This document shows, piece by piece, positions 1 through 64,000 of a stretch of DNA of 64,000 nucleotides (position 1 is its first letter; each line of letters opens with the position of its first letter). A program made the translations under genes and the position numbers. The notes beneath the pieces were generated by a model. It did no database searches. It saw only the letters and a list, made by a program, of their open reading frames with translations, and was not told the DNA's origin. The DNA comes from Kineosporia babensis (GTDB lineage: Bacteria > Actinomycetota > Actinomycetes > Actinomycetales > Kineosporiaceae): NCBI RefSeq assembly GCF_021129305.1, contig NZ_JAJOMB010000013.1, positions 124,001 to 188,000 on the forward strand, in the 5' to 3' direction.

Positions 1-2
1 AC

Positions 3-404
3 CGCACCCCGACCGAGCCCGAGGTGGCCGAGCGGCTGGGGATGACCCTGGAGGAGCTGCATGCGGTGTTCTCCCAGGTCTCGTACGTGAATGTGGTTGC
101 CCTGGACGAACTGCTCACGGTCGGCGGGGAGAAGGGCGACAAGCTCTCGCTGGTCGACACCCTCGAGGACACCAAGGCCGAGGACCCGGTGCAGGCGTTC
201 GAGAGCGAGGAGACCAAGTTCATGCTCTCGCGTGCGATCAACCAGCTGCCCGAGCGGGAGAAGATCGTCGTCACCCTCTACTACTACGAGGGCCTCACGC
301 TGGCCGAGATCGGCCGGGTGCTGGGTGTGACCGAGTCACGGATCTGCCAGATGCACACCAAGGCCGTGCTGCAGCTGCGCGGGAAGCTCGCCGAGGTCAG
401 CTAG
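3..404 (+). CDS. whiG: RNA polymerase sigma factor, WhiG/FliA family (C-terminal part)
   Basis: The reading frame is open from the first bases, so the 5' part lies outside the window. What is seen is sigma region 3 ([18 protein letters not shown]) and a complete region 4 with its helix-turn-helix ([16 protein letters not shown], then [15 protein letters not shown]), which reads the -35 element. The sequence matches the WhiG/FliA group, used for sporulation in Streptomyces and flagella elsewhere. Position upstream of an M23 gene and rpsB is the WhiG position in actinobacteria. Which role it has here (sporulation, motility or both) cannot be told from the fragment. Confidence 0.88.
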
Positions 405-429
405 ACCTCAGGCGTCGGGCTGCTGCGAG

Positions 430-466
430 TTGTCCACAGGTAGGCAGGAACGCCGGTTTATCCACA
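430..466 (+). promoter_or_regulatory. two DnaA boxes
   Basis: TTGTCCACA at 430-438 and TTATCCACA at 458-466 lie in the same orientation, 28 bp apart start to start, in the gap after the sigma factor gene. The first is the form preferred in Streptomyces and the second is the classical consensus. They could titrate DnaA or tie local transcription to replication. The match is seen directly; DnaA binding is inferred. Confidence 0.6.
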
Positions 467-517
467 GTTCGCTCGCCGGGCTGTCGCTCGGCCCTGGCCT
501 CCCGGCAGCCTGGAGCA

Positions 518-1066
518 GTGACTTCACTGATCCTGATTCTTGCCGCAGTACTTGGTTTTTCGCCGGGCTTTCCAATTGAGGACGATCGCCCGTCCGCCTC
601 GGTCTCTCAGTGGCGGTGGCCGCTCAGCCCTCGGCCGACGGTCGAGCGGGTCTTCGTCCTCGGGCCGCATCCCTGGTCGCCCGGGCATCGAGGGGTGGAT
701 CTGGCCGGGGCCCGGGGGCAACCGGTCGTGGCGCCGGCTGAGGGCACGGTCAGCTTCGCCGGGGTGGTCGCCGGGATGCCGGTGGTCAGCATCGACCACG
801 GTGACGGCCTGGTCAGCAGCTTCGAGCCGGTGCGCACCCGGGTGCACCGTGGGCAGGCGGTCCTGGGCGGTGCGGTGCTGGGGGAGCTGGTCGGCTTCGG
901 GCCAGGTAGTCACTGCCTGCCGGTGGTCTGCCTGCACTGGGGCACCCGGCGGGAGGGGGTCTACATCGATCCGCTGGAACTCGTCGGCGCCGAGCCCGGT
1001 CCGGCCGTGTTGCTTCCGCACCGGCCCTTGCCCTGGTTCCGGGCCGGGACAGGTTCGTTCTGGTGA
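518..1066 (+). CDS. M23-family peptidase-like protein, probably degenerate
   Basis: 182 aa. Residues 1-20 form a short hydrophobic N-terminus, likely a signal or anchor, so it should act outside the membrane on peptidoglycan. The LytM/M23 fold follows, with zinc ligands H57 and D61 (HRGVD). The usual HxH motif reads CLHWG, so Cys138 replaces the first His and only H140 remains. Catalysis is therefore doubtful; it may instead bind or regulate. The start is a GTG at 518 with GGAG very close upstream, so a different start is possible. Homologues lie between whiG and rpsB in many actinobacteria. It converges on the aminotransferase gene. Confidence 0.8.
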   Translation: MTSLILILAAVLGFSPGFPIEDDRPSASVSQWRWPLSPRPTVERVFVLGPHPWSPGHRGVDLAGARGQPVVAPAEGTVSFAGVVAGMPVVSIDHGDGLVSSFEPVRTRVHRGQAVLGGAVLGELVGFGPGSHCLPVVCLHWGTRREGVYIDPLELVGAEPGPAVLLPHRPLPWFRAGTGSFW

Positions 1067-1095
1067 CCAGCGTGCTCATAGCCCAAACGTCTGAG

Positions 1096-2295
1096 CTAGC
1101 CGCGGATCCGGGCCAGACGCTCGGCCGCCTCGGCAATCACCTCGGTGCGCTTGCAGCAGGCGAAGCGCACCAGCGAGCTCGGCTGCGACGGATCCTCGGC
1201 GAACGCCTGCACCGGCACGGCCACCACCCCGGCCAGTCCGGGCAGGTCGTTGCACAGCGCGGCACCGTCGGTGTAGCCCAGCGGAGCTGCATCGGCGATC
1301 ACGAAATAGGTTCCGTCGCTGGGGCGTACGTCGAAATCCGCTGCGGCCAGCCCTTCGGTGAGCATCGCGCTGCGCCGGGCCAGGTCACTGCCGATCGCCC
1401 GGATCTCCTCGTCCGGCAGAGCCAGGCCCTGGGCCACCGCCGGCTGGAACGGGCTGCCGTTCACGTAGGTCAGGAACTGCTTCACCGCCGTCACCGCGTC
1501 GACGATCTCCGGCCGGGCGTGCAGCCAGCCGATCTTCCACCCGGTCACCGAGAACGTCTTGCCGGCCGAGGAGATCGTCACCGTCCGCTCGGCCATGCCC
1601 GGCAGCGTCGCGATCGGAACGTGCTGGTTGCGGTCCCCGTCGGTGAAGGCCAGGTGCTCGTACACCTCGTCGGCCACCACGATCAGGTCGCGCTCGCGGG
1701 CGATCGCCGCGACCGCCTCCAGCTCGGTCCGCTCCAGCACCCGCCCGGTCGGGTTGTGCGGCGTGTTCAGCAGGATCAGCCGGGTCCGGTCGGTCACCGC
1801 CTCGGCCAGAGCCTCGGCCCGCAGCCGGTACTCGGGCCATTCCAGCTTCACCGTGCGCCGCACCGCGCCGGCGATCTCGATCGCGGCCGAGTACGAGTCG
1901 TAGATCGGCTCCAGCACCACCACTTCGTCGCCCGGCTCGGTCAGCGCGACGATGCTGGCGGTGAGCGCCTCGGTGGCCCCGGCCGTGACCAGCACCTCGG
2001 TGTCCGGGTTCACGTCCAGGCCGTACCAGTGCCCCTGGTGCTCGGCGATCGCCCGGCGCAGCGGCGCGATTCCCTTACCCGGCGGGTACTGGTTCTGCCC
2101 ACCCCGGATCGCCGACACGGCAGCCTCCAGCACCACCGCCGGCCCGTCCGTGTCCGGAAAACCCTGCCCCAGGTTGATCGCGCCGGTCTGCGTCGCCAGA
2201 GCGCTCATCCGGGCGAAGATCGTGGGCGCCGGAACCCCGCTGGAGTCGAGCAGCCCCGCCGCCTTCGCGACCTTGCGCCAAGTGCCGTCCACCAT
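1096..2295 (-). CDS. PLP-dependent class I/II aminotransferase
   Basis: 399 aa, fold type I. The PLP lysine is K246 in SSAGKTFSVTGWK; NTPHNPTG and VVADEVYEHL are the other cofactor-pocket motifs. The INLGQGFPDTDGP start and overall pattern match the methionine/kynurenine aminotransferase (YbdL) and actinobacterial succinyl-diaminopimelate aminotransferase (DapC) group, so the substrate is not fixed by sequence. The ATG at 2295 has no visible Shine-Dalgarno. A MITE-like element ends 14 bp upstream of the start codon (10 bp if its target duplication is excluded) and may have replaced the original promoter or ribosome-binding site. A GTG or other start a few codons inside is possible. Confidence 0.88.
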   Translation of the reverse strand: MVDGTWRKVAKAAGLLDSSGVPAPTIFARMSALATQTGAINLGQGFPDTDGPAVVLEAAVSAIRGGQNQYPPGKGIAPLRRAIAEHQGHWYGLDVNPDTEVLVTAGATEALTASIVALTEPGDEVVVLEPIYDSYSAAIEIAGAVRRTVKLEWPEYRLRAEALAEAVTDRTRLILLNTPHNPTGRVLERTELEAVAAIARERDLIVVADEVYEHLAFTDGDRNQHVPIATLPGMAERTVTISSAGKTFSVTGWKIGWLHARPEIVDAVTAVKQFLTYVNGSPFQPAVAQGLALPDEEIRAIGSDLARRSAMLTEGLAAADFDVRPSDGTYFVIADAAPLGYTDGAALCNDLPGLAGVVAVPVQAFAEDPSQPSSLVRFACCKRTEVIAEAAERLARIRG

Positions 2296-2308
2296 GCCCG
2301 AACCCTAG

Positions 2309-2469
2309 GGCCTGTCCTGTGGATCTTTGCCTACTGCGGGGCACCCGGGACGCCGTCTGGACGCGTCCGGTGTGGCCCCACGCAAAACCATTGCGAGGGG
2401 CCCCACCGGCCACGCCCAGCCGACGCCCCGGGCACCTCCTCGCTACGGCCATGATCCACAGGACGGGCC
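2309..2469. mobile_element. MITE-like non-autonomous insertion element, 161 bp
   Basis: Terminal inverted repeats GGCCTGTCCTGTGGATC (2309-2325) and its reverse complement with one change (2453-2469) match at 16 of 17 positions. The element is flanked by CTAG at 2305-2308 and 2470-2473, the 4-bp target duplication expected of IS5-family transposition. It holds no transposase gene. The subterminal DNA on the two sides is also weakly inverted-repetitive. It fills most of the gap between the aminotransferase start and the DUF6314 gene. A stem-loop with another origin is possible, but the matching CTAG flanks argue for transposition. Confidence 0.75.
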
Positions 2470-2601
2470 CTAGGCCAGAAGAGGTCCCACCAGACGTTGC
2501 GCACCGGCCACCCGCGCCGCAACGCTCTGAACCCCGGAACAGGAGGCTCTGACGGCCTTGGCCGATCTGGATGGACTGCAGCTGTTCCGATGCGATGAGC
2601 T

Positions 2602-3222
2602 GTGCAAGTGACGGTGAACGGGGACCCGGTTCCAGACGGGCTCGCAGACGAAGCGGCGATCAAGGCGGACGTCCGGGCGGTCGAACTTCCGGCCACCGGA
2701 GCAGCGGCCACCGCTACAGCTGCCGCCAAGCCAGCGGGTACCGGGCCAGCAGCGGAAACCGCGGGCGGGATCGCCGGGAGGGTGTTCGCCACTCTTCCTG
2801 GTCGCTGGGTGCTGAATCGGGTGATCGAGCCCGGTCTGGGCACAGCCACTGGCGTCGCCACGTTCGCCGAGGCCGGCTCGGGGCGCCTGCACTACCGCGA
2901 AGACGTGGAGCTGCGCCTGGCCACCGGTCACGTGGGCGATGCCTACCGCGAGTACGAGTACGTGCTCGAACCCGACGGCCGGATCCGGGTCCTGCTCGCC
3001 GACGGCGCAACCATGCACCTGCTCTCCTTCGATCTGGAAGGCACCGACCCCGCCGGCCCGGTCTGGAGCGCTGCCGACGTGCACGACTGCCTGGCCGACC
3101 AGTACCGCGGCACCTACCGCCTGGACCAGCAAGGCGTGCTGAAGGTGGACATGAAGGTGGACGGCCCGGCCAAGGACTACCGCATCGTCACCGAATATCG
3201 CCGCGATCAGCCGCCATCGTGA
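2602..3222 (+). CDS. DUF6314 family protein
   Basis: 206 aa, cytoplasmic, function unknown. After an Ala/Thr-rich first 55 residues comes a lipocalin-like domain: LPGRWVLNR, then GRLHYREDVELR, and ending VDGPAKDYRIVTEYRR, the strongly conserved end of DUF6314. No catalytic residues can be assigned. The start is uncertain: GTG at 2602, 2608 or 2614 are all in frame, and the AGGAGG at 2541-2546 is too far upstream to serve them. A hairpin covers the stop codon. The gene stands alone, between the MITE and the rpsB leader. Confidence 0.7.
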   Translation: MQVTVNGDPVPDGLADEAAIKADVRAVELPATGAAATATAAAKPAGTGPAAETAGGIAGRVFATLPGRWVLNRVIEPGLGTATGVATFAEAGSGRLHYREDVELRLATGHVGDAYREYEYVLEPDGRIRVLLADGATMHLLSFDLEGTDPAGPVWSAADVHDCLADQYRGTYRLDQQGVLKVDMKVDGPAKDYRIVTEYRRDQPPS

Positions 3223-3253
3223 AGACCGAAGCGGCGCCCCTGGTCTTCACGAT
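3216..3253 (+). terminator. hairpin terminator overlapping the DUF6314 stop codon
   Basis: A perfect 12-bp stem, ATCGTGAAGACC (3216-3227) with GGTCTTCACGAT (3242-3253), and a 14-nt loop. The left arm contains the stop codon. No T-run follows, as is common for actinobacterial terminators. Confidence 0.65.
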
Positions 3254-3650
3254 CAGCCCGCACCGCCCGCCGGGCGAGCCAGTCACCCGTGCCGCTCAAC
3301 CTGGCCACCCCCACGTCCGAGCTCTCGCCGTCACCCCAGCCACCCCGTCCCTCATTGACCCGGAATGTCCAGCACCGCCCCGTGGTTATCAGACCGTCGT
3401 CATCCCGCACCTGCGAGTGCGGGTAGACTTCACCTGCGGTCGGCGTATGCCGGTCGACTTCGCGTGTCCGCATGCAGTCCGCCTCATCGGCGGCGCGGCG
3501 TCTCGCTCGGTCCTGCACCTGACGGCCCCCTGGGCGGCCGGCGGAAGGGTCTCAGGACGTCGCGGACACCAGGCACGGCACCACCCGGTGCCGTGAACCA
3601 ACCGAGAGAACTGCGCCCACCCCCTGGTGGTGCGCGCCAAGGAGAATGAC
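3254..3650 (+). promoter_or_regulatory. rpsB upstream and leader region
   Basis: About 400 bp without a convincing gene. It must hold the rpsB promoter and 5' leader. A strong hairpin lies at 3574-3595 (CACGGCACC, loop ACCC, GGTGCCGTG). A weaker one is formed by GCGCCCACC and GGTGGTGCGC just before the Shine-Dalgarno GGAG at 3641-3644. S2 represses its own mRNA in other bacteria, so these folds may be the regulatory site; that is inference. No clear -35/-10 pair was found. Confidence 0.45.
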
Positions 3651-4565
3651 ATGGCCGTCGTCACGATGCGCCAGCTGCTGGGCAGCGGTGTGCACTTCGG
3701 GCACCAGACCCGTCGCTGGAACCCGAAGATGAAGCGCTTCATCCTCACCGAGCGCAACGGCATCTACATCATCGACCTGCAGCAGTCGCTGTCGTTCATC
3801 GACAACGCCTACGACTTCGTCAAGGAGACGGTCGCCCACGGCGGCAGCATCCTCTTCGTCGGCACCAAGAAGCAGGCGCAGGAGCCGATCGCCGAGCAGG
3901 CCACCCGGGTCGGCATGCCCTACGTCAACCAGCGCTGGCTGGGCGGCATGCTCACCAACTTCCAGACCGTCCACAAGCGGCTGCAGCGCCTCAAGGAGCT
4001 CGAGGTCATCGACTTCGACGACGTGGCGAAGTCGGGCATGACCAAGAAGGAACTGCTCGTCCTGCGTCGTGAGAAGGACAAGCTCGAGCGCACCCTCGGC
4101 GGTATCCGCGACATGGCCCGCGTCCCGAGCGCGGTCTGGATCGTGGACACCAAGAAGGAGCACCTGGCCGTCGACGAGGCCCGCAAGCTGGGCATCCCGG
4201 TCGTCGCCATCCTCGACACCAACTGCGACCCGGACGAGGTCGACTACAAGATCCCGGGCAACGACGACGCGATCCGCTCCGTCACGCTGCTCACCCGCGT
4301 GGTCGCCGACGCCGTCGCCGAGGGCCTGATGACGCGTCACGGTGGTGGACAGAACACCGCCGCGGCCGCCGAAGCCCCCGCCGCTGCGGCCGAGCCGCTG
4401 CCGGAGTGGGAGCGCGAGCTGCTGGCCGGCCAGGCCGAGAGCGCGCCGGTCGTCGAGGGCGCTGCCGCTGAGGGCACCGCCGCCGAGACCTCCGCCCCCG
4501 AGGCTGCCGAGGCCCCCGCGGCTGAGGCCACGGAGGCCCCCGCCGCCGAGGCTGCCTCCAACTGA
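3651..4565 (+). CDS. rpsB: 30S ribosomal protein S2
   Basis: 304 aa. The start [20 protein letters not shown] and the motif [10 protein letters not shown] are diagnostic of S2, which binds 16S rRNA on the back of the small subunit with S1/S8 neighbours. The ATG at 3651 has GGAG 6 nt upstream; an in-frame GTG at 3627 has no such site. The last 70 or so residues are an Ala/Glu/Pro-rich acidic tail beyond the conserved core, common in high-GC actinobacteria and probably disordered. First gene of the rpsB-tsf pair, with an attenuating hairpin after it. Confidence 0.98.
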
Positions 4566-4574
4566 TCCGGTGAC

Positions 4575-4607
4575 AAGGGTGCGCCGGGGGATCCCTGGCG
4601 CACCCTT
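4575..4607 (+). terminator. rpsB-tsf intergenic hairpin (terminator or attenuator)
   Basis: AAGGGTGCGCC (4575-4585) pairs perfectly with GGCGCACCCTT (4597-4607), loop 11 nt, followed by a short T/C stretch. Placed between two genes normally cotranscribed, it probably lets part of the transcripts pass, adjusting S2 to EF-Ts ratio. Confidence 0.7.
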
Positions 4608-4657
4608 TCCCGAAGAAAACCTGACGACCTCCTTCAATACCAACAGGAGTCATGGCA

Positions 4658-5485
4658 ATGGCGAACTACACCGCCGCCGACGTCAAGAAGCTGCGTGACA
4701 GCACCGGCGCCGGCATGCTGGACTGCAAGAACGCGCTCGTCGAGAGCGACGGCGACTACGACAAGGCCGTCGAGTACCTGCGCGTCAAGGGCCAGAAGGG
4801 CGTGGCCAAGCGGGAGTCCCGCACCACGTCCCAGGGCGCGGTCGCGGCTCACACCGAGGCCGGCGTCGGCGTTCTGATCGAGCTCGACTGCGAGACGGAC
4901 TTCGTCTCCAAGGGCGAGAAGTTCGCCACCCTGCTGCAGCAGGTCCTGGACCAGGCCGTCGCGGTCAAGGCCGCCGACGTGGACAGCCTGCTCAAGAGCG
5001 AGCTGGCCGACGGCCGCACCGTGCAGGGTCTGCTCGACGACGGCAACGCCTCGATCGGCGAGAAGATCGAGCTGCGGGCCGTGGCCCGCCTCGAGGCCCC
5101 CGCCGTGGCGTCCTACCTGCACCGCACCAGCCCCGACCTGCCGCCGCAGGTGGGCGTGCTGTTCGGCGCCAGCGGCGAGAGCGACGTGGTGCGCGACATC
5201 GCGATGCACATCGCCGCCCTGCCGCCGAAGTTCCTGACCCGCGACCAGGTCCCCGCCGACGTGGTGGAGAACGAGCGCCGCGTGGCCGAGGCGACCGCTC
5301 GCGAGGAGGGCAAGCCCGAGGGCGCCCTGCCGAAGATCGTCGAGGGCCGGGTGAGCGGCTTCTTCAAGGAGAACGCGCTCGTCGAGCAGAAGTTCGCCAA
5401 GGACCAGGGCAAGACCGTCCAGAAGGTCCTGGACGAGGCCGGCATCACGGCCGTCGGCTTCTACCGCTTCCGGGTGGGCGTCTGA
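4658..5485 (+). CDS. tsf: translation elongation factor Ts
   Basis: 275 aa. EF-Ts exchanges GDP for GTP on EF-Tu. The N-terminal module MANYTAADVKKLRDSTGAGM binds EF-Tu, and TDFV follows at about residue 80. Two dimerisation-like core repeats and a C-terminal module ending FYRFRVGV are present. There are two ATGs, at 4652 and 4658. The second is chosen because AGGAG (4645-4649) is 8 nt away, against 2 nt for the first. Length is normal for actinobacteria. Two hairpins end the unit. Confidence 0.98.
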   Translation: MANYTAADVKKLRDSTGAGMLDCKNALVESDGDYDKAVEYLRVKGQKGVAKRESRTTSQGAVAAHTEAGVGVLIELDCETDFVSKGEKFATLLQQVLDQAVAVKAADVDSLLKSELADGRTVQGLLDDGNASIGEKIELRAVARLEAPAVASYLHRTSPDLPPQVGVLFGASGESDVVRDIAMHIAALPPKFLTRDQVPADVVENERRVAEATAREEGKPEGALPKIVEGRVSGFFKENALVEQKFAKDQGKTVQKVLDEAGITAVGFYRFRVGV

Positions 5486-5490
5486 ACCGA

Positions 5491-5516
5491 ACCGGCTGCT
5501 GATCCACTCAGCCGGT
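5491..5516 (+). terminator. first hairpin after tsf
   Basis: ACCGGCTG (5491-5498) and CAGCCGGT (5509-5516) form an 8-bp stem with a 10-nt loop just after the tsf stop codon. It precedes the stronger terminator 50 bp on and may act with it or protect the 3' end. Confidence 0.5.
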
Positions 5517-5565
5517 AGTACCACCCGGTGGCGAACCGCGCTCGCGCGCAAGCTTGCCGGTCTTC

Positions 5566-5604
5566 AGCCGGTGAGAGGCAGACCAGCCTCTCACCGGCTT
5601 TTTT
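5566..5604 (+). terminator. strong intrinsic terminator after tsf
   Basis: A perfect 14-bp stem, AGCCGGTGAGAGGC (5566-5579) with GCCTCTCACCGGCT (5586-5599), 6-nt loop, then TTTTTT (5599-5604). This is the most classical Rho-independent terminator in the window and separates tsf from pyrH. Confidence 0.92.
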
Positions 5605-5665
5605 CTGCCCCGCGCGCCGGATACGGCAGACTGCCCCCAACACACGAAACAGGAGGTACAGCTGG

Positions 5666-6397
5666 ATGTCAGAGTCCCCGATCGCCGGTGGGTCCTACCG
5701 CCGGGTGCTGCTGAAGCTCTCAGGTGAGGTCTTCGGCAACGGCCAGCTCGGTGTCGACCCCGACGTCGTCGCCCAGCTCGCCGCGCAGATCGCCGGCGTG
5801 TCCAAGGAGGGCATCCAGATCGCCATCGTCATCGGCGGTGGCAACTTCCTGCGGGGTGCGGAACTGTCGCAGCGCGGCATGGACCGCGGCCGCGCCGACT
5901 ACATGGGCATGCTCGGCACCGTTCTGAACTGCCTTGCGCTGCAGGACTTCCTGGAGAAGCAGGGGATCGACACCCGGGTCCAGACGGCGATCACGATGGG
6001 CCAGGTCGCCGAGCCCTACATCCCGCGCAAGGCGATCCGGCACCTGGAGAAGGGCCGCGTGGTGATCTTCGGCGCCGGGCTCGGCGCGCCGTACTTCTCC
6101 ACCGACACCGCGGCCGCCCAGCGCGCCCTCGAGATCAAGGCGCACGCGGTCCTGATGAGCAAGAACGGGGTGGACGGGGTGTACAGCGCCGACCCCCGCA
6201 AGGACCCCACCGCCCGCAAGCTGGACGAGGTCACCTACACCGACGCGCTGACCCGTCAGCTCAAGGTGGTCGACGCCACCGCCTTCAGCCTCTGCATGGA
6301 CAACAAGCTGCCCATGGTGGTCTTCGGCATGGAGGGCGAAGGCAACATCGCGGCCGCCGTACGGGGTGAGAGAATCGGAACGCTTGTCACGTCCTGA
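5666..6397 (+). CDS. pyrH: UMP kinase
   Basis: 243 aa. Phosphorylates UMP to UDP with ATP in pyrimidine nucleotide synthesis; a hexamer of the amino-acid kinase fold. Motifs seen: RVLLKLSGE near the N-terminus for phosphate binding, GGGNFLRG at about residue 60, and the DPRKDP region near 175. The ATG at 5666 is preceded 9 nt upstream by AGGAGG (5651-5656). Longer in-frame starts upstream would run into the terminator and lack a binding site. Followed 108 bp later by frr, as in most actinobacteria. Confidence 0.97.
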
Positions 6398-6505
6398 GCG
6401 GCGTAGGACGGGCAGTCCCGGTACTCCCTAGCAAGCTTGACGGCCTTCGCGGCCGCGCACCACGGTTGGTACAGCCTGTAAGCAGGTAGCGATGAAGGAG
6501 CGACA

Positions 6506-7063
6506 GTGATCGACGAGACCCTCCTCGAGGCCGAGGAGAAGATGGACAAGGCGGTCGAGGTCGCCAAGGAAGACTTCGGCGCCATCCGCACCGGCCGGGC
6601 GAACCCGGCCATGTTCAACAAGATCGTGGTCGATTACTACGGCGCCCCGACCCCGCTGCAGCAGCTGGCCTCCTTCACCGTGCCCGAGGCCCGGCAGATC
6701 CTGATCCAGCCGTACGACGTCAGCGCGATGAACGACATCGAGAAGGCGCTGCGGGCCTCCAACCTGGGGGTCAACCCCAGCAACGACGGCAAGATCATCC
6801 GCTGCGTGCTGCCGGTGCTGACCGAGGAGCGCCGCAAGGAGTACATCAAGCTGGCCCGCACCAAGGCCGAGGACGCCCGGATCTCGATCCGCAGCGTGCG
6901 CCGCAAGGCCAAGGAGACGCTCGACCGGGCGGTCAAGGACAGTGAGATCGGCGAGGACGAGGGTGCCCGCGCCGAGAAGGAGCTGGAGCAGGCGACCAAG
7001 TCCCACGTGGACTCGATCGACGAGCTGCTCCGGCACAAGGAGACCGAGCTCCTCGAGGTATGA
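6506..7063 (+). CDS. frr: ribosome recycling factor
   Basis: 185 aa, the exact family length. Splits the post-termination ribosome with EF-G. The start [18 protein letters not shown], the motif [10 protein letters not shown] and the C-terminal long helix ([17 protein letters not shown]) are typical of the three-helix bundle domain. The start is GTG at 6506 with AAGGAG upstream. The stop codon overlaps the cdsA start as ATGA, so the two are translationally coupled. Confidence 0.98.
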
Positions 7064-9384
7064 GCGTGGCCGGAGGTTCTGGTCCGTCCGACCCCCCGTC
7101 CCGCCGGGGACGCCGGGCCGCGCGCGATTCCGCGCCTGGTGCCGGTGATTTCTGGCAGGACGCTCCTGGGCCGGACGCGCCCGGGGAAGACAGCGCCTGG
7201 GGGCCCGAGGGCACACCCCGTGGCGGGGAGCAGACCTCCGGTGGTGCGTTCGGCGCGGCGCGACGTCAGCGGCCGGGTCTCGGTGGCGGCCGGTTCGGCC
7301 GCGACAACCGGGGCGCCGGTGCGCTGGGGGCGTCCGCGGAGCCTGAGGACGACGGGCAGCGCGGCGAGCGCGGTTTCGGCCGCAATCGCGGCCACGGCCT
7401 GCGCAGCAACGGCCCTTCCACGTCGTCGTTCGACCAGGTGCTGAACCGTTCGTCCGGTGAGCCGGGCGAGCCGAAGCAGCCCTGGGGCCGGCAACGGCCG
7501 CAGCAGTCACCATCGCCTTCCCCCCGAAGCCAGCAGCAGCCCTGGGACGAGCCGGAACCGCAGCAGGGCGTGCCCCAGCGCGGCAAGTCGCATCCCGGGC
7601 TGCCCCAGCGCAACACCCTGTCCGGCGGGATCCCGATCGTGAACCCGTACCGCAACCCGCCCGCCGACGAAGCGCGTTCGGGTGGTTTCGCACGCCCGGG
7701 CACGCCGGCCGAGGGCCACCGGGCGCGGGGCTACGAGGGCCAGCGGGGCCACGACGACCAGCGGGGCTACGAGGGCCAGCGGGGTTACGAAGACCAAATG
7801 GGAGACGATGGCCGGCGCGGCTTTGCCGCTCGTGGCCGCTCGGACTCCCGTGCGCAGACCCCGCAGGGCGGGTTCGACCGTCACCGTCCGGGTCCGTCGG
7901 CGCGCGATGCCCGCCGTGGTCCGCCGACCGGCGAGACCGGCAGCCCCTTCGACCGGGACGAGGATCCGTTCCCCAGCCCCGGCCGCAACAGCACAACGGG
8001 CCGCAACAGCACGACCGGCCGTGACGGCACGACCGGCCCCAACGGCATGACCGGCCGCAATGACACGGCCGGCCGGAACAGCGTGAGCGGCCGGACCCGG
8101 ATGACCGGCCGGGACGACGCAGTGGACGACCCGTTCCCCGACACCGGGCGCAACCGCGCCAGTGGCCGAGGCGCGCGCCGAGGCCCGGAGACCGGTGGGA
8201 CCGGCCCGTTCGGCCGGGACCGCCACGAGCCGGACCCGTTCCCCGAGAGCGGCGGCCAGCCGTACCCGTCCGCTGATCCGGCCCGTAACCAGTCCGATGA
8301 GGACGAGGGCCGCACCCGCCCGGTCCGCCAGCGCCGCCGCGACCCCGATCAGCGCACGCCGGATCACCGCACCCCGCACGCCGGCCAGCGCAGCCACCCG
8401 GATCCGCGCGAGCAGGCCCAGACCGAGCGCGGCTACCACCCCGCCTACGACACCCCGGAGTCCGACGACATCGAGGAACACACCCGTCCGGTGCGCCAGC
8501 GCCGGGCCGTCGCCGCACTGCGCAACATGGAGCACCCACCCGAACCGGATGCCACCATCGTGGCCGTGGCGGCGAAGGATCACGGCCGGGCCGGGCGCAA
8601 CCTGCCCGCGGCGATCGGCGTCGGTGCGGCCCTGGCCGGCCTGGCTCTGCTCTCGCTGTTCACCCGACCCGAGGCGTTCGTCGCCCTGACCTCGTTCGTC
8701 GTGGTCCTGGCGGTCTGGGAACTGTCCGGCGCACTGGCCGCCAAGCAGATCGTGGTGCCGGTCATCCCGGTGGCCGTGGGCTCGCTCGGCATGCTGGTGT
8801 CCGCCTACGTGGCCGGACCCGAGGGTCTGCTGGCCAGCTACATGCTCACCGGGTTCGGCATCCTGCTGTGGCGGATCGTGGAGGGCCTGGACGGGGCCCT
8901 GCGGGACGTCACCTCGGGCCTGTTCGTGGCCGCCTACGTGCCGCTGCTGGCCGGTTTCGCGATCCTGATGCTGGCCGCCGACCAGGGCCCCAAGCAGGTG
9001 GTCACCTTCCTGGTGGTCACCGCGGCCAGCGACATCGGCGGTTACATCGCCGGGGTGCTCTTCGGCAAACATCCGATGGCGCCCAAGGTCAGCCCCAAGA
9101 AGTCCTGGGAGGGCTTCGCCGGATCGCTGCTGACCTGCCTGATCGCGGGCACCGCGTGCGTGGTGTTCCTGCTCGATGGCGCGCCCTGGGTGGGCCTGGC
9201 GATCGGCGTCGCGGCGGTGCTCACCGCCACCATGGGCGATCTGTCCGAGTCGCTGCTCAAGCGCGACCTCGGTATCAAGGACATGGGCAACCTGCTGCCC
9301 GGTCACGGCGGAATCATGGACCGGATGGACTCGTTGCTCCCGACGGCCCCCGTGGTCTACCTCCTCCTGCACTTCTTGCTCTGA
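7060..9384 (+). CDS. cdsA: phosphatidate cytidylyltransferase with very long disordered N-terminus
   Basis: 774 aa, against about 270-300 for usual CdsA. Residues about 510-774 are the catalytic membrane domain with several TM helices and the C-terminal signature ([20 protein letters not shown], then MDRMDS); it makes CDP-diacylglycerol from phosphatidate and CTP for phospholipid synthesis. Residues 1-510 are predicted disordered and rich in Gly, Arg, Pro, Asp and Gln, with repeats: GYEGQRG units at about 225-250, GRNSTTG-like units at about 305-345, and TRPVRQRR twice (near 415 and 475). The start ATG overlaps the frr stop, so the long form is supported by coupling. A shorter product from an internal start is possible. 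Confidence 0.93.
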
Positions 9385-9401
9385 TCCCGAAGAAAGCAAA
9401 G

Positions 9402-10595
9402 ATGAGCCCCGAACCCCTTCCCGAGCCGAAGCCGACCGCTCCCGAGCCGGGCAAGCTGCTGATGATCGCCCCGCGCCGGGGCAAGCCGCCCAAGCACCTG
9501 GCCGACCTGACGCTCGCCGAGCGGATGGAGGCGGTCAAGGAACTGGGCGAGAAGGGGTTCCGGGGCCGCCAGCTGTCGGTGCACTACTTCGAGCGGCTGG
9601 CCGAACTGGTGCCCGACGAGCTCACCGACCTGCCCGCCGCCTCCCGGCAGCGCCTGCTCGATGCACTCGCACCGCAGCTCATCTCCCCGGTGCGCGAGCT
9701 GGTCTGCGACGACGGCGCCACGATCAAGACGGTCTGGCGGCTGTTCGACGGCGCCCTGGTCGAGAGCGTGCTGATGCGCTACCCGGACCGGGCCACGGTC
9801 TGCATCTCCAGCCAGGCCGGCTGCGGGATGAACTGCCCGTTCTGCGCCACCGGCCAGGCCGGGCTGACCCGCAACCTGTCCACCGCGGAGATCGTCGAGC
9901 AGGTCCGTACCGCCGCCCGGATGATGCGTACCGCCGCCCCGCTGAAGCAGCACTCCCAGGAGGGCGCACCCCTGGGCGACGACACCGAGACCCAGCCCAC
10001 CCGGGTCAGCAACGTGGTCTTCATGGGCATGGGCGAGGCCCTGGCCAACTACAAGGCCGCGGTCGGGGCGATCCGCCGGCTCACCGATCCGGCCCCCGAA
10101 GGTCTGGGCATGTCCGCGCGGGGCATCACGATGTCCACCGTCGGCCTGGTCCCCGCCATCGACAAGCTGGCCGGGGAGGGCATTCCGGTCACCCTGGCGC
10201 TCAGCCTGCACGCCCCGGACGACGAACTACGTAACGAACTGGTGCCGATCAACACCCGCTGGAAGGTGGGGGAGACGCTCGACGCCGCGCGCCGCTACTT
10301 CGACGCCACCGGCCGCCGGGTCAGCATCGAGTACGCGCTGATCAAGGACATCAACGACCACGAGTGGCGCGGCGATCTGCTGGGCCGGGAGCTGAACCGC
10401 CGGGGTAAGGGCTGGGTGCACGTCAACCCGATCCCGCTGAACCCCACGCCGGGCTCGAAGTGGACGGCCAGCACGATGCGGGCCCAGAACGCGTTCGTGA
10501 ATGCGCTCCGGGAACGCGGGGTGCCGACCACCGTTCGCGACACCCGGGGTAAGGAGATCGACGGGGCCTGCGGTCAGCTCGCCGCCACCGTGTGA
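9402..10595 (+). CDS. rlmN: dual-specificity rRNA/tRNA adenine-C2 methyltransferase RlmN
   Basis: 397 aa. A radical-SAM enzyme that methylates A2503 of 23S rRNA and A37 of some tRNAs. The cluster motif CGMNCPFC gives Cys141, 145 and 148 for the 4Fe-4S centre. Cys390 in the C-terminal DGACGQL is the methyl-carrying cysteine. [10 protein letters not shown] and SLHAPDD are family motifs. The ATG at 9402 is 17 bp after cdsA; its binding site (AAGAAAG) is weak, suggesting transcription and translation follow on from cdsA. Confidence 0.95.
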
Positions 10596-10596
10596 C

Positions 10597-10639
10597 CTTT
10601 TACCGGAAGGCAAACGGCCTGATCTTTTACCGGGGTAAA
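10597..10639. promoter_or_regulatory. repeated CTTTTACCGG sites with a TTTACC palindrome
   Basis: CTTTTACCGG occurs at 10597-10606 and again at 10624-10633, 27 bp apart. The second copy extends into a perfect palindrome, TTTACCGGGGTAAA (10626-10639). They lie between rlmN and the DivIVA-like gene. They may be a regulator site for the latter; no regulator is known from the sequence. Confidence 0.35.
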
Positions 10640-10765
10640 TGTCTCGGCCGAAGTGGGCACAGTCGCCGCTCTGAGTAACAGAGGCATCACGACTGGTTCG
10701 CAGCCGCAAATTTCACGTGTCCTCGTGGGCGACGAGGTCACACGGACCCGGTTGTCGGGTGCAGA

Positions 10766-11332
10766 ATGGCTGCTGTGAGCGAGACCTTTCCGCGGGCAGG
10801 CCGCATGTCCAAGGGCTACGACGTCGACCAGGTCGAGTCGTTCCTCGGCCGGGCCCGGGCCGCGTACGAGGAGAACGGGCGTGGGCCCGCGATGACGTCG
10901 TGGCACGTCCGCACGGTCGGTTTCGACCTGGTGCGCGGCGGGTACGACGTGGACGCGGTGGACGCTGCGCTGGACCGGATCGAGGATGCCTTCGCCCGCC
11001 GCGAGAAGCAGCGCGGTGAAGAGCGCAGCGGCAGCCAGGCCTGGCAGACCCAGCTGCGCACGCAGGAGCAGTCGCTGCGGGCCCAGCTCGGCCGGGCCGA
11101 CGGCGAGCGGTTCCCGCGCGGCAGCGGGATGGAGCTCACCTACGACATCGACGCGGTGGACGACCTGTGCATCCGCATCGAGGAGTCGTTCGCGGTCGGG
11201 CAGCCGCTGCCGCCCGACGCGGTGCGCCTGGCGGTGTTCAAGAGCCGGCGGGGTTCCCGGGGGTATCGCGAGGCCTCGGTCGACGCGTTCCTGGACCGCG
11301 TGGTGGAGCTTTTGGTCGTCCAGACCGTCTGA
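10766..11332 (+). CDS. DivIVA-domain protein with four motif repeats
   Basis: 188 aa, cytoplasmic, probably a polar or septal scaffold-related protein. A DivIVA-like motif (F-x-x-x-x-x-x-GYD-x-x-x-V-D) occurs four times: FPRAGRMSKGYDVDQVESFL (near residue 9), FDLVRGGYDVDAVDAAL (near 53), FPRGSGMELTYDIDAVDDL (near 113) and FKSRRGSRGYREASVDAFL (near 155). A charged coiled segment lies between the second and third. True DivIVA/Wag31 has one such motif and a long coiled coil, so this is a different family member. The start is ATG 10766 or GTG 10775. Commonly found after rlmN in actinobacteria. Confidence 0.8.
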   Translation: MAAVSETFPRAGRMSKGYDVDQVESFLGRARAAYEENGRGPAMTSWHVRTVGFDLVRGGYDVDAVDAALDRIEDAFARREKQRGEERSGSQAWQTQLRTQEQSLRAQLGRADGERFPRGSGMELTYDIDAVDDLCIRIEESFAVGQPLPPDAVRLAVFKSRRGSRGYREASVDAFLDRVVELLVVQTV

Positions 11333-11342
11333 ACCAACAACG

Positions 11343-11388
11343 TAAGGACGGGGTGCGCACCCAGGTGCGCACCCCGTCCTTAGTTTTT
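11343..11388. terminator. bidirectional terminator between divIVA-like and sugar operon
   Basis: TAAGGACGGGGTGCGCACC (11343-11361) pairs perfectly over 19 bp with its reverse complement at 11364-11382, separated by only CA. A T-run follows at 11384-11388 for the plus strand. It lies 10-15 bp from the stops of two convergent genes and serves both. Confidence 0.9.
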
Positions 11389-11396
11389 GAAGGGTT

Positions 11397-12086
11397 TCAG
11401 TCCATCTCCACCACGAGATCGGCCCGGTGGCTGGAGGCCTCGATCAGGGCGGCGTTGGGCTGATCCGTCTGCTCGATCCACTGCGCGGCGAACTCCGGGG
11501 TCTTGCCGAACCGCACGTGCCGGGCCAGCAGCCGCTCCAGCCGCAGGTCCTCGGGGGTACGGCAGAACCACACCTCGTCGAGCTGTTCCTTGGCCTTGTC
11601 CCAGTCGCCGCCGAGGAGCAGGTAGTTCCCCTCCGTGACCACCACGCGGGCTCCCGGCGCCACCGGGATCGCCCCGGCGATCGGCTGCTCGATGGTCCGC
11701 TCGAACCCCGGCGCGTACACCACACCGCCGGAGTCCCGCAGCCGCTGCAGCAGCGCCGCGTACCCGAGGGCGTCGAAGGTCTCCGGTGCTCCCTTGCGAT
11801 CCCGCAGCCCGAGCCGGTCCAGACTCACGTCGGCCAGGTGGAAGCCGTCCATCGGCACGTGCGCCACCTGCTCGGCGCCGATCCGGTCGGCCAGCACCAA
11901 AGTCAGCTTCTCGGCCAGGGTGCTCTTGCCGGCCCCGGGTACCCCGGCGATGCCGACGATGACCCGATCGCCCATCCTCCCCGCGGCCAGCTTGAGTACC
12001 CGGGCGGCCAGTTCGTCCAGCGTCGGTCGCACCAAGGCATCATGCCCTGCCGTGGTGTGCTGGGCGGGCACGGGCACGCCGTTCAC
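11397..12086 (-). CDS. FrcK-like sugar or nucleoside kinase
   Basis: 229 aa, P-loop kinase of the uridine kinase/phosphoribulokinase group. The Walker A motif is GIAGVPGAGKST. MDGFHLADV, RKGAPETFD and VVTEGNYLLL match the FrcK-type kinases found in fructose (frcBCAK) operons. It probably phosphorylates the imported or epimerised sugar; the substrate is inferred from context. The GTG at 12086 overlaps the isomerase stop as GTGA and is preferred; a longer frame to 12161 would overlap the neighbour by 79 bp. Last gene of the operon, followed by a strong terminator. Confidence 0.82.
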   Translation of the reverse strand: MNGVPVPAQHTTAGHDALVRPTLDELAARVLKLAAGRMGDRVIVGIAGVPGAGKSTLAEKLTLVLADRIGAEQVAHVPMDGFHLADVSLDRLGLRDRKGAPETFDALGYAALLQRLRDSGGVVYAPGFERTIEQPIAGAIPVAPGARVVVTEGNYLLLGGDWDKAKEQLDEVWFCRTPEDLRLERLLARHVRFGKTPEFAAQWIEQTDQPNAALIEASSHRADLVVEMD

Positions 12087-12946
12087 GGGTGCCGCGCTGC
12101 GGCGAGTCCGTTGCTCAGGTAGGACTGCGCGTGCTTGGCCAGGTCCATGCCGTCGGACCACAGGTTGCGCCAGATTGCCAGGTCGTTCGACAGACCGGGG
12201 GCGACCACGGCCGAGGAGAACGACTCGAAGGTGATCGGGCCGGTGTAGTCGATGTCGGCCAGGGCGTGGAAGAACCCGGTGAAGTCGATGTGCCCGCTGC
12301 CCAGGTAACCCCGGTGGTTCTCGCCGATGTGCACGTAGCCCAGCCGGTCGCCGACCTCGAGCACCGGGCGGACCATGTCGGTCTCCTCGATGTTCATGTG
12401 GTACGTGTCCAGGTGGATCTTCACGTTGTCGGCGCCGATGTCGTCAGCCAGCAGCAGCGCGTCGTGCGCGGTGTTGATGACGTTGGTCTCGTACCGGTTG
12501 CAGATCTCCAGCATCAGCGTGACGTCGTCCTTGGCCGCCTGGGCGGCGAGATCGCGCAGCACGCCGACCACGTTCGACCGGCCCCGGTCCGACAGCGGCT
12601 GCGAAGCCTTGCCGAACGCGCTGTACAGCGCCCCGGCGAACATCTTGCCGCCCAGTCCGGCGGTGATCTCCAGGGAGGAGCTCAGCAGCTGCGCGCCGCG
12701 GGCAACCACGGCCGGGTCCTCACTGGAGACGTCGGCGTCCGGGGCGAGCCCCCGGGAGCAGGCCACCTGCAGGCCGGCCTTCTCCAGCTCGGCGCGGGCG
12801 TGCGCGACGTCCATGTCCAGGCCGTCGTGCAGGGAGAACTCGAGGAGGTCGTAGCCGGCTTCCTTGGTGCTGCGGACCGCCAGCTCGACCTCTTCGCGGG
12901 AGGTGCTGCCGGCCCAGACCAGTGCGTGAACGCCCAACGGGTTCAT
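12083..12946 (-). CDS. sugar phosphate isomerase/epimerase, D-tagatose/D-psicose 3-epimerase type
   Basis: 287 aa TIM barrel of the AP-endonuclease-2 superfamily. Residues typical of ketohexose 3-epimerases are seen: Glu in LMLEICNRYE, Asp in KIHLDTYHMN, His and Arg in GENHRG..GSGHIDF, and Glu in ITFESFSS, which together bind the divalent metal and substrate. Such enzymes interconvert fructose and psicose, or tagatose and sorbose. ATG 12946 has AAGGA 8 nt upstream. It sits between the ABC ATPase and the kinase, which suggests epimerisation before phosphorylation. IolE- or hydroxypyruvate-isomerase-like activity is an alternative. Confidence 0.85.
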   Translation of the reverse strand: MNPLGVHALVWAGSTSREEVELAVRSTKEAGYDLLEFSLHDGLDMDVAHARAELEKAGLQVACSRGLAPDADVSSEDPAVVARGAQLLSSSLEITAGLGGKMFAGALYSAFGKASQPLSDRGRSNVVGVLRDLAAQAAKDDVTLMLEICNRYETNVINTAHDALLLADDIGADNVKIHLDTYHMNIEETDMVRPVLEVGDRLGYVHIGENHRGYLGSGHIDFTGFFHALADIDYTGPITFESFSSAVVAPGLSNDLAIWRNLWSDGMDLAKHAQSYLSNGLAAARHP

Positions 12947-12973
12947 GATGGTTTTCCTTAGGTCTCAGAGGGT

Positions 12974-13726
12974 TCAGGACTGCTTGGCGCCGGTGATCAG
13001 CGCGACGATCTCCTCGCCAGTGGTCTCCGCGGTGCGCCGGCCGGCCACGCAGCGGCCCGAGCGCATCACCCAGACCTGGTCGGAAAGCCGCATCACCTGG
13101 GCGAAGTTGTGGCTGATCAGGAGCACGGCGTGGCCGTCCTCGCGAAGCTTGAGGATCAGCTGCTCCACCCGCTCGGTCTCCTGGACCCCCAGCGCGGCGG
13201 TGGGCTCGTCCATGATCACCAGCTTGGAGCTGAAACCGGCGGCCCGGCAGATCGAGACCGCCTGGCGCTGGCCTCCGGAAAGGCGCCGCACCGTGGAGGT
13301 CACGTTCGGCACGTTCACCGCCAGGGTCGAGACCATGCGCTGGGCCTCGCGCTTCATCGCCTTGCGGTCGAGCAGGCCGAGCGGGTTGGTGAGCTCGCGG
13401 TTCAGGAACAGGTTCTGCCAGACCGTGAGGTCCTCGACCAGCGCCAGGTTCTGGTGCACGGTCTCGATCCCAGCCTTGCGGGCGTCCTCCGGGCTGGAGA
13501 ACTTCGTCTCCTCGCCGTCGAACACGATCCGGCCGCTGTCCGGCCGGTGGATGCCCGAAAGGCAGCGCACCAGCGTGGATTTGCCGGCGCCGTTGTCCCC
13601 GACGAGCGCGGTGATCTCGCCCGGGCGCAGGGTCAGGGAGACGTCGCGCAGGGCGCGCACGCTGCCGAAGGAGAGGCTGATGTCCTCGACCGAGACGAGG
13701 GCCTGGGTGGTGGTTGCAGCAGTCAC
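12974..13726 (-). CDS. sugar ABC transporter ATP-binding protein (single-domain, FrcA-like)
   Basis: 250 aa with one nucleotide-binding domain. Walker A is GDNGAGKST, the signature is LSGGQRQ, Walker B is LVIMDEPTAAL, and the switch is SHNFAQV. CUT2 sugar importers often use a tandem double ATPase (RbsA); the single-domain form is that of FrcA. GTG 13726 overlaps the permease stop as GTGA, so the start is well fixed. It powers import with the adjoining permease on the inner face of the membrane. Confidence 0.92.
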   Translation of the reverse strand: MTAATTTQALVSVEDISLSFGSVRALRDVSLTLRPGEITALVGDNGAGKSTLVRCLSGIHRPDSGRIVFDGEETKFSSPEDARKAGIETVHQNLALVEDLTVWQNLFLNRELTNPLGLLDRKAMKREAQRMVSTLAVNVPNVTSTVRRLSGGQRQAVSICRAAGFSSKLVIMDEPTAALGVQETERVEQLILKLREDGHAVLLISHNFAQVMRLSDQVWVMRSGRCVAGRRTAETTGEEIVALITGAKQS

Positions 13727-14706
13727 TTCTGGAACCTCATCAACAGAGCGGCGAGCACCACGACGATGCCGACCGACAGCGGCTGGTAGAACTGCGAGAC
13801 GCCGACCAGGGTCAGGCCGTTGACCAGGACGGTCAGCACCAGGGCGCCGAGGACCGGGCCGATGATGGTGGCGCGGCCGCCGAGCAGGCTGACCCCGCCG
13901 AGCACGACGGCGGCGACGGTGTTCAGAGTCATCGTGGTGTCGGCGGCGGGGGAGGAGGCGCCGATCCGGGCCACCAGCAGGATCCCGCACAGGCCGGCCA
14001 GGGTACCGGAGATGGTGTAGACGGCGATCTTGATCCGGGCGGTGCTGATCCCGGTGGCGGTCGCGGCCTCGGCGGAGCCGCCGGCGGCCAGCACGTGGGT
14101 GCCGAATCGGGTGTTGAACAGCAGCACGTGGGTGAGCGCGGCCAGCACCAGGGCGAGCAGGAAGGTCCAGCCGAAGATGCCGATGCCCTGGGTGGACAGC
14201 TTGAGCAGGAACGGGCTGATCACGGTGGTGGGCTTGCCGTCGGAGAGGATCAGCGCGAGGCCGGAGGCGGCGCTGAGCGAGCCCAGGGTGACCACGAAGT
14301 CGGGGATCTTGCCCTTGGCGATGATGAAACCGTTCAGCGCGCCGGCCAGCAGACCGGTGGCCACCGCGGCGGCCATGCACAGCGGCAGTGCCCAGCCCTC
14401 GGTGAAGCTCCAGCCGAAAACCACTGCGGCGAAGGTCATCACGGAGGCCACCGAGAGGTCGATGCCGCCGGTGGCGATGGTGTAGGTCTGCCCGATCGAC
14501 AGGATGATCAGGATGGCGGCGGCGACCAGGATCGACTGGACGTTGCCGGAGCTGAGGAAGGTCGAGTTCAGCGACTGGAACACGATGGTCAGGCCGATCA
14601 GGCCGACGAGGGCGGCCCAGTCGGCCCAGAAGGCGGGGTCTCGCAGTCGCTGGCTACGGGCCTGGGCCGGGGATGCCGGGGGCGCGTCGAGGGTGGTCGC
14701 TGACAT
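13723..14706 (-). CDS. sugar ABC transporter permease (RbsC/FrcC family)
   Basis: 327 aa, about 9-10 hydrophobic segments after a short cytoplasmic N-terminus. The conserved blocks are GGIDLSVASVMTFAA near residue 80 and VVLGGVSLLGGRATIIGP near 270, the classical CUT2 permease motifs. It forms the membrane channel for the sugar delivered by the binding protein. Start ATG at 14706. The gap of 139 bp to the upstream binding-protein gene is a likely place for differential mRNA processing. Confidence 0.93.
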   Translation of the reverse strand: MSATTLDAPPASPAQARSQRLRDPAFWADWAALVGLIGLTIVFQSLNSTFLSSGNVQSILVAAAILIILSIGQTYTIATGGIDLSVASVMTFAAVVFGWSFTEGWALPLCMAAAVATGLLAGALNGFIIAKGKIPDFVVTLGSLSAASGLALILSDGKPTTVISPFLLKLSTQGIGIFGWTFLLALVLAALTHVLLFNTRFGTHVLAAGGSAEAATATGISTARIKIAVYTISGTLAGLCGILLVARIGASSPAADTTMTLNTVAAVVLGGVSLLGGRATIIGPVLGALVLTVLVNGLTLVGVSQFYQPLSVGIVVVLAALLMRFQK

Positions 14707-14845
14707 CGAAAAACCTTTCGAGCCTTATGCTTTCGAAAAGAATGGGGGACGTTTGCGCGCGGTTCGGGCGCGCTGGCTCGCCGGAGGGCGGGGACGGCTC
14801 TGCGAAGGGGTAAGCCGTCCCCGCGTTCCGGATGCGGCGGGGGAC

Positions 14846-15889
14846 CTACTTGAGCAGGTCGGCGATCGGGTCTTCGTACTCGCCGAACGGCTTCGGGGTG
14901 GCGGCCAGGGCCTTGTCCGCGACGTCGGCGGTGACCAGCTCGACCGGGGCGTTGACCGTGGCCGGCAGGGTGGCGCCCTTGGCCGCGGCGGCGCACGCCT
15001 CGATGCCCATTTCACCGATGGTGTAGGGGTACTGGGCCACGGTGGCGGTCAGGCCACCGTCCTTGACCGAGGTCAGTGCCTCTTCGACGCCGTCGGTGCC
15101 GATCACCTTGACGTCGCCGGTCTTCTTGGCGTCCTCCACGGCCCGGACCACGCCCAGGGCCATGTCGTCGTTGGCGACGTAGAAGCCCTTCAGGTCGGGG
15201 TGCGCGCGCAGCACGGTGGTGGCCTGGGTCAGCGCCTTCTCGCGGTTCCAGTCGGCGGCGACCTCCTGCACGACCTTCACGTCGGCGCTGAGGCCGGACT
15301 TGAAGCCCTCGACCCGCTTGCCGCTGGTCACGTCGCCGGCGGTGCCGCCGATCACGGCCACCTCGCCCGAGGTGATCTGCTTGACCATCTCGGCGCCGGC
15401 CAGCTTGCCGGCCTCGACGTTGTCGGTGCCGATGTAGGTGGCGGGGGTGGCGCCGGCGGCCTTGGCGGCCTCTTCCTCGACCGGGGAGTCGATGTTGACG
15501 ATCGTCTTGTCCTTGGCCGCCAGCTGCGCCAGGCCCTGCACCAGGTTGGTCCCGGTGATCGGGTTGACGATGTAGCAGCTGAAGTCCTGCCCGGCGAGGG
15601 CGGTGAGCTTGTCGGCCTGGCCGGTGGTGTCGGTGATCGAGTTCGCGGCCTGGATGGTGGTGTCCAGGCCCTGCGTGTCGGCGCCGGCCTCGATGCCGTC
15701 CTCCATGGTCTGGAAGAACGGGTTGTCGAGGCCCTTGATCACGGCGGCGACCTTGGCCGACTCGGCGGAACCGCCGGAGCCGGCGTCGCCGGAGGACGAG
15801 GAGTCACCGCAGGCTGCCAGGGCAGCGGCGGCGAAGGTCATGGTCACGCCGAGCGTGGCGATGCGTCGGATCGAGGTGCTGGCTCCCAC
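14846..15889 (-). CDS. sugar-binding lipoprotein of ABC transporter (RbsB/FrcB type)
   Basis: 347 aa. A lipoprotein signal ends at LAAC with Cys27 as the lipidated residue. The periplasmic-binding-protein type I domain follows: KVAAVIKGLDNPFF, then NPITGTNLVQGL, and VIGTDGVEEALTSV. It should capture the sugar outside the membrane. The start is GTG 15889 with AAGGAGG 7 nt upstream; an ATG 29 codons further up would precede the signal peptide and fall in the promoter. First gene of the operon, with a good promoter upstream. Confidence 0.93.
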   Translation of the reverse strand: MGASTSIRRIATLGVTMTFAAAALAACGDSSSSGDAGSGGSAESAKVAAVIKGLDNPFFQTMEDGIEAGADTQGLDTTIQAANSITDTTGQADKLTALAGQDFSCYIVNPITGTNLVQGLAQLAAKDKTIVNIDSPVEEEAAKAAGATPATYIGTDNVEAGKLAGAEMVKQITSGEVAVIGGTAGDVTSGKRVEGFKSGLSADVKVVQEVAADWNREKALTQATTVLRAHPDLKGFYVANDDMALGVVRAVEDAKKTGDVKVIGTDGVEEALTSVKDGGLTATVAQYPYTIGEMGIEACAAAAKGATLPATVNAPVELVTADVADKALAATPKPFGEYEDPIADLLK

Positions 15890-15911
15890 GTTGGAGCCTC
15901 CTTTGCGAACG

Positions 15912-15927
15912 GGTACGGCTTCGTACC
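15912..15927. promoter_or_regulatory. palindrome in the 5' leader of the sugar operon
   Basis: GGTACG and CGTACC flank a 4-bp centre (GCTT). It lies between the predicted transcription start (about 15937) and the binding-protein start codon, on the side expected for a repressor roadblock. The divergent ROK protein is the likely ligand-responsive regulator. It could instead be a small RNA hairpin. Confidence 0.4.
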
Positions 15928-15943
15928 GCCAACTGACTGGTCG

Positions 15944-15972
15944 ATTACACGCCCACTTGCGTCGGCTGTCAA
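15944..15972 (-). promoter_or_regulatory. sigma-70 type promoter of the sugar operon
   Basis: On the minus strand TTGACA (15967-15972) and TGTAAT (15944-15949) are separated by exactly 17 bp. The -35 is perfect and the -10 matches 5 of 6 positions. Transcription would start near 15937, about 48 nt before the GTG start. Confidence 0.75.
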
Positions 15973-15990
15973 TCATTTAGAGCGAGCCTT

Positions 15991-16018
15991 TTGTAAACCG
16001 ACTAGGCAGAACTAGGAT
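15991..16018 (+). promoter_or_regulatory. probable promoter of the ROK regulator gene
   Basis: TTGTAA (15991-15996) and TAGGAT (16013-16018) with a 16-bp spacer, giving a start about 70 nt before the ROK ATG. The -35 elements of the two divergent promoters are only 18 bp apart, so one operator could control both. Confidence 0.5.
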
Positions 16019-16092
16019 GGTCCGGTGTTCGATACCCACGAGTTCAGCGTTGACTCGTCGGCGTGCTGCCCAGTCCCCACGGAGATGTTGCG

Positions 16093-17340
16093 ATGAGTGC
16101 CGCCCCCCAGGTCCCCACCGCGTCCCAACTGCACCCGGACGGCGCAGGTACTGCTGCGTCCGGGAGCGTGAACAGCGGTGTGGGCGAAGTGCTGGCTTTG
16201 TTCCGCAGCGGTCGTGCGCTCACCCGGTCCGAGGTGATGACCAGCACCGGGCTCTCCCGCACCACGGTGAACCAGCGGCTGGACCAGCTCCTTCAGGCCC
16301 GGCTGATCGCCCCGGCGGGGGAGGACAGCCCCACCCGCGGCCGGCCGGCCACCCGCTTCGCCTTCAACGCCGGGCGCGGGGTGCTGCTGGTGGCCGATCT
16401 CGGCGCCACCGGGATGCGGGCAGCGGTCTGCGACCTGAACGGGGTCATTGCTTCGGAGCGGCAGCAGCGGATCGACATCACGACCGGCCCGGACGCCATC
16501 CTGACCCTGGTCGAGCAGGAGTTCACCGCGCTGCTGGCCGAGACCGGCAACTCTGCGCTGGAGGTGCACGGCATCGGTCTGTCGGTACCCGGCCCGGTGG
16601 ACTTCGCCCGCGGCGCCGTGGTGAACCCGCCGATCATGACCGGCTGGGACGGCTACGACATCCGGGGCCGGTTCGCCGCGGTCTACGACTGCCCGGTGCA
16701 GGTGGAGAAGGACGTCAACGCGATGGCGTTCGGCGAGTACCGGCGAAACTACGCCACGGTCAGCCATCTGCTGATGCTGAAGCTGGGCACCGGTATCGGG
16801 GCCGGCGTGGTGATGGGCGGGCAGATCTACCGCGGGGCCGACGGTGCGGCCGGGGACATCGGGCACTCCCAGCTCAGCCAGCCGGACGATGAGGACCAGC
16901 CGCTGTGCCGGTGCGGAAACATCGGCTGCGTCGAGGCTTACGTCGGCGGCTGGGCCCTGATGCGCGACCTGCAGGCGGCTGGCCGAGACGTGTCCAGCGT
17001 GGATGCGGCGATCGAGTTGGCCTTGTCCGGAGATCCGGTTGCCGTGCAGATCACCCGTCGGGCCGGTCGCGTCCTAGGCGCGGCGATTGCCGGGGCGGTC
17101 AGCCTTTTCAACCCCCGGGTGATCGTGATCGGGGGTCAACTGGCCCGCGTGGAGGGGCAACTTTTCGCCGGCATCCGCGAAATGGTCTACCGCCGCTCAC
17201 TGCCCCTGGCCACCACACGTCTGCAGATCGTGCGCAGCTCGCTGGACAACAACGCCGGCCCGATCGGCCTGGCCCTGTCCGTGGCCGACGCCATCTTCGC
17301 CCCCGACGCCGTCGAACGCCTCATCATCGACGCCGCCTGA
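16093..17340 (+). CDS. ROK family transcriptional regulator
   Basis: 415 aa. An N-terminal winged helix (about residues 25-85; SGRALTRSEVMTSTGLSRTT) is followed by a ROK sugar-kinase-like domain with DLGATG for phosphate binding, GTGIGAGVV, and the zinc motif CRCGNIGCVE. Such NagC/XylR-type repressors release DNA on binding a sugar. Divergence from the sugar operon points to control of it. ATG 16093 is chosen because GGAG lies 8 nt upstream. A 17-bp tandem repeat runs over its stop codon. Confidence 0.92.
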   Translation: MSAAPQVPTASQLHPDGAGTAASGSVNSGVGEVLALFRSGRALTRSEVMTSTGLSRTTVNQRLDQLLQARLIAPAGEDSPTRGRPATRFAFNAGRGVLLVADLGATGMRAAVCDLNGVIASERQQRIDITTGPDAILTLVEQEFTALLAETGNSALEVHGIGLSVPGPVDFARGAVVNPPIMTGWDGYDIRGRFAAVYDCPVQVEKDVNAMAFGEYRRNYATVSHLLMLKLGTGIGAGVVMGGQIYRGADGAAGDIGHSQLSQPDDEDQPLCRCGNIGCVEAYVGGWALMRDLQAAGRDVSSVDAAIELALSGDPVAVQITRRAGRVLGAAIAGAVSLFNPRVIVIGGQLARVEGQLFAGIREMVYRRSLPLATTRLQIVRSSLDNNAGPIGLALSVADAIFAPDAVERLIIDAA

Positions 17341-17413
17341 CTACCGACGCCGCCTGACTACCGACGCCGCCTGACTACCGGCGCTGCCTGATCGCCGGCA
17401 CTGCCTGATCACC
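17329..17413. repeat. 17-bp tandem repeat, five copies, across the ROK stop codon
   Basis: Copies at 17329-17345, 17346-17362 and 17363-17379 are identical (GACGCCGCCTGACTACC). Copies at 17380-17396 and 17397-17413 are degenerate. The first copy supplies the last codons and the TGA stop of the ROK gene. Because the unit is not a multiple of three, TGA occurs in all three frames. The remaining 150 bp up to the next gene show nothing further. Confidence 0.9.
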
Positions 17414-17566
17414 CTGCTCGCGGCCATGCCCCACGAGCCGGCCAACTGCGACCTAGGCCCGCCAGCTGCGACCCAAGCCCGCTGACTCGAGCGGACAGGT
17501 TGGACCAGGGCGGGGCAACCCCGGCGCAACCTTTGCCGCAGCATCATGCGGCTATGACATTGCGGA

Positions 17567-17965
17567 TCAGGGGGTGGGCACGTGACCGAGGACCCGGTCG
17601 ACCTTGATCGTCACCACGACCCGGGCCGGGTTCTCGCGCGGGGGCTTGTAGCGCTCGGTGTACCGCCGCTCCGCTTCCTGGACGTCGGAAGCGTCCGTAA
17701 GCACCGAGGCCTTCCCCTCCAGAGTGAGCCAGTAGCGTCCGTCCACCACCGCTACTGCCGCTCGGCCACCCCGTGCGGCATTGCGCGCCTTCACGCTGGT
17801 TCCGGAGCAGATCACCCGCACCAGCTGCGCCTCGGCGTCCCAGGTGAACCCCACCGGAGTGACGTGCGGACTGCCGTCGGCGCGCAGCGTGGTCAGGGTG
17901 GCGAGATGCCGCTCGGTCAGCAGGGGGAGCGCACCGTCGGGCAGGCAGGCGGGGTCGAGGGACAC
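17567..17965 (-). CDS. PPOX-class F420-dependent oxidoreductase-like protein
   Basis: 132 aa, split-barrel flavin/deazaflavin-binding fold of the Rv1155 family. Conserved features are LATLTTLRADGSPHVTPVGF near the N-terminus, VKARNAARGGRAAV, and the C-terminal VVVTIKVDRVLGH. Family members bind F420 or FMN and reduce varied substrates; the substrate here is unknown. The GTG at 17965 has no clear ribosome-binding site and may be read leaderless. It is divergent from the propionyl-CoA synthetase gene, 68 bp away. Confidence 0.85.
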   Translation of the reverse strand: MSLDPACLPDGALPLLTERHLATLTTLRADGSPHVTPVGFTWDAEAQLVRVICSGTSVKARNAARGGRAAVAVVDGRYWLTLEGKASVLTDASDVQEAERRYTERYKPPRENPARVVVTIKVDRVLGHVPTP

Positions 17966-18033
17966 CGTGTCAGGGTGTCACGGATGATGGGCACCGGATC
18001 CGCCAGGGTCAGGAATCACGATCGGGAGAACTC

Positions 18034-19926
18034 ATGAGCAGCGGACAGGGTGGCTACGCGGACGCGTACCGGAGGAGCCTGGAGGACCCGGCGGCGTTCT
18101 GGGCCGACGCGGCCAAAGGCGTGTCCTGGATCAGGAAGCCGAAGCAGATCCTGGACGAGAGCAACCCTCCGATCTACCGCTGGTACCCCGGCGCCCGGCT
18201 CAACGTCTGCTACAACGCGCTGGACCGGCACATCATCGAAGGCCGCGCCGACCAGGACGCGCTGATCTACGACTCCCCGGTCACGGGGACCAAGCGCCGC
18301 TACACCTACGCCGAACTGCTCGACCTCACCGCCCGGTTCGCCGGCGGGCTGGAGGCGCTCGGCGTGACCAAGGGCGACACCGTGCTGATCTACATGCCGA
18401 TGGTCCCCGAAGCGGTGATCGCCATGCTGGCCTGCGCCCGGATCGGCGCCGTGCACTCGGTGGTGTTCGGCGGCTTCGCCCCGGCCGAGCTGGCGGTGCG
18501 GATCGATGACGCCCGGCCCAAGGTGATCGTCTCGGCCTCGTGCGGGGTCGAGCCCACCCGGGTGGTGGAGTACAAGCCCCTGCTGGACGAGGCCCTACGG
18601 CGGGCCGAGCACCAGCCCGAGACCAACGTGATCCTGCAGCGCCAGCAGGCACAGGCCGAAATGGGCCCGAAAGACGTTGAGTGGCGCACTCTGATGACGC
18701 CGAACGCCGTACCCCCGGCCGGTTGCGTCACCGTGGAGGCCACCGACCCTCTGTACATCCTCTACACGTCCGGAACCACCGGGCGTCCCAAGGGAATCGT
18801 CAGGGACAGCGGGGGCTATGCCGTCGCGCTGACGTGGTCGATGAAGGCGATCTACGGAGTCGGGCCGGGCGACGTCATGTTCACAGCCAGCGACGTCGGC
18901 TGGGTCGTCGGCCACTCGTACATCGTCTACGGTCCGCTGCTCGCCGGCGCCACCACTGTCCTCTATGAAGGTAAGCCGGTGGGAACCCCTGACGCGGGCG
19001 CGTTCTGGCGCGTGGTCGAGGAGTACGGGGTCAACGCCGTCTTCACCGCGCCAACCGCCTTCCGGGCGATCCGCCGGGCCGACCCTAACGCCGAACTGCT
19101 CGCAGGGAAGAACATCCAGAGCCTGAAAACGCTCTTCCTGGCCGGAGAACGGCTGGACCCCGACACCTACGCCTGGGCTACGGAAAAGCTCGGGGTACCG
19201 GTGGTGGACAACTGGTGGCAGACCGAAACAGGGTGGCCGATCTGCGCCAACCCCCGCGGTCTGGACGACCTGCCGCTCAAGCCCGGCTCCCCGTCCGTAC
19301 CGATCCCTGGGTACGACGTGCAGGTGCTGGGCCCCGACGGCCAAGCCCTGGAAGCCGGTCAAGAGGGCGCGATCTGCATCCGGCTACCCATGCCCCCAGG
19401 CACTTTGGCGACCCTTTGGCAGGATGACGACCGCTACGTCTCCAGTTATCTGTCGGCTTTCGAGGGCTGGTACCTCTCCGGAGACGGCGGCTACAAGGAC
19501 GAGGACGGGTACGTCTTCGTGATGGGCCGCACCGACGACGTGATCAACGTGGCCGGCCACCGGCTCTCCACCGGCTCGATGGAAGCGGTTCTGGCGGCTC
19601 ATCCGGCCGTGGCCGAGTGCGCGGTGATCGGTGTGCACGACGCGCTGAAGGGCCAGCAGCCAAGGGGATTCGTGGTGCTCAAGTCCGGCGTAGACACCCC
19701 GCCCGCGCAACTTCAGGACGAACTGGTCGAGCTGGTGCGGGCGGAGATCGGCGCGGTGGCCTCGCTGCGCCGGATCGACGTGGTGAACGCCCTGCCCAAG
19801 ACCCGCTCGGGCAAGATCCTGCGCAAGACCATGCGGCAGATCGCGGACGGCGCCGAGGTGATGGTTCCGAGCACGATCGAGGACGCGTCGGTGCTGGAAG
19901 CGCTGTCACCGATCCTCAAGTGGTAG
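18034..19926 (+). CDS. prpE: propionyl-CoA synthetase (acetyl-CoA synthetase-like)
   Basis: 630 aa, adenylate-forming enzyme. It activates propionate (or another short acid) to its CoA ester through an acyl-AMP. Motifs in order: the ACS N-terminal domain (AFWADAAKGVSW), YTSGTTGRPKG for ATP, DNWWQTETGWP, GDGGYKDEDGY, and the catalytic lysine in KTRSGKILRKTM near residue 595. VAGHRLSTGSMEAVL is the version seen in PrpE rather than Acs. ATG 18034 has GGGAG 6 nt upstream. It is closed by a strong hairpin. No propionate catabolic genes adjoin. Confidence 0.9.
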   Translation: MSSGQGGYADAYRRSLEDPAAFWADAAKGVSWIRKPKQILDESNPPIYRWYPGARLNVCYNALDRHIIEGRADQDALIYDSPVTGTKRRYTYAELLDLTARFAGGLEALGVTKGDTVLIYMPMVPEAVIAMLACARIGAVHSVVFGGFAPAELAVRIDDARPKVIVSASCGVEPTRVVEYKPLLDEALRRAEHQPETNVILQRQQAQAEMGPKDVEWRTLMTPNAVPPAGCVTVEATDPLYILYTSGTTGRPKGIVRDSGGYAVALTWSMKAIYGVGPGDVMFTASDVGWVVGHSYIVYGPLLAGATTVLYEGKPVGTPDAGAFWRVVEEYGVNAVFTAPTAFRAIRRADPNAELLAGKNIQSLKTLFLAGERLDPDTYAWATEKLGVPVVDNWWQTETGWPICANPRGLDDLPLKPGSPSVPIPGYDVQVLGPDGQALEAGQEGAICIRLPMPPGTLATLWQDDDRYVSSYLSAFEGWYLSGDGGYKDEDGYVFVMGRTDDVINVAGHRLSTGSMEAVLAAHPAVAECAVIGVHDALKGQQPRGFVVLKSGVDTPPAQLQDELVELVRAEIGAVASLRRIDVVNALPKTRSGKILRKTMRQIADGAEVMVPSTIEDASVLEALSPILKW

Positions 19927-19930
19927 AACG

Positions 19931-19972
19931 CCTTTAGGGCGCAACCCCGGTGAGGAGGTTGCGCCCTAAAGG
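19931..19972. terminator. bidirectional hairpin terminator after prpE
   Basis: CCTTTAGGGCGCAACC (19931-19946) pairs perfectly over 16 bp with 19957-19972 across a 10-nt loop. It starts 5 bp after the prpE stop codon and faces the convergent roadblock gene. Confidence 0.85.
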
Positions 19973-20064
19973 TCGATCTTCAGGGAACCGTCGAACCGGA
20001 CGCTGCGGATCGTCTGGACGTCCGCAGGCCGGGCCTCGATTGCCCTCGGGGCGGGGGTACGCCC

Positions 20065-21462
20065 TCAGATCTCGATGGTGCGCTCCAGGTTGGCCAGCTT
20101 GCGGCGGGCCAGCGCCAGGTTCGAGCGGTGCTTGTCCAGCGCCAGGTACAGGAAGAGCCCGATGCCGGTCTGGTCGGTGATCAGCCGGATCAGGTGGTAC
20201 TGGGTGTCCAGCGTGATCAGGATGTCCTCGATGCCCTCACGCAGACCCAGCGCCTCCATCGTGCGCAGCTTGGCCCGCACCACCTCGGTGTTACCGGCCG
20301 CAGCGACCTCGAGGTTCAGGTTGGCGCCACCGGCCTGGCCGAGCGTCATGCCGCTGGTGTAGTCCACCAGCGCGACGCCGACGGCGCCGTCGATCTGCAT
20401 GGCTTCCTTGAGCACGATGTCGATGTTTGCCACGTTGTCTTCCTTCTGAGGGGAGCGGAGTTGCAGTGCGGTTCCGGGCCGTTCGATCGGACCGGAACCA
20501 AGGGACCGGCGGGCAGGGTTCGCAGCCGGGCCGGAAGACCGGAGACCGAGATGACTGTCCGCTTGCCTTTCGGCAGGGCGGGGCGGGATCCAATCGGCCG
20601 TTTGGTCGTTCCGGCGACGGACGGTGGTGTCCGGCGTGCTGCGGACCGGCTGACCCTGAAGGTGCCGGAGGTCAAGAGGTTCGGTGCTCGGCGACGCCGG
20701 CGGGGGTTGCACCGGACGGCGCGCGGCCGGCTGCATCGGAGCAGCCGGTGGTATCTGCGGTGCGGGCTGCAGGGGAGCGGCGGGGTGCGACTGACCCGGG
20801 GTACCGCCCGGGGGAGTGCCGTAGCCGGTGCCGTCGTAGCCCTCGTACCCCTGCGGCGCGTTGCCGTAAGCGGCGGGCCGCGAGGGCTGGGCCGAGGGAC
20901 GGGGAGCGGAGTGCGGGGAACGGGGCACCCGGCGGCGCTCCTCGTGGCGGTAGGCGCCCGCGTTCTGACCGGCAGCGGGAGCACCGGTACCGACCTGGGC
21001 CGCCGCGGCGTGCGCGGCTGCGGCCAGACGCTGGCGCTCCATCTCGTCGATCGGCTCGGACGAGACCAGGTAGGTGCCCGAGACCGGTGAGATCACGGTG
21101 GCCGAGGCGATGATCGCCTCCGCACCGGTGACCGGGGGAACGCTCTGCTGCGCCTCCGGCACACCGCTGGCCGGGGTCTGCGGCTTGGGCGAACGCCGGG
21201 CCCGGGCCGGCAACGGCGCGCCCGGCTCGAAGGCGAACCGGTGCTCCTGCGACTCGGAGCTGACGCGCAGATCGATGTGGTCGCCCTCGCGCATGTCCTC
21301 CGGCCGCAGCGGGACCGGCATCTCCCCGGAGTCGGTCGGGGTCGGCGCGGGGATGGCACTCGCCGGGCTACCGGCGGAGTTCTGCCCGGAGTTGGCGTGC
21401 TTGGCATCGCCTCGGGACATCCGCTGGCGGAGTCCGGCGAAGCCACGGGGTGAATTGTTCAA
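20065..21462 (-). CDS. roadblock/LC7-domain protein with long disordered N-terminus
   Basis: 465 aa. The last 122 residues are a roadblock/LC7 domain (MQIDGAVGVALVDYTSGM, then AGNTEVVRAKLRTMEALGL, and RKLANLERTIEI), the type found as a free small protein near small-GTPase regulators in actinobacteria. Residues 1-340 are Pro/Ala/Gln-rich and probably disordered, with one more ordered stretch (DHIDLRVSSESQEHRFAF) near 60-75. An internal GTG at 20433, starting ANIDIVLKEAM, has AAGGAAG about 5 nt upstream, so a free 122-aa roadblock protein may be made as well or instead. The outer start at 21462 is the less certain part. Confidence 0.75.
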   Translation of the reverse strand: MNNSPRGFAGLRQRMSRGDAKHANSGQNSAGSPASAIPAPTPTDSGEMPVPLRPEDMREGDHIDLRVSSESQEHRFAFEPGAPLPARARRSPKPQTPASGVPEAQQSVPPVTGAEAIIASATVISPVSGTYLVSSEPIDEMERQRLAAAAHAAAAQVGTGAPAAGQNAGAYRHEERRRVPRSPHSAPRPSAQPSRPAAYGNAPQGYEGYDGTGYGTPPGGTPGQSHPAAPLQPAPQIPPAAPMQPAARRPVQPPPASPSTEPLDLRHLQGQPVRSTPDTTVRRRNDQTADWIPPRPAERQADSHLGLRSSGPAANPARRSLGSGPIERPGTALQLRSPQKEDNVANIDIVLKEAMQIDGAVGVALVDYTSGMTLGQAGGANLNLEVAAAGNTEVVRAKLRTMEALGLREGIEDILITLDTQYHLIRLITDQTGIGLFLYLALDKHRSNLALARRKLANLERTIEI

Positions 21463-22083
21463 CAGAGTCTCCAGTCATCCAGGGCTGGCGGCTCATACGG
21501 AGATGTAGGCCCTCCCCACTGTCCGGACAATGGAAACACACGTTGTCAGGGCAGGGAAGCTGGATTGATAAATGCCTCCGGTAATTCGTGCTCAAGCTTA
21601 GGTGAAAACACCCGACGGGCGGTGCCGGCCGACGCTGGGTGACGAATGTGTGATCGGTTGTGCGGTGTGGTCTGGCGGCTGGCTCGGGGGTCGCCGTTCG
21701 GCGGGAACCGGCCCGGCAGAGGCAATCTGACGCTCGGTGCTGGCTTCGTGACGCACTGGCATGGAATTCGGCCGGTGGGGGCGCCGGGTAATCCCAGTGT
21801 AATTGCACTGTCACTGTCGGCATTCTTGACTGGCGGGCGGGCCGATTCTTATTCGGGCTCGGCGGCGTTTCGGCGGAGCCGGTGGAACGCCTTCCGGTGT
21901 TTTCCCTTGGCTGTCGGTGTCGGCGGTAAAGAGTGCGGGAAAGGGTCACCCGAATGGAGCAGAAGGCCAAGGGGAAAACCCCCGGTCGAGGGCGTCCAGC
22001 CATTCAGTATTGTCCGTTTCTGGGTAGTAAATGGTGATTGTTGGCGCTCTTGTGGCCAAGGGGCAAATGGCCCGTGGTGTGCC
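21463..22083. other. intergenic region, no gene recognised
   Basis: About 620 bp between the roadblock gene and the ABC permease, both on the minus strand. Base composition is less GC-rich than its surroundings. A possible minus-strand promoter for the roadblock gene is TTGAGC (21590-21595) with TTTATC (21567-21572), spacer 17 bp. Open frames here have no coding look and no recognisable product. Confidence 0.4.
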
Positions 22084-22851
22084 TCATGCGGACTCGCGGC
22101 GGAACGTGCGGGCGCCGAACCAGAGCGAGACCGCCACCAGCCCGATCGTGGCCAGCGAACCCCACAGTGCTGCCGAACTGGTCAGGTCCCCGGTGAAGAA
22201 GGAGCGGGTGGCATCGACCGTGTGCTTGAGCGGGTTGACGTCGGACAGCCGGCGCAGCCAGCCGGGTGCCAGCGACATCGGCAGCAGGATCCCGGACAGC
22301 AGGAGCAGTGGCATGGCCAGGCCGTTGAGCAGCGGGGCCAGCGCGTCCTCGCTCTTCAGCAGCAGGGCGCAGCCGTAGGACAGTGAGGCGAACGCGGCGC
22401 CCAGGCCGGCCACGATCAGCAGCGACAGCAGTACTCCGGCGATCGGCGCCCGCAGCCCGAACGGCACCGCCGCAGCCAGGAGGAGCAGGGTCTGCACCAC
22501 GATCACCACCACGTCGCGCAGCACCCGCCCGGCCAGCAGCGACACCCGGCTCGCCGGACTCACCCGCTGCCGCTCGATCACCCCGGCCCGGTACTCGGCG
22601 ACCAGGCCGAAGCCGACGAACGCGGCACCGAACAGGCCCAGCTGGACCAGCAGGCCGGGCGCGAAGACCTGCCACTCGTCGCCCGGAGGCAGGCCCGGGG
22701 TGTTCGCCACCACCGGCTTCAGCAGCGGCCCGAACAGGGCCAGGTACATCAGCGGCTGGATCAGGCCGAGGGCCACCCAGATCGGATTGCGCAGGCTCAG
22801 GCGCATCTGCCGCTCGAACGTCAGCCAGGTGTCACGCCATACGTTGTTCAT
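22084..22851 (-). CDS. ABC-2 type export permease (DrrB-like)
   Basis: 255 aa with six hydrophobic segments, arranged as in daunorubicin-resistance DrrB and other ABC-2 exporters: WVALGLIQPLMYLALF near residue 30, a long extracellular segment, then the block LLLSGILLPMSLAPGWLRRL and the following NPLKHTVDATR. It exports a drug, lipid or antibiotic with the upstream ATPase; the substrate is unknown. ATG 22851 has AAGGAG 7 nt upstream and is preferred over a TTG nine codons earlier. Second gene of a two-gene operon. Confidence 0.88.
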   Translation of the reverse strand: MNNVWRDTWLTFERQMRLSLRNPIWVALGLIQPLMYLALFGPLLKPVVANTPGLPPGDEWQVFAPGLLVQLGLFGAAFVGFGLVAEYRAGVIERQRVSPASRVSLLAGRVLRDVVVIVVQTLLLLAAAVPFGLRAPIAGVLLSLLIVAGLGAAFASLSYGCALLLKSEDALAPLLNGLAMPLLLLSGILLPMSLAPGWLRRLSDVNPLKHTVDATRSFFTGDLTSSAALWGSLATIGLVAVSLWFGARTFRRESA

Positions 22852-22903
22852 CGTTGGCTCCTTGTGGGTTTCAGGCAACGGACGTTTGCGGGTTCCCCTA
22901 CGC

Positions 22904-23863
22904 TCACGCGGCGGGTTCGTCGCGCAGCGAGCGCCCGGTCAGGCTGAGGAAGACGTCGTCCAGGGTGGGGCGGCGCACCTCTACCCCGGCCAGTTCCACC
23001 CCTTTGGCGTCGAGCTCGCGCAGTAGACGTGGCAGCAGTCCACCGCCTTCGGGTACGTGCACCGTGATCTGGCCATCGCCGACCACCGGTTCGTCTGCCC
23101 CGGGCAGGGTGGCCATGACTCCGCTCGCGTCCGGGGTACGGGCCGGATCGGCCAGCGTCACGATCACCGCGTCACCGCCGACCCCGGCCTTGAGTTCCTC
23201 CTTGGTGCCCGAGGCGACGATCTGGCCGTGGTCGATGACCAGTAGCCGGTCGCACAGGTGGTCGGCCTCGTCGAGGTAGTGAGTCGTGATGAAGACGGTG
23301 CTGCCCAGTTCGTCGCGCAGGCCGCCGATGTGGTTCCACAGATTGGCCCGGGACTGCGGGTCCAGGCCGGTGGTGGGCTCGTCCAGAAAGACCAGGCCGG
23401 GCGAGTGCATCAGGCCGATCACGATGTCGAGTCGCCGCCGCTGACCCCCGGACAGTGACGAGCACTTACGTTCCCAAAGTCCGCCCAGGTCAAGCTGATC
23501 GAACAGTTCCTTCCCGCGGGCCGCGGCGGCAGACTTGCCCAGGCCGTACAGCCGGGCCTGATCCACGCACTCCTCGCCGGCGATGGCCTCAGGCAACGTC
23601 ACCCCGCCCTGGGCCACGTAGCCGATGTTGCGCCGCACGCCGATCGGATCGCGGATCAGATCGTGCCCCGCCACCGTGGCCTGCCCGCTGGTCGGGGTGA
23701 GCAGGGTGGTCAGCATCCGCAATGTTGTGGTCTTACCGGCCCCGTTCGGTCCCAGGAAGCCGACGATCTCCCCGCGTTCCACGTCGAGGTCGACGCCGCG
23801 CACGGCCTCGACCGGCCCGGTGCGGGTTGTGAACGTTCTGGACAGTGCCCGGGCATGGATCAT
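22904..23863 (-). CDS. ABC exporter ATP-binding protein (DrrA-like)
   Basis: 319 aa. Walker A is GPNGAGKTTT, the signature is LSGGQRRRLD, Walker B is LVFLDEPTTGLD, and the switch is ITTHYLDEAD. The C-terminal 90 residues with RPTLDDVFLSLTGR are the DrrA-type tail that holds the permease. It drives export with the following gene, 52 bp on. ATG 23863 has a G-rich site about 9 nt upstream; a longer frame to 23923 is not needed. An operator lies about 115 bp upstream. Confidence 0.9.
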   Translation of the reverse strand: MIHARALSRTFTTRTGPVEAVRGVDLDVERGEIVGFLGPNGAGKTTTLRMLTTLLTPTSGQATVAGHDLIRDPIGVRRNIGYVAQGGVTLPEAIAGEECVDQARLYGLGKSAAAARGKELFDQLDLGGLWERKCSSLSGGQRRRLDIVIGLMHSPGLVFLDEPTTGLDPQSRANLWNHIGGLRDELGSTVFITTHYLDEADHLCDRLLVIDHGQIVASGTKEELKAGVGGDAVIVTLADPARTPDASGVMATLPGADEPVVGDGQITVHVPEGGGLLPRLLRELDAKGVELAGVEVRRPTLDDVFLSLTGRSLRDEPAA

Positions 23864-23975
23864 CAGAAGGCCCCCAAGAATGCCGGTTCGACGTGGGAAA
23901 AGCATTGAGCAGCAATACGTCACGCGGTGTGCGAGGAGTTCGCAACGTGCACCATGGTGGGCCGACAGGCGTCTT

Positions 23976-23991
23976 TAGTCAAGTTTGACTA
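23976..23991. promoter_or_regulatory. TAGTCAA-N2-TTGACTA operator upstream of drrA-like gene
   Basis: Perfect inverted repeat: TAGTCAA (23976-23982), GT, TTGACTA (23985-23991). Size and form suit a dimeric TetR, MarR or PadR-type repressor. It lies 113 bp before the exporter start codon and behind the terminator of the GT2 gene, so the exporter is its only plausible target. No TetR or MarR gene adjoins; the PadR gene at 26381 is the nearest regulator. Confidence 0.6.
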
Positions 23992-24077
23992 TGTGGCTGG
24001 CATCACAAAATGGCTTTGAATCAATGGACGCTGTGGGCGGGTGCGACGGTCAGCCGCCGGTTGAGAGGGATACCGGC

Positions 24078-24122
24078 AAAAAGCCATCGCCCCTCTGGGC
24101 CTTCCGGCCGGCAGAGGGGCGA
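24078..24122 (-). terminator. intrinsic terminator of the DegT/GT2 pair, copy A
   Basis: Read on the minus strand, TCGCCCCTCTG and CAGAGGGGCGA (24112-24122 and 24087-24097) form an 11-bp stem with a 14-nt loop, followed by TGGCTTTTT. It begins 12 bp after the glycosyltransferase stop. Confidence 0.85.
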
Positions 24123-24134
24123 GTCGTGGGTTGG

Positions 24135-25007
24135 TTACAGGTAGGGCGTGCGGTACCGCAGGCTGCCTTCCAGCCGGCCGACCGCCATGCCCGCCACCGT
24201 GGCGAAGCGGGCCCGGCCCTCGGGGTTGAGCACACCGGGCAGGGCGAGCAGTACCCGCGCCCAGCTGCCGATCGCTTGCCGAGGCCCGCGCCGCGGCATG
24301 CCCTGCTGGCGGAACTTGCGGTACAGCACCACTTCGCCCACGCCGTAACCGCGCTCCTGCTCGAAGATCTGGCGCGGGCCGGTGCGGTAGCGGTAGTGCA
24401 GCACCGCGCCGGGCACGAAGCTCGCGGGCACTCCCACCGCGGCCAGGCGCCAGGAGATGTCCAGGTCGTGCTGGGTGGGCAGCGACTCGTCGAAGCCCTG
24501 GACCTTGGTGATCGCCTCGCGCCGGGCACCCATCGAAGCGCCGACCACGGCGGGCAGATAGCCGCAGTACTCGTCGATCCGGTGGCTCTGCAGCAGGTCA
24601 CGCCGGGCCCGGACGGCCGGCGGGTTCAGCCGCTCGACGTCGAGCTCACCCCCGACGTACGGCTCGGTGGCCAGGGCCTGGGCCATCTTCTCCAGGTAGC
24701 CCGGGGCCAGCAGGTCGTCGCTGTCGACGAAGACGAAGACCTCGCCGGTGGTCTGCGCGATGCCGTGGTTCAGCGCCGTGGCCTGAAAACCGGGCTTCGG
24801 CACCGGCAGGACCCGGAAGTTGGGCAGCCGGTCGGCGAAACGCTGGGCAACCGGGATGGTGGCGTCGCTCGAGCCGTTGTCCACGACGACGACTTCCCAC
24901 CAGCCCGGATACTCCTGGAGCGCGATCGAGTCCAGGGTGTCGGCCAGCGTGGAGGCGCTGTTGCGGCAGCAGATCACCACGCTCAGCGTGGGAAGGCCGG
25001 CGCTCAT
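24135..25007 (-). CDS. family 2 glycosyltransferase, copy A
   Basis: 290 aa, GT-A fold. LSVVICCRNSASTLADTL begins the nucleotide-sugar domain, VVVVDNGSSDAT and VFVDSDDLLAPGY give the acidic metal-binding motif, and QHDLDISWRLA is the ED/DxxW-like acceptor motif. No transmembrane segment is evident, so it acts on the cytoplasmic side. The ATG at 25007 overlaps the DegT stop as ATGA. The whole pair is duplicated at 37709-39765; a stretch of about 90 bp around 24330-24420 is essentially identical to 37905-37995. The sugar and acceptor are unknown. Confidence 0.9.
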   Translation of the reverse strand: MSAGLPTLSVVICCRNSASTLADTLDSIALQEYPGWWEVVVVDNGSSDATIPVAQRFADRLPNFRVLPVPKPGFQATALNHGIAQTTGEVFVFVDSDDLLAPGYLEKMAQALATEPYVGGELDVERLNPPAVRARRDLLQSHRIDEYCGYLPAVVGASMGARREAITKVQGFDESLPTQHDLDISWRLAAVGVPASFVPGAVLHYRYRTGPRQIFEQERGYGVGEVVLYRKFRQQGMPRRGPRQAIGSWARVLLALPGVLNPEGRARFATVAGMAVGRLEGSLRYRTPYL

Positions 25008-26161
25008 CCGAAGAACGACTTAACGGCATCAATCACCCGGGACAGGGTGGCCTCCTCCATGTACGGGTGCAGCGGCAGGGTCAGCACCTGCTCGGTGGCA
25101 GCCTCGGTCACCGGCATCTCACCACGCCGGCTGCCCGCATAGAAACTGAACTCGTGGGCGCCCAGGAAATGGATGCCGCTGGCCACGCCGTGCTCGTTCA
25201 GGTGCTGGATCAGGTCCTTACGCCGGGCGCCGTCCCGCAACCGGAGCACGTAGATGTACGGCGCGACGTCCTTCCAGGCGGTGTCGAACAGCTGGACGTG
25301 ACCGGCTTCTTCCAGCCCTGCGAAGGCCTTGTCGTAGGTCCGGCAGTATTCCTGGCGGTTGTGGATGAACTCGTCGGCCTTGGCGAGTTGGGCCAGGCCG
25401 ATGGCGGCGGGGACGGAGCCGAGGTGGCAGCGGTAGCCCTGGCGGACGACGTCGAATTCCCAGTTGCGCTGGTTTTTGTAGCGGGCGTCGGTGTCTGAGT
25501 CGATGCCGAGGTGACGCAGTTCGTGGAGGGCTTGGACGTCGGCGGGGTTGGAGGTGACGACTGCGCCGCCTTCGAGGGTGGTGATGGTCTTGACCGGTCC
25601 GAAGCTGAAGCAGGTGATGTCCCCGAAAGACCCCACCGGGCGTCCTTTGCTCGAGGATCCGAAGGCGTGGGCGGCGTCCTCGATGACGCGCAGGTTGTGC
25701 TTGGCCGCGATCTCCATCAGCCGGTCGAGCTGGCAGGGCAGGCCCAGGTAGTCGACGGCGAGAATGGCCTTGGTCCGCTCGGTGATCAGTTCTTCCACCC
25801 GGGCCGGATCGATGCTCAGGAACCGATCTTCGATGTCGCAGAAGACGATGTCGGCGCCGGTGCGGCTCATGGCCTGGTGCCCAGCCACATACGTGAAAGC
25901 CGGAGCGATGACTTCGTCGCCGGGCCCGAGACCGATCAGCCGGGCGGCGATGTGCAGGGCCTCGGTGCACGAGTTGGTCGAGACCACCCGCCGTTCGTCC
26001 AGCCGCAGGAAACGCTCCAGCTCCAGCTCGAACTGCTGGCTGAGTTTGCCCATGCCGAGCCAGCCGGCCTCCAGCGCGGACTGGGCTGCGGCGGTGACCT
26101 CCGGGCCGAGGTACGGCCGGTACACCGGGATGCGTTCCAGAGCGGTTGTGGGGGTGGGCAT
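25004..26161 (-). CDS. DegT/DnrJ/EryC1/StrS aminotransferase, copy A
   Basis: 385 aa, PLP enzyme of the sugar aminotransferase family. K191 in SFGPVKTITTLEGG carries PLP; STNSCTEALHIA and EDAAHAFGS are cofactor-site motifs. It should make an amino sugar from a keto-sugar nucleotide, feeding the coupled glycosyltransferase. ATG 26161 is chosen because GAGGAG lies 4 nt before it. Parts are nearly identical at DNA level to copy B at 38593 (notably 25338-25620), while other parts have drifted, including GSSSKGRP here against GSYNQGRA there. Confidence 0.92.
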   Translation of the reverse strand: MPTPTTALERIPVYRPYLGPEVTAAAQSALEAGWLGMGKLSQQFELELERFLRLDERRVVSTNSCTEALHIAARLIGLGPGDEVIAPAFTYVAGHQAMSRTGADIVFCDIEDRFLSIDPARVEELITERTKAILAVDYLGLPCQLDRLMEIAAKHNLRVIEDAAHAFGSSSKGRPVGSFGDITCFSFGPVKTITTLEGGAVVTSNPADVQALHELRHLGIDSDTDARYKNQRNWEFDVVRQGYRCHLGSVPAAIGLAQLAKADEFIHNRQEYCRTYDKAFAGLEEAGHVQLFDTAWKDVAPYIYVLRLRDGARRKDLIQHLNEHGVASGIHFLGAHEFSFYAGSRRGEMPVTEAATEQVLTLPLHPYMEEATLSRVIDAVKSFFG

Positions 26162-26380
26162 GGGGCTCCTCATCACTCGCGTTCCACCGGGCTGGGTTAC
26201 TTGCGCGAAATGACCTAGATCACATAGAAGCTTACGTTGCGTCAAGGTTGTCCAGCAAGGAGCAACCTGAGGACCTAGGGCATATCCGGGTCCCTGTCGG
26301 ACCGCTCGGCGCAGGAGTGAGCCCGGCCCCCGCGTTTCACCCGAATCGGCTCGCCCACCTGGCGCCGTAGGCTGTCCGGC

Positions 26381-27031
26381 ATGTCGGTGACCAGGTTGCT
26401 AGTGCTGGGAGCCGTGCGTACCTTCCAGCCCACTCACGGATATTTCGTCCGCCGCGAACTGGCCAGTTGGCAGGTGGCGGAGTGGGCGCACCTGAACCCG
26501 GGATCGATCTACAACGCGCTGCGGACCCTGACCAAGGAAGGTCTGCTGGTCGAGGAGCCCGATCCGTCCGCCGGTGCCAAGAAGAAGATGGTCTACCGGC
26601 TCACCGTCGACGGCGACGCCGAGTTCCTCCGGCTCGTGCGCGAGGCGGTGTGGCAGTTGCACCCCCACGAACAGGACTGGATCAGCGCCGGCCTGTCGTT
26701 CTGGTGGGTGCTGTCCCGCGAGGAGGTGGTTGCCGCGTTGTCCGCCCGGATCAACCTGCTCGACGCCCGGATGGCCAGCATCGGGTACACGGCCCGGGAA
26801 TTGATCCCCTCCGCCCCGGGCAAGCCGGAGCATGTGGTGGAGATGTTCCACTTCCAGGATGCGTTGCTGCGCGCGGAGAAACAGTGGGTGGCGGACGTGC
26901 TGGAGCGGATCAAGGCCGGTTCCTACGGCTTCGCCGGCGAGGCTCCGGCCCCGGTCGTTCCCGGCCATGACCCGATGAGCCTGCCGAGCACAGAGCTGAA
27001 GAGGTTGGACCAGCCAGCGTCGGACCACTGA
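26381..27031 (+). CDS. PadR family transcriptional regulator
   Basis: 216 aa. The N-terminal winged helix is typical of PadR: RLLVLGAVRTFQPTHGYFVRR, then LNPGSIYNALRTLTKEGLL, with the wing YRLTVDGDAEF. The C-terminal half is helical and forms the dimer. PadR repressors often control exporters, and the DrrAB-like operon with a clean operator lies 2.4 kb away. There is no clear ribosome-binding site, so it may be leaderless. A small inverted repeat, GGTCC-N5-GGACC (26289-26303), lies upstream and may be an autoregulatory site. The 3' end overlaps the next, convergent gene. Confidence 0.88.
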   Translation: MSVTRLLVLGAVRTFQPTHGYFVRRELASWQVAEWAHLNPGSIYNALRTLTKEGLLVEEPDPSAGAKKKMVYRLTVDGDAEFLRLVREAVWQLHPHEQDWISAGLSFWWVLSREEVVAALSARINLLDARMASIGYTARELIPSAPGKPEHVVEMFHFQDALLRAEKQWVADVLERIKAGSYGFAGEAPAPVVPGHDPMSLPSTELKRLDQPASDH

Positions 27032-27584
27032 TCGGAGCTCTGCCTGGACCATCGACTGGAGCGCTGTCCGAATCGTTGCCCGGGGCGCTGAGCAGCACTC
27101 GGTTCAGCAGCACCGCGGAGGCGCCCCAGATCGCCACCCCCACCAGGTAGTGGGCGTACATCGCACCCAGGTACGAGGGCCCGCCCCAGGCGTTCGTGGT
27201 GAAGTCCGCGTCCAGTCCGCCGGTTACCTGCAGCCCGCACCGCCACAGGTCGTAGCCGTTCAGCAGGAGAAGGAAAAGCACGAGCCCCCGTCGCGCCGCC
27301 CCACCCTTGCGCAGGGTGGAACGTAGTCGCTGTCCAGCTTTTCGGCTGAAGGGGGCGGTCAAAACTCCTACCCCGCCCTGGCGCACCGCCTGCAGCAAAC
27401 TCAGCGCCACCACCATGATCAGGACAACGAAAGCCGGAAAGGCCTCGGTGCCCGGCACGTGATGCTCGGTCGGCTCACCCGCGGCCAGGTAGAACGGCAC
27501 CCCGCTGAGCACTCCGGCCCCGAACAGCCCGGCCGCAACTCCCAGGCTCTTGGTCGAAAGTTTCTTCTGCATCACTGGATTCAT
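26910..27584 (-). CDS. small integral membrane protein, function unknown
   Basis: 224 aa. About four hydrophobic segments are seen: LGVAAGLFGAGVLSGVPFYL, FPAFVVLIMVVALSLL, GLVLFLLLLNGYDLW and YLVGVAIWGASAVLLNRVLL. No family is recognised. The tail after about residue 165 is Pro/Ser/Arg-rich and lies antisense to the end of the PadR gene, overlapping it by 122 bp; this part may be non-essential read-through. The start is taken as ATG 27584 (NPVMQKKLSTK); an ATG four codons later is possible. Confidence 0.6.
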   Translation of the reverse strand: MNPVMQKKLSTKSLGVAAGLFGAGVLSGVPFYLAAGEPTEHHVPGTEAFPAFVVLIMVVALSLLQAVRQGGVGVLTAPFSRKAGQRLRSTLRKGGAARRGLVLFLLLLNGYDLWRCGLQVTGGLDADFTTNAWGGPSYLGAMYAHYLVGVAIWGASAVLLNRVLLSAPGNDSDSAPVDGPGRAPISGPTLAGPTSSALCSAGSSGHGRERPGPEPRRRSRRNRP

Positions 27585-27702
27585 GGCAGCAGCATGCGCG
27601 CTGCACCGGCCGGTCCGCGTCACTCCAGCGCATGAACCATGATTCGGGCCGTCATTCTCAGGAGTGACGCCAATCCGTCCGAACCCCGGATACCGTTCAC
27701 CA

Positions 27703-28920
27703 ATGCCCACCCGCGACGTCCTCCTGGCGCTGATCACGTTCAGTGTGTTCACCGGGCCGATCCTCAGCGGCAGTGCTGAGGGGCAGGGGCCGGTCTGGGC
27801 GATCGCGGCCTTCGGCCTGGCGGCGGCAGCCCCGCTGGCCCTGCGCCGCCGGGCCCCGGTCCCGGTGCTGCTCCTGGTATCGCTCGCGCTGATCCTGGCC
27901 GCCCTCGGCGGGATCCGCTTCACGCCGTGGGTCAGCAACTTTGGCCCGGCCTTGGGCATTGCCGTGTTCACCGTCGCCGAACGGTACCCGCGCCGCACCT
28001 CGCTGCGGCTCAGCACAGCCGCGATCGCCTGCGTCGCGGCGGCCGAACTCGTTGCCTACGGCCTGCATCCGGGCACCGAACAGAATGCCGTGCACCTCTT
28101 GATCGGTCCCGCGGGCTGGCTGCTCGGTCATGCCCTGCGCACCCGCCAGGGACTCGACCGGCAACTGCACGCCGAGCGGGCCGAACGCGCGGCTGAGGCC
28201 GAGCGCCGGATCCGGGCCGAGGAACGGCTCAAGATCTCGGCCGACGTTCACGACATCGTCTCTCACGCGCTGAGCCTGATCGCCGTACGCTCCGGCGTTG
28301 CCCGGATGGTGCTGGAACAACGCCCCGACGAGGCGAAGTCAGCGCTCACCGCGATCGAGGCCGCCAGCCGCAGCGCCCTGGACGAGCTGCGCGAGGTGCT
28401 CCGCACGATCCGGACCGGGGATGAGGACGAGGAGCCGCGCCGCCGCACCCTCGCCGACGTGCCGCCATTGGTCCAGCGGCTACGGGAGGACGGTATGCCG
28501 ATCGAGCTGGCGCAGCCCCCCGGTTCGAAAAGCTCGTCACTGATCGAGGAGACGGCCTACCGCATCGTGCAGGAAGCCTTGACGAACGTGGTCCGGCACG
28601 CCGGAAGACCAGCAACCAGCGTGAAGATCGAGCATGCTTGGGGCTCCTTGCAGATCTGCGTCCAGAACTGCCCGGGGGAGGGTCCTGCAATCGTGGCGGC
28701 GAGTTCGGCGGCAGGAGCGGGCAGCGGTCTCGGTCTCAGCGGTATGCGGCAACGTGCCGAGTTGCACGGTGGCACTTTCGAGGCCGAACCCTTGGCCGAC
28801 GGTGGCTTCCGGGTGAGAGTCGTCCTGCCCGACCCACCCGAACCCCCGGAACCCGGCCTGCTCTCATCCCCGGATGCCCGCCACGAGCGCGCACGATCAC
28901 CTCGGGCAGGCGAGCGATGA
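27703..28920 (+). CDS. two-component sensor histidine kinase, NarL/DesK type
   Basis: 405 aa. The first 145 residues contain about four or five TM helices. A HisKA_3 dimerisation domain follows with the phosphorylated His183 in SADVHDIVSHALSLIAV. The ATPase domain has YRIVQEALTNVVRHA and GSGLGLSGMRQRAELHGG. It senses a membrane or envelope signal and phosphorylates the next gene product. ATG 27703 is chosen; a GTG at 27664 in frame overlaps its own GGAG. The stop overlaps the regulator start as ATGA. Confidence 0.9.
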   Translation: MPTRDVLLALITFSVFTGPILSGSAEGQGPVWAIAAFGLAAAAPLALRRRAPVPVLLLVSLALILAALGGIRFTPWVSNFGPALGIAVFTVAERYPRRTSLRLSTAAIACVAAAELVAYGLHPGTEQNAVHLLIGPAGWLLGHALRTRQGLDRQLHAERAERAAEAERRIRAEERLKISADVHDIVSHALSLIAVRSGVARMVLEQRPDEAKSALTAIEAASRSALDELREVLRTIRTGDEDEEPRRRTLADVPPLVQRLREDGMPIELAQPPGSKSSSLIEETAYRIVQEALTNVVRHAGRPATSVKIEHAWGSLQICVQNCPGEGPAIVAASSAAGAGSGLGLSGMRQRAELHGGTFEAEPLADGGFRVRVVLPDPPEPPEPGLLSSPDARHERARSPRAGER

Positions 28921-29624
28921 CCGACGTCTCTGTTCTGGTGGTCGATGACGAGGCCCTGATTCGCGCGGGATTCCGGGTGCTGCTCGACGCCGCCCCCGGA
29001 TACACCTGCGTGGGCGAGGCCGGCGACGGGGCCACCGCGGTGCGTCAATGCCGAGCGCTCCGGCCGGACGTGGTGCTGATGGACATCCGCATGCCGATCA
29101 TGGACGGGCTGGAAGCGACTCAGCACATCGCCAGTGACGAGTCGCTGGAGAGCCGGGTCCTGATCGTCACCACGTTCGGCGAGGACCCTCACGTCTTCGC
29201 CGCCCTGCGCGGTGGGGCCAGCGGTTTCGTGCTGAAGGACACGCCGCCCGAAGACCTGCTCACCGCGATCACCGTCACCGCGTCGGGCGAATCCCTGCTC
29301 TCGCCCAGGCTCACCACCCGTCTGGTGCGCGCGTTCGTTCGTACCGAGCCCAGGAAACGTCCGGTGCAACGACCGGAGCTGGCTCTGCTGACCGAGCGGG
29401 AGCGCGAGATCCTGCTACGGGTGGCCTCGGGCCGGTCCAACACCGAGATCGCCGACGATCTGATGGTCTCCCTCAACACGGTGAAGACGCATGTCAGCCG
29501 TCTGCTCACCAAGCTCAGGGCCCGGGACCGGGTGCAGTTGGTGGTGCTGGCCTACGAGAGCAGCCTGGTCACCCCAGGTACCTGGGGAGAGGCGCAAGCA
29601 GGACGGGCGAGGCCGCCGGGCTGA
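28917..29624 (+). CDS. response regulator, NarL/LuxR family
   Basis: 235 aa. Receiver domain 1-120 with phosphoacceptor Asp56 (VVLMDIRMP), acidic pair D10/D11 and the Lys in VLKD. A LuxR helix-turn-helix lies at about 155-215 (LTEREREILLRVASG, then SNTEIADDLMVSLNTVKTHV). Translationally coupled to the kinase gene. Targets are unknown; the membrane protein gene and the pot operon are the nearest. Confidence 0.93.
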   Translation: MTDVSVLVVDDEALIRAGFRVLLDAAPGYTCVGEAGDGATAVRQCRALRPDVVLMDIRMPIMDGLEATQHIASDESLESRVLIVTTFGEDPHVFAALRGGASGFVLKDTPPEDLLTAITVTASGESLLSPRLTTRLVRAFVRTEPRKRPVQRPELALLTEREREILLRVASGRSNTEIADDLMVSLNTVKTHVSRLLTKLRARDRVQLVVLAYESSLVTPGTWGEAQAGRARPPG

Positions 29625-29767
29625 GGGATCAGGAGGACGAGCGGATCGAGCGGGGTAATAAGAGTGGCCGGATCAGCGGGGCAGGCAGCGTCCTGTCGGT
29701 TCTGCACGGTCGGCGGCAGGTGCGGTGCGAAATTCTCATGTTCCGTAGTTGCTGGGGCCGGGACGGG

Positions 29768-30556
29768 TCACAGCCGCCGGGAACGCCGCCAGCGGAACAG
29801 TTCGGCCGCCAGCACCAGGCCCATCGCCAGCAGGAACATGGCCGAGCCGATCACGTAGGCATCGGCCGGAATGCCGCGCTGGGCCGAGACATACACGAAC
29901 TTCGGGAACGTGTTCACGTCGCCGGAGACGAAGTTGGTGATGATGAAGTCGTCGAAGGAGAGGCTGAAGGCCAGCAGCGCGGCGCCGGCGATACCCGGCG
30001 CCACCAGGGGCAGGGTGATCCGGCGGAAGGTCTCGAACTCGTTGGCGTACAGGTCCTGCGCGGCCTGCTCCAGGCGCGGGTCCAGCGAGGCGATCCGGGC
30101 CTTCACCGCCACCACCACGAAGCTGATGCTGAACATCACGTGCGCGATGACGATCGTGGCCGTCCCCAGCGGCACCCGCAGGTTCAGGAACAGCGTCAGC
30201 AGCGAGGCCGCCAGCACCACCTCCGGGGTGGCCATCGGCAGGAAGATCAGCAGGTTGGTCGGGGTCCGGCCGCGAAACCGGTACCGGGCCAGGGCGAACG
30301 CCACCATGGTGCCGAGCACGGTGGCGATCAGGGTCGAGGCCAGGCCGATCTTCAGGCTGTTGCCCAGCGCCGAGCAGACCTCCGGGGCCCCGCACGGGTT
30401 GGTCCAGTTCTCCAGCGTGAATCCGCGCCAGGTCAGGTTGGAGCGGGCCGGCTGGTTGAAGCTGAACACCATCACGTAGGCGATCGGGGTGAAGATGTAG
30501 GCGAAGGCCAGCACGCCGTAGATGTGCAGGGCGTGCTTCGACAACCAGCGGCTCAT
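29768..30556 (-). CDS. potC: spermidine/putrescine ABC transporter permease PotC
   Basis: 262 aa with six TM helices. The cytoplasmic EAA loop reads EQAAQDLYANEFETFRRITLP, where it contacts the ATPase. ATG 30556 overlaps the potB stop as ATGA. Last gene of potDABC on the minus strand. With PotB it forms the polyamine channel. Assignment to PotC over other type-III permeases rests on family pattern and on the polyamine-catabolic genes beside it. No terminator is evident after it. Confidence 0.88.
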   Translation of the reverse strand: MSRWLSKHALHIYGVLAFAYIFTPIAYVMVFSFNQPARSNLTWRGFTLENWTNPCGAPEVCSALGNSLKIGLASTLIATVLGTMVAFALARYRFRGRTPTNLLIFLPMATPEVVLAASLLTLFLNLRVPLGTATIVIAHVMFSISFVVVAVKARIASLDPRLEQAAQDLYANEFETFRRITLPLVAPGIAGAALLAFSLSFDDFIITNFVSGDVNTFPKFVYVSAQRGIPADAYVIGSAMFLLAMGLVLAAELFRWRRSRRL

Positions 30557-31455
30557 ACCAGTTCCTCGGTTCCGGCCCGGCGCACGTACAGGATCACCAG
30601 CACCAGGATGATCGCCATCAGGATGAAGCTGAGCGCGGCCGCCGTCGGGTAGTCCACCACCCGGAAGAAGCGGCTCTCCACCACGTTCCCGATCATCGTG
30701 GTGCGGGTGTTGCCGAGCAGCGCGGCGTTCACGTAGTCCCCGGAGGCCGGGATGAAGGTGAGCAGGGTGCCGGCCACCACCCCGGGCATCGACAACGGGA
30801 AGGTGACCTTGCGCAGCACGGTGAAGCTGGTGCCGTACAGGTCGCCGCCGGCCTCGATCAGCCGCGGGTCGATGCGTTCCAGGCTGGAGTACAGCGGCAG
30901 CACCATGAACGGCAGGAAGTTGTAGGTGATCCCGGCGACCACGGCGATCGGGCTGGCCGTCACCGCCAGGTCCGAGGGGATCAGGTGCAGCCACTTCAGC
31001 GCCGAGACCACCCAGCCGTCGTCGGCCAGGATCTGCCGCCAGGCCAGGGTGCGCAGCACGAAGCTGGTGAAGAACGGCGCCACCACCAGGACCAGCAGCA
31101 GGTTGCGCAGCCGGCCCGCGCGGAAGGCGATCAGGTAGGCCAGCGGGTAGCCGATCGCCAGGCACAGCAGCGTGGCCAGGATCGAGTAGAAGAACGAGCG
31201 GGCGAAATGGCCGCGGTAGGCGCTGATCGCGTCCCAGTAGTTGGCCAGGTGGAAGGTCTGCACGAACTCGCCGGGCAGGCCGCTGCCGGAGGGAGTCTGG
31301 GTGGAGGTGCCGGCCAGCGTGAAGATCGGCACGACGAAGAAGACGCCGAGCCAGAGCAGGCCGGGGATCAGCAGGAGCAGGACGGTCCGCAGCTGACGGC
31401 CGGAGGCCCGGGGCAGCTCGTCCGGCTCCACCGAGGCCGGGGTAAGAGCAGCCAT
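30553..31455 (-). CDS. potB: spermidine/putrescine ABC transporter permease PotB
   Basis: 300 aa, six TM helices after an N-terminal cytoplasmic stretch. The EAA loop (PRLIEAGGDLYGTSFTVLRK) and the preceding YNFLPFMVLPLYSSLERID are characteristic of PotB. ATG 31455 lies 3 nt after the potA stop. It pairs with PotC in the membrane. Confidence 0.9.
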   Translation of the reverse strand: MAALTPASVEPDELPRASGRQLRTVLLLLIPGLLWLGVFFVVPIFTLAGTSTQTPSGSGLPGEFVQTFHLANYWDAISAYRGHFARSFFYSILATLLCLAIGYPLAYLIAFRAGRLRNLLLVLVVAPFFTSFVLRTLAWRQILADDGWVVSALKWLHLIPSDLAVTASPIAVVAGITYNFLPFMVLPLYSSLERIDPRLIEAGGDLYGTSFTVLRKVTFPLSMPGVVAGTLLTFIPASGDYVNAALLGNTRTTMIGNVVESRFFRVVDYPTAAALSFILMAIILVLVILYVRRAGTEELV

Positions 31456-31458
31456 CGC

Positions 31459-32580
31459 TCAGTCCTCCAAGGTGGACTCGACGCCCGCCCCGGCGTCACC
31501 GGCCAGGCCGAAGCTGTGGTCCGGCTCCCAGGCCAGTTGCACCGCCGAGCCGTCGGAGAAACGTTCGCCGATGCCCAGGTTCTGCGCGAACACGGTGAGG
31601 TTCTGACCCCACGGCATCCGCACCAGGTACTGCGTGGAGACACCCAGGTAGCTGGCGTCCAGCACGACGCCGCCGGTCAGCTGGTTCAGCCCGGAGGGCA
31701 CCGGATCGGCCGCACTGTGCAGACGGATCTTCTCCGGGCGGACGCCGAGCAGCAGCTCGCCCTCACTCGAACAGCGGTCGGTGCGGATCCGCAGCTTCTG
31801 CCCACCGACGTCCACCATTGTGTACTGGCCGTCGGTGCCCGAGCGGGTGACCGCCACCAGGTTGGACTGGCCCAGGAAGTTGGCCACGAAAGTGGTTCCC
31901 GGCGCCTCGTACAGCTCCGCGGGCGCACCCAGCTGCTCGATCTTCCCGTGGTTCATCACCGCCACCCGGTCGGCCATCGTCATGGCCTCTTCCTGGTCGT
32001 GCGTGACATGCACGAAGGTGATGCCGACCTCGGTCTGGATCCGTTTGAGCTCGATCTGCATCTGGCGGCGCAGTTTCAGGTCCAGCGCCCCCAGCGGCTC
32101 GTCCAGCAGCAGCACCTGCGGCCGGTTCACCACGGCCCGGGCCAGGGCGATGCGCTGCTGCTGCCCACCGGACAGCTGGGCCGGCCGGCGCTGGGCCAGA
32201 TGCCCCAGCTCGACCAGGTCGAGGGCCTCCAGTGCCTGCTTCTTCACGTCCTTGACCCCGCGCCGGCGCAGACCGAAGGCCACGTTCTCGAACACCGAAA
32301 GGTGCGGGAACAACGCGTAGTTCTGGAAGACGGTGTTCACCGGCCGCTGGTACGGCTTCTTCTCGGTGACGTCCAGATCGCCCAGGTGGATCGATCCGCC
32401 GGTGGGTTCCTCCAGGCCGGCGATCATCCGCAGCGTGGTGGTCTTGCCGCAGCCGGAAGGCCCGAGCAGGGCGAAGAACTCACCCTGGGAGATGGTCAGG
32501 TCGAGCCCGTCGACGGCCGTGAACCCGGAGAACCGCTTGGTCAGCCCGGTCAGCCGCAGGTCCGATCGCGAGGCGGTCAT
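31459..32580 (-). CDS. potA: spermidine/putrescine ABC transporter ATP-binding protein PotA
   Basis: 373 aa. Nucleotide-binding domain 1-240: Walker A GPSGCGKTTT, signature LSGGQQQRIALAR, Walker B VLLLDEPLGALD, switch VTHDQEEA. The C-terminal 130 residues form the TOBE/OB domain (GVRPEKIRL) that can inhibit import when substrate accumulates. ATG 32580 is 3 nt after potD. Length and QNYALFPHLSV are typical of PotA. Confidence 0.93.
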   Translation of the reverse strand: MTASRSDLRLTGLTKRFSGFTAVDGLDLTISQGEFFALLGPSGCGKTTTLRMIAGLEEPTGGSIHLGDLDVTEKKPYQRPVNTVFQNYALFPHLSVFENVAFGLRRRGVKDVKKQALEALDLVELGHLAQRRPAQLSGGQQQRIALARAVVNRPQVLLLDEPLGALDLKLRRQMQIELKRIQTEVGITFVHVTHDQEEAMTMADRVAVMNHGKIEQLGAPAELYEAPGTTFVANFLGQSNLVAVTRSGTDGQYTMVDVGGQKLRIRTDRCSSEGELLLGVRPEKIRLHSAADPVPSGLNQLTGGVVLDASYLGVSTQYLVRMPWGQNLTVFAQNLGIGERFSDGSAVQLAWEPDHSFGLAGDAGAGVESTLED

Positions 32581-32583
32581 GCC

Positions 32584-33831
32584 TCAGTTGCCCAGCACGC
32601 GCTGGAACTCGGAGCTGAACTCGGTCTCCTCGGTGCCCTCCAGCGCCCGGAAGACCTTGACCTTGGCCAGATCGGCCTCGGTCGGGAAGATGTTCGGGTT
32701 CTCGGCCAGCGCCTGCATCTCCTTGTCCGGGCTGGCCAGCATGACCTCCTGAGCGCCCTGGACCGGGCAGACGTAGCTCACGTAGGCGGCGACCTGGGCC
32801 GCCACCTCCGGGTCGTAGTAGTAGTTCATCAGCGCCTCGGCGTTCGCCTTGTGCGGCGAGCCGATCGGCACCAGCATGTTGTCGCTCCACATCGTGCCGC
32901 CGGCCTCGGGGATCGCGAACTCCCACTTGTCGCCGTTCTCGGCGTTCAGCGTGGTGATGTCGCCCGACCAGGCGATCACCGCGAGCGCATCCCCGGAGAT
33001 CAGGTCCTGGGTGTAGGAGTTGCCCTTGACCTGGCGGATCTGGCCGCTGGAGAGCTGCTCGTCGAGAACGTCCAGGGCGTTGCCGAACTGATCGGCGGTG
33101 AACGCGCCGGAGGGGTCCACGCCCTGCTGGAGCATGATCAGCCCGAGCGTGTCGCGCATCTCCGAGAGCACCTCGACCTTGCCCTTGAGCTCGGGCTTCC
33201 ACAGGTCGTCGACGCTCTTGAGCCCCTGCGGCAGCTTCTCCTTGTTCCAGGCCAGGCCGGCGTAGCCGGACTGCCAGGTCAGCGAGTACTTGCGGCCGTT
33301 GTCGTAGCTGACCGTCTTCAGGTTCTCGAGCAGGTTCCCGGCGTTCGGGATCCTGGCCTGGTCCAGCTCCTGCGCGTACTTCTGCTGGATCACCCGGGCG
33401 GCCATGTAGTCGGTGAAGACCACGATGTCCTGGCCGATGTCCTGCCCGTTGCGCAGCTGACCCTGGATCTTGGCGTAGTACGAGTCGTTGTCCTCGATCG
33501 CCTCGTCGTAGCTGGCCTTGATCCCGGTCTCCTGGGAAAAGGCCTGCAGCGTGGGGTATGTCTTGGTGCTCTCGTCGTAGTCCAGGTACAGCGTCCAGTT
33601 GGCCCAGTTGACCACCTTCTCGGAGGCGGACTTGTCCTGCACCGCCGAGGGCTCCTCGTCGCTGCCGCCGGAACTGGCCGGGGCCGAGGTACCGCAGGCG
33701 GCGAGGGCGGCGCCGAGCCCGACGGTACCCGCGCCGGTGAACAGTGATCGGCGGCTGAATCGCCCGGCCGCCTGTTGCGCGCGGATCACGGCCGCGGCTT
33801 CGGGGGAGAGGGGTCGGCGGCGCTGGGTCAT
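32584..33831 (-). CDS. potD: polyamine-binding lipoprotein PotD
   Basis: 415 aa. A twin-arginine signal (FSRRSLFTGAG, Arg27-Arg28) ends at a lipobox with Cys46 (LAAC), so it should be exported folded and lipid-anchored. The type 2 periplasmic binding domain has VVNWANWTLYLD, DIVVFTDYMAARVI and WSGDITTLNAENG, the pattern of spermidine/putrescine-binding proteins. ATG 33831 has AAAGGA 10 nt upstream. First gene of potDABC; a repeat-containing leader lies upstream. Confidence 0.9.
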   Translation of the reverse strand: MTQRRRPLSPEAAAVIRAQQAAGRFSRRSLFTGAGTVGLGAALAACGTSAPASSGGSDEEPSAVQDKSASEKVVNWANWTLYLDYDESTKTYPTLQAFSQETGIKASYDEAIEDNDSYYAKIQGQLRNGQDIGQDIVVFTDYMAARVIQQKYAQELDQARIPNAGNLLENLKTVSYDNGRKYSLTWQSGYAGLAWNKEKLPQGLKSVDDLWKPELKGKVEVLSEMRDTLGLIMLQQGVDPSGAFTADQFGNALDVLDEQLSSGQIRQVKGNSYTQDLISGDALAVIAWSGDITTLNAENGDKWEFAIPEAGGTMWSDNMLVPIGSPHKANAEALMNYYYDPEVAAQVAAYVSYVCPVQGAQEVMLASPDKEMQALAENPNIFPTEADLAKVKVFRALEGTEETEFSSEFQRVLGN

Positions 33832-34367
33832 GAGACAGGAGTCCTTTCCTGGCACTTCGGTAGCGCACTTCGACAGCGCACTTTCGGCGGCACTTCGGCG
33901 GAGCGCTTTCGGGACCGGCCGGAGGGCGAGACCTCAGACCTAAGTGCGGAATTCGGCAGCGGCGCCGGTCTCGCACCACGTAGTTGATCTGCGCGGCGAC
34001 CAGCACTCGACAGCGGTGCGTCAGCGGCAGGAGGAACCGGGACGGATCGCCTCGGATACTGACACGGAGTAAAGATGCACGGCAAGGAGTCAGCGTAGGT
34101 TTCCGTGGCGTTTGCCAGGTAAAAGCAACGTGTTCGTTACCCACAGGCGGGGAAGGGCTTCGGAACCGAAACACAGAGCAACGGTCCCCCAGCCCTAGCG
34201 GGCCGGGAGGTGCCCCCAGAGGTGGCCGCCACCCAGCCACGACGTCCTCAATTCTGGTTTGCGGTTTCGTGAGCTGAAGCACGCCGTGGGCGAGGAAAGC
34301 GATCGTCCCGCCTCCCGAAACGACGGAATCTATTGTCAATCGCCCATAGCGCGGTCAAGATCGAGGG
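33832..34367. promoter_or_regulatory. divergent control region of potD and lrp/asnC
   Basis: About 535 bp with no gene. It must hold the potDABC promoter on the minus strand and that of the AsnC gene on the plus strand. Seen directly are an imperfect tandem repeat at 33851-33904 and, for the AsnC gene, TTGTCA (34333-34338) with AAGATC (34357-34362), an 18-bp spacer and a start codon only 5 nt later, so the mRNA may be leaderless. No certain AsnC operator was found. Confidence 0.4.
33851..33904. repeat. imperfect GCACTTCGG tandem repeat in the potD leader
   Basis: Four units of 12-15 bp start at 33851, 33865, 33878 and 33890, each built on GCACTTCGG or GCACTTTCGG. They lie 20 bp before the potD start codon and so are within its mRNA leader. 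Confidence 0.7.
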
Positions 34368-34859
34368 GTGACGCGCAAACCCGTACGGCCGGCCGGCCGC
34401 CCGCACGCCGCACAGCCGCTCGACGAGACCTCGAAGCAGATCATCGAGCAGCTGCAGGAAGACGGCCGGCGCCCTTACGCCGCGATCGGCAAGGCGGTGG
34501 GCCTGTCCGAAGCCGCGGTCCGGCAGCGCGTACAGCGCCTGCTGGACAACGGAGTCATGCAGATCGTCGCCGTCACCGATCCGCTGCAGGTGGGCTTCAC
34601 CCGGCAGGCGATGATCGGCGTCACCGTGCACGGGGAGATCGAGTCGGTCGCCGACGAGCTGTCGGCGATGACCGAGGTGGACTACGTGGTGGTCACCGCG
34701 GGCTCGTTCGACCTGCTGGTCGAGGTGGTCTGCGAGGACGACGACCACCTGCTCGAGGTGGTCAGCCGGCGGATCCGGGCGCTGCCCGGGGTCCGCGCCA
34801 CCGAGACCTTCGTCTATCTCAAGCTCCGCAAGCAGCTCTACAACTGGGGGACCCGTTGA
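34368..34859 (+). CDS. Lrp/AsnC family transcriptional regulator
   Basis: 163 aa. The helix-turn-helix is at about residues 17-60 (LDETSKQIIEQLQEDGRRPY, then AAIGKAVGLSEAAVRQRVQRL). The RAM effector domain follows (DPLQVGFTRQAMIGV, VTAGSFDLLVEVVCED). It probably senses an amino acid or amine and controls this locus. The GTG at 34368 is close to the putative promoter. Its stop overlaps the TTG start of the aminotransferase, so regulator and enzyme are coupled. Confidence 0.92.
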   Translation: MTRKPVRPAGRPHAAQPLDETSKQIIEQLQEDGRRPYAAIGKAVGLSEAAVRQRVQRLLDNGVMQIVAVTDPLQVGFTRQAMIGVTVHGEIESVADELSAMTEVDYVVVTAGSFDLLVEVVCEDDDHLLEVVSRRIRALPGVRATETFVYLKLRKQLYNWGTR

Positions 34860-36283
34860 CCACGACGCCCGAGAGCCCGACCGGCCCGACGAGCCCGCCG
34901 CAGGATGCGCTGACCCAGGCCCTGCAGGAGAAGGCGCGCGAGAACCTGTGGCTGCACTTCACCCGCCACTCAGGCTATTTCGCTCCCGAGCCGGAACCGG
35001 TACCGGTGATCGTCCGCGGCCGGGGCCACCACATCTTCGACTCCGAGGGCCGCAAGTACATCGACGGCCTGGCCGGGCTGTTCGTGGTCCAGGCCGGGCA
35101 CGGCCGTGAGCAACTGGCCGAGGCGGCGGCGAAACAGGCCAAGGAGCTGGCCTACTTCCCCCTTTGGTCGTACGCCACGCCCCCTGCGATCGAACTGGCC
35201 GACCGTTTGGCTCAGTACGCCCCCGGCGACCTGAACCGCGTCTTCTTCACCACCGGCGGCGGGGAGGCGGTGGAGAGCGCCTGGAAGCTGGCCAAGCAGT
35301 ACTGGAAGCTGAACGGCAAACCGCTGAAGACCAAGGTGATCTCCCGCTCGATCGCCTACCACGGCACCACTCAGGGCGCGCTGTCGATCACCGGTATCCC
35401 GGGTCTGAAGCAGATGTTCGAGCCGCTGGTCCCGGGTGCCTTCCGGGTGCCCAACACCAACATCTACCGGGCCGCGGAAGACCTGCGGGACGACCCGAAG
35501 CAGTTCGGCCGCTGGGCCGCCGACCGGATCGCCGAGGCGATCGAGTTCGAGGGCCCGGACACGGTGGCCGCGGTGTTCCTGGAGCCGGTGCAGAACGCCG
35601 GCGGTTGTTTTCCCGCGCCCCCGGGCTATTTCGAGCGGGTCCGCGAGATCTGCGACAAGTACGACGTGCTGCTGGTCTCGGACGAGACGATCTGCGCGTT
35701 CGGCCGGGTCGGTGGCATGTTCGCCTGCGCCGAGATGGGCTTCGTGCCCGACATGATCACCTGTGCCAAGGGCATGACCAGCGGCTACTCGCCGATCGGG
35801 GCGATGATCGCGAGCGATAGGCTGTTCGAGCCGTTCAAGGAGGGCACGAACTACTTCCCGCACGGCTACACCTTCGGTGGGCATCCGGTCTCCTCCGCGG
35901 TCGCGCTGGCCAACCTGGACCTGTTCGAGAGCGAAGGCCTGCTGGACAACGTCCGGCGCAACGCCCCGATCTTCCGCGCCACCCTGGAGAAGCTGCTCGA
36001 CCTGCCGATCGTCGGCGACGTGCGCGGCGAAGGCTTCTTCTACGGCATCGAACTGGTCAAGGACAAGACCACCCGAGCCACCTTCGACGAGGACGAGTCC
36101 GAGCGGCTGCTGCGGGGTTTCCTGTCCAAGGCGCTGTTCGAGGCCGGTCTGTACTGCCGGGCCGACGACCGGGGAGACCCGGTGATCCAGCTGTCCCCGC
36201 CGCTCACCCTGGGTCCGGCCGACTTCGACGAGATCGAGGGCATTCTGCGCTCGGTGCTGACACAGGCGTGGAACCAGCTGTGA
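34856..36283 (+). CDS. class III aminotransferase, putrescine/polyamine type
   Basis: 475 aa, PLP fold type I. The PLP lysine is in ITCAKGMTSGYSPIG; the motif VSDETICAFGR precedes it. The pattern matches the putrescine/beta-alanine-pyruvate (SpuC-like) group, which moves the amino group of putrescine to pyruvate giving 4-aminobutanal. The start is TTG 34856 overlapping the upstream stop as TTGA, with GGGGGA about 5 nt upstream. Neighbours (polyamine importer, PuuB-like oxidase, gabT, gabD) support an amine substrate. Confidence 0.87.
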   Translation: MTTTPESPTGPTSPPQDALTQALQEKARENLWLHFTRHSGYFAPEPEPVPVIVRGRGHHIFDSEGRKYIDGLAGLFVVQAGHGREQLAEAAAKQAKELAYFPLWSYATPPAIELADRLAQYAPGDLNRVFFTTGGGEAVESAWKLAKQYWKLNGKPLKTKVISRSIAYHGTTQGALSITGIPGLKQMFEPLVPGAFRVPNTNIYRAAEDLRDDPKQFGRWAADRIAEAIEFEGPDTVAAVFLEPVQNAGGCFPAPPGYFERVREICDKYDVLLVSDETICAFGRVGGMFACAEMGFVPDMITCAKGMTSGYSPIGAMIASDRLFEPFKEGTNYFPHGYTFGGHPVSSAVALANLDLFESEGLLDNVRRNAPIFRATLEKLLDLPIVGDVRGEGFFYGIELVKDKTTRATFDEDESERLLRGFLSKALFEAGLYCRADDRGDPVIQLSPPLTLGPADFDEIEGILRSVLTQAWNQL

Positions 36284-36302
36284 GCCCCACGGACAGAAGA
36301 TC

Positions 36303-37700
36303 GTGAACTACCGGTCGGTGTCGCTGTGGCTGGACCAGGCCGCGGCGGCTGGTGATCCGCTTCAGCCCCGCGCCGGGCTGGACGGAGATCTGGACGTGGA
36401 CGTCTGCATCGTCGGCGGCGGCCTGACCGGTCTGTGGACGGCGTACTACCTGCTCAAGGCCCGGCCGATGCTGCGGGTGGCGGTGCTCGAGGCACAGATC
36501 GCGGGGTTCGGGGCGAGCGGTCGCAACGGTGGCTGGTGTTCGGCCCTGTTCCCGTCCGGGGTCGAGGCGATGGCCCGCAAGCACGGGCTGGACCAGGCCC
36601 TGGCGATGCGCCGGGCGATGAACGAGACGGTGGACGAGGTCGGCCGGGTGGCCGCGGCGGAGGGCATCGACTGCCATTTCGAGCGCGGCGGCACCATCGA
36701 ACTGGCCCGCTCGCAGGTGCAGCTGGAACGCGTGCGCGCGGCCGTCGAGGCTGATCAGAAGCTCGGCGGGGTGGACGGATACCAATTATGGGACGTTGTG
36801 GAGACCGGCGAGCGGCTGCGGGCTGATCGGGTGGTCGGGGCCGGATACACCCCGAACTGCGCCCGGATTCAGCCCGCCTTCCTGGTGCGGGGTCTGGCCG
36901 AGAAGGTTGAGCAGCTCGGCGGGCTGGTCCTGGAACAGACTGCTGCGCTGGAGATTCTGCCGCGTTCTTCGGCCGGTGGCCCGCGCGTTCGCACGGCCCG
37001 GGGAACGGTGCGGGCCGAGCACGTGATCCGGGCGACCGAGGCCTGGACTTCGCAGCTGCCCGGGGCACGCCGGACGATCGCCCCGATCTACTCGCTGATG
37101 GTCGCGACCGAACCGTTGCCCCCGGAATTCTGGGCCGGCGTCGGCTTGTCGCGTGGAGAGACCTTCACCGATGCGCGGCATCTGGTGATCTACGGGCAGC
37201 GAACCAGGGACGATCGACTCGCCTTCGGTGGCCGCGGTGCGCCTTACCATTTCGGTTCCCGGATCAGACCGGACTTCGATCAGGATCCGAAGGTGTTCGC
37301 GGGGCTGCGGCAGACCTTGAACGGCCTGTTCCCGGCGCTGCGCGGCTTCGGCATCACCCATCGCTGGGGTGGCCCGCTCGGAATCGCCCGGGACTGGAAC
37401 GCCTCGGTGGGGCTGGACCGGTTCTCGGGAATCGGCTGGGCCGGAGGCTACGTGGGCGACGGGCTCTCGACCACGAACCTGGCCGGCCGGACGTTGCGCG
37501 ATCTGGTGCTGCAGCAGGAGACCGAGCTGGTGCAGCTGCCCTGGGTGGGACACCGCTCACCGAACTGGGAGCCGGAACCGCTGCGCTGGCTGGGCACCAA
37601 CGCCGGGCTGCGGGCGATGACCGCAGCCGACGCCGAGGAACGCCTGACCTCGCGTCCCTCGGTCGCCGCCCGCCTGATGTCGCCGCTACTGGGGCATTAG
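36303..37700 (+). CDS. FAD-dependent amine oxidoreductase, PuuB-like (DAO family)
   Basis: 465 aa. The FAD-binding motif VCIVGGGLTGLWTAYYL is at about residue 37, followed by GASGRNGGWCSALFP, typical of gamma-glutamylputrescine oxidase (PuuB/OrdL). The C-terminal FAD contact is GWAGGYVGDGLSTTNLAGR. It should oxidise an amine to an aldehyde, with ammonia and H2O2 or an electron acceptor. GTG 36303 is 19 bp after the aminotransferase. A rare leucine TTA codon occurs at 36786-36788. PuuA and PuuD are not in the window, so free amines rather than glutamylated ones may be the substrate. Confidence 0.87.
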   Translation: MNYRSVSLWLDQAAAAGDPLQPRAGLDGDLDVDVCIVGGGLTGLWTAYYLLKARPMLRVAVLEAQIAGFGASGRNGGWCSALFPSGVEAMARKHGLDQALAMRRAMNETVDEVGRVAAAEGIDCHFERGGTIELARSQVQLERVRAAVEADQKLGGVDGYQLWDVVETGERLRADRVVGAGYTPNCARIQPAFLVRGLAEKVEQLGGLVLEQTAALEILPRSSAGGPRVRTARGTVRAEHVIRATEAWTSQLPGARRTIAPIYSLMVATEPLPPEFWAGVGLSRGETFTDARHLVIYGQRTRDDRLAFGGRGAPYHFGSRIRPDFDQDPKVFAGLRQTLNGLFPALRGFGITHRWGGPLGIARDWNASVGLDRFSGIGWAGGYVGDGLSTTNLAGRTLRDLVLQQETELVQLPWVGHRSPNWEPEPLRWLGTNAGLRAMTAADAEERLTSRPSVAARLMSPLLGH

Positions 37701-37708
37701 GAGCTCTC

Positions 37709-38596
37709 CTAGAGATACGGCGTGCGGTAGCGCCAGCTGCCTTCGAGCCGGCCGACCGCAATCCCGGCCGCCGTGGCCACTCGCGCCGGACCGCCGGGCA
37801 ACAGCACTTGGGACAGAGCCCGCAGCACCCGCACCCAGTCGCCGGCCGCCTCCCGCAGCCCCCGGCCGGGCATGCCCTGCTTGCGGAACTTGCGGTACAG
37901 CACCACTTCGCCCACGCCGTAACCGCGCTCCTGCTCGAAGATCTGGCGCGGGCCGGTGCGGTAGCGGTAGTGCAGCACCGCGCCGGGGACGAAGGTGGCC
38001 GGCACCCCGGCGGCGGCCAGGCGCCAGGAGATGTCCAGGTCGTGCTGGGTGGGCAGCGACTCGTCGAAGCCCTTCACCTTGAGCACCGCCTCCCGCCGGG
38101 CGCCCATCGAGGCCCCGACCACCGCGGGCAGATAACCGCAGTACTTGTCGATCCGCTCGACCTGCAGCAGTTCTCGCCGGTCACGCACCTCCAGCGGGTT
38201 CAGCCGGAGCACGTCGAGCTGGCCGCCCACGTACGGTTCGGTGGCCATCGCCCGGGCCATCTTGTCCAGGTACCCGTCGGCCGCCAGGTCGTCGCTGTCC
38301 ATGAAGACGATGGCCTCGCCGGTGGTCTGCTCGATGCCGTGGTTCAGCCCGGAGGCCTGGAAACCGGGCTTCGGCACCCGCAGCACCCGGAAGTTCGGCA
38401 GCCGGTTCTGGAACTTCTGTGCGATCGCCACGGTGGCGTCGGTGGAGGCGTTGTCCACCACGACCACCTCCCACCAGCCCGCGTACTCCTGCCGGGCGAT
38501 GGAGTTCAGCGTGCGCTCCAGCGTGGCCGCGCTGTTGCGACAGGTCACGATCACGCTGAGGGTGGGCAGCGTCTCGGTCGGGTCGGCGGTGCTCAT
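37709..38596 (-). CDS. family 2 glycosyltransferase, copy B
   Basis: 295 aa, paralogue of the protein at 24135. LSVIVTCRNSAATLERTL, VVVVDNASTDAT and IVFMDSDDLAADGY correspond position by position to copy A; the C-terminal RTPYL end is also the same. The acceptor-side sequence differs more (RALSQVLLPGGPARVATAAG). The ATG at 38596 overlaps the aminotransferase stop, as in copy A. Only 8 bp separate its stop from that of the convergent oxidase gene, and no terminator is seen. Confidence 0.9.
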   Translation of the reverse strand: MSTADPTETLPTLSVIVTCRNSAATLERTLNSIARQEYAGWWEVVVVDNASTDATVAIAQKFQNRLPNFRVLRVPKPGFQASGLNHGIEQTTGEAIVFMDSDDLAADGYLDKMARAMATEPYVGGQLDVLRLNPLEVRDRRELLQVERIDKYCGYLPAVVGASMGARREAVLKVKGFDESLPTQHDLDISWRLAAAGVPATFVPGAVLHYRYRTGPRQIFEQERGYGVGEVVLYRKFRKQGMPGRGLREAAGDWVRVLRALSQVLLPGGPARVATAAGIAVGRLEGSWRYRTPYL

Positions 38597-39765
38597 GCGG
38601 TCTCCAGGTCGGGGGCGAAGAACTCGATGACTGCCTGCGAGACCCGGTTCAGGGTGTCCTCGTCCATGTACGGGTGCAGCGGCAGGGTCAGCACCTGTTG
38701 GGTGGCAGCCTCGGTCACCGGCATCTCACCACGCCGGCTGCCCGCATAGAAACTGAACTCGTGGGCGCCGAGGAAATGGATGCCGGTGGCGATGCCCCGG
38801 GCGTTCAGGTGCTCGATCAGGGCCTGGCGCCGGCCGCCGTCGCTCAGGCGCAGCACGTAGATGTACGGCGCCACGTCTTTCCATTCGGTGTCGAACAGCT
38901 TGATGTCGCCACGGGCAGCGAGCTCGGCGAAGGCCTTGTCGTAAGTCCGGCAGTATTCCTGGCGGTTGTGGATGAACTCGTCGGCCTTGGCGAGTTGGGC
39001 CAGGCCGATCGCGGCGGGGACGGAGCCGAGATGACAGCGGTAGCCCTGGCGGACGACGTCGAATTCCCAGTTGCGCTGGTTCTTGTACCTGGCGTCGGTG
39101 TCTGAGTCGATGCCGAGGTGACGCAGTTCGTGCAGGGCTTGGACGTCGGCGGGGTTGGAGGTGACGACTGCGCCGCCTTCGAGGGTGGTGATGGTCTTCA
39201 CCGGTCCGAAGCTGAAACAGGTGATGTCGCCGAACGAGCCGACTGCCCGGCCCTGGTTGTACGAACCGAAGGCGTGGGCGGCATCTTCGATGACGCGCAG
39301 GTTGTGCTTGGCGGCGATTTCCATCAGGCGGTCGAGTTGGCAGGGCAGGCCCAGGTAGTCGACGGCAAGGATGGCCTTGGTGCGCTCGGTGATCAGTTCC
39401 TCGACCCGGGCGGGGTCGATGCTGAGGTATTCGTCTTCGATGTCGCAGAAGACGATGTCGGCGCCGGTGCGGCTCATGGCTTGGTGACCGGCGACGTAGG
39501 TGAAGGCGGGGGCGATGACTTCGTCGCCGGGGCCGAGGCCGATGAGTCGGGCGGCGATGTGCAGGGCCTCGGTGCAGGAGTTGGTGGAGACGACTCGGCG
39601 TTCGTCCAGGTGGAGGAAGCGTTCTAGTTCGAGTTCGAACTCCCTGCTGAGTTTGCCCATGCCGAGCCAGCCGGCCTCCAGCGCGGACTGGGCTGCGGAG
39701 GCGACCTCGGCGCCGAGGTAAGGCCGGTAGACAGGCACACGATTCTCGGCGACTGGCGTGGACAT
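38593..39765 (-). CDS. DegT/DnrJ/EryC1/StrS aminotransferase, copy B
   Basis: 390 aa, paralogue of copy A (25004). PLP lysine K190 in SFGPVKTITT. ATG 39765 has AGGAG 5 nt upstream. Compared with copy A, the DNA is nearly identical in tracts (for example 38680-38770 and 38950-39230) and clearly diverged between them. Third codon positions in 39130-39640 are less uniformly G/C than in most neighbours. Copy B has a C-terminal end (FFAPDLETA) that copy A lacks. Same proposed role: amino-sugar formation for the coupled glycosyltransferase. Confidence 0.92.
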   Translation of the reverse strand: MSTPVAENRVPVYRPYLGAEVASAAQSALEAGWLGMGKLSREFELELERFLHLDERRVVSTNSCTEALHIAARLIGLGPGDEVIAPAFTYVAGHQAMSRTGADIVFCDIEDEYLSIDPARVEELITERTKAILAVDYLGLPCQLDRLMEIAAKHNLRVIEDAAHAFGSYNQGRAVGSFGDITCFSFGPVKTITTLEGGAVVTSNPADVQALHELRHLGIDSDTDARYKNQRNWEFDVVRQGYRCHLGSVPAAIGLAQLAKADEFIHNRQEYCRTYDKAFAELAARGDIKLFDTEWKDVAPYIYVLRLSDGGRRQALIEHLNARGIATGIHFLGAHEFSFYAGSRRGEMPVTEAATQQVLTLPLHPYMDEDTLNRVSQAVIEFFAPDLETA

Positions 39766-40236
39766 GGCTCTCCTGAAGGGGGATATGCGCTGGCGAAATG
39801 TTTACCCGAAAAGTTTTCCGGTGCCCCGGCGCAAGCCGCTCGGGACGGGGTCACCGTATCAACGAGTCAGGTTGCCCGAGAACACTTTCCACCCCGCTGA
39901 CCTGCGCTGTCTCCCGTAGCGTGAGAATTGCGCGGGGTTCGCCCAGGAGTGCGGGCAACTCTGACCTGACGTAAGGAAAGGGATTCGGGACGTTGGTCCG
40001 GGACCACCGTCCGTATATTGCATTTCACTTTGGGCAGTGTCGCGCCGCTTATTTCTGACGGCGCGTCAGGTTATCCCTGCGAATATGTCCGACCCAACCC
40101 TTACGTAAGGCCAGAAATAGTCTTACCGTGGGCTGCGACGGGTATTCCGGTGAATGTGTACTCTGGCCAAAACCCCCGCTGAGCAGGCCGATCCGATCTG
40201 CCCGGGTTCCGCCGGCGTTGAGGAGACGAAAGCCCG
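39766..40236. promoter_or_regulatory. divergent control region with three palindromes
   Basis: About 470 bp, no gene, less GC-rich than average. It holds a 25-bp near-perfect palindrome at 39989-40013 (arms GGACGTTGGTCC and GGACCACCGTCC, 11 of 12 paired), immediately followed by TATATT (40015-40020). A second palindrome is CTGACG-GCG-CGTCAG (40055-40069). A third is CCTTACGTAAGG (40099-40110); half of it recurs at 39970-39977. They probably control the GMC dehydrogenase gene, the DegT gene, or both. Confidence 0.5.
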
Positions 40237-41886
40237 ATGCAGTACGACTTCGTGATCGTCGGCGGTGGGTCGGCGGGCTGCATCCTGGCGAACCGGCTGT
40301 CCGCCGACCCCTCGGTCAAGGTGCTGGTGCTGGAGGCCGGGCGGCCCGACTTCGGCCTGGACGTGCTCACCCACATGCCGGCCGCGCTGCCGATGGTGAT
40401 CGGCAACCCGCTGTACGACTGGTCGTACTTCAGCGAGCCCGAGCCCTACCTGCACAACCGCCGGGTGCCGCATCCCCGGGGCCGGATGCTGGGCGGCTCC
40501 AGCAGCATCAACGGCATGGTCTTCCAGCGCGGTAACCCGCTCGACTACGAGCGCTGGGCCGCCGACAAGGGCATGCAGGACTGGGACTACGCGCACTGCC
40601 TGCCGTATTTCAAGCGGCTGGAGACCTGTCTGGCCGGCGGCGACGAGTGGCGCGGCTCCGCGGGCCCGCTCACCCTGGAGCGCGCCGCCACCCCCAACCC
40701 GCTCTACGACGCGTTCTTCGCCGCCGCCCAGCAGGCCGGCTACGAGCTGGTGGACGACGTGAACGGCTACCGCCAGGAAGGCTTCTCGCGGTTCGACCAG
40801 ACCATTCACGACGGCCGGCGGATGTCCGCGGCCGACGCCTACCTGCACCCCGTCAAGCACCGCCGCAACCTCACGGTGAAGACGCTGCGGCTGGTGCACC
40901 GGGTGATCGTGGAGGACGGCCGGGCGGTCGGCGTGGAGTACTCGCAGATGCTCGGCGGCGGCCGGCTCGGCGGGCCGCGCACGGTCCGGGCCGGTCAGGT
41001 GATTCTCTGCGGCGGCGCGTTCAACAGCCCACAGCTGCTGCAGCTGTCCGGCATCGGCAACGCGCAGGAACTGCGGTCCCTGGGGATCAAGGTCAACCAG
41101 GACCTGCCCGGGGTCGGCGAGAACCTGCAGGACCACCTCGAGGCGTTCGTGCAGTACGGCTGCAAGGAACCGGTCTCGCTGACGCCCTGGCTGCGGATCC
41201 GCCGGCGGCCCTCGATCGGCCTGCAGTGGCTGCTGCACCGCGACGGCCCGGCCGCCTCGAACCATCTGGAGAGCGGCGGATTCGTCCGCAGCAACGACTC
41301 GGTGCCCTACCCCAACCTGATGTTCCACTTCCTGCCCCTGGCGGTGGACCGGGACGGCAGCCGGCCCACCAACGGTCACGGCTACCAGGTGCACATCGGG
41401 CCGATGTTCTCCGACTCCCGCGGCTCGGTGAAGATCAAGTCGACCGATCCGCGGCAGCATCCGGCGCTGCGCTTCAACTACATGTCCACCGAGAACGACC
41501 GGCGCGAGTGGGTCGAGGCGATCGGGGTGGCCCGGAAGATCTTCGCCCAGGCCGCCTTCGACGAGTACAACGACGGTGAGATGGCGCCCGGGCCCGACGT
41601 GGTCACCGACGAGCAGATCATCTCCTGGGTCTGCGACAACTCCGAGACGGGCCTGCACCCTTCCTGCACCACCAAGCTCGGCGCCGACGAGATGAGCGTG
41701 CTCGACCCGGCCACGATGGGCGTGTACGGAGTGGAGGGGCTGCGCGTGGTCGACGCCTCGGCCATGCCCTACGTGACCAACGGCAACATTTACGCCCCGG
41801 TGCTGATGCTTGCCGAGAAGGCCGCCGACCTGATCCTCGGCAACACCCCGCTGGCTCCCGAGAACGCGCCCTACTACCGGCATTAG
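40237..41886 (+). CDS. GMC family oxidoreductase, choline dehydrogenase (BetA)-like
   Basis: 549 aa. FAD motif FVIVGGGSAGCILANRLS at residue 5 and GMC signature 1 (GRMLGGSSSINGMVFQRGN) near residue 87. Signature 2 is GAFNSPQLLQLSGIG near 262, and the catalytic histidine is H474 in GLHPSCTTKLG. Agreement with BetA runs along the full length, including VGENLQDHLEAFVQYGCKEPV. It probably oxidises choline or another amino alcohol to the aldehyde. ATG 40237; GAGGAG lies about 12 nt upstream. No betaine-aldehyde dehydrogenase other than GabD is nearby. It converges on the next gene with 4 bp between stops. Confidence 0.87.
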   Translation: MQYDFVIVGGGSAGCILANRLSADPSVKVLVLEAGRPDFGLDVLTHMPAALPMVIGNPLYDWSYFSEPEPYLHNRRVPHPRGRMLGGSSSINGMVFQRGNPLDYERWAADKGMQDWDYAHCLPYFKRLETCLAGGDEWRGSAGPLTLERAATPNPLYDAFFAAAQQAGYELVDDVNGYRQEGFSRFDQTIHDGRRMSAADAYLHPVKHRRNLTVKTLRLVHRVIVEDGRAVGVEYSQMLGGGRLGGPRTVRAGQVILCGGAFNSPQLLQLSGIGNAQELRSLGIKVNQDLPGVGENLQDHLEAFVQYGCKEPVSLTPWLRIRRRPSIGLQWLLHRDGPAASNHLESGGFVRSNDSVPYPNLMFHFLPLAVDRDGSRPTNGHGYQVHIGPMFSDSRGSVKIKSTDPRQHPALRFNYMSTENDRREWVEAIGVARKIFAQAAFDEYNDGEMAPGPDVVTDEQIISWVCDNSETGLHPSCTTKLGADEMSVLDPATMGVYGVEGLRVVDASAMPYVTNGNIYAPVLMLAEKAADLILGNTPLAPENAPYYRH

Positions 41887-41890
41887 GCCC

Positions 41891-43243
41891 CTACGAGAAC
41901 AGGGCGCTGACCGCTTCCCGGAACGCCGCCGAGTGCTGGTCCACGTCGGCCTCGGTGGTGGCCGGGCTGATCAGGGCCATGTTGTGGAACGGCGTGAGCA
42001 GGACGTGCCGGTTCAGCGCCTGTAGGTGCAGGTACTGCTGCAGTTCGAAGTCGTCGGCCGCTGCGGCCTCACCACCGGTCCGCGGGGCCTGCGCCGAAAA
42101 GGCGTACTCGGCGCGGCAGCCCAGGCGGGTTACGTGCCAGGGCACGCCGAACTCCTCGAGCACCGCCTGCACGCCCTCGGTCCAGCGCACCGCCAGCTGT
42201 TCCATCCGGGCGAACGCCTCGTCGGTCAGCACCTCGGTCAGGGTGGCCCGGACCGCCGCCATCGACAGGGCATTACCGGCCAGCGTGCCGCCGATCCCGC
42301 CCACGTCGATGTCCGGCAGCTCTACCGAAGCCTGGATCTGCGCCGAGATCTCGCTGGTCATGCCGAACGCGGCGGCCGGGATGCCGCCGCCGATGGTCTT
42401 GCCCACCACGACCACGTCCGGCTCCAGACCCCAGGCCGCCGTGCTGCCGCCCGGGCCCGCGCACAGCGTGTGCGTCTCGTCGATCACCAGCAGCGAGCCG
42501 AACCGCCTGGTCAGGGCGCGCAGGCCGGCGTGATAGCCCGGATCCGGCAGCACGATGCCGATGTTCGTCATCGCCGGTTCCAGCAGCACGGCCGCCACGT
42601 CACCGGTGGCCAGAGCTCGTTCCATCGCCGCCAGATCGTTGAACGGCACCACGACGGTGGTCTGGTCCAGGGCCACCGGTGCACCGATGTTGCCGGGCCG
42701 CGAGACGGTCCTGCCCTCGGGCGAGAGCACGGCGAACGTCTCGTCGACCGTGCCGTGGTAGCAGTAGTCGATCACCACGATCTTGCTGCGCCTGGTCAGG
42801 TGCCGGGCGTAACGGATCACGTGCCGGTTGGCGTCGGTGGCGGTCAGCGTGAACTGCCACTGCGGCAGGCCGAACCGGCGGGCCAGCTCGGCCCCGGCCA
42901 GCGCCGCGTCGGCGGTGGGCAGCATCGAGGTGATGCCGCGCACCACCTGCTCGCGGACCGCGGCCGCGGTGGCGGCGGGGGAGTGGCCGCTCATCGCGCC
43001 GGTGTCGCCCAGGCACAGATCCACGTGATCGATGCTGTCGGCGCAGGTGAAGTGCGCGCCGTAGGCCTCGTTCACGAACACCGGGAAAGGCCCGGGCCAC
43101 TTCACCATCCACGACATCGGCACGCCACCGGTCAGGTGCTCGCGGGCCTGCTCGGCCAGGCCCTGGGACCGCGGGCGCTCGGCGACGAAGCGTTCCTCCT
43201 CGAGCGCCTGAAGCCGCCGAAGCCGCCCCCGGTCCAGCTTCAC
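41891..43243 (-). CDS. class III aminotransferase, glutamate-1-semialdehyde aminomutase-like
   Basis: 450 aa. The PLP lysine is in VVVGKTIGGGIPAAAFG, and VIDETHTLCAGPGG precedes it. Other motifs are GGVPMSWMVKWPG and IDYCYHGTVDET. It resembles HemL in fold but is annotated in homologues only as an aspartate aminotransferase family protein, and it lies with catabolic genes, so haem synthesis is unlikely. The GTG start at 43243 overlaps the gabT stop as GTGA. The substrate may be an amine or omega-amino acid from this pathway. Confidence 0.83.
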   Translation of the reverse strand: MKLDRGRLRRLQALEEERFVAERPRSQGLAEQAREHLTGGVPMSWMVKWPGPFPVFVNEAYGAHFTCADSIDHVDLCLGDTGAMSGHSPAATAAAVREQVVRGITSMLPTADAALAGAELARRFGLPQWQFTLTATDANRHVIRYARHLTRRSKIVVIDYCYHGTVDETFAVLSPEGRTVSRPGNIGAPVALDQTTVVVPFNDLAAMERALATGDVAAVLLEPAMTNIGIVLPDPGYHAGLRALTRRFGSLLVIDETHTLCAGPGGSTAAWGLEPDVVVVGKTIGGGIPAAAFGMTSEISAQIQASVELPDIDVGGIGGTLAGNALSMAAVRATLTEVLTDEAFARMEQLAVRWTEGVQAVLEEFGVPWHVTRLGCRAEYAFSAQAPRTGGEAAAADDFELQQYLHLQALNRHVLLTPFHNMALISPATTEADVDQHSAAFREAVSALFS

Positions 43244-44601
43244 CGCACGGTCTCGAACGCCTCGGCCAGCACCGACAGCGCGTCGTCGAGCAACTCGTCC
43301 CCGATCGTCACCGGCGGCAGGAACCGCAGCACGTTGCCGTAGGTGCCGCAGGTCAGCGTGATCACGCCCTGCTGGTGGCAGTACTTGGCCACCCGCCCGG
43401 CCAGCGCCGCGTCGGGTGTGTGGGTGCCGGGAACCACGAGTTCGATCGCCTGCATCGCCCCGCGCCCCCGGACGTCTCCAATTTCCGGGAACCGCTCCTG
43501 CAGGCCGAGCAGGAAGCTGCGCAGCCGCTCACCCAGGCGACGGCCGGTCTCCACCAGCCCCTCGCTCTCGATCGTGGCGATTACGCCGAGCGCGGCCGCA
43601 CACGAAACCGGATTGCCCGTGTAGGTGCCGCCGATCCCGCCGGCGTGCGCCGCGTCCATGATCTCGGCTCGCCCGGTGACCGCCGACAGCGGCATCCCGC
43701 CCGCGATCCCCTTCGCCGTCACCACCAGGTCGGGTACGACCCCCTCGTGCTCCACCGCGAACATCCGGCCGGTCCGGGCGAAGCCGGACTGGACCTCGTC
43801 GGCCACGAACACCACGTCGTTCGCCGTGCACCAGGCGGCCAGCGCGGGCAGGAAACCCGGGGCCGGCTCGATGAATCCGCCCTCGCCCTGGATCGGCTCG
43901 ATCACCAGGCAGGCCACCCGCTGCGCCCCGACCTGGCTCTCGATCTCGGTGATCGCCCGGGCCGCCGCGGCCGCGCCGTCGGTGCCCAGCGGATCGCGCA
44001 GCGGGTACGACATCGGCGCCCGGAAGACCTCACCGGCGAACGGGCCGAAACCGTCCTTGTAGGGCATGTTCTTGGCGGTCATCGCCATGGTCAGGTTGGT
44101 CCGGCCGTGGTACGCGTGGTCGAACACCACTACCGTGTCGCGGCCGGTGGCCCGGCGGGCGATCTTCACCGCGTTCTCCACCGCCTCGGCACCCGAGTTG
44201 AACAGCGCCGAGCGCTTCTCGAAGTCGCCCGGGGTGAGCCGGTTCAGCGCCTCGCAGACCGCCACGTACCCCTCGTACGGGGTGATCGTGAAGCAGGTGT
44301 GACTGAACGCCTCGATCTGCTCCTGCACGCCCGTCACGATGGCCGGCACGCTGTGGCCGACCGTGGTGACCGCGATGCCGGAGCCCAGGTCGATCAGCTG
44401 GTTGCCGTCCACGTCGACGACGATCGCCCCGGCCGCCCGGGCCGCGAACACCGGCATCAGGCTGCTCACGCCCGAGGCCACCGCGGCATCCCGACGGGCC
44501 GCCAGTTCCCGGGACCGGGGGCCCGGCAGCTCGGTGACCAACGAACGTTTCTGGGTGACCTCGCGCGCCGCGCCGGACTGGGGGAGGGTGGAGTCGGGCA
44601 T
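43240..44601 (-). CDS. gabT: 4-aminobutyrate aminotransferase
   Basis: 453 aa. Converts GABA and 2-oxoglutarate to succinate semialdehyde and glutamate. The PLP lysine is in LVVTAKGIAGGMPLSAV; FVADEVQSGFARTG, SHTCFTITPYEGYV and GGIGGTYTGNPV are GabT motifs. Start taken as ATG 44601: TATGCT (44608-44613, minus strand) lies 6 nt before it, so the mRNA may be leaderless. A GTG eight codons upstream would overlap that -10. It is divergent from gabD and coupled to the following aminotransferase. Confidence 0.93.
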   Translation of the reverse strand: MPDSTLPQSGAAREVTQKRSLVTELPGPRSRELAARRDAAVASGVSSLMPVFAARAAGAIVVDVDGNQLIDLGSGIAVTTVGHSVPAIVTGVQEQIEAFSHTCFTITPYEGYVAVCEALNRLTPGDFEKRSALFNSGAEAVENAVKIARRATGRDTVVVFDHAYHGRTNLTMAMTAKNMPYKDGFGPFAGEVFRAPMSYPLRDPLGTDGAAAAARAITEIESQVGAQRVACLVIEPIQGEGGFIEPAPGFLPALAAWCTANDVVFVADEVQSGFARTGRMFAVEHEGVVPDLVVTAKGIAGGMPLSAVTGRAEIMDAAHAGGIGGTYTGNPVSCAAALGVIATIESEGLVETGRRLGERLRSFLLGLQERFPEIGDVRGRGAMQAIELVVPGTHTPDAALAGRVAKYCHQQGVITLTCGTYGNVLRFLPPVTIGDELLDDALSVLAEAFETVR

Positions 44602-44607
44602 GCGCCC

Positions 44608-44644
44608 AGCATAGGGTTCTTCCACCCTGTCCGATCTGGTCGGA
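44608..44644. promoter_or_regulatory. gabT/gabD divergent control site
   Basis: TATGCT (44608-44613, minus strand) is a likely -10 of gabT. The perfect inverted repeat TCCGA-N5-TCGGA at 44630-44644 lies between the two start codons and could be the operator for both genes. The regulator is unknown; the Lrp/AsnC protein of this island is a candidate. Confidence 0.45.
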
Positions 44645-44675
44645 TCTTGTTCGACCGGTGCGAAGGAGCTGGCAG

Positions 44676-46154
44676 ATGAGCACGACGACCGGCCTGGCGG
44701 CCGATGAGGCCGCGGTTCTCGACGGCGTCCCGAGCGGCCTGTTCATCGACGGCCAGTGGCGCCCGGCGGCCGACTCGGCCCGGATGGACGTCGAAGATCC
44801 TTCGACCGGTCAGGTGATTGCCCAGGTGGCCGACGCCGGGGTGGCCGACGCCCGGGACGCGCTGGCCGCGGCGGCGGACAAACAGAAGGAATGGGCGGCC
44901 ACCGCGCCCCGCGATCGGGGCGAGATCCTGCGCCGGGCCTACGAGCTGATGGTGGACCGGGCCGACGACCTGGCCCTGCTGATGACCCTGGAGATGGGCA
45001 AGGCGCTGGGCGAGTCGCGGGCCGAGATCGCCTACGCCGCGGAGTTCTTCCGCTGGTTCTCCGAGGAGGCGGTGCGGGTGGCCGGGCGCTGGTCCACCGC
45101 CCCGAACGGCGCCACCCGGCTGCTCACCATGAAACAGCCGGTCGGGCCCTGCCTTTTCATCACCCCGTGGAACTTCCCCCTGGCCATGGGCACCCGCAAG
45201 ATCGGCCCGGCGATCGCGGCCGGCTGCACGATGGTGGTCAAGCCCGCGCCGCAGACCCCGCTGTCGATGTATGCGCTGGCCGGCCTGCTGGCCGAGGCCG
45301 GTCTGCCCGACGGCGTGCTCAACGTGATCTCCACCTCGCGCACCCCGGAGGTGGTGGAGCCGCTGGTGCGTGACCATCGCCTGCGCAAGCTCTCGTTCAC
45401 CGGGTCCACCCCGGTCGGGCGCAAGCTGGTCGAGCAGTCCGCCACCCAGTTGCTGCGGGTCTCGATGGAACTCGGTGGCAACGCGCCGTTCCTGGTCTAC
45501 CCCGACGCCGATCTGGACGCCGCGGTCGACGGCGCGATGCTGGCCAAGATGCGCAACATCGGTGAGGCCTGCACGGCCGCCAACCGATTCCTGGTGCACG
45601 AGAAGGTGGCCGAGGAGTTCGCGGCCCGCTTGGCCGGGCGGATGGGGGCTCTGAAACTGGGCCGGGGTACCGAAGCAGGTGTGGACGTCGGCCCGCTGGT
45701 GGACGGTAAGTCCCGGGACAAGGTGGCCGAGCTGGTCGCCGATGCGGTCGACGCGGGCGCGAAGGTCCTGGTCGGCGGCTCAGCGGTAGGAGAACGGGGG
45801 TACTTCTACGCCCCGACCGTGCTCACCGGGGTCGAACCGGGCGCCCGGATGCTGTCCGAGGAGATCTTCGGGCCGGTCGCCCCGATCACCACCTTCCACT
45901 CCGAGGAAGAGTCCCTCGCGATGGCCAACGACACCCAGTTCGGGCTGGTCGCCTACGTGTTCACCCGGGACGTCGCGCGGTCGCTGCGGGTGGCCGAGGG
46001 CCTGGAGACCGGCATGGTCGCACTGAACCAGGGCATCGTGTCCAACCCGGCGGCTCCCTTCGGCGGGGTGAAGCACTCCGGCTACGGGCGCGAGGGCGGC
46101 GTCGAGGGGATCGAGGAGTACCTGGAGACCAAGTACGTGGGCATAGCTCTCTGA
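44676..46154 (+). CDS. gabD: NAD(P)-dependent succinate-semialdehyde dehydrogenase
   Basis: 492 aa, aldehyde dehydrogenase superfamily. It oxidises succinate semialdehyde to succinate; related enzymes also take 4-aminobutanal. Motifs are [19 protein letters not shown], the catalytic Glu in [17 protein letters not shown], and the catalytic Cys in [12 protein letters not shown]. The last stretch, [15 protein letters not shown] and [12 protein letters not shown], is GabD-like. ATG 44676 has AAGGAG 8 nt upstream; an ATG 6 codons earlier lacks one. Divergent from gabT. Confidence 0.93.
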
Positions 46155-46162
46155 CTGGCAAG

Positions 46163-47341
46163 ATGCGCGGCATGTCTGTCGAGCGTCGTGACGTCGTGCT
46201 GCTGGGTTCCACCGGGTCGATCGGGACCCAGGCGATCGACGTGGTCAAGAACAACCCCGACCGCTTCCGGATCGTCGGCCTGGCGGCCGGCAGCCAGGTC
46301 GGTCTGCTGGCCGAGCAGGCGGCGCAGCTGCAGGTTCCGGTGGTCTCGATCGGGGACGCGTCCCGGCTGCCGGATCTCGAGGCGGCCCTGACCGCGTTCG
46401 CCGGGAAGGACCACGGCATCGAGATCCTGGCCGGCCCGGACGCCGCGGCCGAGCTCGCGGCCCGGCCCTGCGACGTGGTGCTGAACGGCATCACCGGCGC
46501 GATCGGCCTGGCGCCCACCCTGGCCGCGCTCGGCGCCGGGCACACCCTGGCCCTGGCCAACAAGGAATCGCTGATCATCGGCGGCGAGCTGGTCACGGCC
46601 GCCGCCGCGCCCGGCCAGATCGTGCCGGTCGACTCGGAGCACTCGGCCCTGGCCCAGGCGCTGCGCGGGGGGACCGCGGACGAGGTCAAGCGCCTGGTGC
46701 TGACCGCCAGCGGGGGCCCGTTCCGCGGCCGGACCCGGGCCGAGCTCTCGGCCGTCACCCCGGCCGAGGCGTTGAAGCACCCGACCTGGGACATGGGCCT
46801 GATGGTGACCACGAACTCGGCCACCCTGGTGAACAAGGGTCTGGAGGTGATCGAGGCGCACCTGCTCTTCGGCATCCCGTTCGACCGGATCGACGTGGTG
46901 GTGCACCCGCAGTCGATCGTGCACTCGATGGTCGAGTTCACCGACGGCTCGACCCTGGCCCAGTGCTCGCCGCCCGACATGCGCCTGCCGATCGCCCTGG
47001 GGATGGGCTGGCCCGCCCGGGTGCCCGGCGCCAATCCCGGCCTGGACTGGACCACGGCCTCCAGCTGGGACTTCTTCCCCCTCGACGACGAGGCCTTCCC
47101 CGGAGTGCGCCTGGCCCGGGCCGCCGGTGAGCAGGCGGGTACGTTCCCCGCCGTCTACAACGCCGCCAACGAGGAATGCGTCTGGGCCTTCCACGAGGGC
47201 CGGCTCGGCTTCACCCAGATTCTCGACGTGGTCGGCGACGTCCTGGCCGACCACACCGAGGCCGGCGAGCTCAGCATCGAAGGCGTCCTGGCCGCCGACA
47301 CCTGGGCCCGTGCCCGGGCCCGCGAGCGCATGGCCCAGTAG
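46163..47341 (+). CDS. dxr: 1-deoxy-D-xylulose 5-phosphate reductoisomerase
   Basis: 392 aa. Second step of the MEP isoprenoid pathway: DXP to MEP with NADPH. The NADPH motif is [18 protein letters not shown]. Metal and substrate residues lie in [20 protein letters not shown] and [32 protein letters not shown] and [12 protein letters not shown] complete the family pattern. ATG 46163 is used; ATG 46172 (SVERRDVV) is equally possible and might be leaderless. Downstream are a 48-bp palindrome and, in inverted orientation, the GNAT and ispG genes. Confidence 0.96.
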
Positions 47342-47420
47342 CCGCCTCCGCCCGCCATTCACCGACAGCTACGAACCTGCCTGGTCGGTCACCGTCAGCG
47401 TCCGCAGTGGCCACCCTCGA

Positions 47421-47468
47421 ATGTGTACACCTGGCACATCCGGTACCGGATGTGCCAGGTGTACACAT
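47421..47468. terminator. perfect 48-bp palindrome after dxr, probable bidirectional terminator
   Basis: Every base of 47421-47444 pairs with 47468-47445, with no spacer; the centre is CGGTACCG. The arms contain the smaller palindrome GTGTACAC and the pair TGGCACA/TGTGCCA. RNA from either strand would fold to a hairpin of about 22 bp with a GTAC loop. It lies between dxr (plus) and the GNAT gene (minus). No T-run follows, so a recombination or protein-binding site remains possible. Confidence 0.7.
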
Positions 47469-47490
47469 CGCGTGGTGGGCTGCGCAGGCC

Positions 47491-47610
47491 GGTGCGGCAA
47501 ACAAGGCGATGAGGCGATGAGGCGATGAGGCTAGGCAAGGCGATGAGGCGGTGCGGCAAGGCAAGGCGATGAGGTGGCAAGGCGATGAGGCGGTGCGGCG
47601 AGGCGACAAG
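47491..47610. repeat. degenerate short-unit repeat (GGCGATGA / GGCGGTGCGGC)
   Basis: AAGGCGATGA occurs four times and GGCGATGA six times in about 100 bp, interleaved with GGCGGTGCGGC (twice complete). The unit lengths vary (8, 16, 18 and 26 bp), so it is a simple-sequence expansion rather than a regular array. The rest of the dxr-GNAT gap (47342-47734) holds only this and the 48-bp palindrome; no gene is supported. Confidence 0.75.
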
Positions 47611-47734
47611 CTGAGCCGGTCTGGTCGGACACGTCCAACTGCCCGGCCGCCGCGCTGCCGGTGGGCGAGCGCTGAGTTGGCCGGCTGGATCGGGAGGTCT
47701 GGATGCGGGTGGTCCGGAGCCTGGTGTCGGCCGA

Positions 47735-48586
47735 TCAGAAGAGGATGGTGGCGTAGGTGCCGACGGTCTGGAAGCCGACTCGTTCGTAGGCCCGGATGGC
47801 CCTGGTGTTGTAGCCGTTGACGTAGAGCGAGACCACCGGGGCCACCTCGCGGCGCACCGACTCGACCAGCGCCGCCATCGCCGGGGCGGCCACCCCCTGG
47901 CCCCGGTAGCGCGGGTTCACCCAGACTCCCTGCACCTGAACGGCTTCCGGGACCACCGAGCCCAGCTCGGCCTTGAAGACCACGACCGGGCCGGACTCCG
48001 TCTCGTCCATCCGCACGTACGAGCGCCCGGCCGCCACCAGCCCGCTGACCTGGGCCCGGTAGACCGCCCCGCCGTCCGCCGCCACCGGCGAGTAGCCGAC
48101 CTCCTCGGTGAACATCGCCACGCAGGCCGGGACCAGCAGCTCCAGCTCGGACATCTGGCTGCGCCGCACCAGCGGGTCGGGCTCCACCGAGGGCGCCGAC
48201 GACATCGCCATCAGCGGCTGGTTCGCCCGGATGTCGCGGGCCGGGCCCCAGGAGGCCTGCAGGTGCTGCCACAGGCCCAGCACCATGTGCGCCGGGCCGA
48301 CGATCGAGGAGCACTGCCGCCCGCTGCGCCGGGCCCGGTACGCGAACGCCTCGACTGCCTGCTCGCTGGCGTTGACCGGCACCAGGTTGGCGCCGGACCA
48401 GCAGGCCGCGCGCATCGAGCCGCCCTCGTACCAGCCCCAGATCTCGCCGCCGTGCCGGCGCGGGTCGCCGCGCAGCGCCCGCAGCCGGGCGGCCACGAAC
48501 AGGTTGGCCACCGGGTCCTGGTCGCACAGCGCCAGGGCCTCTTCGACGTCGTCCCTGGCCAGAACCTTCAGCGCCGAGCGCAGCAA
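47735..48586 (-). CDS. GNAT family N-acetyltransferase with DUF4081 N-terminus
   Basis: 283 aa. The N-terminal 130 residues are DUF4081-like (EEALALCDQDPVANLFVAAR, GGEIWGWYEGG); the C-terminal half is a GNAT domain with the acetyl-CoA loop VNPRYRGQGVAAPAM and the end NTRAIRAYERVGFQTVGTYA. It resembles Rv2867c, which follows gcpE/ispG in Mycobacterium. Substrate unknown. The start is TTG 48586 with GGGGA about 8 nt upstream; no in-frame ATG or GTG is nearer. It follows ispG by 25 bp. Confidence 0.85.
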   Translation of the reverse strand: MLRSALKVLARDDVEEALALCDQDPVANLFVAARLRALRGDPRRHGGEIWGWYEGGSMRAACWSGANLVPVNASEQAVEAFAYRARRSGRQCSSIVGPAHMVLGLWQHLQASWGPARDIRANQPLMAMSSAPSVEPDPLVRRSQMSELELLVPACVAMFTEEVGYSPVAADGGAVYRAQVSGLVAAGRSYVRMDETESGPVVVFKAELGSVVPEAVQVQGVWVNPRYRGQGVAAPAMAALVESVRREVAPVVSLYVNGYNTRAIRAYERVGFQTVGTYATILF

Positions 48587-48611
48587 CGTGCCATCCCCAC
48601 TTGTCGTAGAA

Positions 48612-49763
48612 CTAGCTCACGGTCACCGAAGGCGTGCCCTCGGGCGCATCATCGCCCATCTCCTCGGCGATCCGCATCGCCTCGTCGATCAGCGTCTCGA
48701 CGATCTTCGACTCCGGCACGGTCTTGATCACCTCGCCGCGGACGAAGATCTGCCCCTTGCCGTTTCCGGAGGCTACTCCGAGATCGGCCTCACGCGCCTC
48801 GCCGGGCCCGTTCACCACGCAGCCCATCACGGCCACCCGCAGCGGGACCTCCATGCCCTCCAGGCCGGCGGTCACCTGCTCGGCCAGCGTGTACACGTCG
48901 ACCTGGGCCCGCCCGCAGGAGGGGCAGGAGACGATCTCGAGCTTGCGCGGGCGCAGGTTCAGCGACTGCAGGATCTGGATGCCGACCTTGACCTCCTCGA
49001 CCGGCGGGGCGGACAGCGACACCCGGATCGTGTCCCCGATGCCCTGGCCGAGCAGGTGACCGAAGGCCACGGCCGACTTGATCGTGCCCTGGAAGGCCGG
49101 GCCGGCCTCGGTGACGCCCAGGTGCAGCGGCCAGTCCCCGCGCTCGGCCAGCAGCTCGTAGGCCCGGACCATGACCACCGGGTCGTTGTGCTTGACCGAG
49201 ATCTTGAAGTCGCGGAAGCCGTGCTCCTCGAACAGCGAGGCCTCCCAGACCGCCGACTCGACCAGCGCCTCGGGGGTGGCCTTGCCGTACTTCTCCAGCA
49301 GCCGCTTGTCCAGCGAGCCGGCGTTCACCCCGATCCGGATCGAGGTGCCGGCGTCCCCGGCGGCCTTGGCGATCTCCTTGACCTTGTCGTCGAACTGCCG
49401 GATGTTGCCCGGGTTGACCCGGACCGCGGCGCAGCCGGCGTCGATCGCGGCGAACACGTACTTGGGCTGGAAGTGGATGTCGGCGATCACCGGGATGCCG
49501 GACTTGCGGGCGATCGCGGGCAGCGCCTCGGCGTCGTCCTGACTCGGGCAGGCCACCCGGACGATGTCGCAGCCGGCCGCGGTGAGCTGCGCGATCTGCT
49601 GCAGCGTGGCGTTGACGTCGGAGGTCAGCGTGGTGGTCATGGACTGCACCGAGACCGGTGCGTCGCCGCCGACCGCGACCTTGCCGACCTGGATCTTGCG
49701 GGATTTGCGGCGCGGGTTGAGGACCGGGGGAGGTGCGGTCGGAATACCTAGACTGACGCTCAT
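48612..49763 (-). CDS. ispG: 4-hydroxy-3-methylbut-2-enyl diphosphate synthase (flavodoxin)
   Basis: 383 aa. Penultimate MEP-pathway enzyme, reducing MEcPP to HMBPP with a 4Fe-4S cluster. The cluster cysteines are in [11 protein letters not shown] and [10 protein letters not shown]. The TIM barrel starts [18 protein letters not shown] 49763 ([11 protein letters not shown]) is used, with GGAGG 12 nt upstream, rather long. The gene is inverted relative to dxr and rip1, unlike the usual dxr-rip1-ispG-GNAT order. Confidence 0.96.
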
Positions 49764-50065
49764 ACCTGAACCGTGCCTCCTGTGAAGATTTCCCCGTGCG
49801 CAGAGCCTGTGCGAGGCGAACCCCATCGGCCGTCCAGACCTAGGGAACGGCCCGGCGGCCCAATTATGCCGAACCCAGCGAGTGCCTCTTCTCACCCACC
49901 CGGCCTCTGCACCGGATGTTCACCCGGACCGATGGGCAGGCACCCGGAATGTCCTGGCCACCAGCTGGGCCGACGGCCGACAGCCGGGCCAGGTATAAAA
50001 GTGGGCGTTCCCCGATCCGGGGCAACCACACGTGCATCAGTGCCTAGCAGGGAGTAACCGCGGGG
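49764..50065. other. divergent intergenic region ispG / rip1
   Basis: 302 bp between divergent genes. TATAAA at 49994-49999 could be a plus-strand -10 for rip1, but no matching -35 was seen 16-18 bp upstream. Nothing else is recognised. Confidence 0.3.
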
Positions 50066-51334
50066 ATGAGCTACACGATCGGGGTGGTCCTGTTCGCCCT
50101 GGGCCTGCTCCTCAGCGTCGTCCTGCACGAGGCCGGGCACATGCTCGCGGCCAAGGCGTTCGGCATGCGGGTGACCCGGTTCTTCGCCGGCTTCGGCCCG
50201 ACCGTCTGGTCGTTCCGCAAGGGCGAGACCGAGTACGGCTTCAAGGCGGTCCCGCTGGGCGGGTTCGTCAACATCATCGGGATGGCCCCCGGCGTCGAGG
50301 AACCCGAGGGCGAGGAGACCGAGCGCCAGGGCCGGGCGTTCTGGCAGAAGCCGCTGTGGCAGCGCACCCTGGTGCTCTCGGCCGGCTCGCTGGTCCACCT
50401 GATGATCGCCGTGATCCTGCTGGTTCCGGCGTTCTGGCTGTTCGGCATCCCGACCCCCAAGGCCCTGAACGAGACCCCGGCCGTGGTCGGCAGCGTGGCC
50501 GAGTGCGTCGTGCCCAAGTACGAGCTCACCGACCAGGGCGGGCTGCGGGCCTGCACCACCGCCGACCCGGTCTCCCCGGCCAAGCAGGCCGGTCTGCAGC
50601 GCGACGACCGGATCGTCAGCCTCGGCGGCACCGAGATCCCCTCCTACGCGGCGTTCCAGAAGGCGATCCGCGAGCAGAACGCCGGTGAGCCGGTGGAACT
50701 GGTCTACACCCGCGACGGGCAGACCCGGACCGCCCAGATCACCCTGGTCAACACCGAGCGCCCGCCGCTGGACGCCCCGGCCGGGGACACCACCACGGTG
50801 GCCACCCCGACCATCGGCATCACCAACCTGACCGAGACCACCAACGTCCACTACGGCTTCGTCGAGAGCGTGGGCAAGTCGTTCACCAGCACCGGTGACA
50901 CGATCGTGGCCGGCTACGAGGCGATCGCCCGGCTGCCCAGCAAGATCAGCTCGCTGTGGAGCGCGCTGTGGGGCGCCGAGCGCTCGCAGGACGACCCGAT
51001 CAGCGTGGTCGGGGCCAGCCGGATCGGCGGTGAGATCGTCGAGACCAGCGGGATCGACGGCGCCGCCACCTTCCTGGCGATCCTGGCCGGCCTGAACGTC
51101 TTCCTAGGCCTGTTCAACATGCTGCCGCTGCCTCCGCTGGACGGCGGGCACATCGCGGTGGCCTGGTACGAGGCGGCCCGGCGCAAGCTGGCGCTGCGCC
51201 GCCGGCGGCCCGACCCGGGCCCGGTCGACCGGGAGAAGCTGATCCCGGTCACCCTGGTGATCATCGCCATCTTCGGCGCGTTCACCCTGCTGACGGTGTC
51301 GGTCGACGTGGTGAACCCGATCCGGCTCAACTGA
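50066..51334 (+). CDS. rip1: site-2 intramembrane zinc metalloprotease (M50, RseP/Rip1-like)
   Basis: 422 aa. The zinc motif HEAGH is in the first TM helix (H21, E22, H25). A PDZ domain at about 150-230 includes KQAGLQRDDRIVSLGG. The third metal ligand is in the TM block FNMLPLPPLDGGHIAVAW near residue 355, and a last TM helix follows. Such enzymes cut anti-sigma factors inside the membrane. The segment RRKLALRRRRPDPGPVD is a cytoplasmic loop. ATG 50066; GGGAG is 12-14 nt upstream. Confidence 0.93.
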   Translation: MSYTIGVVLFALGLLLSVVLHEAGHMLAAKAFGMRVTRFFAGFGPTVWSFRKGETEYGFKAVPLGGFVNIIGMAPGVEEPEGEETERQGRAFWQKPLWQRTLVLSAGSLVHLMIAVILLVPAFWLFGIPTPKALNETPAVVGSVAECVVPKYELTDQGGLRACTTADPVSPAKQAGLQRDDRIVSLGGTEIPSYAAFQKAIREQNAGEPVELVYTRDGQTRTAQITLVNTERPPLDAPAGDTTTVATPTIGITNLTETTNVHYGFVESVGKSFTSTGDTIVAGYEAIARLPSKISSLWSALWGAERSQDDPISVVGASRIGGEIVETSGIDGAATFLAILAGLNVFLGLFNMLPLPPLDGGHIAVAWYEAARRKLALRRRRPDPGPVDREKLIPVTLVIIAIFGAFTLLTVSVDVVNPIRLN

Positions 51335-51362
51335 ACCGCCCACCAAGGTGTCCCGCAGGCCT

Positions 51363-51407
51363 CAGGTGCCCACAACGTCTCAGATTTATGGACGTCGTGG
51401 GCACCTG
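51363..51407 (+). terminator. hairpin terminator after rip1
   Basis: CAGGTGCCCACAACGTC (51363-51379) pairs with 51391-51407 at 16 of 17 positions across an 11-nt AT-rich loop. It lies 30 bp after the rip1 stop and separates it from proS. Confidence 0.75.
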
Positions 51408-51504
51408 CCGTGGTTTGTGGCACCGGAAAAGGTGGCGGGAACCGTCCTCGTGAAGGACTAGGCTCGTGAGGCTTAGGTCGAACTGCCCCAGGAGGATGAG
51501 TCAA

Positions 51505-53286
51505 GTGCTGCTTCGGATGTCGTCGCTGTTCCTGCGAACACTTCGCGAGGACCCGGCGGACGCCGAGGTGCCGGGTCACCGGTTGCTGGTCCGCGCCGGT
51601 TACGTGCGCCGTGCCGCCCCCGGTATCTACTCCTGGCTGCCCCTGGGCTACCGCGTCTACCAGAACGTCGAGCGCATCGTCCGCGAGGAGATGGACGCGG
51701 CCGGCTTCCAGGAGGTGCACTTCCCGGCGCTGCTGCCCCGGGAGCCCTACGAGGCCACCAACCGCTGGACGGAGTACGGCGAGAACCTGTTCCGGCTGAA
51801 GGACCGCCGGGGCAACGACTACCTGCTCGGCCCCACCCACGAGGAGATGTTCACCCTCCTGGTGAAGGACCTGTACTCGTCCTACAAGGATCTGCCGCTC
51901 TCGCTCTACCAGATCCAGACCAAGTACCGGGACGAGGCGCGGCCCCGGGCCGGCCTGCTGCGCGGGCGCGAGTTCGTGATGAAGGACAGCTACTCGTTCG
52001 ACATCGACGACGCCGGTCTGGACGCCTCGTACCTGAAGCACCGCAACGCCTACATCAAGACGTTCGACCGGCTCGGCCTGCCCTTCGAGATCGTCTCGGC
52101 CACCTCGGGGGCGATGGGCGGCAGTCGCAGCGAGGAGTTCCTGCACCCCACCGAGATCGGTGAGGACACCTTCGTGCGTTGTTCCACCGGTCACTACTCG
52201 GCCAACTCCGAGGCGGTGATCACCCCCGCGCCGGAGAAGATCTCGCTGGACGGGCTGCCCGCCGCCCACGTCGAGGACACGCCGGACACGCCCACCATCG
52301 AGTCGCTGGTCAACGCGGCCAACGCGATGTTCCCCGGCCGCAACTTCACCGCCGCCGACACGCTGAAGAACGTGGTGGTCACCCTGGTGCACCCCACCGG
52401 CGAGCGCGAGCCGCTGATCGTCGGCGTGCCCGGCGACCGGGACGTGGACACCAAGCGCCTCGAGGCCGCGGTGGCCCCGGCCGAGATCGACGCCTTCGAG
52501 GCGGCCGACTTCGCCAAGCACCCCGGCCTGGTCAAGGGCTACATCGGCCCGCAGGTGCTGGGCGAGGAGTCGGCCACCGGCATCCGCTACCTGCTCGATC
52601 CCCGGGTGGTCGAGGGCACGGCCTGGATCACCGGCGCCAACGAGCCCGGCAAGCACGTGTTCGACCTGGTCGCCGGGCGGGACTTCAGCGCCGACGGCAC
52701 GGTCGAGGCGGCCAACGTGGTCGAGGGCGACGCCTGCCCGGTCTGCGCCACCGAGGGCGGCGACGGCAGGCTCACGCTGGCCCGCGGCCTGGAGATCGGC
52801 CATATCTTCCAGCTCGGCCGCAAGTACGCCCAGGCGCTCGACCTGAAGGTTCTGGACCAGAACGGCAAGCTGGTCACCGTGACCATGGGCTCGTACGGTA
52901 TCGGGGTCAGCCGGGCGATGGCCGCGATCGCCGAGGCGTCGTGGGACGAGAAGGGGCTGTGCTGGCCCCGCGAGGTCGCCCCGGCCGACGTGCACGTGGT
53001 GGCGCAGGGCAAGACCGGTAAGGACGACGCGGTGTTCGAGGCGGCCGAGAAGATCGCGCTGGAGCTCGAGGCCGCGGGCGTGCGGGTGATCTACGACGAC
53101 CGGGGCAAGGTCTCGCCGGGGATCAAGTTCAAGGACGCCGAGCTGATCGGGGTGCCCTCGATCCTGGTGGTGGGCCGGAAGCTGGCCGACGGCGTGATCG
53201 AGTTCCGCGACCGCAAGAGCGGCGCCGAGGCCGAGGTGCCGGTGGGCGAGGCAGTGCAGCACGTGGTGGCGGCAATCCGTAGCTGA
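51505..53286 (+). CDS. proS: prolyl-tRNA synthetase
   Basis: 593 aa, bacterial-type class II synthetase. Motif 1 is around [24 protein letters not shown], shown here in two halves [10 protein letters not shown] and RIVREEM. Motif 2 is [17 protein letters not shown] and motif 3 [16 protein letters not shown]. The editing (YbaK-type) insertion lies between at about 225-390, and an anticodon domain follows. GTG 51505 is preferred: AGGAGG is 9 nt upstream and the protein then begins [17 protein letters not shown] like other actinobacterial ProRS. ATG 51496 is too close to that site. Confidence 0.96.
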
Positions 53287-53305
53287 GGCGGGTAGGTGGG
53301 GTTCC

Positions 53306-53755
53306 ATGCTTGATCTGGATCTGGCACAGCAACTGCGCAAGGCCGGTCTGGCCTGGAACCCCTTACCCGGAGACCGGTTCGTCCTGCCCGGGCGGAACAT
53401 GGACGACGAGGTCTTCGTGGTCAGCCACATGGTGGTGGAGATCCACGACACCCCCGGCGGCCAGGTGATCGGCTTCAACGGCACCACCGAGTGGGCGCTG
53501 GACTCGCTGGAGCAGCGCCAGGTGGTCTGGATGCCGCGCGAGACCCAGCTGCGCGAGTTGCTCGGCGACCGTTTCGTCGGCCTGGAGAGCGTGACCGGCG
53601 GCTGGGCGGTGACCCTGCAGCTGGGCGAGGAACAGGTGCGCGAGGTGGACGCCGACGCCGAGTCGGCCTACGCCCGGGCGGTTCTCACCGTGCTGGCCGC
53701 GCTCTCGCCGAACGAGCCGGACGAGCCAGATGAGTCGGGGGAGGGGGCTTCGTGA
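53306..53755 (+). CDS. conserved actinobacterial protein of unknown function
   Basis: 149 aa, cytoplasmic, acidic C-terminal tail. LAWNPLPGDRFVLPGRNMDD and the following EVFVVSHMVVEIHD, then IGFNGTTEWALDSLE, are the conserved blocks of a small family that sits between proS and a HAD gene in actinobacteria. Homologues are sometimes labelled CpaE or pilus assembly, for which I see no ATPase motif or other support. ATG 53306, GGTAGGTGG upstream. The stop overlaps the HAD start as GTGA. Confidence 0.75.
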   Translation: MLDLDLAQQLRKAGLAWNPLPGDRFVLPGRNMDDEVFVVSHMVVEIHDTPGGQVIGFNGTTEWALDSLEQRQVVWMPRETQLRELLGDRFVGLESVTGGWAVTLQLGEEQVREVDADAESAYARAVLTVLAALSPNEPDEPDESGEGAS

Positions 53756-54477
53756 GCCTGGAAGCGGTGATCTTCGACTGGGGCGGCACGCTCACCCCCT
53801 GGCGCGCGATCGAGCTGGGTGAGCAGTGGCGGGTGTTCGCCCGGGTCTACGCCACCGAGGACATCGGTGGATACCCCGACGGCGGCGCTCAGCTGGCCGA
53901 GCGGATGATGGCGGCCGAGAAGGAAGCCTGGGGCCGGCTACGGGACTCCGGCGCGAGCGCCCGGCTGGCCGAGGTGTTCGAGGCCGTCGGAGTTCGCTCG
54001 GACCACCCGGGCCACGACGCGGCCCGGGTGGCCTACGAGGAGTTCTGGGAGCCGCACACCTACCTCGACCCGGACGTGCCGGAGCTGTTCGCCGGGCTGC
54101 GCGAGCGCGGGCTGAAGATCGGCGTGCTGTCCAACACCATCTGGACCCGGGACTACCACCGCGGCCTGTTCGAGCGCGACGGCATCCTGCATCTGATCGA
54201 CGGCGACGTGTACTCCTCCGAGATCCCTTACGTGAAGCCGCATCCCGAGGCCTTCGCGGCGGCGGTGCAGGCGGTGGGGGCGAGTTCGCCGGCGAACTGC
54301 GTGTATGTGGGCGACCGGATCTACGAGGACGTGCACGGGGCGCAGCGGGCCGGGCTGCGGGCGATCCACATCCCGCACAGCGACATCCCGCTGGACCAGC
54401 AGGTGCCGGTCGAGGTCACCCCGGACGGCACCGTCCAGCGTCTGCTCGACGTCCTGAAGCTGATCGACGAGTTCTAG
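53752..54477 (+). CDS. HAD-superfamily hydrolase
   Basis: 241 aa. Motif I is FDWGGTLT: the nucleophile Asp is present, but the usual second Asp is Gly, as in a known subset of HAD proteins. Motif II is GVLSNT, motif III the Lys in VKPHPEAF, motif IV VYVGDRIYEDVHGAQRAG. The cap is helical. A phosphatase on a small substrate is likely, unspecified. GTG 53752 overlaps the upstream stop, so the two genes are coupled. It converges with the DUF4439 gene. Confidence 0.87.
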   Translation: MSLEAVIFDWGGTLTPWRAIELGEQWRVFARVYATEDIGGYPDGGAQLAERMMAAEKEAWGRLRDSGASARLAEVFEAVGVRSDHPGHDAARVAYEEFWEPHTYLDPDVPELFAGLRERGLKIGVLSNTIWTRDYHRGLFERDGILHLIDGDVYSSEIPYVKPHPEAFAAAVQAVGASSPANCVYVGDRIYEDVHGAQRAGLRAIHIPHSDIPLDQQVPVEVTPDGTVQRLLDVLKLIDEF

Positions 54478-54498
54478 CTGATCGCCGGTCGGTGAGTG

Positions 54499-55635
54499 CT
54501 AGACGCCCGGGTCGGCCACGGGCTTGTTGCTCCAGGCGGCCTGCCGGCGGGTGCTGAGCACCAGCAGGCCGGCCGCGGTGGACTCGACCTGGTCGTCCTC
54601 GGCCGCAGCGATCACGTCGACCGCCAGCCCGCCGAGACGCCGTTCGATCTGGGCGGCCAGGGCGGCGGCCTTGCCGGCGCTGGCCGGGACGGCGACCTTG
54701 TAGGCGGCGCCGGACTCGACCGGTTCCTGCTGTGCCTCGACCAGCATCCGCTCCAGTTCGTCGCGCTGCTGCCGGTGGGCTTCCCAGAGCGAGTTCGCCA
54801 CCGTGCGGCGGGCGCTGTCCACGTGCGCGATGACCAGCGGGTAGGCGTAGAAGGCGGCGTGTTCCCCGGCGAGCAGGCGGTTCAGCGCCTCGGCTTCGCC
54901 GTCGGTGAGCTCAATGGGAGACGCTGCACTCGCCTCCGGCGTGGAAGCGCCGGTGTCGTCGGTGGTTTCCGCAGCCCCAGCCGTCCCGGTGGTGCCCTCC
55001 GGGGCCGAGGCGCCCACATCGTCTGTTGTTTGATCCTCGACCGGAGTGAGCTCGCCCAGAGCCCGACCCTTACCCACCGCCGTGCGCAACAGGTCGGCGT
55101 TGGCTGCGCAGGAGGCAGCGATCTTGTAGAGCAGCAGGGCGAATTCGGGGCTCAGACCGGCGGCGTGGGTAAGAGCCAGTCGGGCGGTGTTCCACTCGGC
55201 GGTGACCAGCTTGCCGGGGGAGGCGATGGCGCTTTCCTCGGCGGCGCTCTCACTGGGGGTAGGGCTGGAACTGGGGGTAGCTGTGGTGGCCACGGGCGAG
55301 CCGAGGGCGGTGAGCTGAGCCTCGTGCACCGCGGTGATCTGGGTCAGCAGCCTCGCCGTTGCACCCGGAATGCGGATCGCGGAGCCGTCCGGCCGGGTGC
55401 CCGAGGCCAGATTCGATGCCCCGGTGTGCAGAGCCTTGACCTGCGCCAGCACCAGCTTGACCGCTGCTTCTTCCTGCACGGTGTCGGGGTTCGGGGTGGA
55501 GGCGACGGCCGTGCCGCCCATCGCGCTGCACCCGGACAAAGCCGCCAGAGTGGTTGCGGCGCCGGTCGTGCCGAGGGTCAGGAAGATCCGGCGGTTCACA
55601 CGGGCGGGGGGCGATGCGGTCACCGGGCTCAGCAC
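54499..55635 (-). CDS. DUF4439 ferritin-like lipoprotein
   Basis: 378 aa. The N-terminus has a twin-arginine-like signal (RVNRRIFLTLG) and a lipobox ending at Cys36 (LAALSGC), so it is a secreted lipoprotein. After a helical domain and a Ser/Thr/Pro/Ala-rich linker (about 200-245) comes the DUF4439 four-helix domain: NRLLAGEHAAFYAYPLV and LWEAHRQQRDELERMLVE. It resembles ferritin-like proteins; metal-binding is unproven. Start GTG 55635 or GTG 55623. It stands before rimP in many actinobacteria. Confidence 0.8.
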   Translation of the reverse strand: MLSPVTASPPARVNRRIFLTLGTTGAATTLAALSGCSAMGGTAVASTPNPDTVQEEAAVKLVLAQVKALHTGASNLASGTRPDGSAIRIPGATARLLTQITAVHEAQLTALGSPVATTATPSSSPTPSESAAEESAIASPGKLVTAEWNTARLALTHAAGLSPEFALLLYKIAASCAANADLLRTAVGKGRALGELTPVEDQTTDDVGASAPEGTTGTAGAAETTDDTGASTPEASAASPIELTDGEAEALNRLLAGEHAAFYAYPLVIAHVDSARRTVANSLWEAHRQQRDELERMLVEAQQEPVESGAAYKVAVPASAGKAAALAAQIERRLGGLAVDVIAAAEDDQVESTAAGLLVLSTRRQAAWSNKPVADPGV

Positions 55636-55794
55636 CGGGGGATCATTTCATGAGACGCACGGTGCAGGTGTCGCCTCACTCTTGACAAGTCCGTGAGCAC
55701 CCTCAGCAGCGGGTATGGTTGTCCGGCGGCGCGCTCCGGCAGGGCGCGCCTTCAGTCGTGTGAGTTGTCCCAACCCAATATCGAGGAGGTCGGC

Positions 55795-56319
55795 ATGAGC
55801 GCGTCCTCCGGACACCAGGCCGACGGCGTGCGAGCACTGGCGGAACCGCTGGCCGCAGACGCCGGGCTCGTGATCGAGAACGTCACCGTGACCCCCGCCG
55901 GCAAGCGCCGGGTGCTGCGGGTCACCGTGGATCTCCCGGAGACCGAGCTCGGGGGTGTGCCGATGGACTCGGTCGCCACCGTCTCGCAGACCATCTCCGA
56001 AGCGCTGGACGCCAGCGCCGTGATGGGCGGCATGCCCTACGTGCTGGAAGTCAGCTCACCCGGCGCCGACCGGCCGCTGACCGAGCGGCGGCACTGGCTG
56101 CGGGCCCGCAAGCGCCTGGTCCGCACCCTGCCCGCCGCCGGCGCGACCGCGCAGACCGGCCGGCTCAGCGACGTGACCGACGCCGGCATCGTGCTGGACG
56201 AGGAGCGGACCGTGCCCTGGGCCGAGATCACCGGCGGCCGGATCGAACTCGAGTTCGGCCACCCGGACGACTTCGCCGGCCTGGAAGAGGCCGATGACGA
56301 CGATGAAGACGAGAACTAG
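55795..56319 (+). CDS. rimP: ribosome maturation factor RimP
   Basis: 174 aa. Helps assemble the 30S subunit. Conserved residues include [11 protein letters not shown] and [14 protein letters not shown]. The acidic tail ([10 protein letters not shown]) is typical of actinobacteria. ATG 55795 has GAGGAGG 6-12 nt upstream; earlier in-frame starts have none. A TATGGT hexamer at 55714-55719 may be the -10 of the rimP-nusA-ylxR-infB operon, though no good -35 accompanies it. nusA starts 10 bp after the stop. Confidence 0.95.
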
Positions 56320-56329
56320 GGGCGGACGG

Positions 56330-57349
56330 ATGGACATCGACCTGGCGGCCCTGCGCGCGATCGAGCGCGAGAAGGAAATTCCGCTCAACACACTGGTGCA
56401 GACCATCGAGACGGCCCTGCTGCAGGCCTACCACCGGACCGAGGGTGCCAACCCGCAGGCCCGGGTGGAGCTGGACCGCCGCAGCGGGCACGTGGTGGTC
56501 TGGGCCCGCGAGCTGGACGAGACCGGGGCGATCCGGCGCGAGTGGGACGACACCCCGGTGGGTTTCGGCCGGATCGCGGCGACCACCGCCCGGCAGACGA
56601 TCCTGCAGCGGCTGCGCGACGCCGAGGACGAGCAGGTGCTCGGCGAGTTCCAGGGCCGCGAGGGCGACATCATCTCCGGCATCGTGCAGCAGAGCTCCGA
56701 CCCGCGGATGGTGCACGTCGACCTCGGCACGATCGAGGGGATCCTGCCGCCGGCCGAGCAGGTGCCGGGGGAGAGCTACCCGCACGGCACCCGGCTGCGC
56801 TGCTACGTGGTCGGGGTGCGCAAGGGCCTCAAGGGCCCGGCCATCACCCTCTCGCGCACCCACCCCAACCTGGTGCGCAAGCTGTTCGCCCTGGAGGTGC
56901 CCGAGGTCGCCGACGGCACCGTGGAGATCGCGGCGCTGGCGCGTGAGGCCGGTCACCGTTCCAAGGTCGCGGTGCGGGCCACCGTGGCCGGGGTGAACGC
57001 CAAGGGCGCCTGCATCGGGCCGATGGGCCAGCGGGTGCGCGCGGTGATGACCGAACTGCGCGGCGAGAAGATCGACATCGTCGACTTCAACGACGAGCCG
57101 GAGCAGTTCGTGGCCAGCGCGCTGTCCCCCGCCCGGGTCTCGTCGGTGCAGGTCCTGGACCTGGACGCGCGCTCGGCCCGGGTGATCGTGCCGGACTACC
57201 AGCTGTCCCTGGCGATCGGCAAGGAAGGCCAGAACGCCCGGCTGGCGGCCAAGCTGACCGGCTGGCGGATCGACATCCGCTCGGACACCGCCGAGACCGG
57301 TGGGGGCGCCGGCGGGACCGGTTCCGCGGCCGGTCCGGAGAACGGCTGA
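56330..57349 (+). CDS. nusA: transcription termination/antitermination factor NusA
   Basis: 339 aa. The N-terminal RNAP-binding domain begins [17 protein letters not shown]; an S1 domain lies at about 115-185 ([20 protein letters not shown]) and two KH domains at about 190-325 ([37 protein letters not shown]). The acidic C-terminal repeats of E. coli are absent, as in other actinobacteria. ATG 56330 has a G-rich site (GGGGCGGACGG) upstream; an ATG 12 codons before would lie inside rimP. Part of the rimP-infB operon. Confidence 0.96.
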
Positions 57350-57395
57350 GCAAGCGTTGGTCGACCCTGGGAACAATCCGGCGCCGTCCGGGGCT

Positions 57396-57752
57396 ATGAT
57401 TTCAGGGGCCGGTCACGCGGCCACGAATCCCGAGCCGTCGTCCTCGTCCCGAAACGGGCCGATCCGGACGTGCGTGGGATGTCGTGAACGCGCTCTCCGG
57501 TCCGACCTGTTGCGAGTGGTCGCGGCGGAACTCGGCGGCAAGTGGTGCGCCGTCCCCGATCCCGGCCATAAGCTGTCCGGCAGAGGTGCCTCGTTGCACC
57601 CCCAGCTGAGCTGTCTTGAACTCGCCGAACGCCGCCGGGCGTTCCCCCGGGCCCTGCGCCGGGGGGGACCGCTGGACGCGGTTCAGGTCCGTGAGTTCGT
57701 CACAGCACAGGCGTCAGAAGTGTCCTTAACGAGAATGGGTCAAACGCTATGA
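57396..57752 (+). CDS. ylxR: YlxR family RNA-binding protein (DUF448)
   Basis: 118 aa. The family motif IRTCVGCRERALRSDLLRVV is at about residue 20, followed by KLSGRGASLHPQLSCLELA. YlxR is a small nucleoid- or RNA-associated protein always placed between nusA and infB; here that order holds. The start is ATG 57396, 46 bp after nusA, without a strong binding site, and it overlaps a TATGAT hexamer that might be an internal -10. No other start lies between it and the motif. Confidence 0.85.
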   Translation: MISGAGHAATNPEPSSSSRNGPIRTCVGCRERALRSDLLRVVAAELGGKWCAVPDPGHKLSGRGASLHPQLSCLELAERRRAFPRALRRGGPLDAVQVREFVTAQASEVSLTRMGQTL

Positions 57753-57872
57753 GCAGCATTCGCAAGGCGGGTTCGGCGCTGTGAGCACCCGATGAGCGCG
57801 CTCCGATGAGCACCCCTTCACCGTAACGACGGTCCGTAGCCTCCTCCTGGCTCGGGCCGAGACAGGAGAGAT

Positions 57873-60992
<3,120 letters not shown>

Positions 60993-61001
60993 TCCGGTGA
61001 T

Positions 61002-61034
61002 CGGGCGGCCGGTCCTTCGCGGACCGGCCGCCCG
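61002..61034 (+). terminator. hairpin terminator or attenuator after infB
   Basis: CGGGCGGCCGGTCC (61002-61015) pairs perfectly with 61021-61034; the loop TTCGC contains a stable UUCG-like turn. It lies 10 bp after the infB stop and 22 bp before the DUF503 start, so some read-through is likely. Confidence 0.8.
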
Positions 61035-61055
61035 GCTCCTTTCTGGAGGTCAGTC

Positions 61056-61352
61056 GTGTACGTCGGGTCGTTGACCCTGGACCTGCTGCTGGGCGACGTC
61101 CACTCGCTCAAGGAGAAGCGGTCGGTGATCAAACCGGTCGTGGCCGAGCTGCGCCGTAAGTTCGAGGTGCACGCGGCCGAGACCGGTGATGCCAATCTGC
61201 ACCGGCGCGCCGAGATCGGCGTCGCCCTGGTCTCCTCGGACGCCGGTCAGTGCCAGCAGGTCCTGGAGTCCTGCGAGCGTCTGGTCGCCTCGCGGCCGGA
61301 GCTGCAACTGCTCTCCGCCCGGGTCCGGGTGTGGAGCGACGAAGACGAGTAA
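61056..61352 (+). CDS. DUF503 family protein (YlxP-like)
   Basis: 98 aa, the normal family length. VGSLTLDLLLGDVHSLKEKR and SVIKPVVAELRRKFEVH form the conserved ferredoxin-like first half; AEIGVALVSSD follows. Function unknown; it lies between infB and rbfA in many bacteria, which suggests a ribosome or translation role. GTG 61056 has GGAGG 7 nt upstream. Confidence 0.9.
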   Translation: MYVGSLTLDLLLGDVHSLKEKRSVIKPVVAELRRKFEVHAAETGDANLHRRAEIGVALVSSDAGQCQQVLESCERLVASRPELQLLSARVRVWSDEDE

Positions 61353-61397
61353 CCCCGTATCCCTGGGGTGAGTGAAGAGCGAAGAGCGGAACGAGAG

Positions 61398-61853
61398 ATG
61401 ACCGACACGGCACGGGCACGCAAGCTGGCGGACCGGGTGCGCGAGGTGGTGGCCGAGGCCCTGGAGAAGCGGATCAAGGACCCGCGGCTGGGCTTCATCA
61501 CGGTCACCGACGCCCGGGTGACCGGCGACCTGCAGCACGCCACGGTCTTCTACACCGTGTACGGCGACGACGAGGACCGCGCCTCCACCGCCGCCGCGCT
61601 GGAGAGCGCCAAGGGTGTCCTGCGCTCCGAGCTGGGCAAGCGGGTCGGGATCCGGCTCACCCCCACGCTGGAGTTCGTGGCCGACGCGCTGCCTGAGAAC
61701 GCCGCGGCGATGGCCGACCTGATCAAGGTCGCCAACGAGCGGGACGCCGAGGTGGCGGCGCTGGCCAACGGCGCCAAGTACGCCGGTGAGTCCGACCCGT
61801 ACAAGAAGCCCGCGGTGGCCGAGGACGACGAGGACGAGGACGACGGCGCGTGA
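61398..61853 (+). CDS. rbfA: ribosome-binding factor A
   Basis: 151 aa. Cold-shock and 16S rRNA maturation factor with a KH-like fold. The start [19 protein letters not shown], then [17 protein letters not shown] and the helix [11 protein letters not shown] are the family pattern. The acidic tail ([12 protein letters not shown]) is extra. ATG 61398 gives the usual N-terminus; a GTG ten codons earlier (61368) is possible. The stop overlaps truB as GTGA. Confidence 0.95.
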
Positions 61854-62749
61854 AGTCCCGGGAGCCGGGCCCCAGCGGCCTGGTGATCGTGGACAAGCCG
61901 GCCGGGATGACCTCGCACGACGTGGTCTCCCGGATCCGGCGGCTGGCCGGTACCCGGCGGGTGGGGCACGCCGGCACGCTCGACCCGATGGCCACCGGTG
62001 TGCTGGTGATCGGGGTCGAGCGGGCCACCCGGATGCTGACCTACCTGGTCGGTGCGGACAAGGCCTACTCGGCCACGATGCGCCTGGGCGTCGGCACGAT
62101 CACCGACGACGCCGAGGGTGAGGTGTCCGCCGCTCCCGGTCAGGCCGAGCTGAGCCTGGCCGAGCTGGACGCGGCCGCGCAGTTCCTGCGCGGCAGCATC
62201 CAGCAGGTGCCCAGCTCGGTCAGCGCGATCAAGAAGGACGGCAAGCGGGCCTACGCCCGGGTCCGCGAGGGCGAAGAGGTCAAGCTCGAGCCGCGCCCGG
62301 TAACCGTCTCGGCGCTGCGGGTGCTGGCGGCCCGTCCGGTGCAGCACGAGGGCGTTGCGGCGCTCGACGTGGACGTGGACGTGGTCTGCTCGTCCGGCAC
62401 CTACATCCGGGCCCTGGCCCGCGACCTGGGTGCCGCCCTGGGCAGCGCCGGGCACCTGACCGCGCTGCGGCGCACCCGGGTCGGCCCGTACCGCCTGGAG
62501 GGCTCGCACACCCTGCCGGCATTGGAGGAGTCGTTCCGGCTGCTGCCGATCGCCGATGCCGCCCGCACCGCCTTCACCGGCCGCGACCTCACCGAGGACG
62601 AGGCCCGCAAGCTGGCCCACGGGCAGCGGCTGGAGGCCAGCGAACTGGGCCCCGGGCCGGTCGCGGCGTTCGCGCCGGACGGCTCACTGGTGGCCCTGAT
62701 CGCCGATGCCGGGCTCACCGCCCGGCCCCTGGTCGTCCTCACCGGCTGA
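61850..62749 (+). CDS. truB: tRNA pseudouridine(55) synthase
   Basis: 299 aa. Makes pseudouridine 55 in the T-loop of tRNAs. The catalytic Asp is in [43 protein letters not shown] and [14 protein letters not shown] are TruB motifs; the C-terminal part is a PUA-like domain. GTG 61850 overlaps the rbfA stop. Confidence 0.97.
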
Positions 62750-62757
62750 GGGCCGCG

Positions 62758-62826
62758 AAGGCTCTTGCCCGGAGGCTGCCAAGGCTCCTGCCCTGAGGCC
62801 GTGAAGGCTCCCGCTCTGGCCGCGAG
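62758..62826. repeat. 23-bp imperfect tandem repeat, three copies, after truB
   Basis: Units at 62758-62780, 62781-62803 and 62804-62826, each beginning AAGGCTC and continuing YTGCCC or a close variant. They start 9 bp after the truB stop codon. No coding role. Confidence 0.7.
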
Positions 62827-62834
62827 CAGGTGGC

Positions 62835-62863
62835 TTCCTCACCGGGACCAGCCCGGTGAGGAA
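62835..62863. terminator. bidirectional hairpin terminator between truB and the small minus-strand gene
   Basis: TTCCTCACCGGG (62835-62846) pairs perfectly over 12 bp with CCCGGTGAGGAA (62852-62863), loop 5 nt. It lies between convergent genes and is 11 bp from the end of the small one. Confidence 0.8.
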
Positions 62864-62874
62864 CCCGCCGAAGG

Positions 62875-63048
62875 TCAGCTGGAGGTGCCGGCCAGCGTCT
62901 TCTCGTCGCTGGTCTGCGTCGCGGCCTGGCTGCACGGCCACACGGTCCCGCACACGGTGCAGAAGCCTCCGCCGCTGCTGTGCATGAAGGTCTCGAGGGC
63001 TCGTTGGGCAGGCATCGGGGCCCGGCCGGCGACATGCTGACTGTTCAT
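62875..63048 (-). CDS. 57-aa Cys-containing small protein, function unknown
   Basis: Translating the minus strand from ATG 63048 to TGA at 62875 gives 57 residues. The core is GGGFCTVCGTVWPCSQ, with Cys30, Cys33 and Cys39 (CxxC-x5-C), and a conserved-looking start (MNSQHVAGRAPMPAQRALE). AAGGA lies 7 nt before the ATG and a terminator follows the stop, so it looks like a real transcription unit. Three cysteines could bind zinc with a fourth ligand such as His23, or act in redox. Not recognised as a named family. Confidence 0.65.
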   Translation of the reverse strand: MNSQHVAGRAPMPAQRALETFMHSSGGGFCTVCGTVWPCSQAATQTSDEKTLAGTSS

Positions 63049-63213
63049 GGTGAGGTCCTTCGTGGACGTGACGAACTGAACTGACGAACCGATCGCTGCC
63101 TTGCATCGCTGCCGCCGCTCGGATTGTTACGTTGCTCTCACGACGACCGAGCGATTTCACCACATCGGAGCACCGAACGTGGAACTGAAGTACCCACCTG
63201 GCAGAGTTGTCCC

Positions 63214-64000
63214 GTGAAGCAGAGCCCAATGCACGTGTGGCGCAGTCTCGGCGAGGTGCCGCCCGGCTTCGGTCCCTCGGCGGTGACGATCGGCAACTTC
63301 GACGGGGTGCACCGCGGTCACCTGGCCGTCCTGGGCCGGACCGTGCAGGCGGCGGCCGCGCACGGGCTGCGCTCGGTGGCGATCACCTTCGCCCCGCACC
63401 CGCTGGCCGTGCTGCATCCCGAGCGCGCCCCGCAGCCCCTGTCCACGCCGGCCCACCGCCTGGAACTGCTCAGCTACACCGGGATCGACGCGGTGCTGAT
63501 GCTGGAGTTCACCCACGAGCTGGCGCAGTGGAGCCCGCGACGGTTCGTCCAGGAGGTGATGGTGGACGCGCTGGCGGCCCGGCAGATCGTGGTCGGCTCG
63601 GACACCCGCTTCGGCCGGCGCAACGCCGGGGACATCGGCACCCTGCGCGAGTTCGGCACCGAGATGGGCTTCGAGGTGGACGAGGTGGCCGACCTCAAGG
63701 GCGCCGACGCCTCCCGCCGCTGGTCCTCCACCCTCGCCCGGGAACTGATCGCCGGCGGCGACGTCCGCGACGCCACCGAGGTGCTGGGCCGCCCGCACCG
63801 GGTCACCGGCGTGGTCGTGCACGGTGACCACCGGGGCCGCGAGATGGGCTTCCCCACCGCCAACATGACCACCGACTCGATCGGCGCGGTGCCTTCCGAC
63901 GGGGTGTACGCGGGCTACCTGGTGCGCCCGGGCGAGCACGGCGAACCGGCCGCGGACCCGGAGCACGACACGGGGGAGCGGCTGCCGGCGGCGATCTCGG
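63214..64000 (+). CDS. ribF: bifunctional riboflavin kinase/FAD synthetase (5' part)
   Basis: The frame continues beyond the window; about 262 codons are present. The FAD synthetase domain has VTIGNFDGVHRGHLAVL, ITFAPHPLAVL and VVGSDTRFGRRNAGD. The riboflavin kinase domain begins with GVVVHGDHRGREMGFPTANM. It makes FMN and FAD from riboflavin and ATP. The start is GTG 63214 or ATG 63229 (HVWRSLGEVP); the first lies 6 nt after CAGAGT and may be leaderless. It follows truB as usual, but with the small minus-strand gene between. Confidence 0.93.
   Translation, partial: MKQSPMHVWRSLGEVPPGFGPSAVTIGNFDGVHRGHLAVLGRTVQAAAAHGLRSVAITFAPHPLAVLHPERAPQPLSTPAHRLELLSYTGIDAVLMLEFTHELAQWSPRRFVQEVMVDALAARQIVVGSDTRFGRRNAGDIGTLREFGTEMGFEVDEVADLKGADASRRWSSTLARELIAGGDVRDATEVLGRPHRVTGVVVHGDHRGREMGFPTANMTTDSIGAVPSDGVYAGYLVRPGEHGEPAADPEHDTGERLPAAIS

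Follow-up and report, generated by a model that had tools for sequence, protein, structure and literature searches.

What keeps a perfect palindrome of 48 bp, without any spacer, between two convergent genes of Kineosporia babensis, and what purpose might it serve? Bacterial chromosomes are expected to lose long perfect palindromes (SbcCD, replication slippage). The palindrome in the window analyzed here, a stretch of 64,000 nt from this species, is exact, as an earlier note on the DNA had read it: all 48 bases are identical to those of its own reverse complement. It is also, as was claimed there, longer than any other in the window, in which the runner-up perfect hairpin (loops of 0–12 nt searched) has 19-bp arms and a 2-nt loop (11343-11382). 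At the window G+C content of 69.5%, the arithmetically expected number of 24-bp perfect arms is about 1e-8 per 64 kb. As RNA, the hairpin had a predicted folding energy of -55.9 kcal/mol (z -9.55). The features of the locus are listed in Table 1.

Table 1 Features at and around the palindrome, in window positions
Feature	Position	Strand	Basis
dxr (DXP reductoisomerase), upstream neighbour	46163..47341	+	TIGR00243, 383.5 bits (cut-off 315.7); Pfam
Left outer arm (CCACCC...), partner of the right outer arm in the predicted fold, outside the perfect palindrome	47411..47420		RNA fold
Perfect spacerless 48-bp palindrome, window copy of the Kineosporia family	47421..47468		Exact self-complement
44-bp family core, five GTAC-like words in 9-bp steps	47423..47466		Sequence; alignments of 60 copies and 17 mostly diverged copies
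Right outer arm (...GTGGTGGG)	47469..47478		RNA fold
Tandem repeat array of AGGCGATG and its longer multiples, same intergenic gap	47504..47604		TRF
DUF4081/GNAT-domain protein, convergent neighbour	47735..48586	-	PF13312, PF00583
ispG (gcpE), beyond GNAT and on its strand	48612..49763	-	NF001540, 535.4 bits (cut-off 345); gene call, start codon as chosen by the codon-usage gene caller

The length of the palindrome is not unique within its species. An 800-kb stretch of the window's genome contained 40 hairpins with arms of ≥14 bp (loop 0–12), compared with none in a single mononucleotide shuffle of the same stretch, and seven hairpins with perfect arms of ≥20 bp, including a spacerless 50-bp palindrome (C1:545480-545529). 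The remaining long hairpins of this genome have sequences unlike the repeat family described below, and some of them are terminator-like; it is sequence, not length, that sets the window palindrome apart from them. In the same species, AGGACG...CGTCCT recurs near the base of the stem in several of its longest hairpins (C1:209993-210047, 545480-545529, 199916-199964, and 792044-792091).

The window palindrome belongs to a family of dispersed repeats that has so far been found only in Kineosporia. The search for copies of its arm that the earlier note had proposed returned, in the 9.4-Mb genome of origin, 109+101 matches to the 16-nt arm GTGTACACCTGGCACA (≤3 mismatches) and 20+14 matches to a reversed control. 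A related word was surveyed in 13 genomes of the taxonomic family, namely six of Kineosporia (G000-G005, with G000 being the window's species, G002 K. mesophila, and G003 K. rhizophila) and seven of other genera. It was clearly enriched in four of the six Kineosporia genomes (G000, 44+35 vs 3+6 in the control; G002, 45+44 vs 2+3; G003, 26+21 vs 2+4; G004, 45+41 vs 7+2), weakly if at all in G001 (9+8 vs 3+3) and G005 (7+6 vs 4+0), and stood near the control level in the seven genomes outside the genus. A 44-bp pattern had 7 sites in G000, 29 in G002, 2 in G003, and 35 in G004 (controls 0), and the same pattern search gave 0 sites in G001 and G005. With a covariance model, for which 150 candidates were scored per genome so that the counts are lower bounds, two-strand matches at E ≤ 0.01 numbered 26, 74, 23, and 82 in G000, G002, G003, and G004, respectively, corresponding after halving to at least about 13, 37, 12, and 41 sites; among the 150 candidates scored in each of G001, G005, G006, and G010 there were no matches. 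The window copy (G000:C5:171416-171473) was matched at E 1.3e-15 by a model that had this copy among its input.

Beyond these genomes, a scan of 84,980 species with one genome each, which may omit records of or close to the window's genome, detected the 44-bp pattern in just two species, K. mesophila with 25 loci and K. rhizophila with 1. The family pattern was not detected in IMG/VR, nor the consensus in PLSDB or INPHARED, and a phage or plasmid origin was rejected on this basis. A known RNA family was also rejected, as the seven Rfam matches (six microRNA-type, one snoRNA) all fell under the gathering scores. No report of the family emerged from a literature search on Kineosporia plus palindromes and on REP/MITE in actinobacteria or Streptomyces, with most subscription journals outside its scope. 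In the window's species, some family copies are embedded in a longer repeat (L010, L011, L013, L029, and L033 in plus orientation; L008, L014, and L026 in reverse; C1:194182-194391), with a second family of hairpins, GCGTAAACAAAGTG...CACTTTGTTTACGC, close by and seen also at C1:682313-682358. Another recurrent long hairpin, TGATCATGC(A/G)AAG...CTT(T/C)GCATGATCA, was noticed in G004 and K. mesophila (L145:6102, L203:795, and L166:6281).

In the copy-rich genomes (G002 and G004), the element is a 54-bp palindrome with the consensus GCGTTGTGTACACCTGGTACATCCGGTACCGGATGTACCAGGTGTACACAACGC, in which five GTAC words are spaced at 9 bp. Pairing of the arms, estimated from 70 distinct copies, was ≥80% up to position 26 and 64% at position 27, and then about 0.3, which is the chance level. 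Among copies fitting the 44-bp pattern, a perfect core was present in 26 of 35 in G004, 19 of 26 in G002, one of seven in G000 (the window copy), and neither of the two in G003. The words of the window core are GTAC (47425-47428), GCAC (47434-47437), GTAC (47443-47446), GTGC (47452-47455), and GTAC (47461-47464). Copies with three, four, or five units exist, and the 9-bp phase is kept in each: covariance-model matches in G000 and G003 were mainly 40, 49, and 58 nt long (the others being one of 54 nt and one of 51 nt on one strand), and the K. mesophila ortholog (L242) of the G004 copy L150 is exactly 9 bp shorter with its hairpin kept.

The symmetry of the family is maintained by paired mutations. 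Across 60 aligned rows (57 distinct copies), 94.8% of cells were paired, two-sided changes were found at 12 of 26 pairs, and 49 cells had changed on both sides, compared with 12.3 ± 2.9 in shuffles; in 17 mostly diverged copies, the two-sided changes numbered 38 vs 17.2 ± 3.0. The G and C of every GTAC-like word, whose standing-out was noticed post hoc after inspection of the data, were 99% identical in these 17 copies, and variation at the bases in between comes in matched pairs. Conservation of whole GTAC columns in the inner core was not significantly above that of the rest (p 0.14). Furthermore, the bases directly outside the 44-bp core pair copy-specifically (p 0.008); farther than 5 nt from the core, outer-arm pairing in the GTAC family showed no such copy specificity (p 0.60, 0.87, and 0.44). 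A weak flank consensus extends leftward from the core for about 27 nt and rightward for about 18 nt (60 oriented copies). Mismatches on the sense strand, counted as a possible means to tell RNA from DNA, were G-T in 12 cases vs A-C in 6.

Between species, the core is conserved well beyond its surroundings. In nine ortholog pairs of G004 and K. mesophila, the 56-bp element was identical at 488 of 503 positions (97%, 1 gap column) and the flanks (308 bp, partly coding) at 2019 of 2489 (81%, 567 gap columns), a difference with a Fisher p of 3e-24 if columns are treated as independent. Nineteen of the 35 G004 sites pair with K. mesophila by their flanks, after L151/L174 and L208/L174 were dropped as spurious low-identity matches, and 16 are unpaired, including L208; at least four more G004 sites are common to G002 (L150 and L135 as 4-unit, L144 and L207 as 5-unit). 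Twelve of the 16 unpaired sites were probed in G002 (L208, L204, and L206 lay outside the probe), and a locus was obtained for 11 of them, with L215 as the exception. The G002 locus was alignable and element-free for L138, L149, and L153, aligned poorly and lacked the element for L212, and was unalignable with no core for L214, L152, L142, and L209. Reciprocally, G004 lacks the element at the locus (L250) that corresponds to the G002 site L156. Wherever the element was missing at an alignable locus (L156/L250, L138, L149, and L153), a larger intergenic stretch was missing or replaced, and there was no clean empty site among the element-free orthologs. Direct repeats of 4 bp flanked at most two of 42 copies at any one offset, and this gave no convincing target-site duplication. 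The Y1/RAYT transposase (PF01797) occurs in G000 only of the six genomes and was not found in G002, G003, or G004.

None of 49 copies lies within a predicted gene, as called by a simple codon-usage caller trained on the window's species. With regard to neighbouring genes, 15 of these sites, which may contain one or two orthologous duplicates, are convergent, 26 codirectional, and 6 divergent, with 2 left unassigned. Length-weighted expectations are 0.158, 0.480, and 0.361, respectively, such that convergent gaps are in excess (binomial p 0.005) and divergent gaps in deficit (p 0.0003). Nineteen of the 26 codirectional copies are closer to a 3' end (p 0.014). Copies lie a median of 128 bp from the nearest 3' end, with 3 of 41 within 50 bp. 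Around six sampled copies, nine of ten neighbouring proteins had a Pfam match, and no family was common to them. The earlier suggestion that survival of such a palindrome points to a selected use is borne out by the conservation of the core far above its flanks, by the paired changes, and by the lack of copies in predicted genes.

At the window locus, the palindrome begins 79 nt after the dxr stop codon, and 266 nt separate it from the stop codon of the GNAT gene. The earlier note had placed it exactly where an inversion of ispG and GNAT begins, and had proposed a look at the same junction in relatives. The placement at an inversion found no support there: dxr and GNAT are convergent in all six Kineosporia genomes (from reading the sequence and locating the ends of dxr), and an inversion hotspot was rejected on this conserved order. 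The family palindrome occupies the junction only in the window's genome among the six. The gap contains some hairpin in every one of them, with a different sequence each time, the weakest (G001) having an 8-bp stem without excess folding energy. Because all six gaps have a hairpin and each is different, the presence of a hairpin seems to be kept at this gap while its sequence changes.

Family copies also tend to lie in gaps with tandem repeats: such repeats were present in 20 of 47 gaps with a family copy, compared with 8.8 expected from gaps matched for orientation and length (p 0.0001), and gaps with other long hairpins had no enrichment (1 of 13, 1.8 expected). G005, a single contig without the GTAC family, contains 40 sites of a sister family, CCCCCTATACC-N5-GGTATAGGGGG (≤3 mismatches; one at G005:C1:488854-488880), and none was found in the other five Kineosporia genomes. 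Among the 33 copies analyzed (L258-L283 and others, with L273 and L279 near-identical), the outer arms differ from copy to copy and pair within each copy (duplex energy -13.9 with the own arm, -9.7 when swapped, p 0.0002). Predicted genes contain none of the 33; 13 lie in convergent, 16 in codirectional, and 4 in divergent gaps, and tandem repeats are present in 22 of the 33 gaps (12.6 expected). One copy of the sister family sits in the dxr-GNAT gap of G005. Even chromosomal spacing was rejected for the sister family in G005, whose sites seem to be spaced at random (CV 0.84 vs a random mean of 0.96). Two perfect palindromes in the same genome (G005:C1:113646-113681 and 233630-233673) have the same centre, CTTTCGATTATCGATAATCGAAAG, and different outer arms.

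The family resembles several known systems and is identical to none of those compared. According to the main text of Di Nocera et al. 2013 (PMC3733652), REPs are dispersed palindromic repeats that lie mostly between unidirectional or convergent genes, as the present copies do, and form many families of 20-100 units; those of the GTAG and CGTC superfamilies are 20-40 bp repeats with a 5-13 bp stem and, at one end, an unpaired tag (GTAG or CGTC). The same text associates the RAYT (Y1) transposase with GTAG-type REPs only, so that the lack of a dedicated transposase is a further likeness to CGTC REPs, and it mentions none of Kineosporia, Kineococcus, actinobacteria, or actinomycetes. In contrast to REPs, the Kineosporia element is a symmetric, spacerless 54-bp palindrome with arms of 26-27 bp and an internal 9-bp phase. 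A fixed REP-type tag is absent from the family: in the 12 nt beyond the arm, GTAG occurred in 0 of 42 copies on either side, and CGTC in 8 of 42 on one side, compared with 2 in the control flank, and in 2 of 42 on the other. A RAYT/REP identity is ruled out by the tag, the stem size, and the absence of the transposase from the copy-rich genomes.

SLS families, in the main text of Cozzuto et al. 2008 (PMC2267715), which does not mention Kineosporia or Kineococcus, are intergenic repeats with a common predicted secondary structure that are thought to act as RNA. Like SLS or ERIC-like repeats, the Kineosporia copies are intergenic, dispersed beside unrelated genes, and have a secondary structure in common; to this the family adds perfect dyad symmetry, a step-wise unit number, and a fixed G..C every 9 bp. 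Paired DNA uptake sequences also form intergenic hairpins from a short, species-typical word repeated at a fixed distance (PMC2267715, main text), but the Kineosporia word recurs each 9 bp within a single element. Finally, mycobacteria are reported, in the accessible text of PMC12288462, to use I-shaped terminators, which have no U-tail and lie within 50 bp of the stop codon. The window hairpin is similar in lacking a U-tail and standing downstream of a gene in a related high-GC group, but family copies generally lie farther from the 3' end, the window copy included. I-shaped terminators are not known to have a sequence in common between genes, whereas that of the Kineosporia hairpin is conserved among copies. 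An intrinsic terminator in the usual sense, a GC-rich hairpin plus a T-tract, does not describe the window copy either: prediction over window positions 46900-48000 found no terminator-like site with a T-tract.

We consider that the family is best explained as a genus-restricted, dispersed, REP/SLS-like intergenic hairpin repeat with a putative RNA role at the 3' ends of genes, a reading to which we give a probability of roughly 0.55. Once transcribed, the copies would form highly stable RNA hairpins downstream of genes and may contribute to transcript termination or protection, from one side or both; the hairpin at the dxr-GNAT junction would face both convergent genes, and a termination role for it is possible. 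The G..C positions fixed every 9 bp may reflect recognition by some protein, whether a nuclease, an RNA-binding, or a DNA-binding protein, and since the fixed G and C exceed the needs of a plain hairpin, a role in binding double-stranded DNA is possible too. Against this reading stand the lack of a T-tract terminator-like site at 46900-48000, the median distance to the nearest 3' end, which is far for a terminator, the 6 of 47 placed copies between divergent genes, and the two Kineosporia genomes (G001 and G005) that live without the family.

The core could also be read in another way, which we regard as unlikely: a dimeric or oligomeric DNA-binding protein would read the GTAC-like words in 9-bp duplex steps at 30-40 intergenic sites per genome, for nucleoid organisation or global regulation, and its own dyad would explain the paired changes. 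The near-invariant G and C, the phase kept in 3-, 4-, and 5-unit versions, the perfect dyad, and the conservation between orthologs all suit such a chromosomal or regulatory site, as does GTGTACAC, which we take to fit the GT-N-TA-N-AC operator type of HutC-type GntR regulators. However, the copies avoid divergent, promoter-rich gaps, two genomes of the genus have no sites, the unit number differs between orthologs, and a protein on duplex DNA has no need of the copy-specific pairing just outside the core. We see an equally low probability for a selfish, miniature, non-autonomous palindromic mobile DNA without host function, its symmetry maintained by transposition or hairpin-templated repair and its presence tolerated between genes. 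Patchy presence among species, the element-free orthologs in both directions (3 of 12 probed G004 sites, and L156), the weak flank consensus, the longer mosaic repeat among copies of the window's genome, and the gaps rich in tandem repeats point that way. Yet the core has been conserved since the split of G004 and K. mesophila, where the element is absent a larger part of the intergenic region has also gone or been replaced, target-site duplication was not convincingly seen, Y1/RAYT is lacking in the two richest genomes, and no copy was found in plasmids, phages, or IMG/VR contigs.

An ordinary intrinsic terminator of dxr and GNAT, with an origin independent of the other palindromes, we hold to be very improbable. 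It would suit the convergent junction, the hairpins of other sequence there in five related genomes, and the U-tail-less terminators reported for mycobacteria (PMC12288462, accessible text), but the sequence is common to copies beside unrelated genes, there is no T-tract, and the other long hairpins of the genome differ in sequence. The existence of the repeat family refutes an independent origin. The earlier note had anticipated that similar palindromes behind many unrelated genes would reveal an ordinary terminator type of the species. The first part proved true, as such palindromes stand beside many unrelated genes and the window copy is no single special site; the second did not, as they form a sequence-conserved family and the window copy lacks a T-tract.

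A broader proposal, which we put forward as quite unlikely, is that Kineosporia species each have their own long dispersed hairpin families occupying the same kind of site, even the dxr-GNAT gap, with 9-bp steps that would be read by a co-evolving protein and with local tandem duplication promoted; the comparison covers four genomes with GTAC-phased elements and a fifth with CCCCCTATACC-N5-GGTATAGGGGG, with the sixth outside it. If true, the genus as a whole would have a class of symmetric palindromic elements that turn over fast and have no known transposase. The different hairpin family of a sister species, with a copy in the same gap, would allow hairpin function to be studied apart from sequence, and the 9-bp step with its fixed G and C makes a sharp prediction on what reads the element. 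Two genomes with 35 and 29 long-palindrome sites offer a natural experiment on the survival of such DNA in bacterial chromosomes and on the purpose that it serves.
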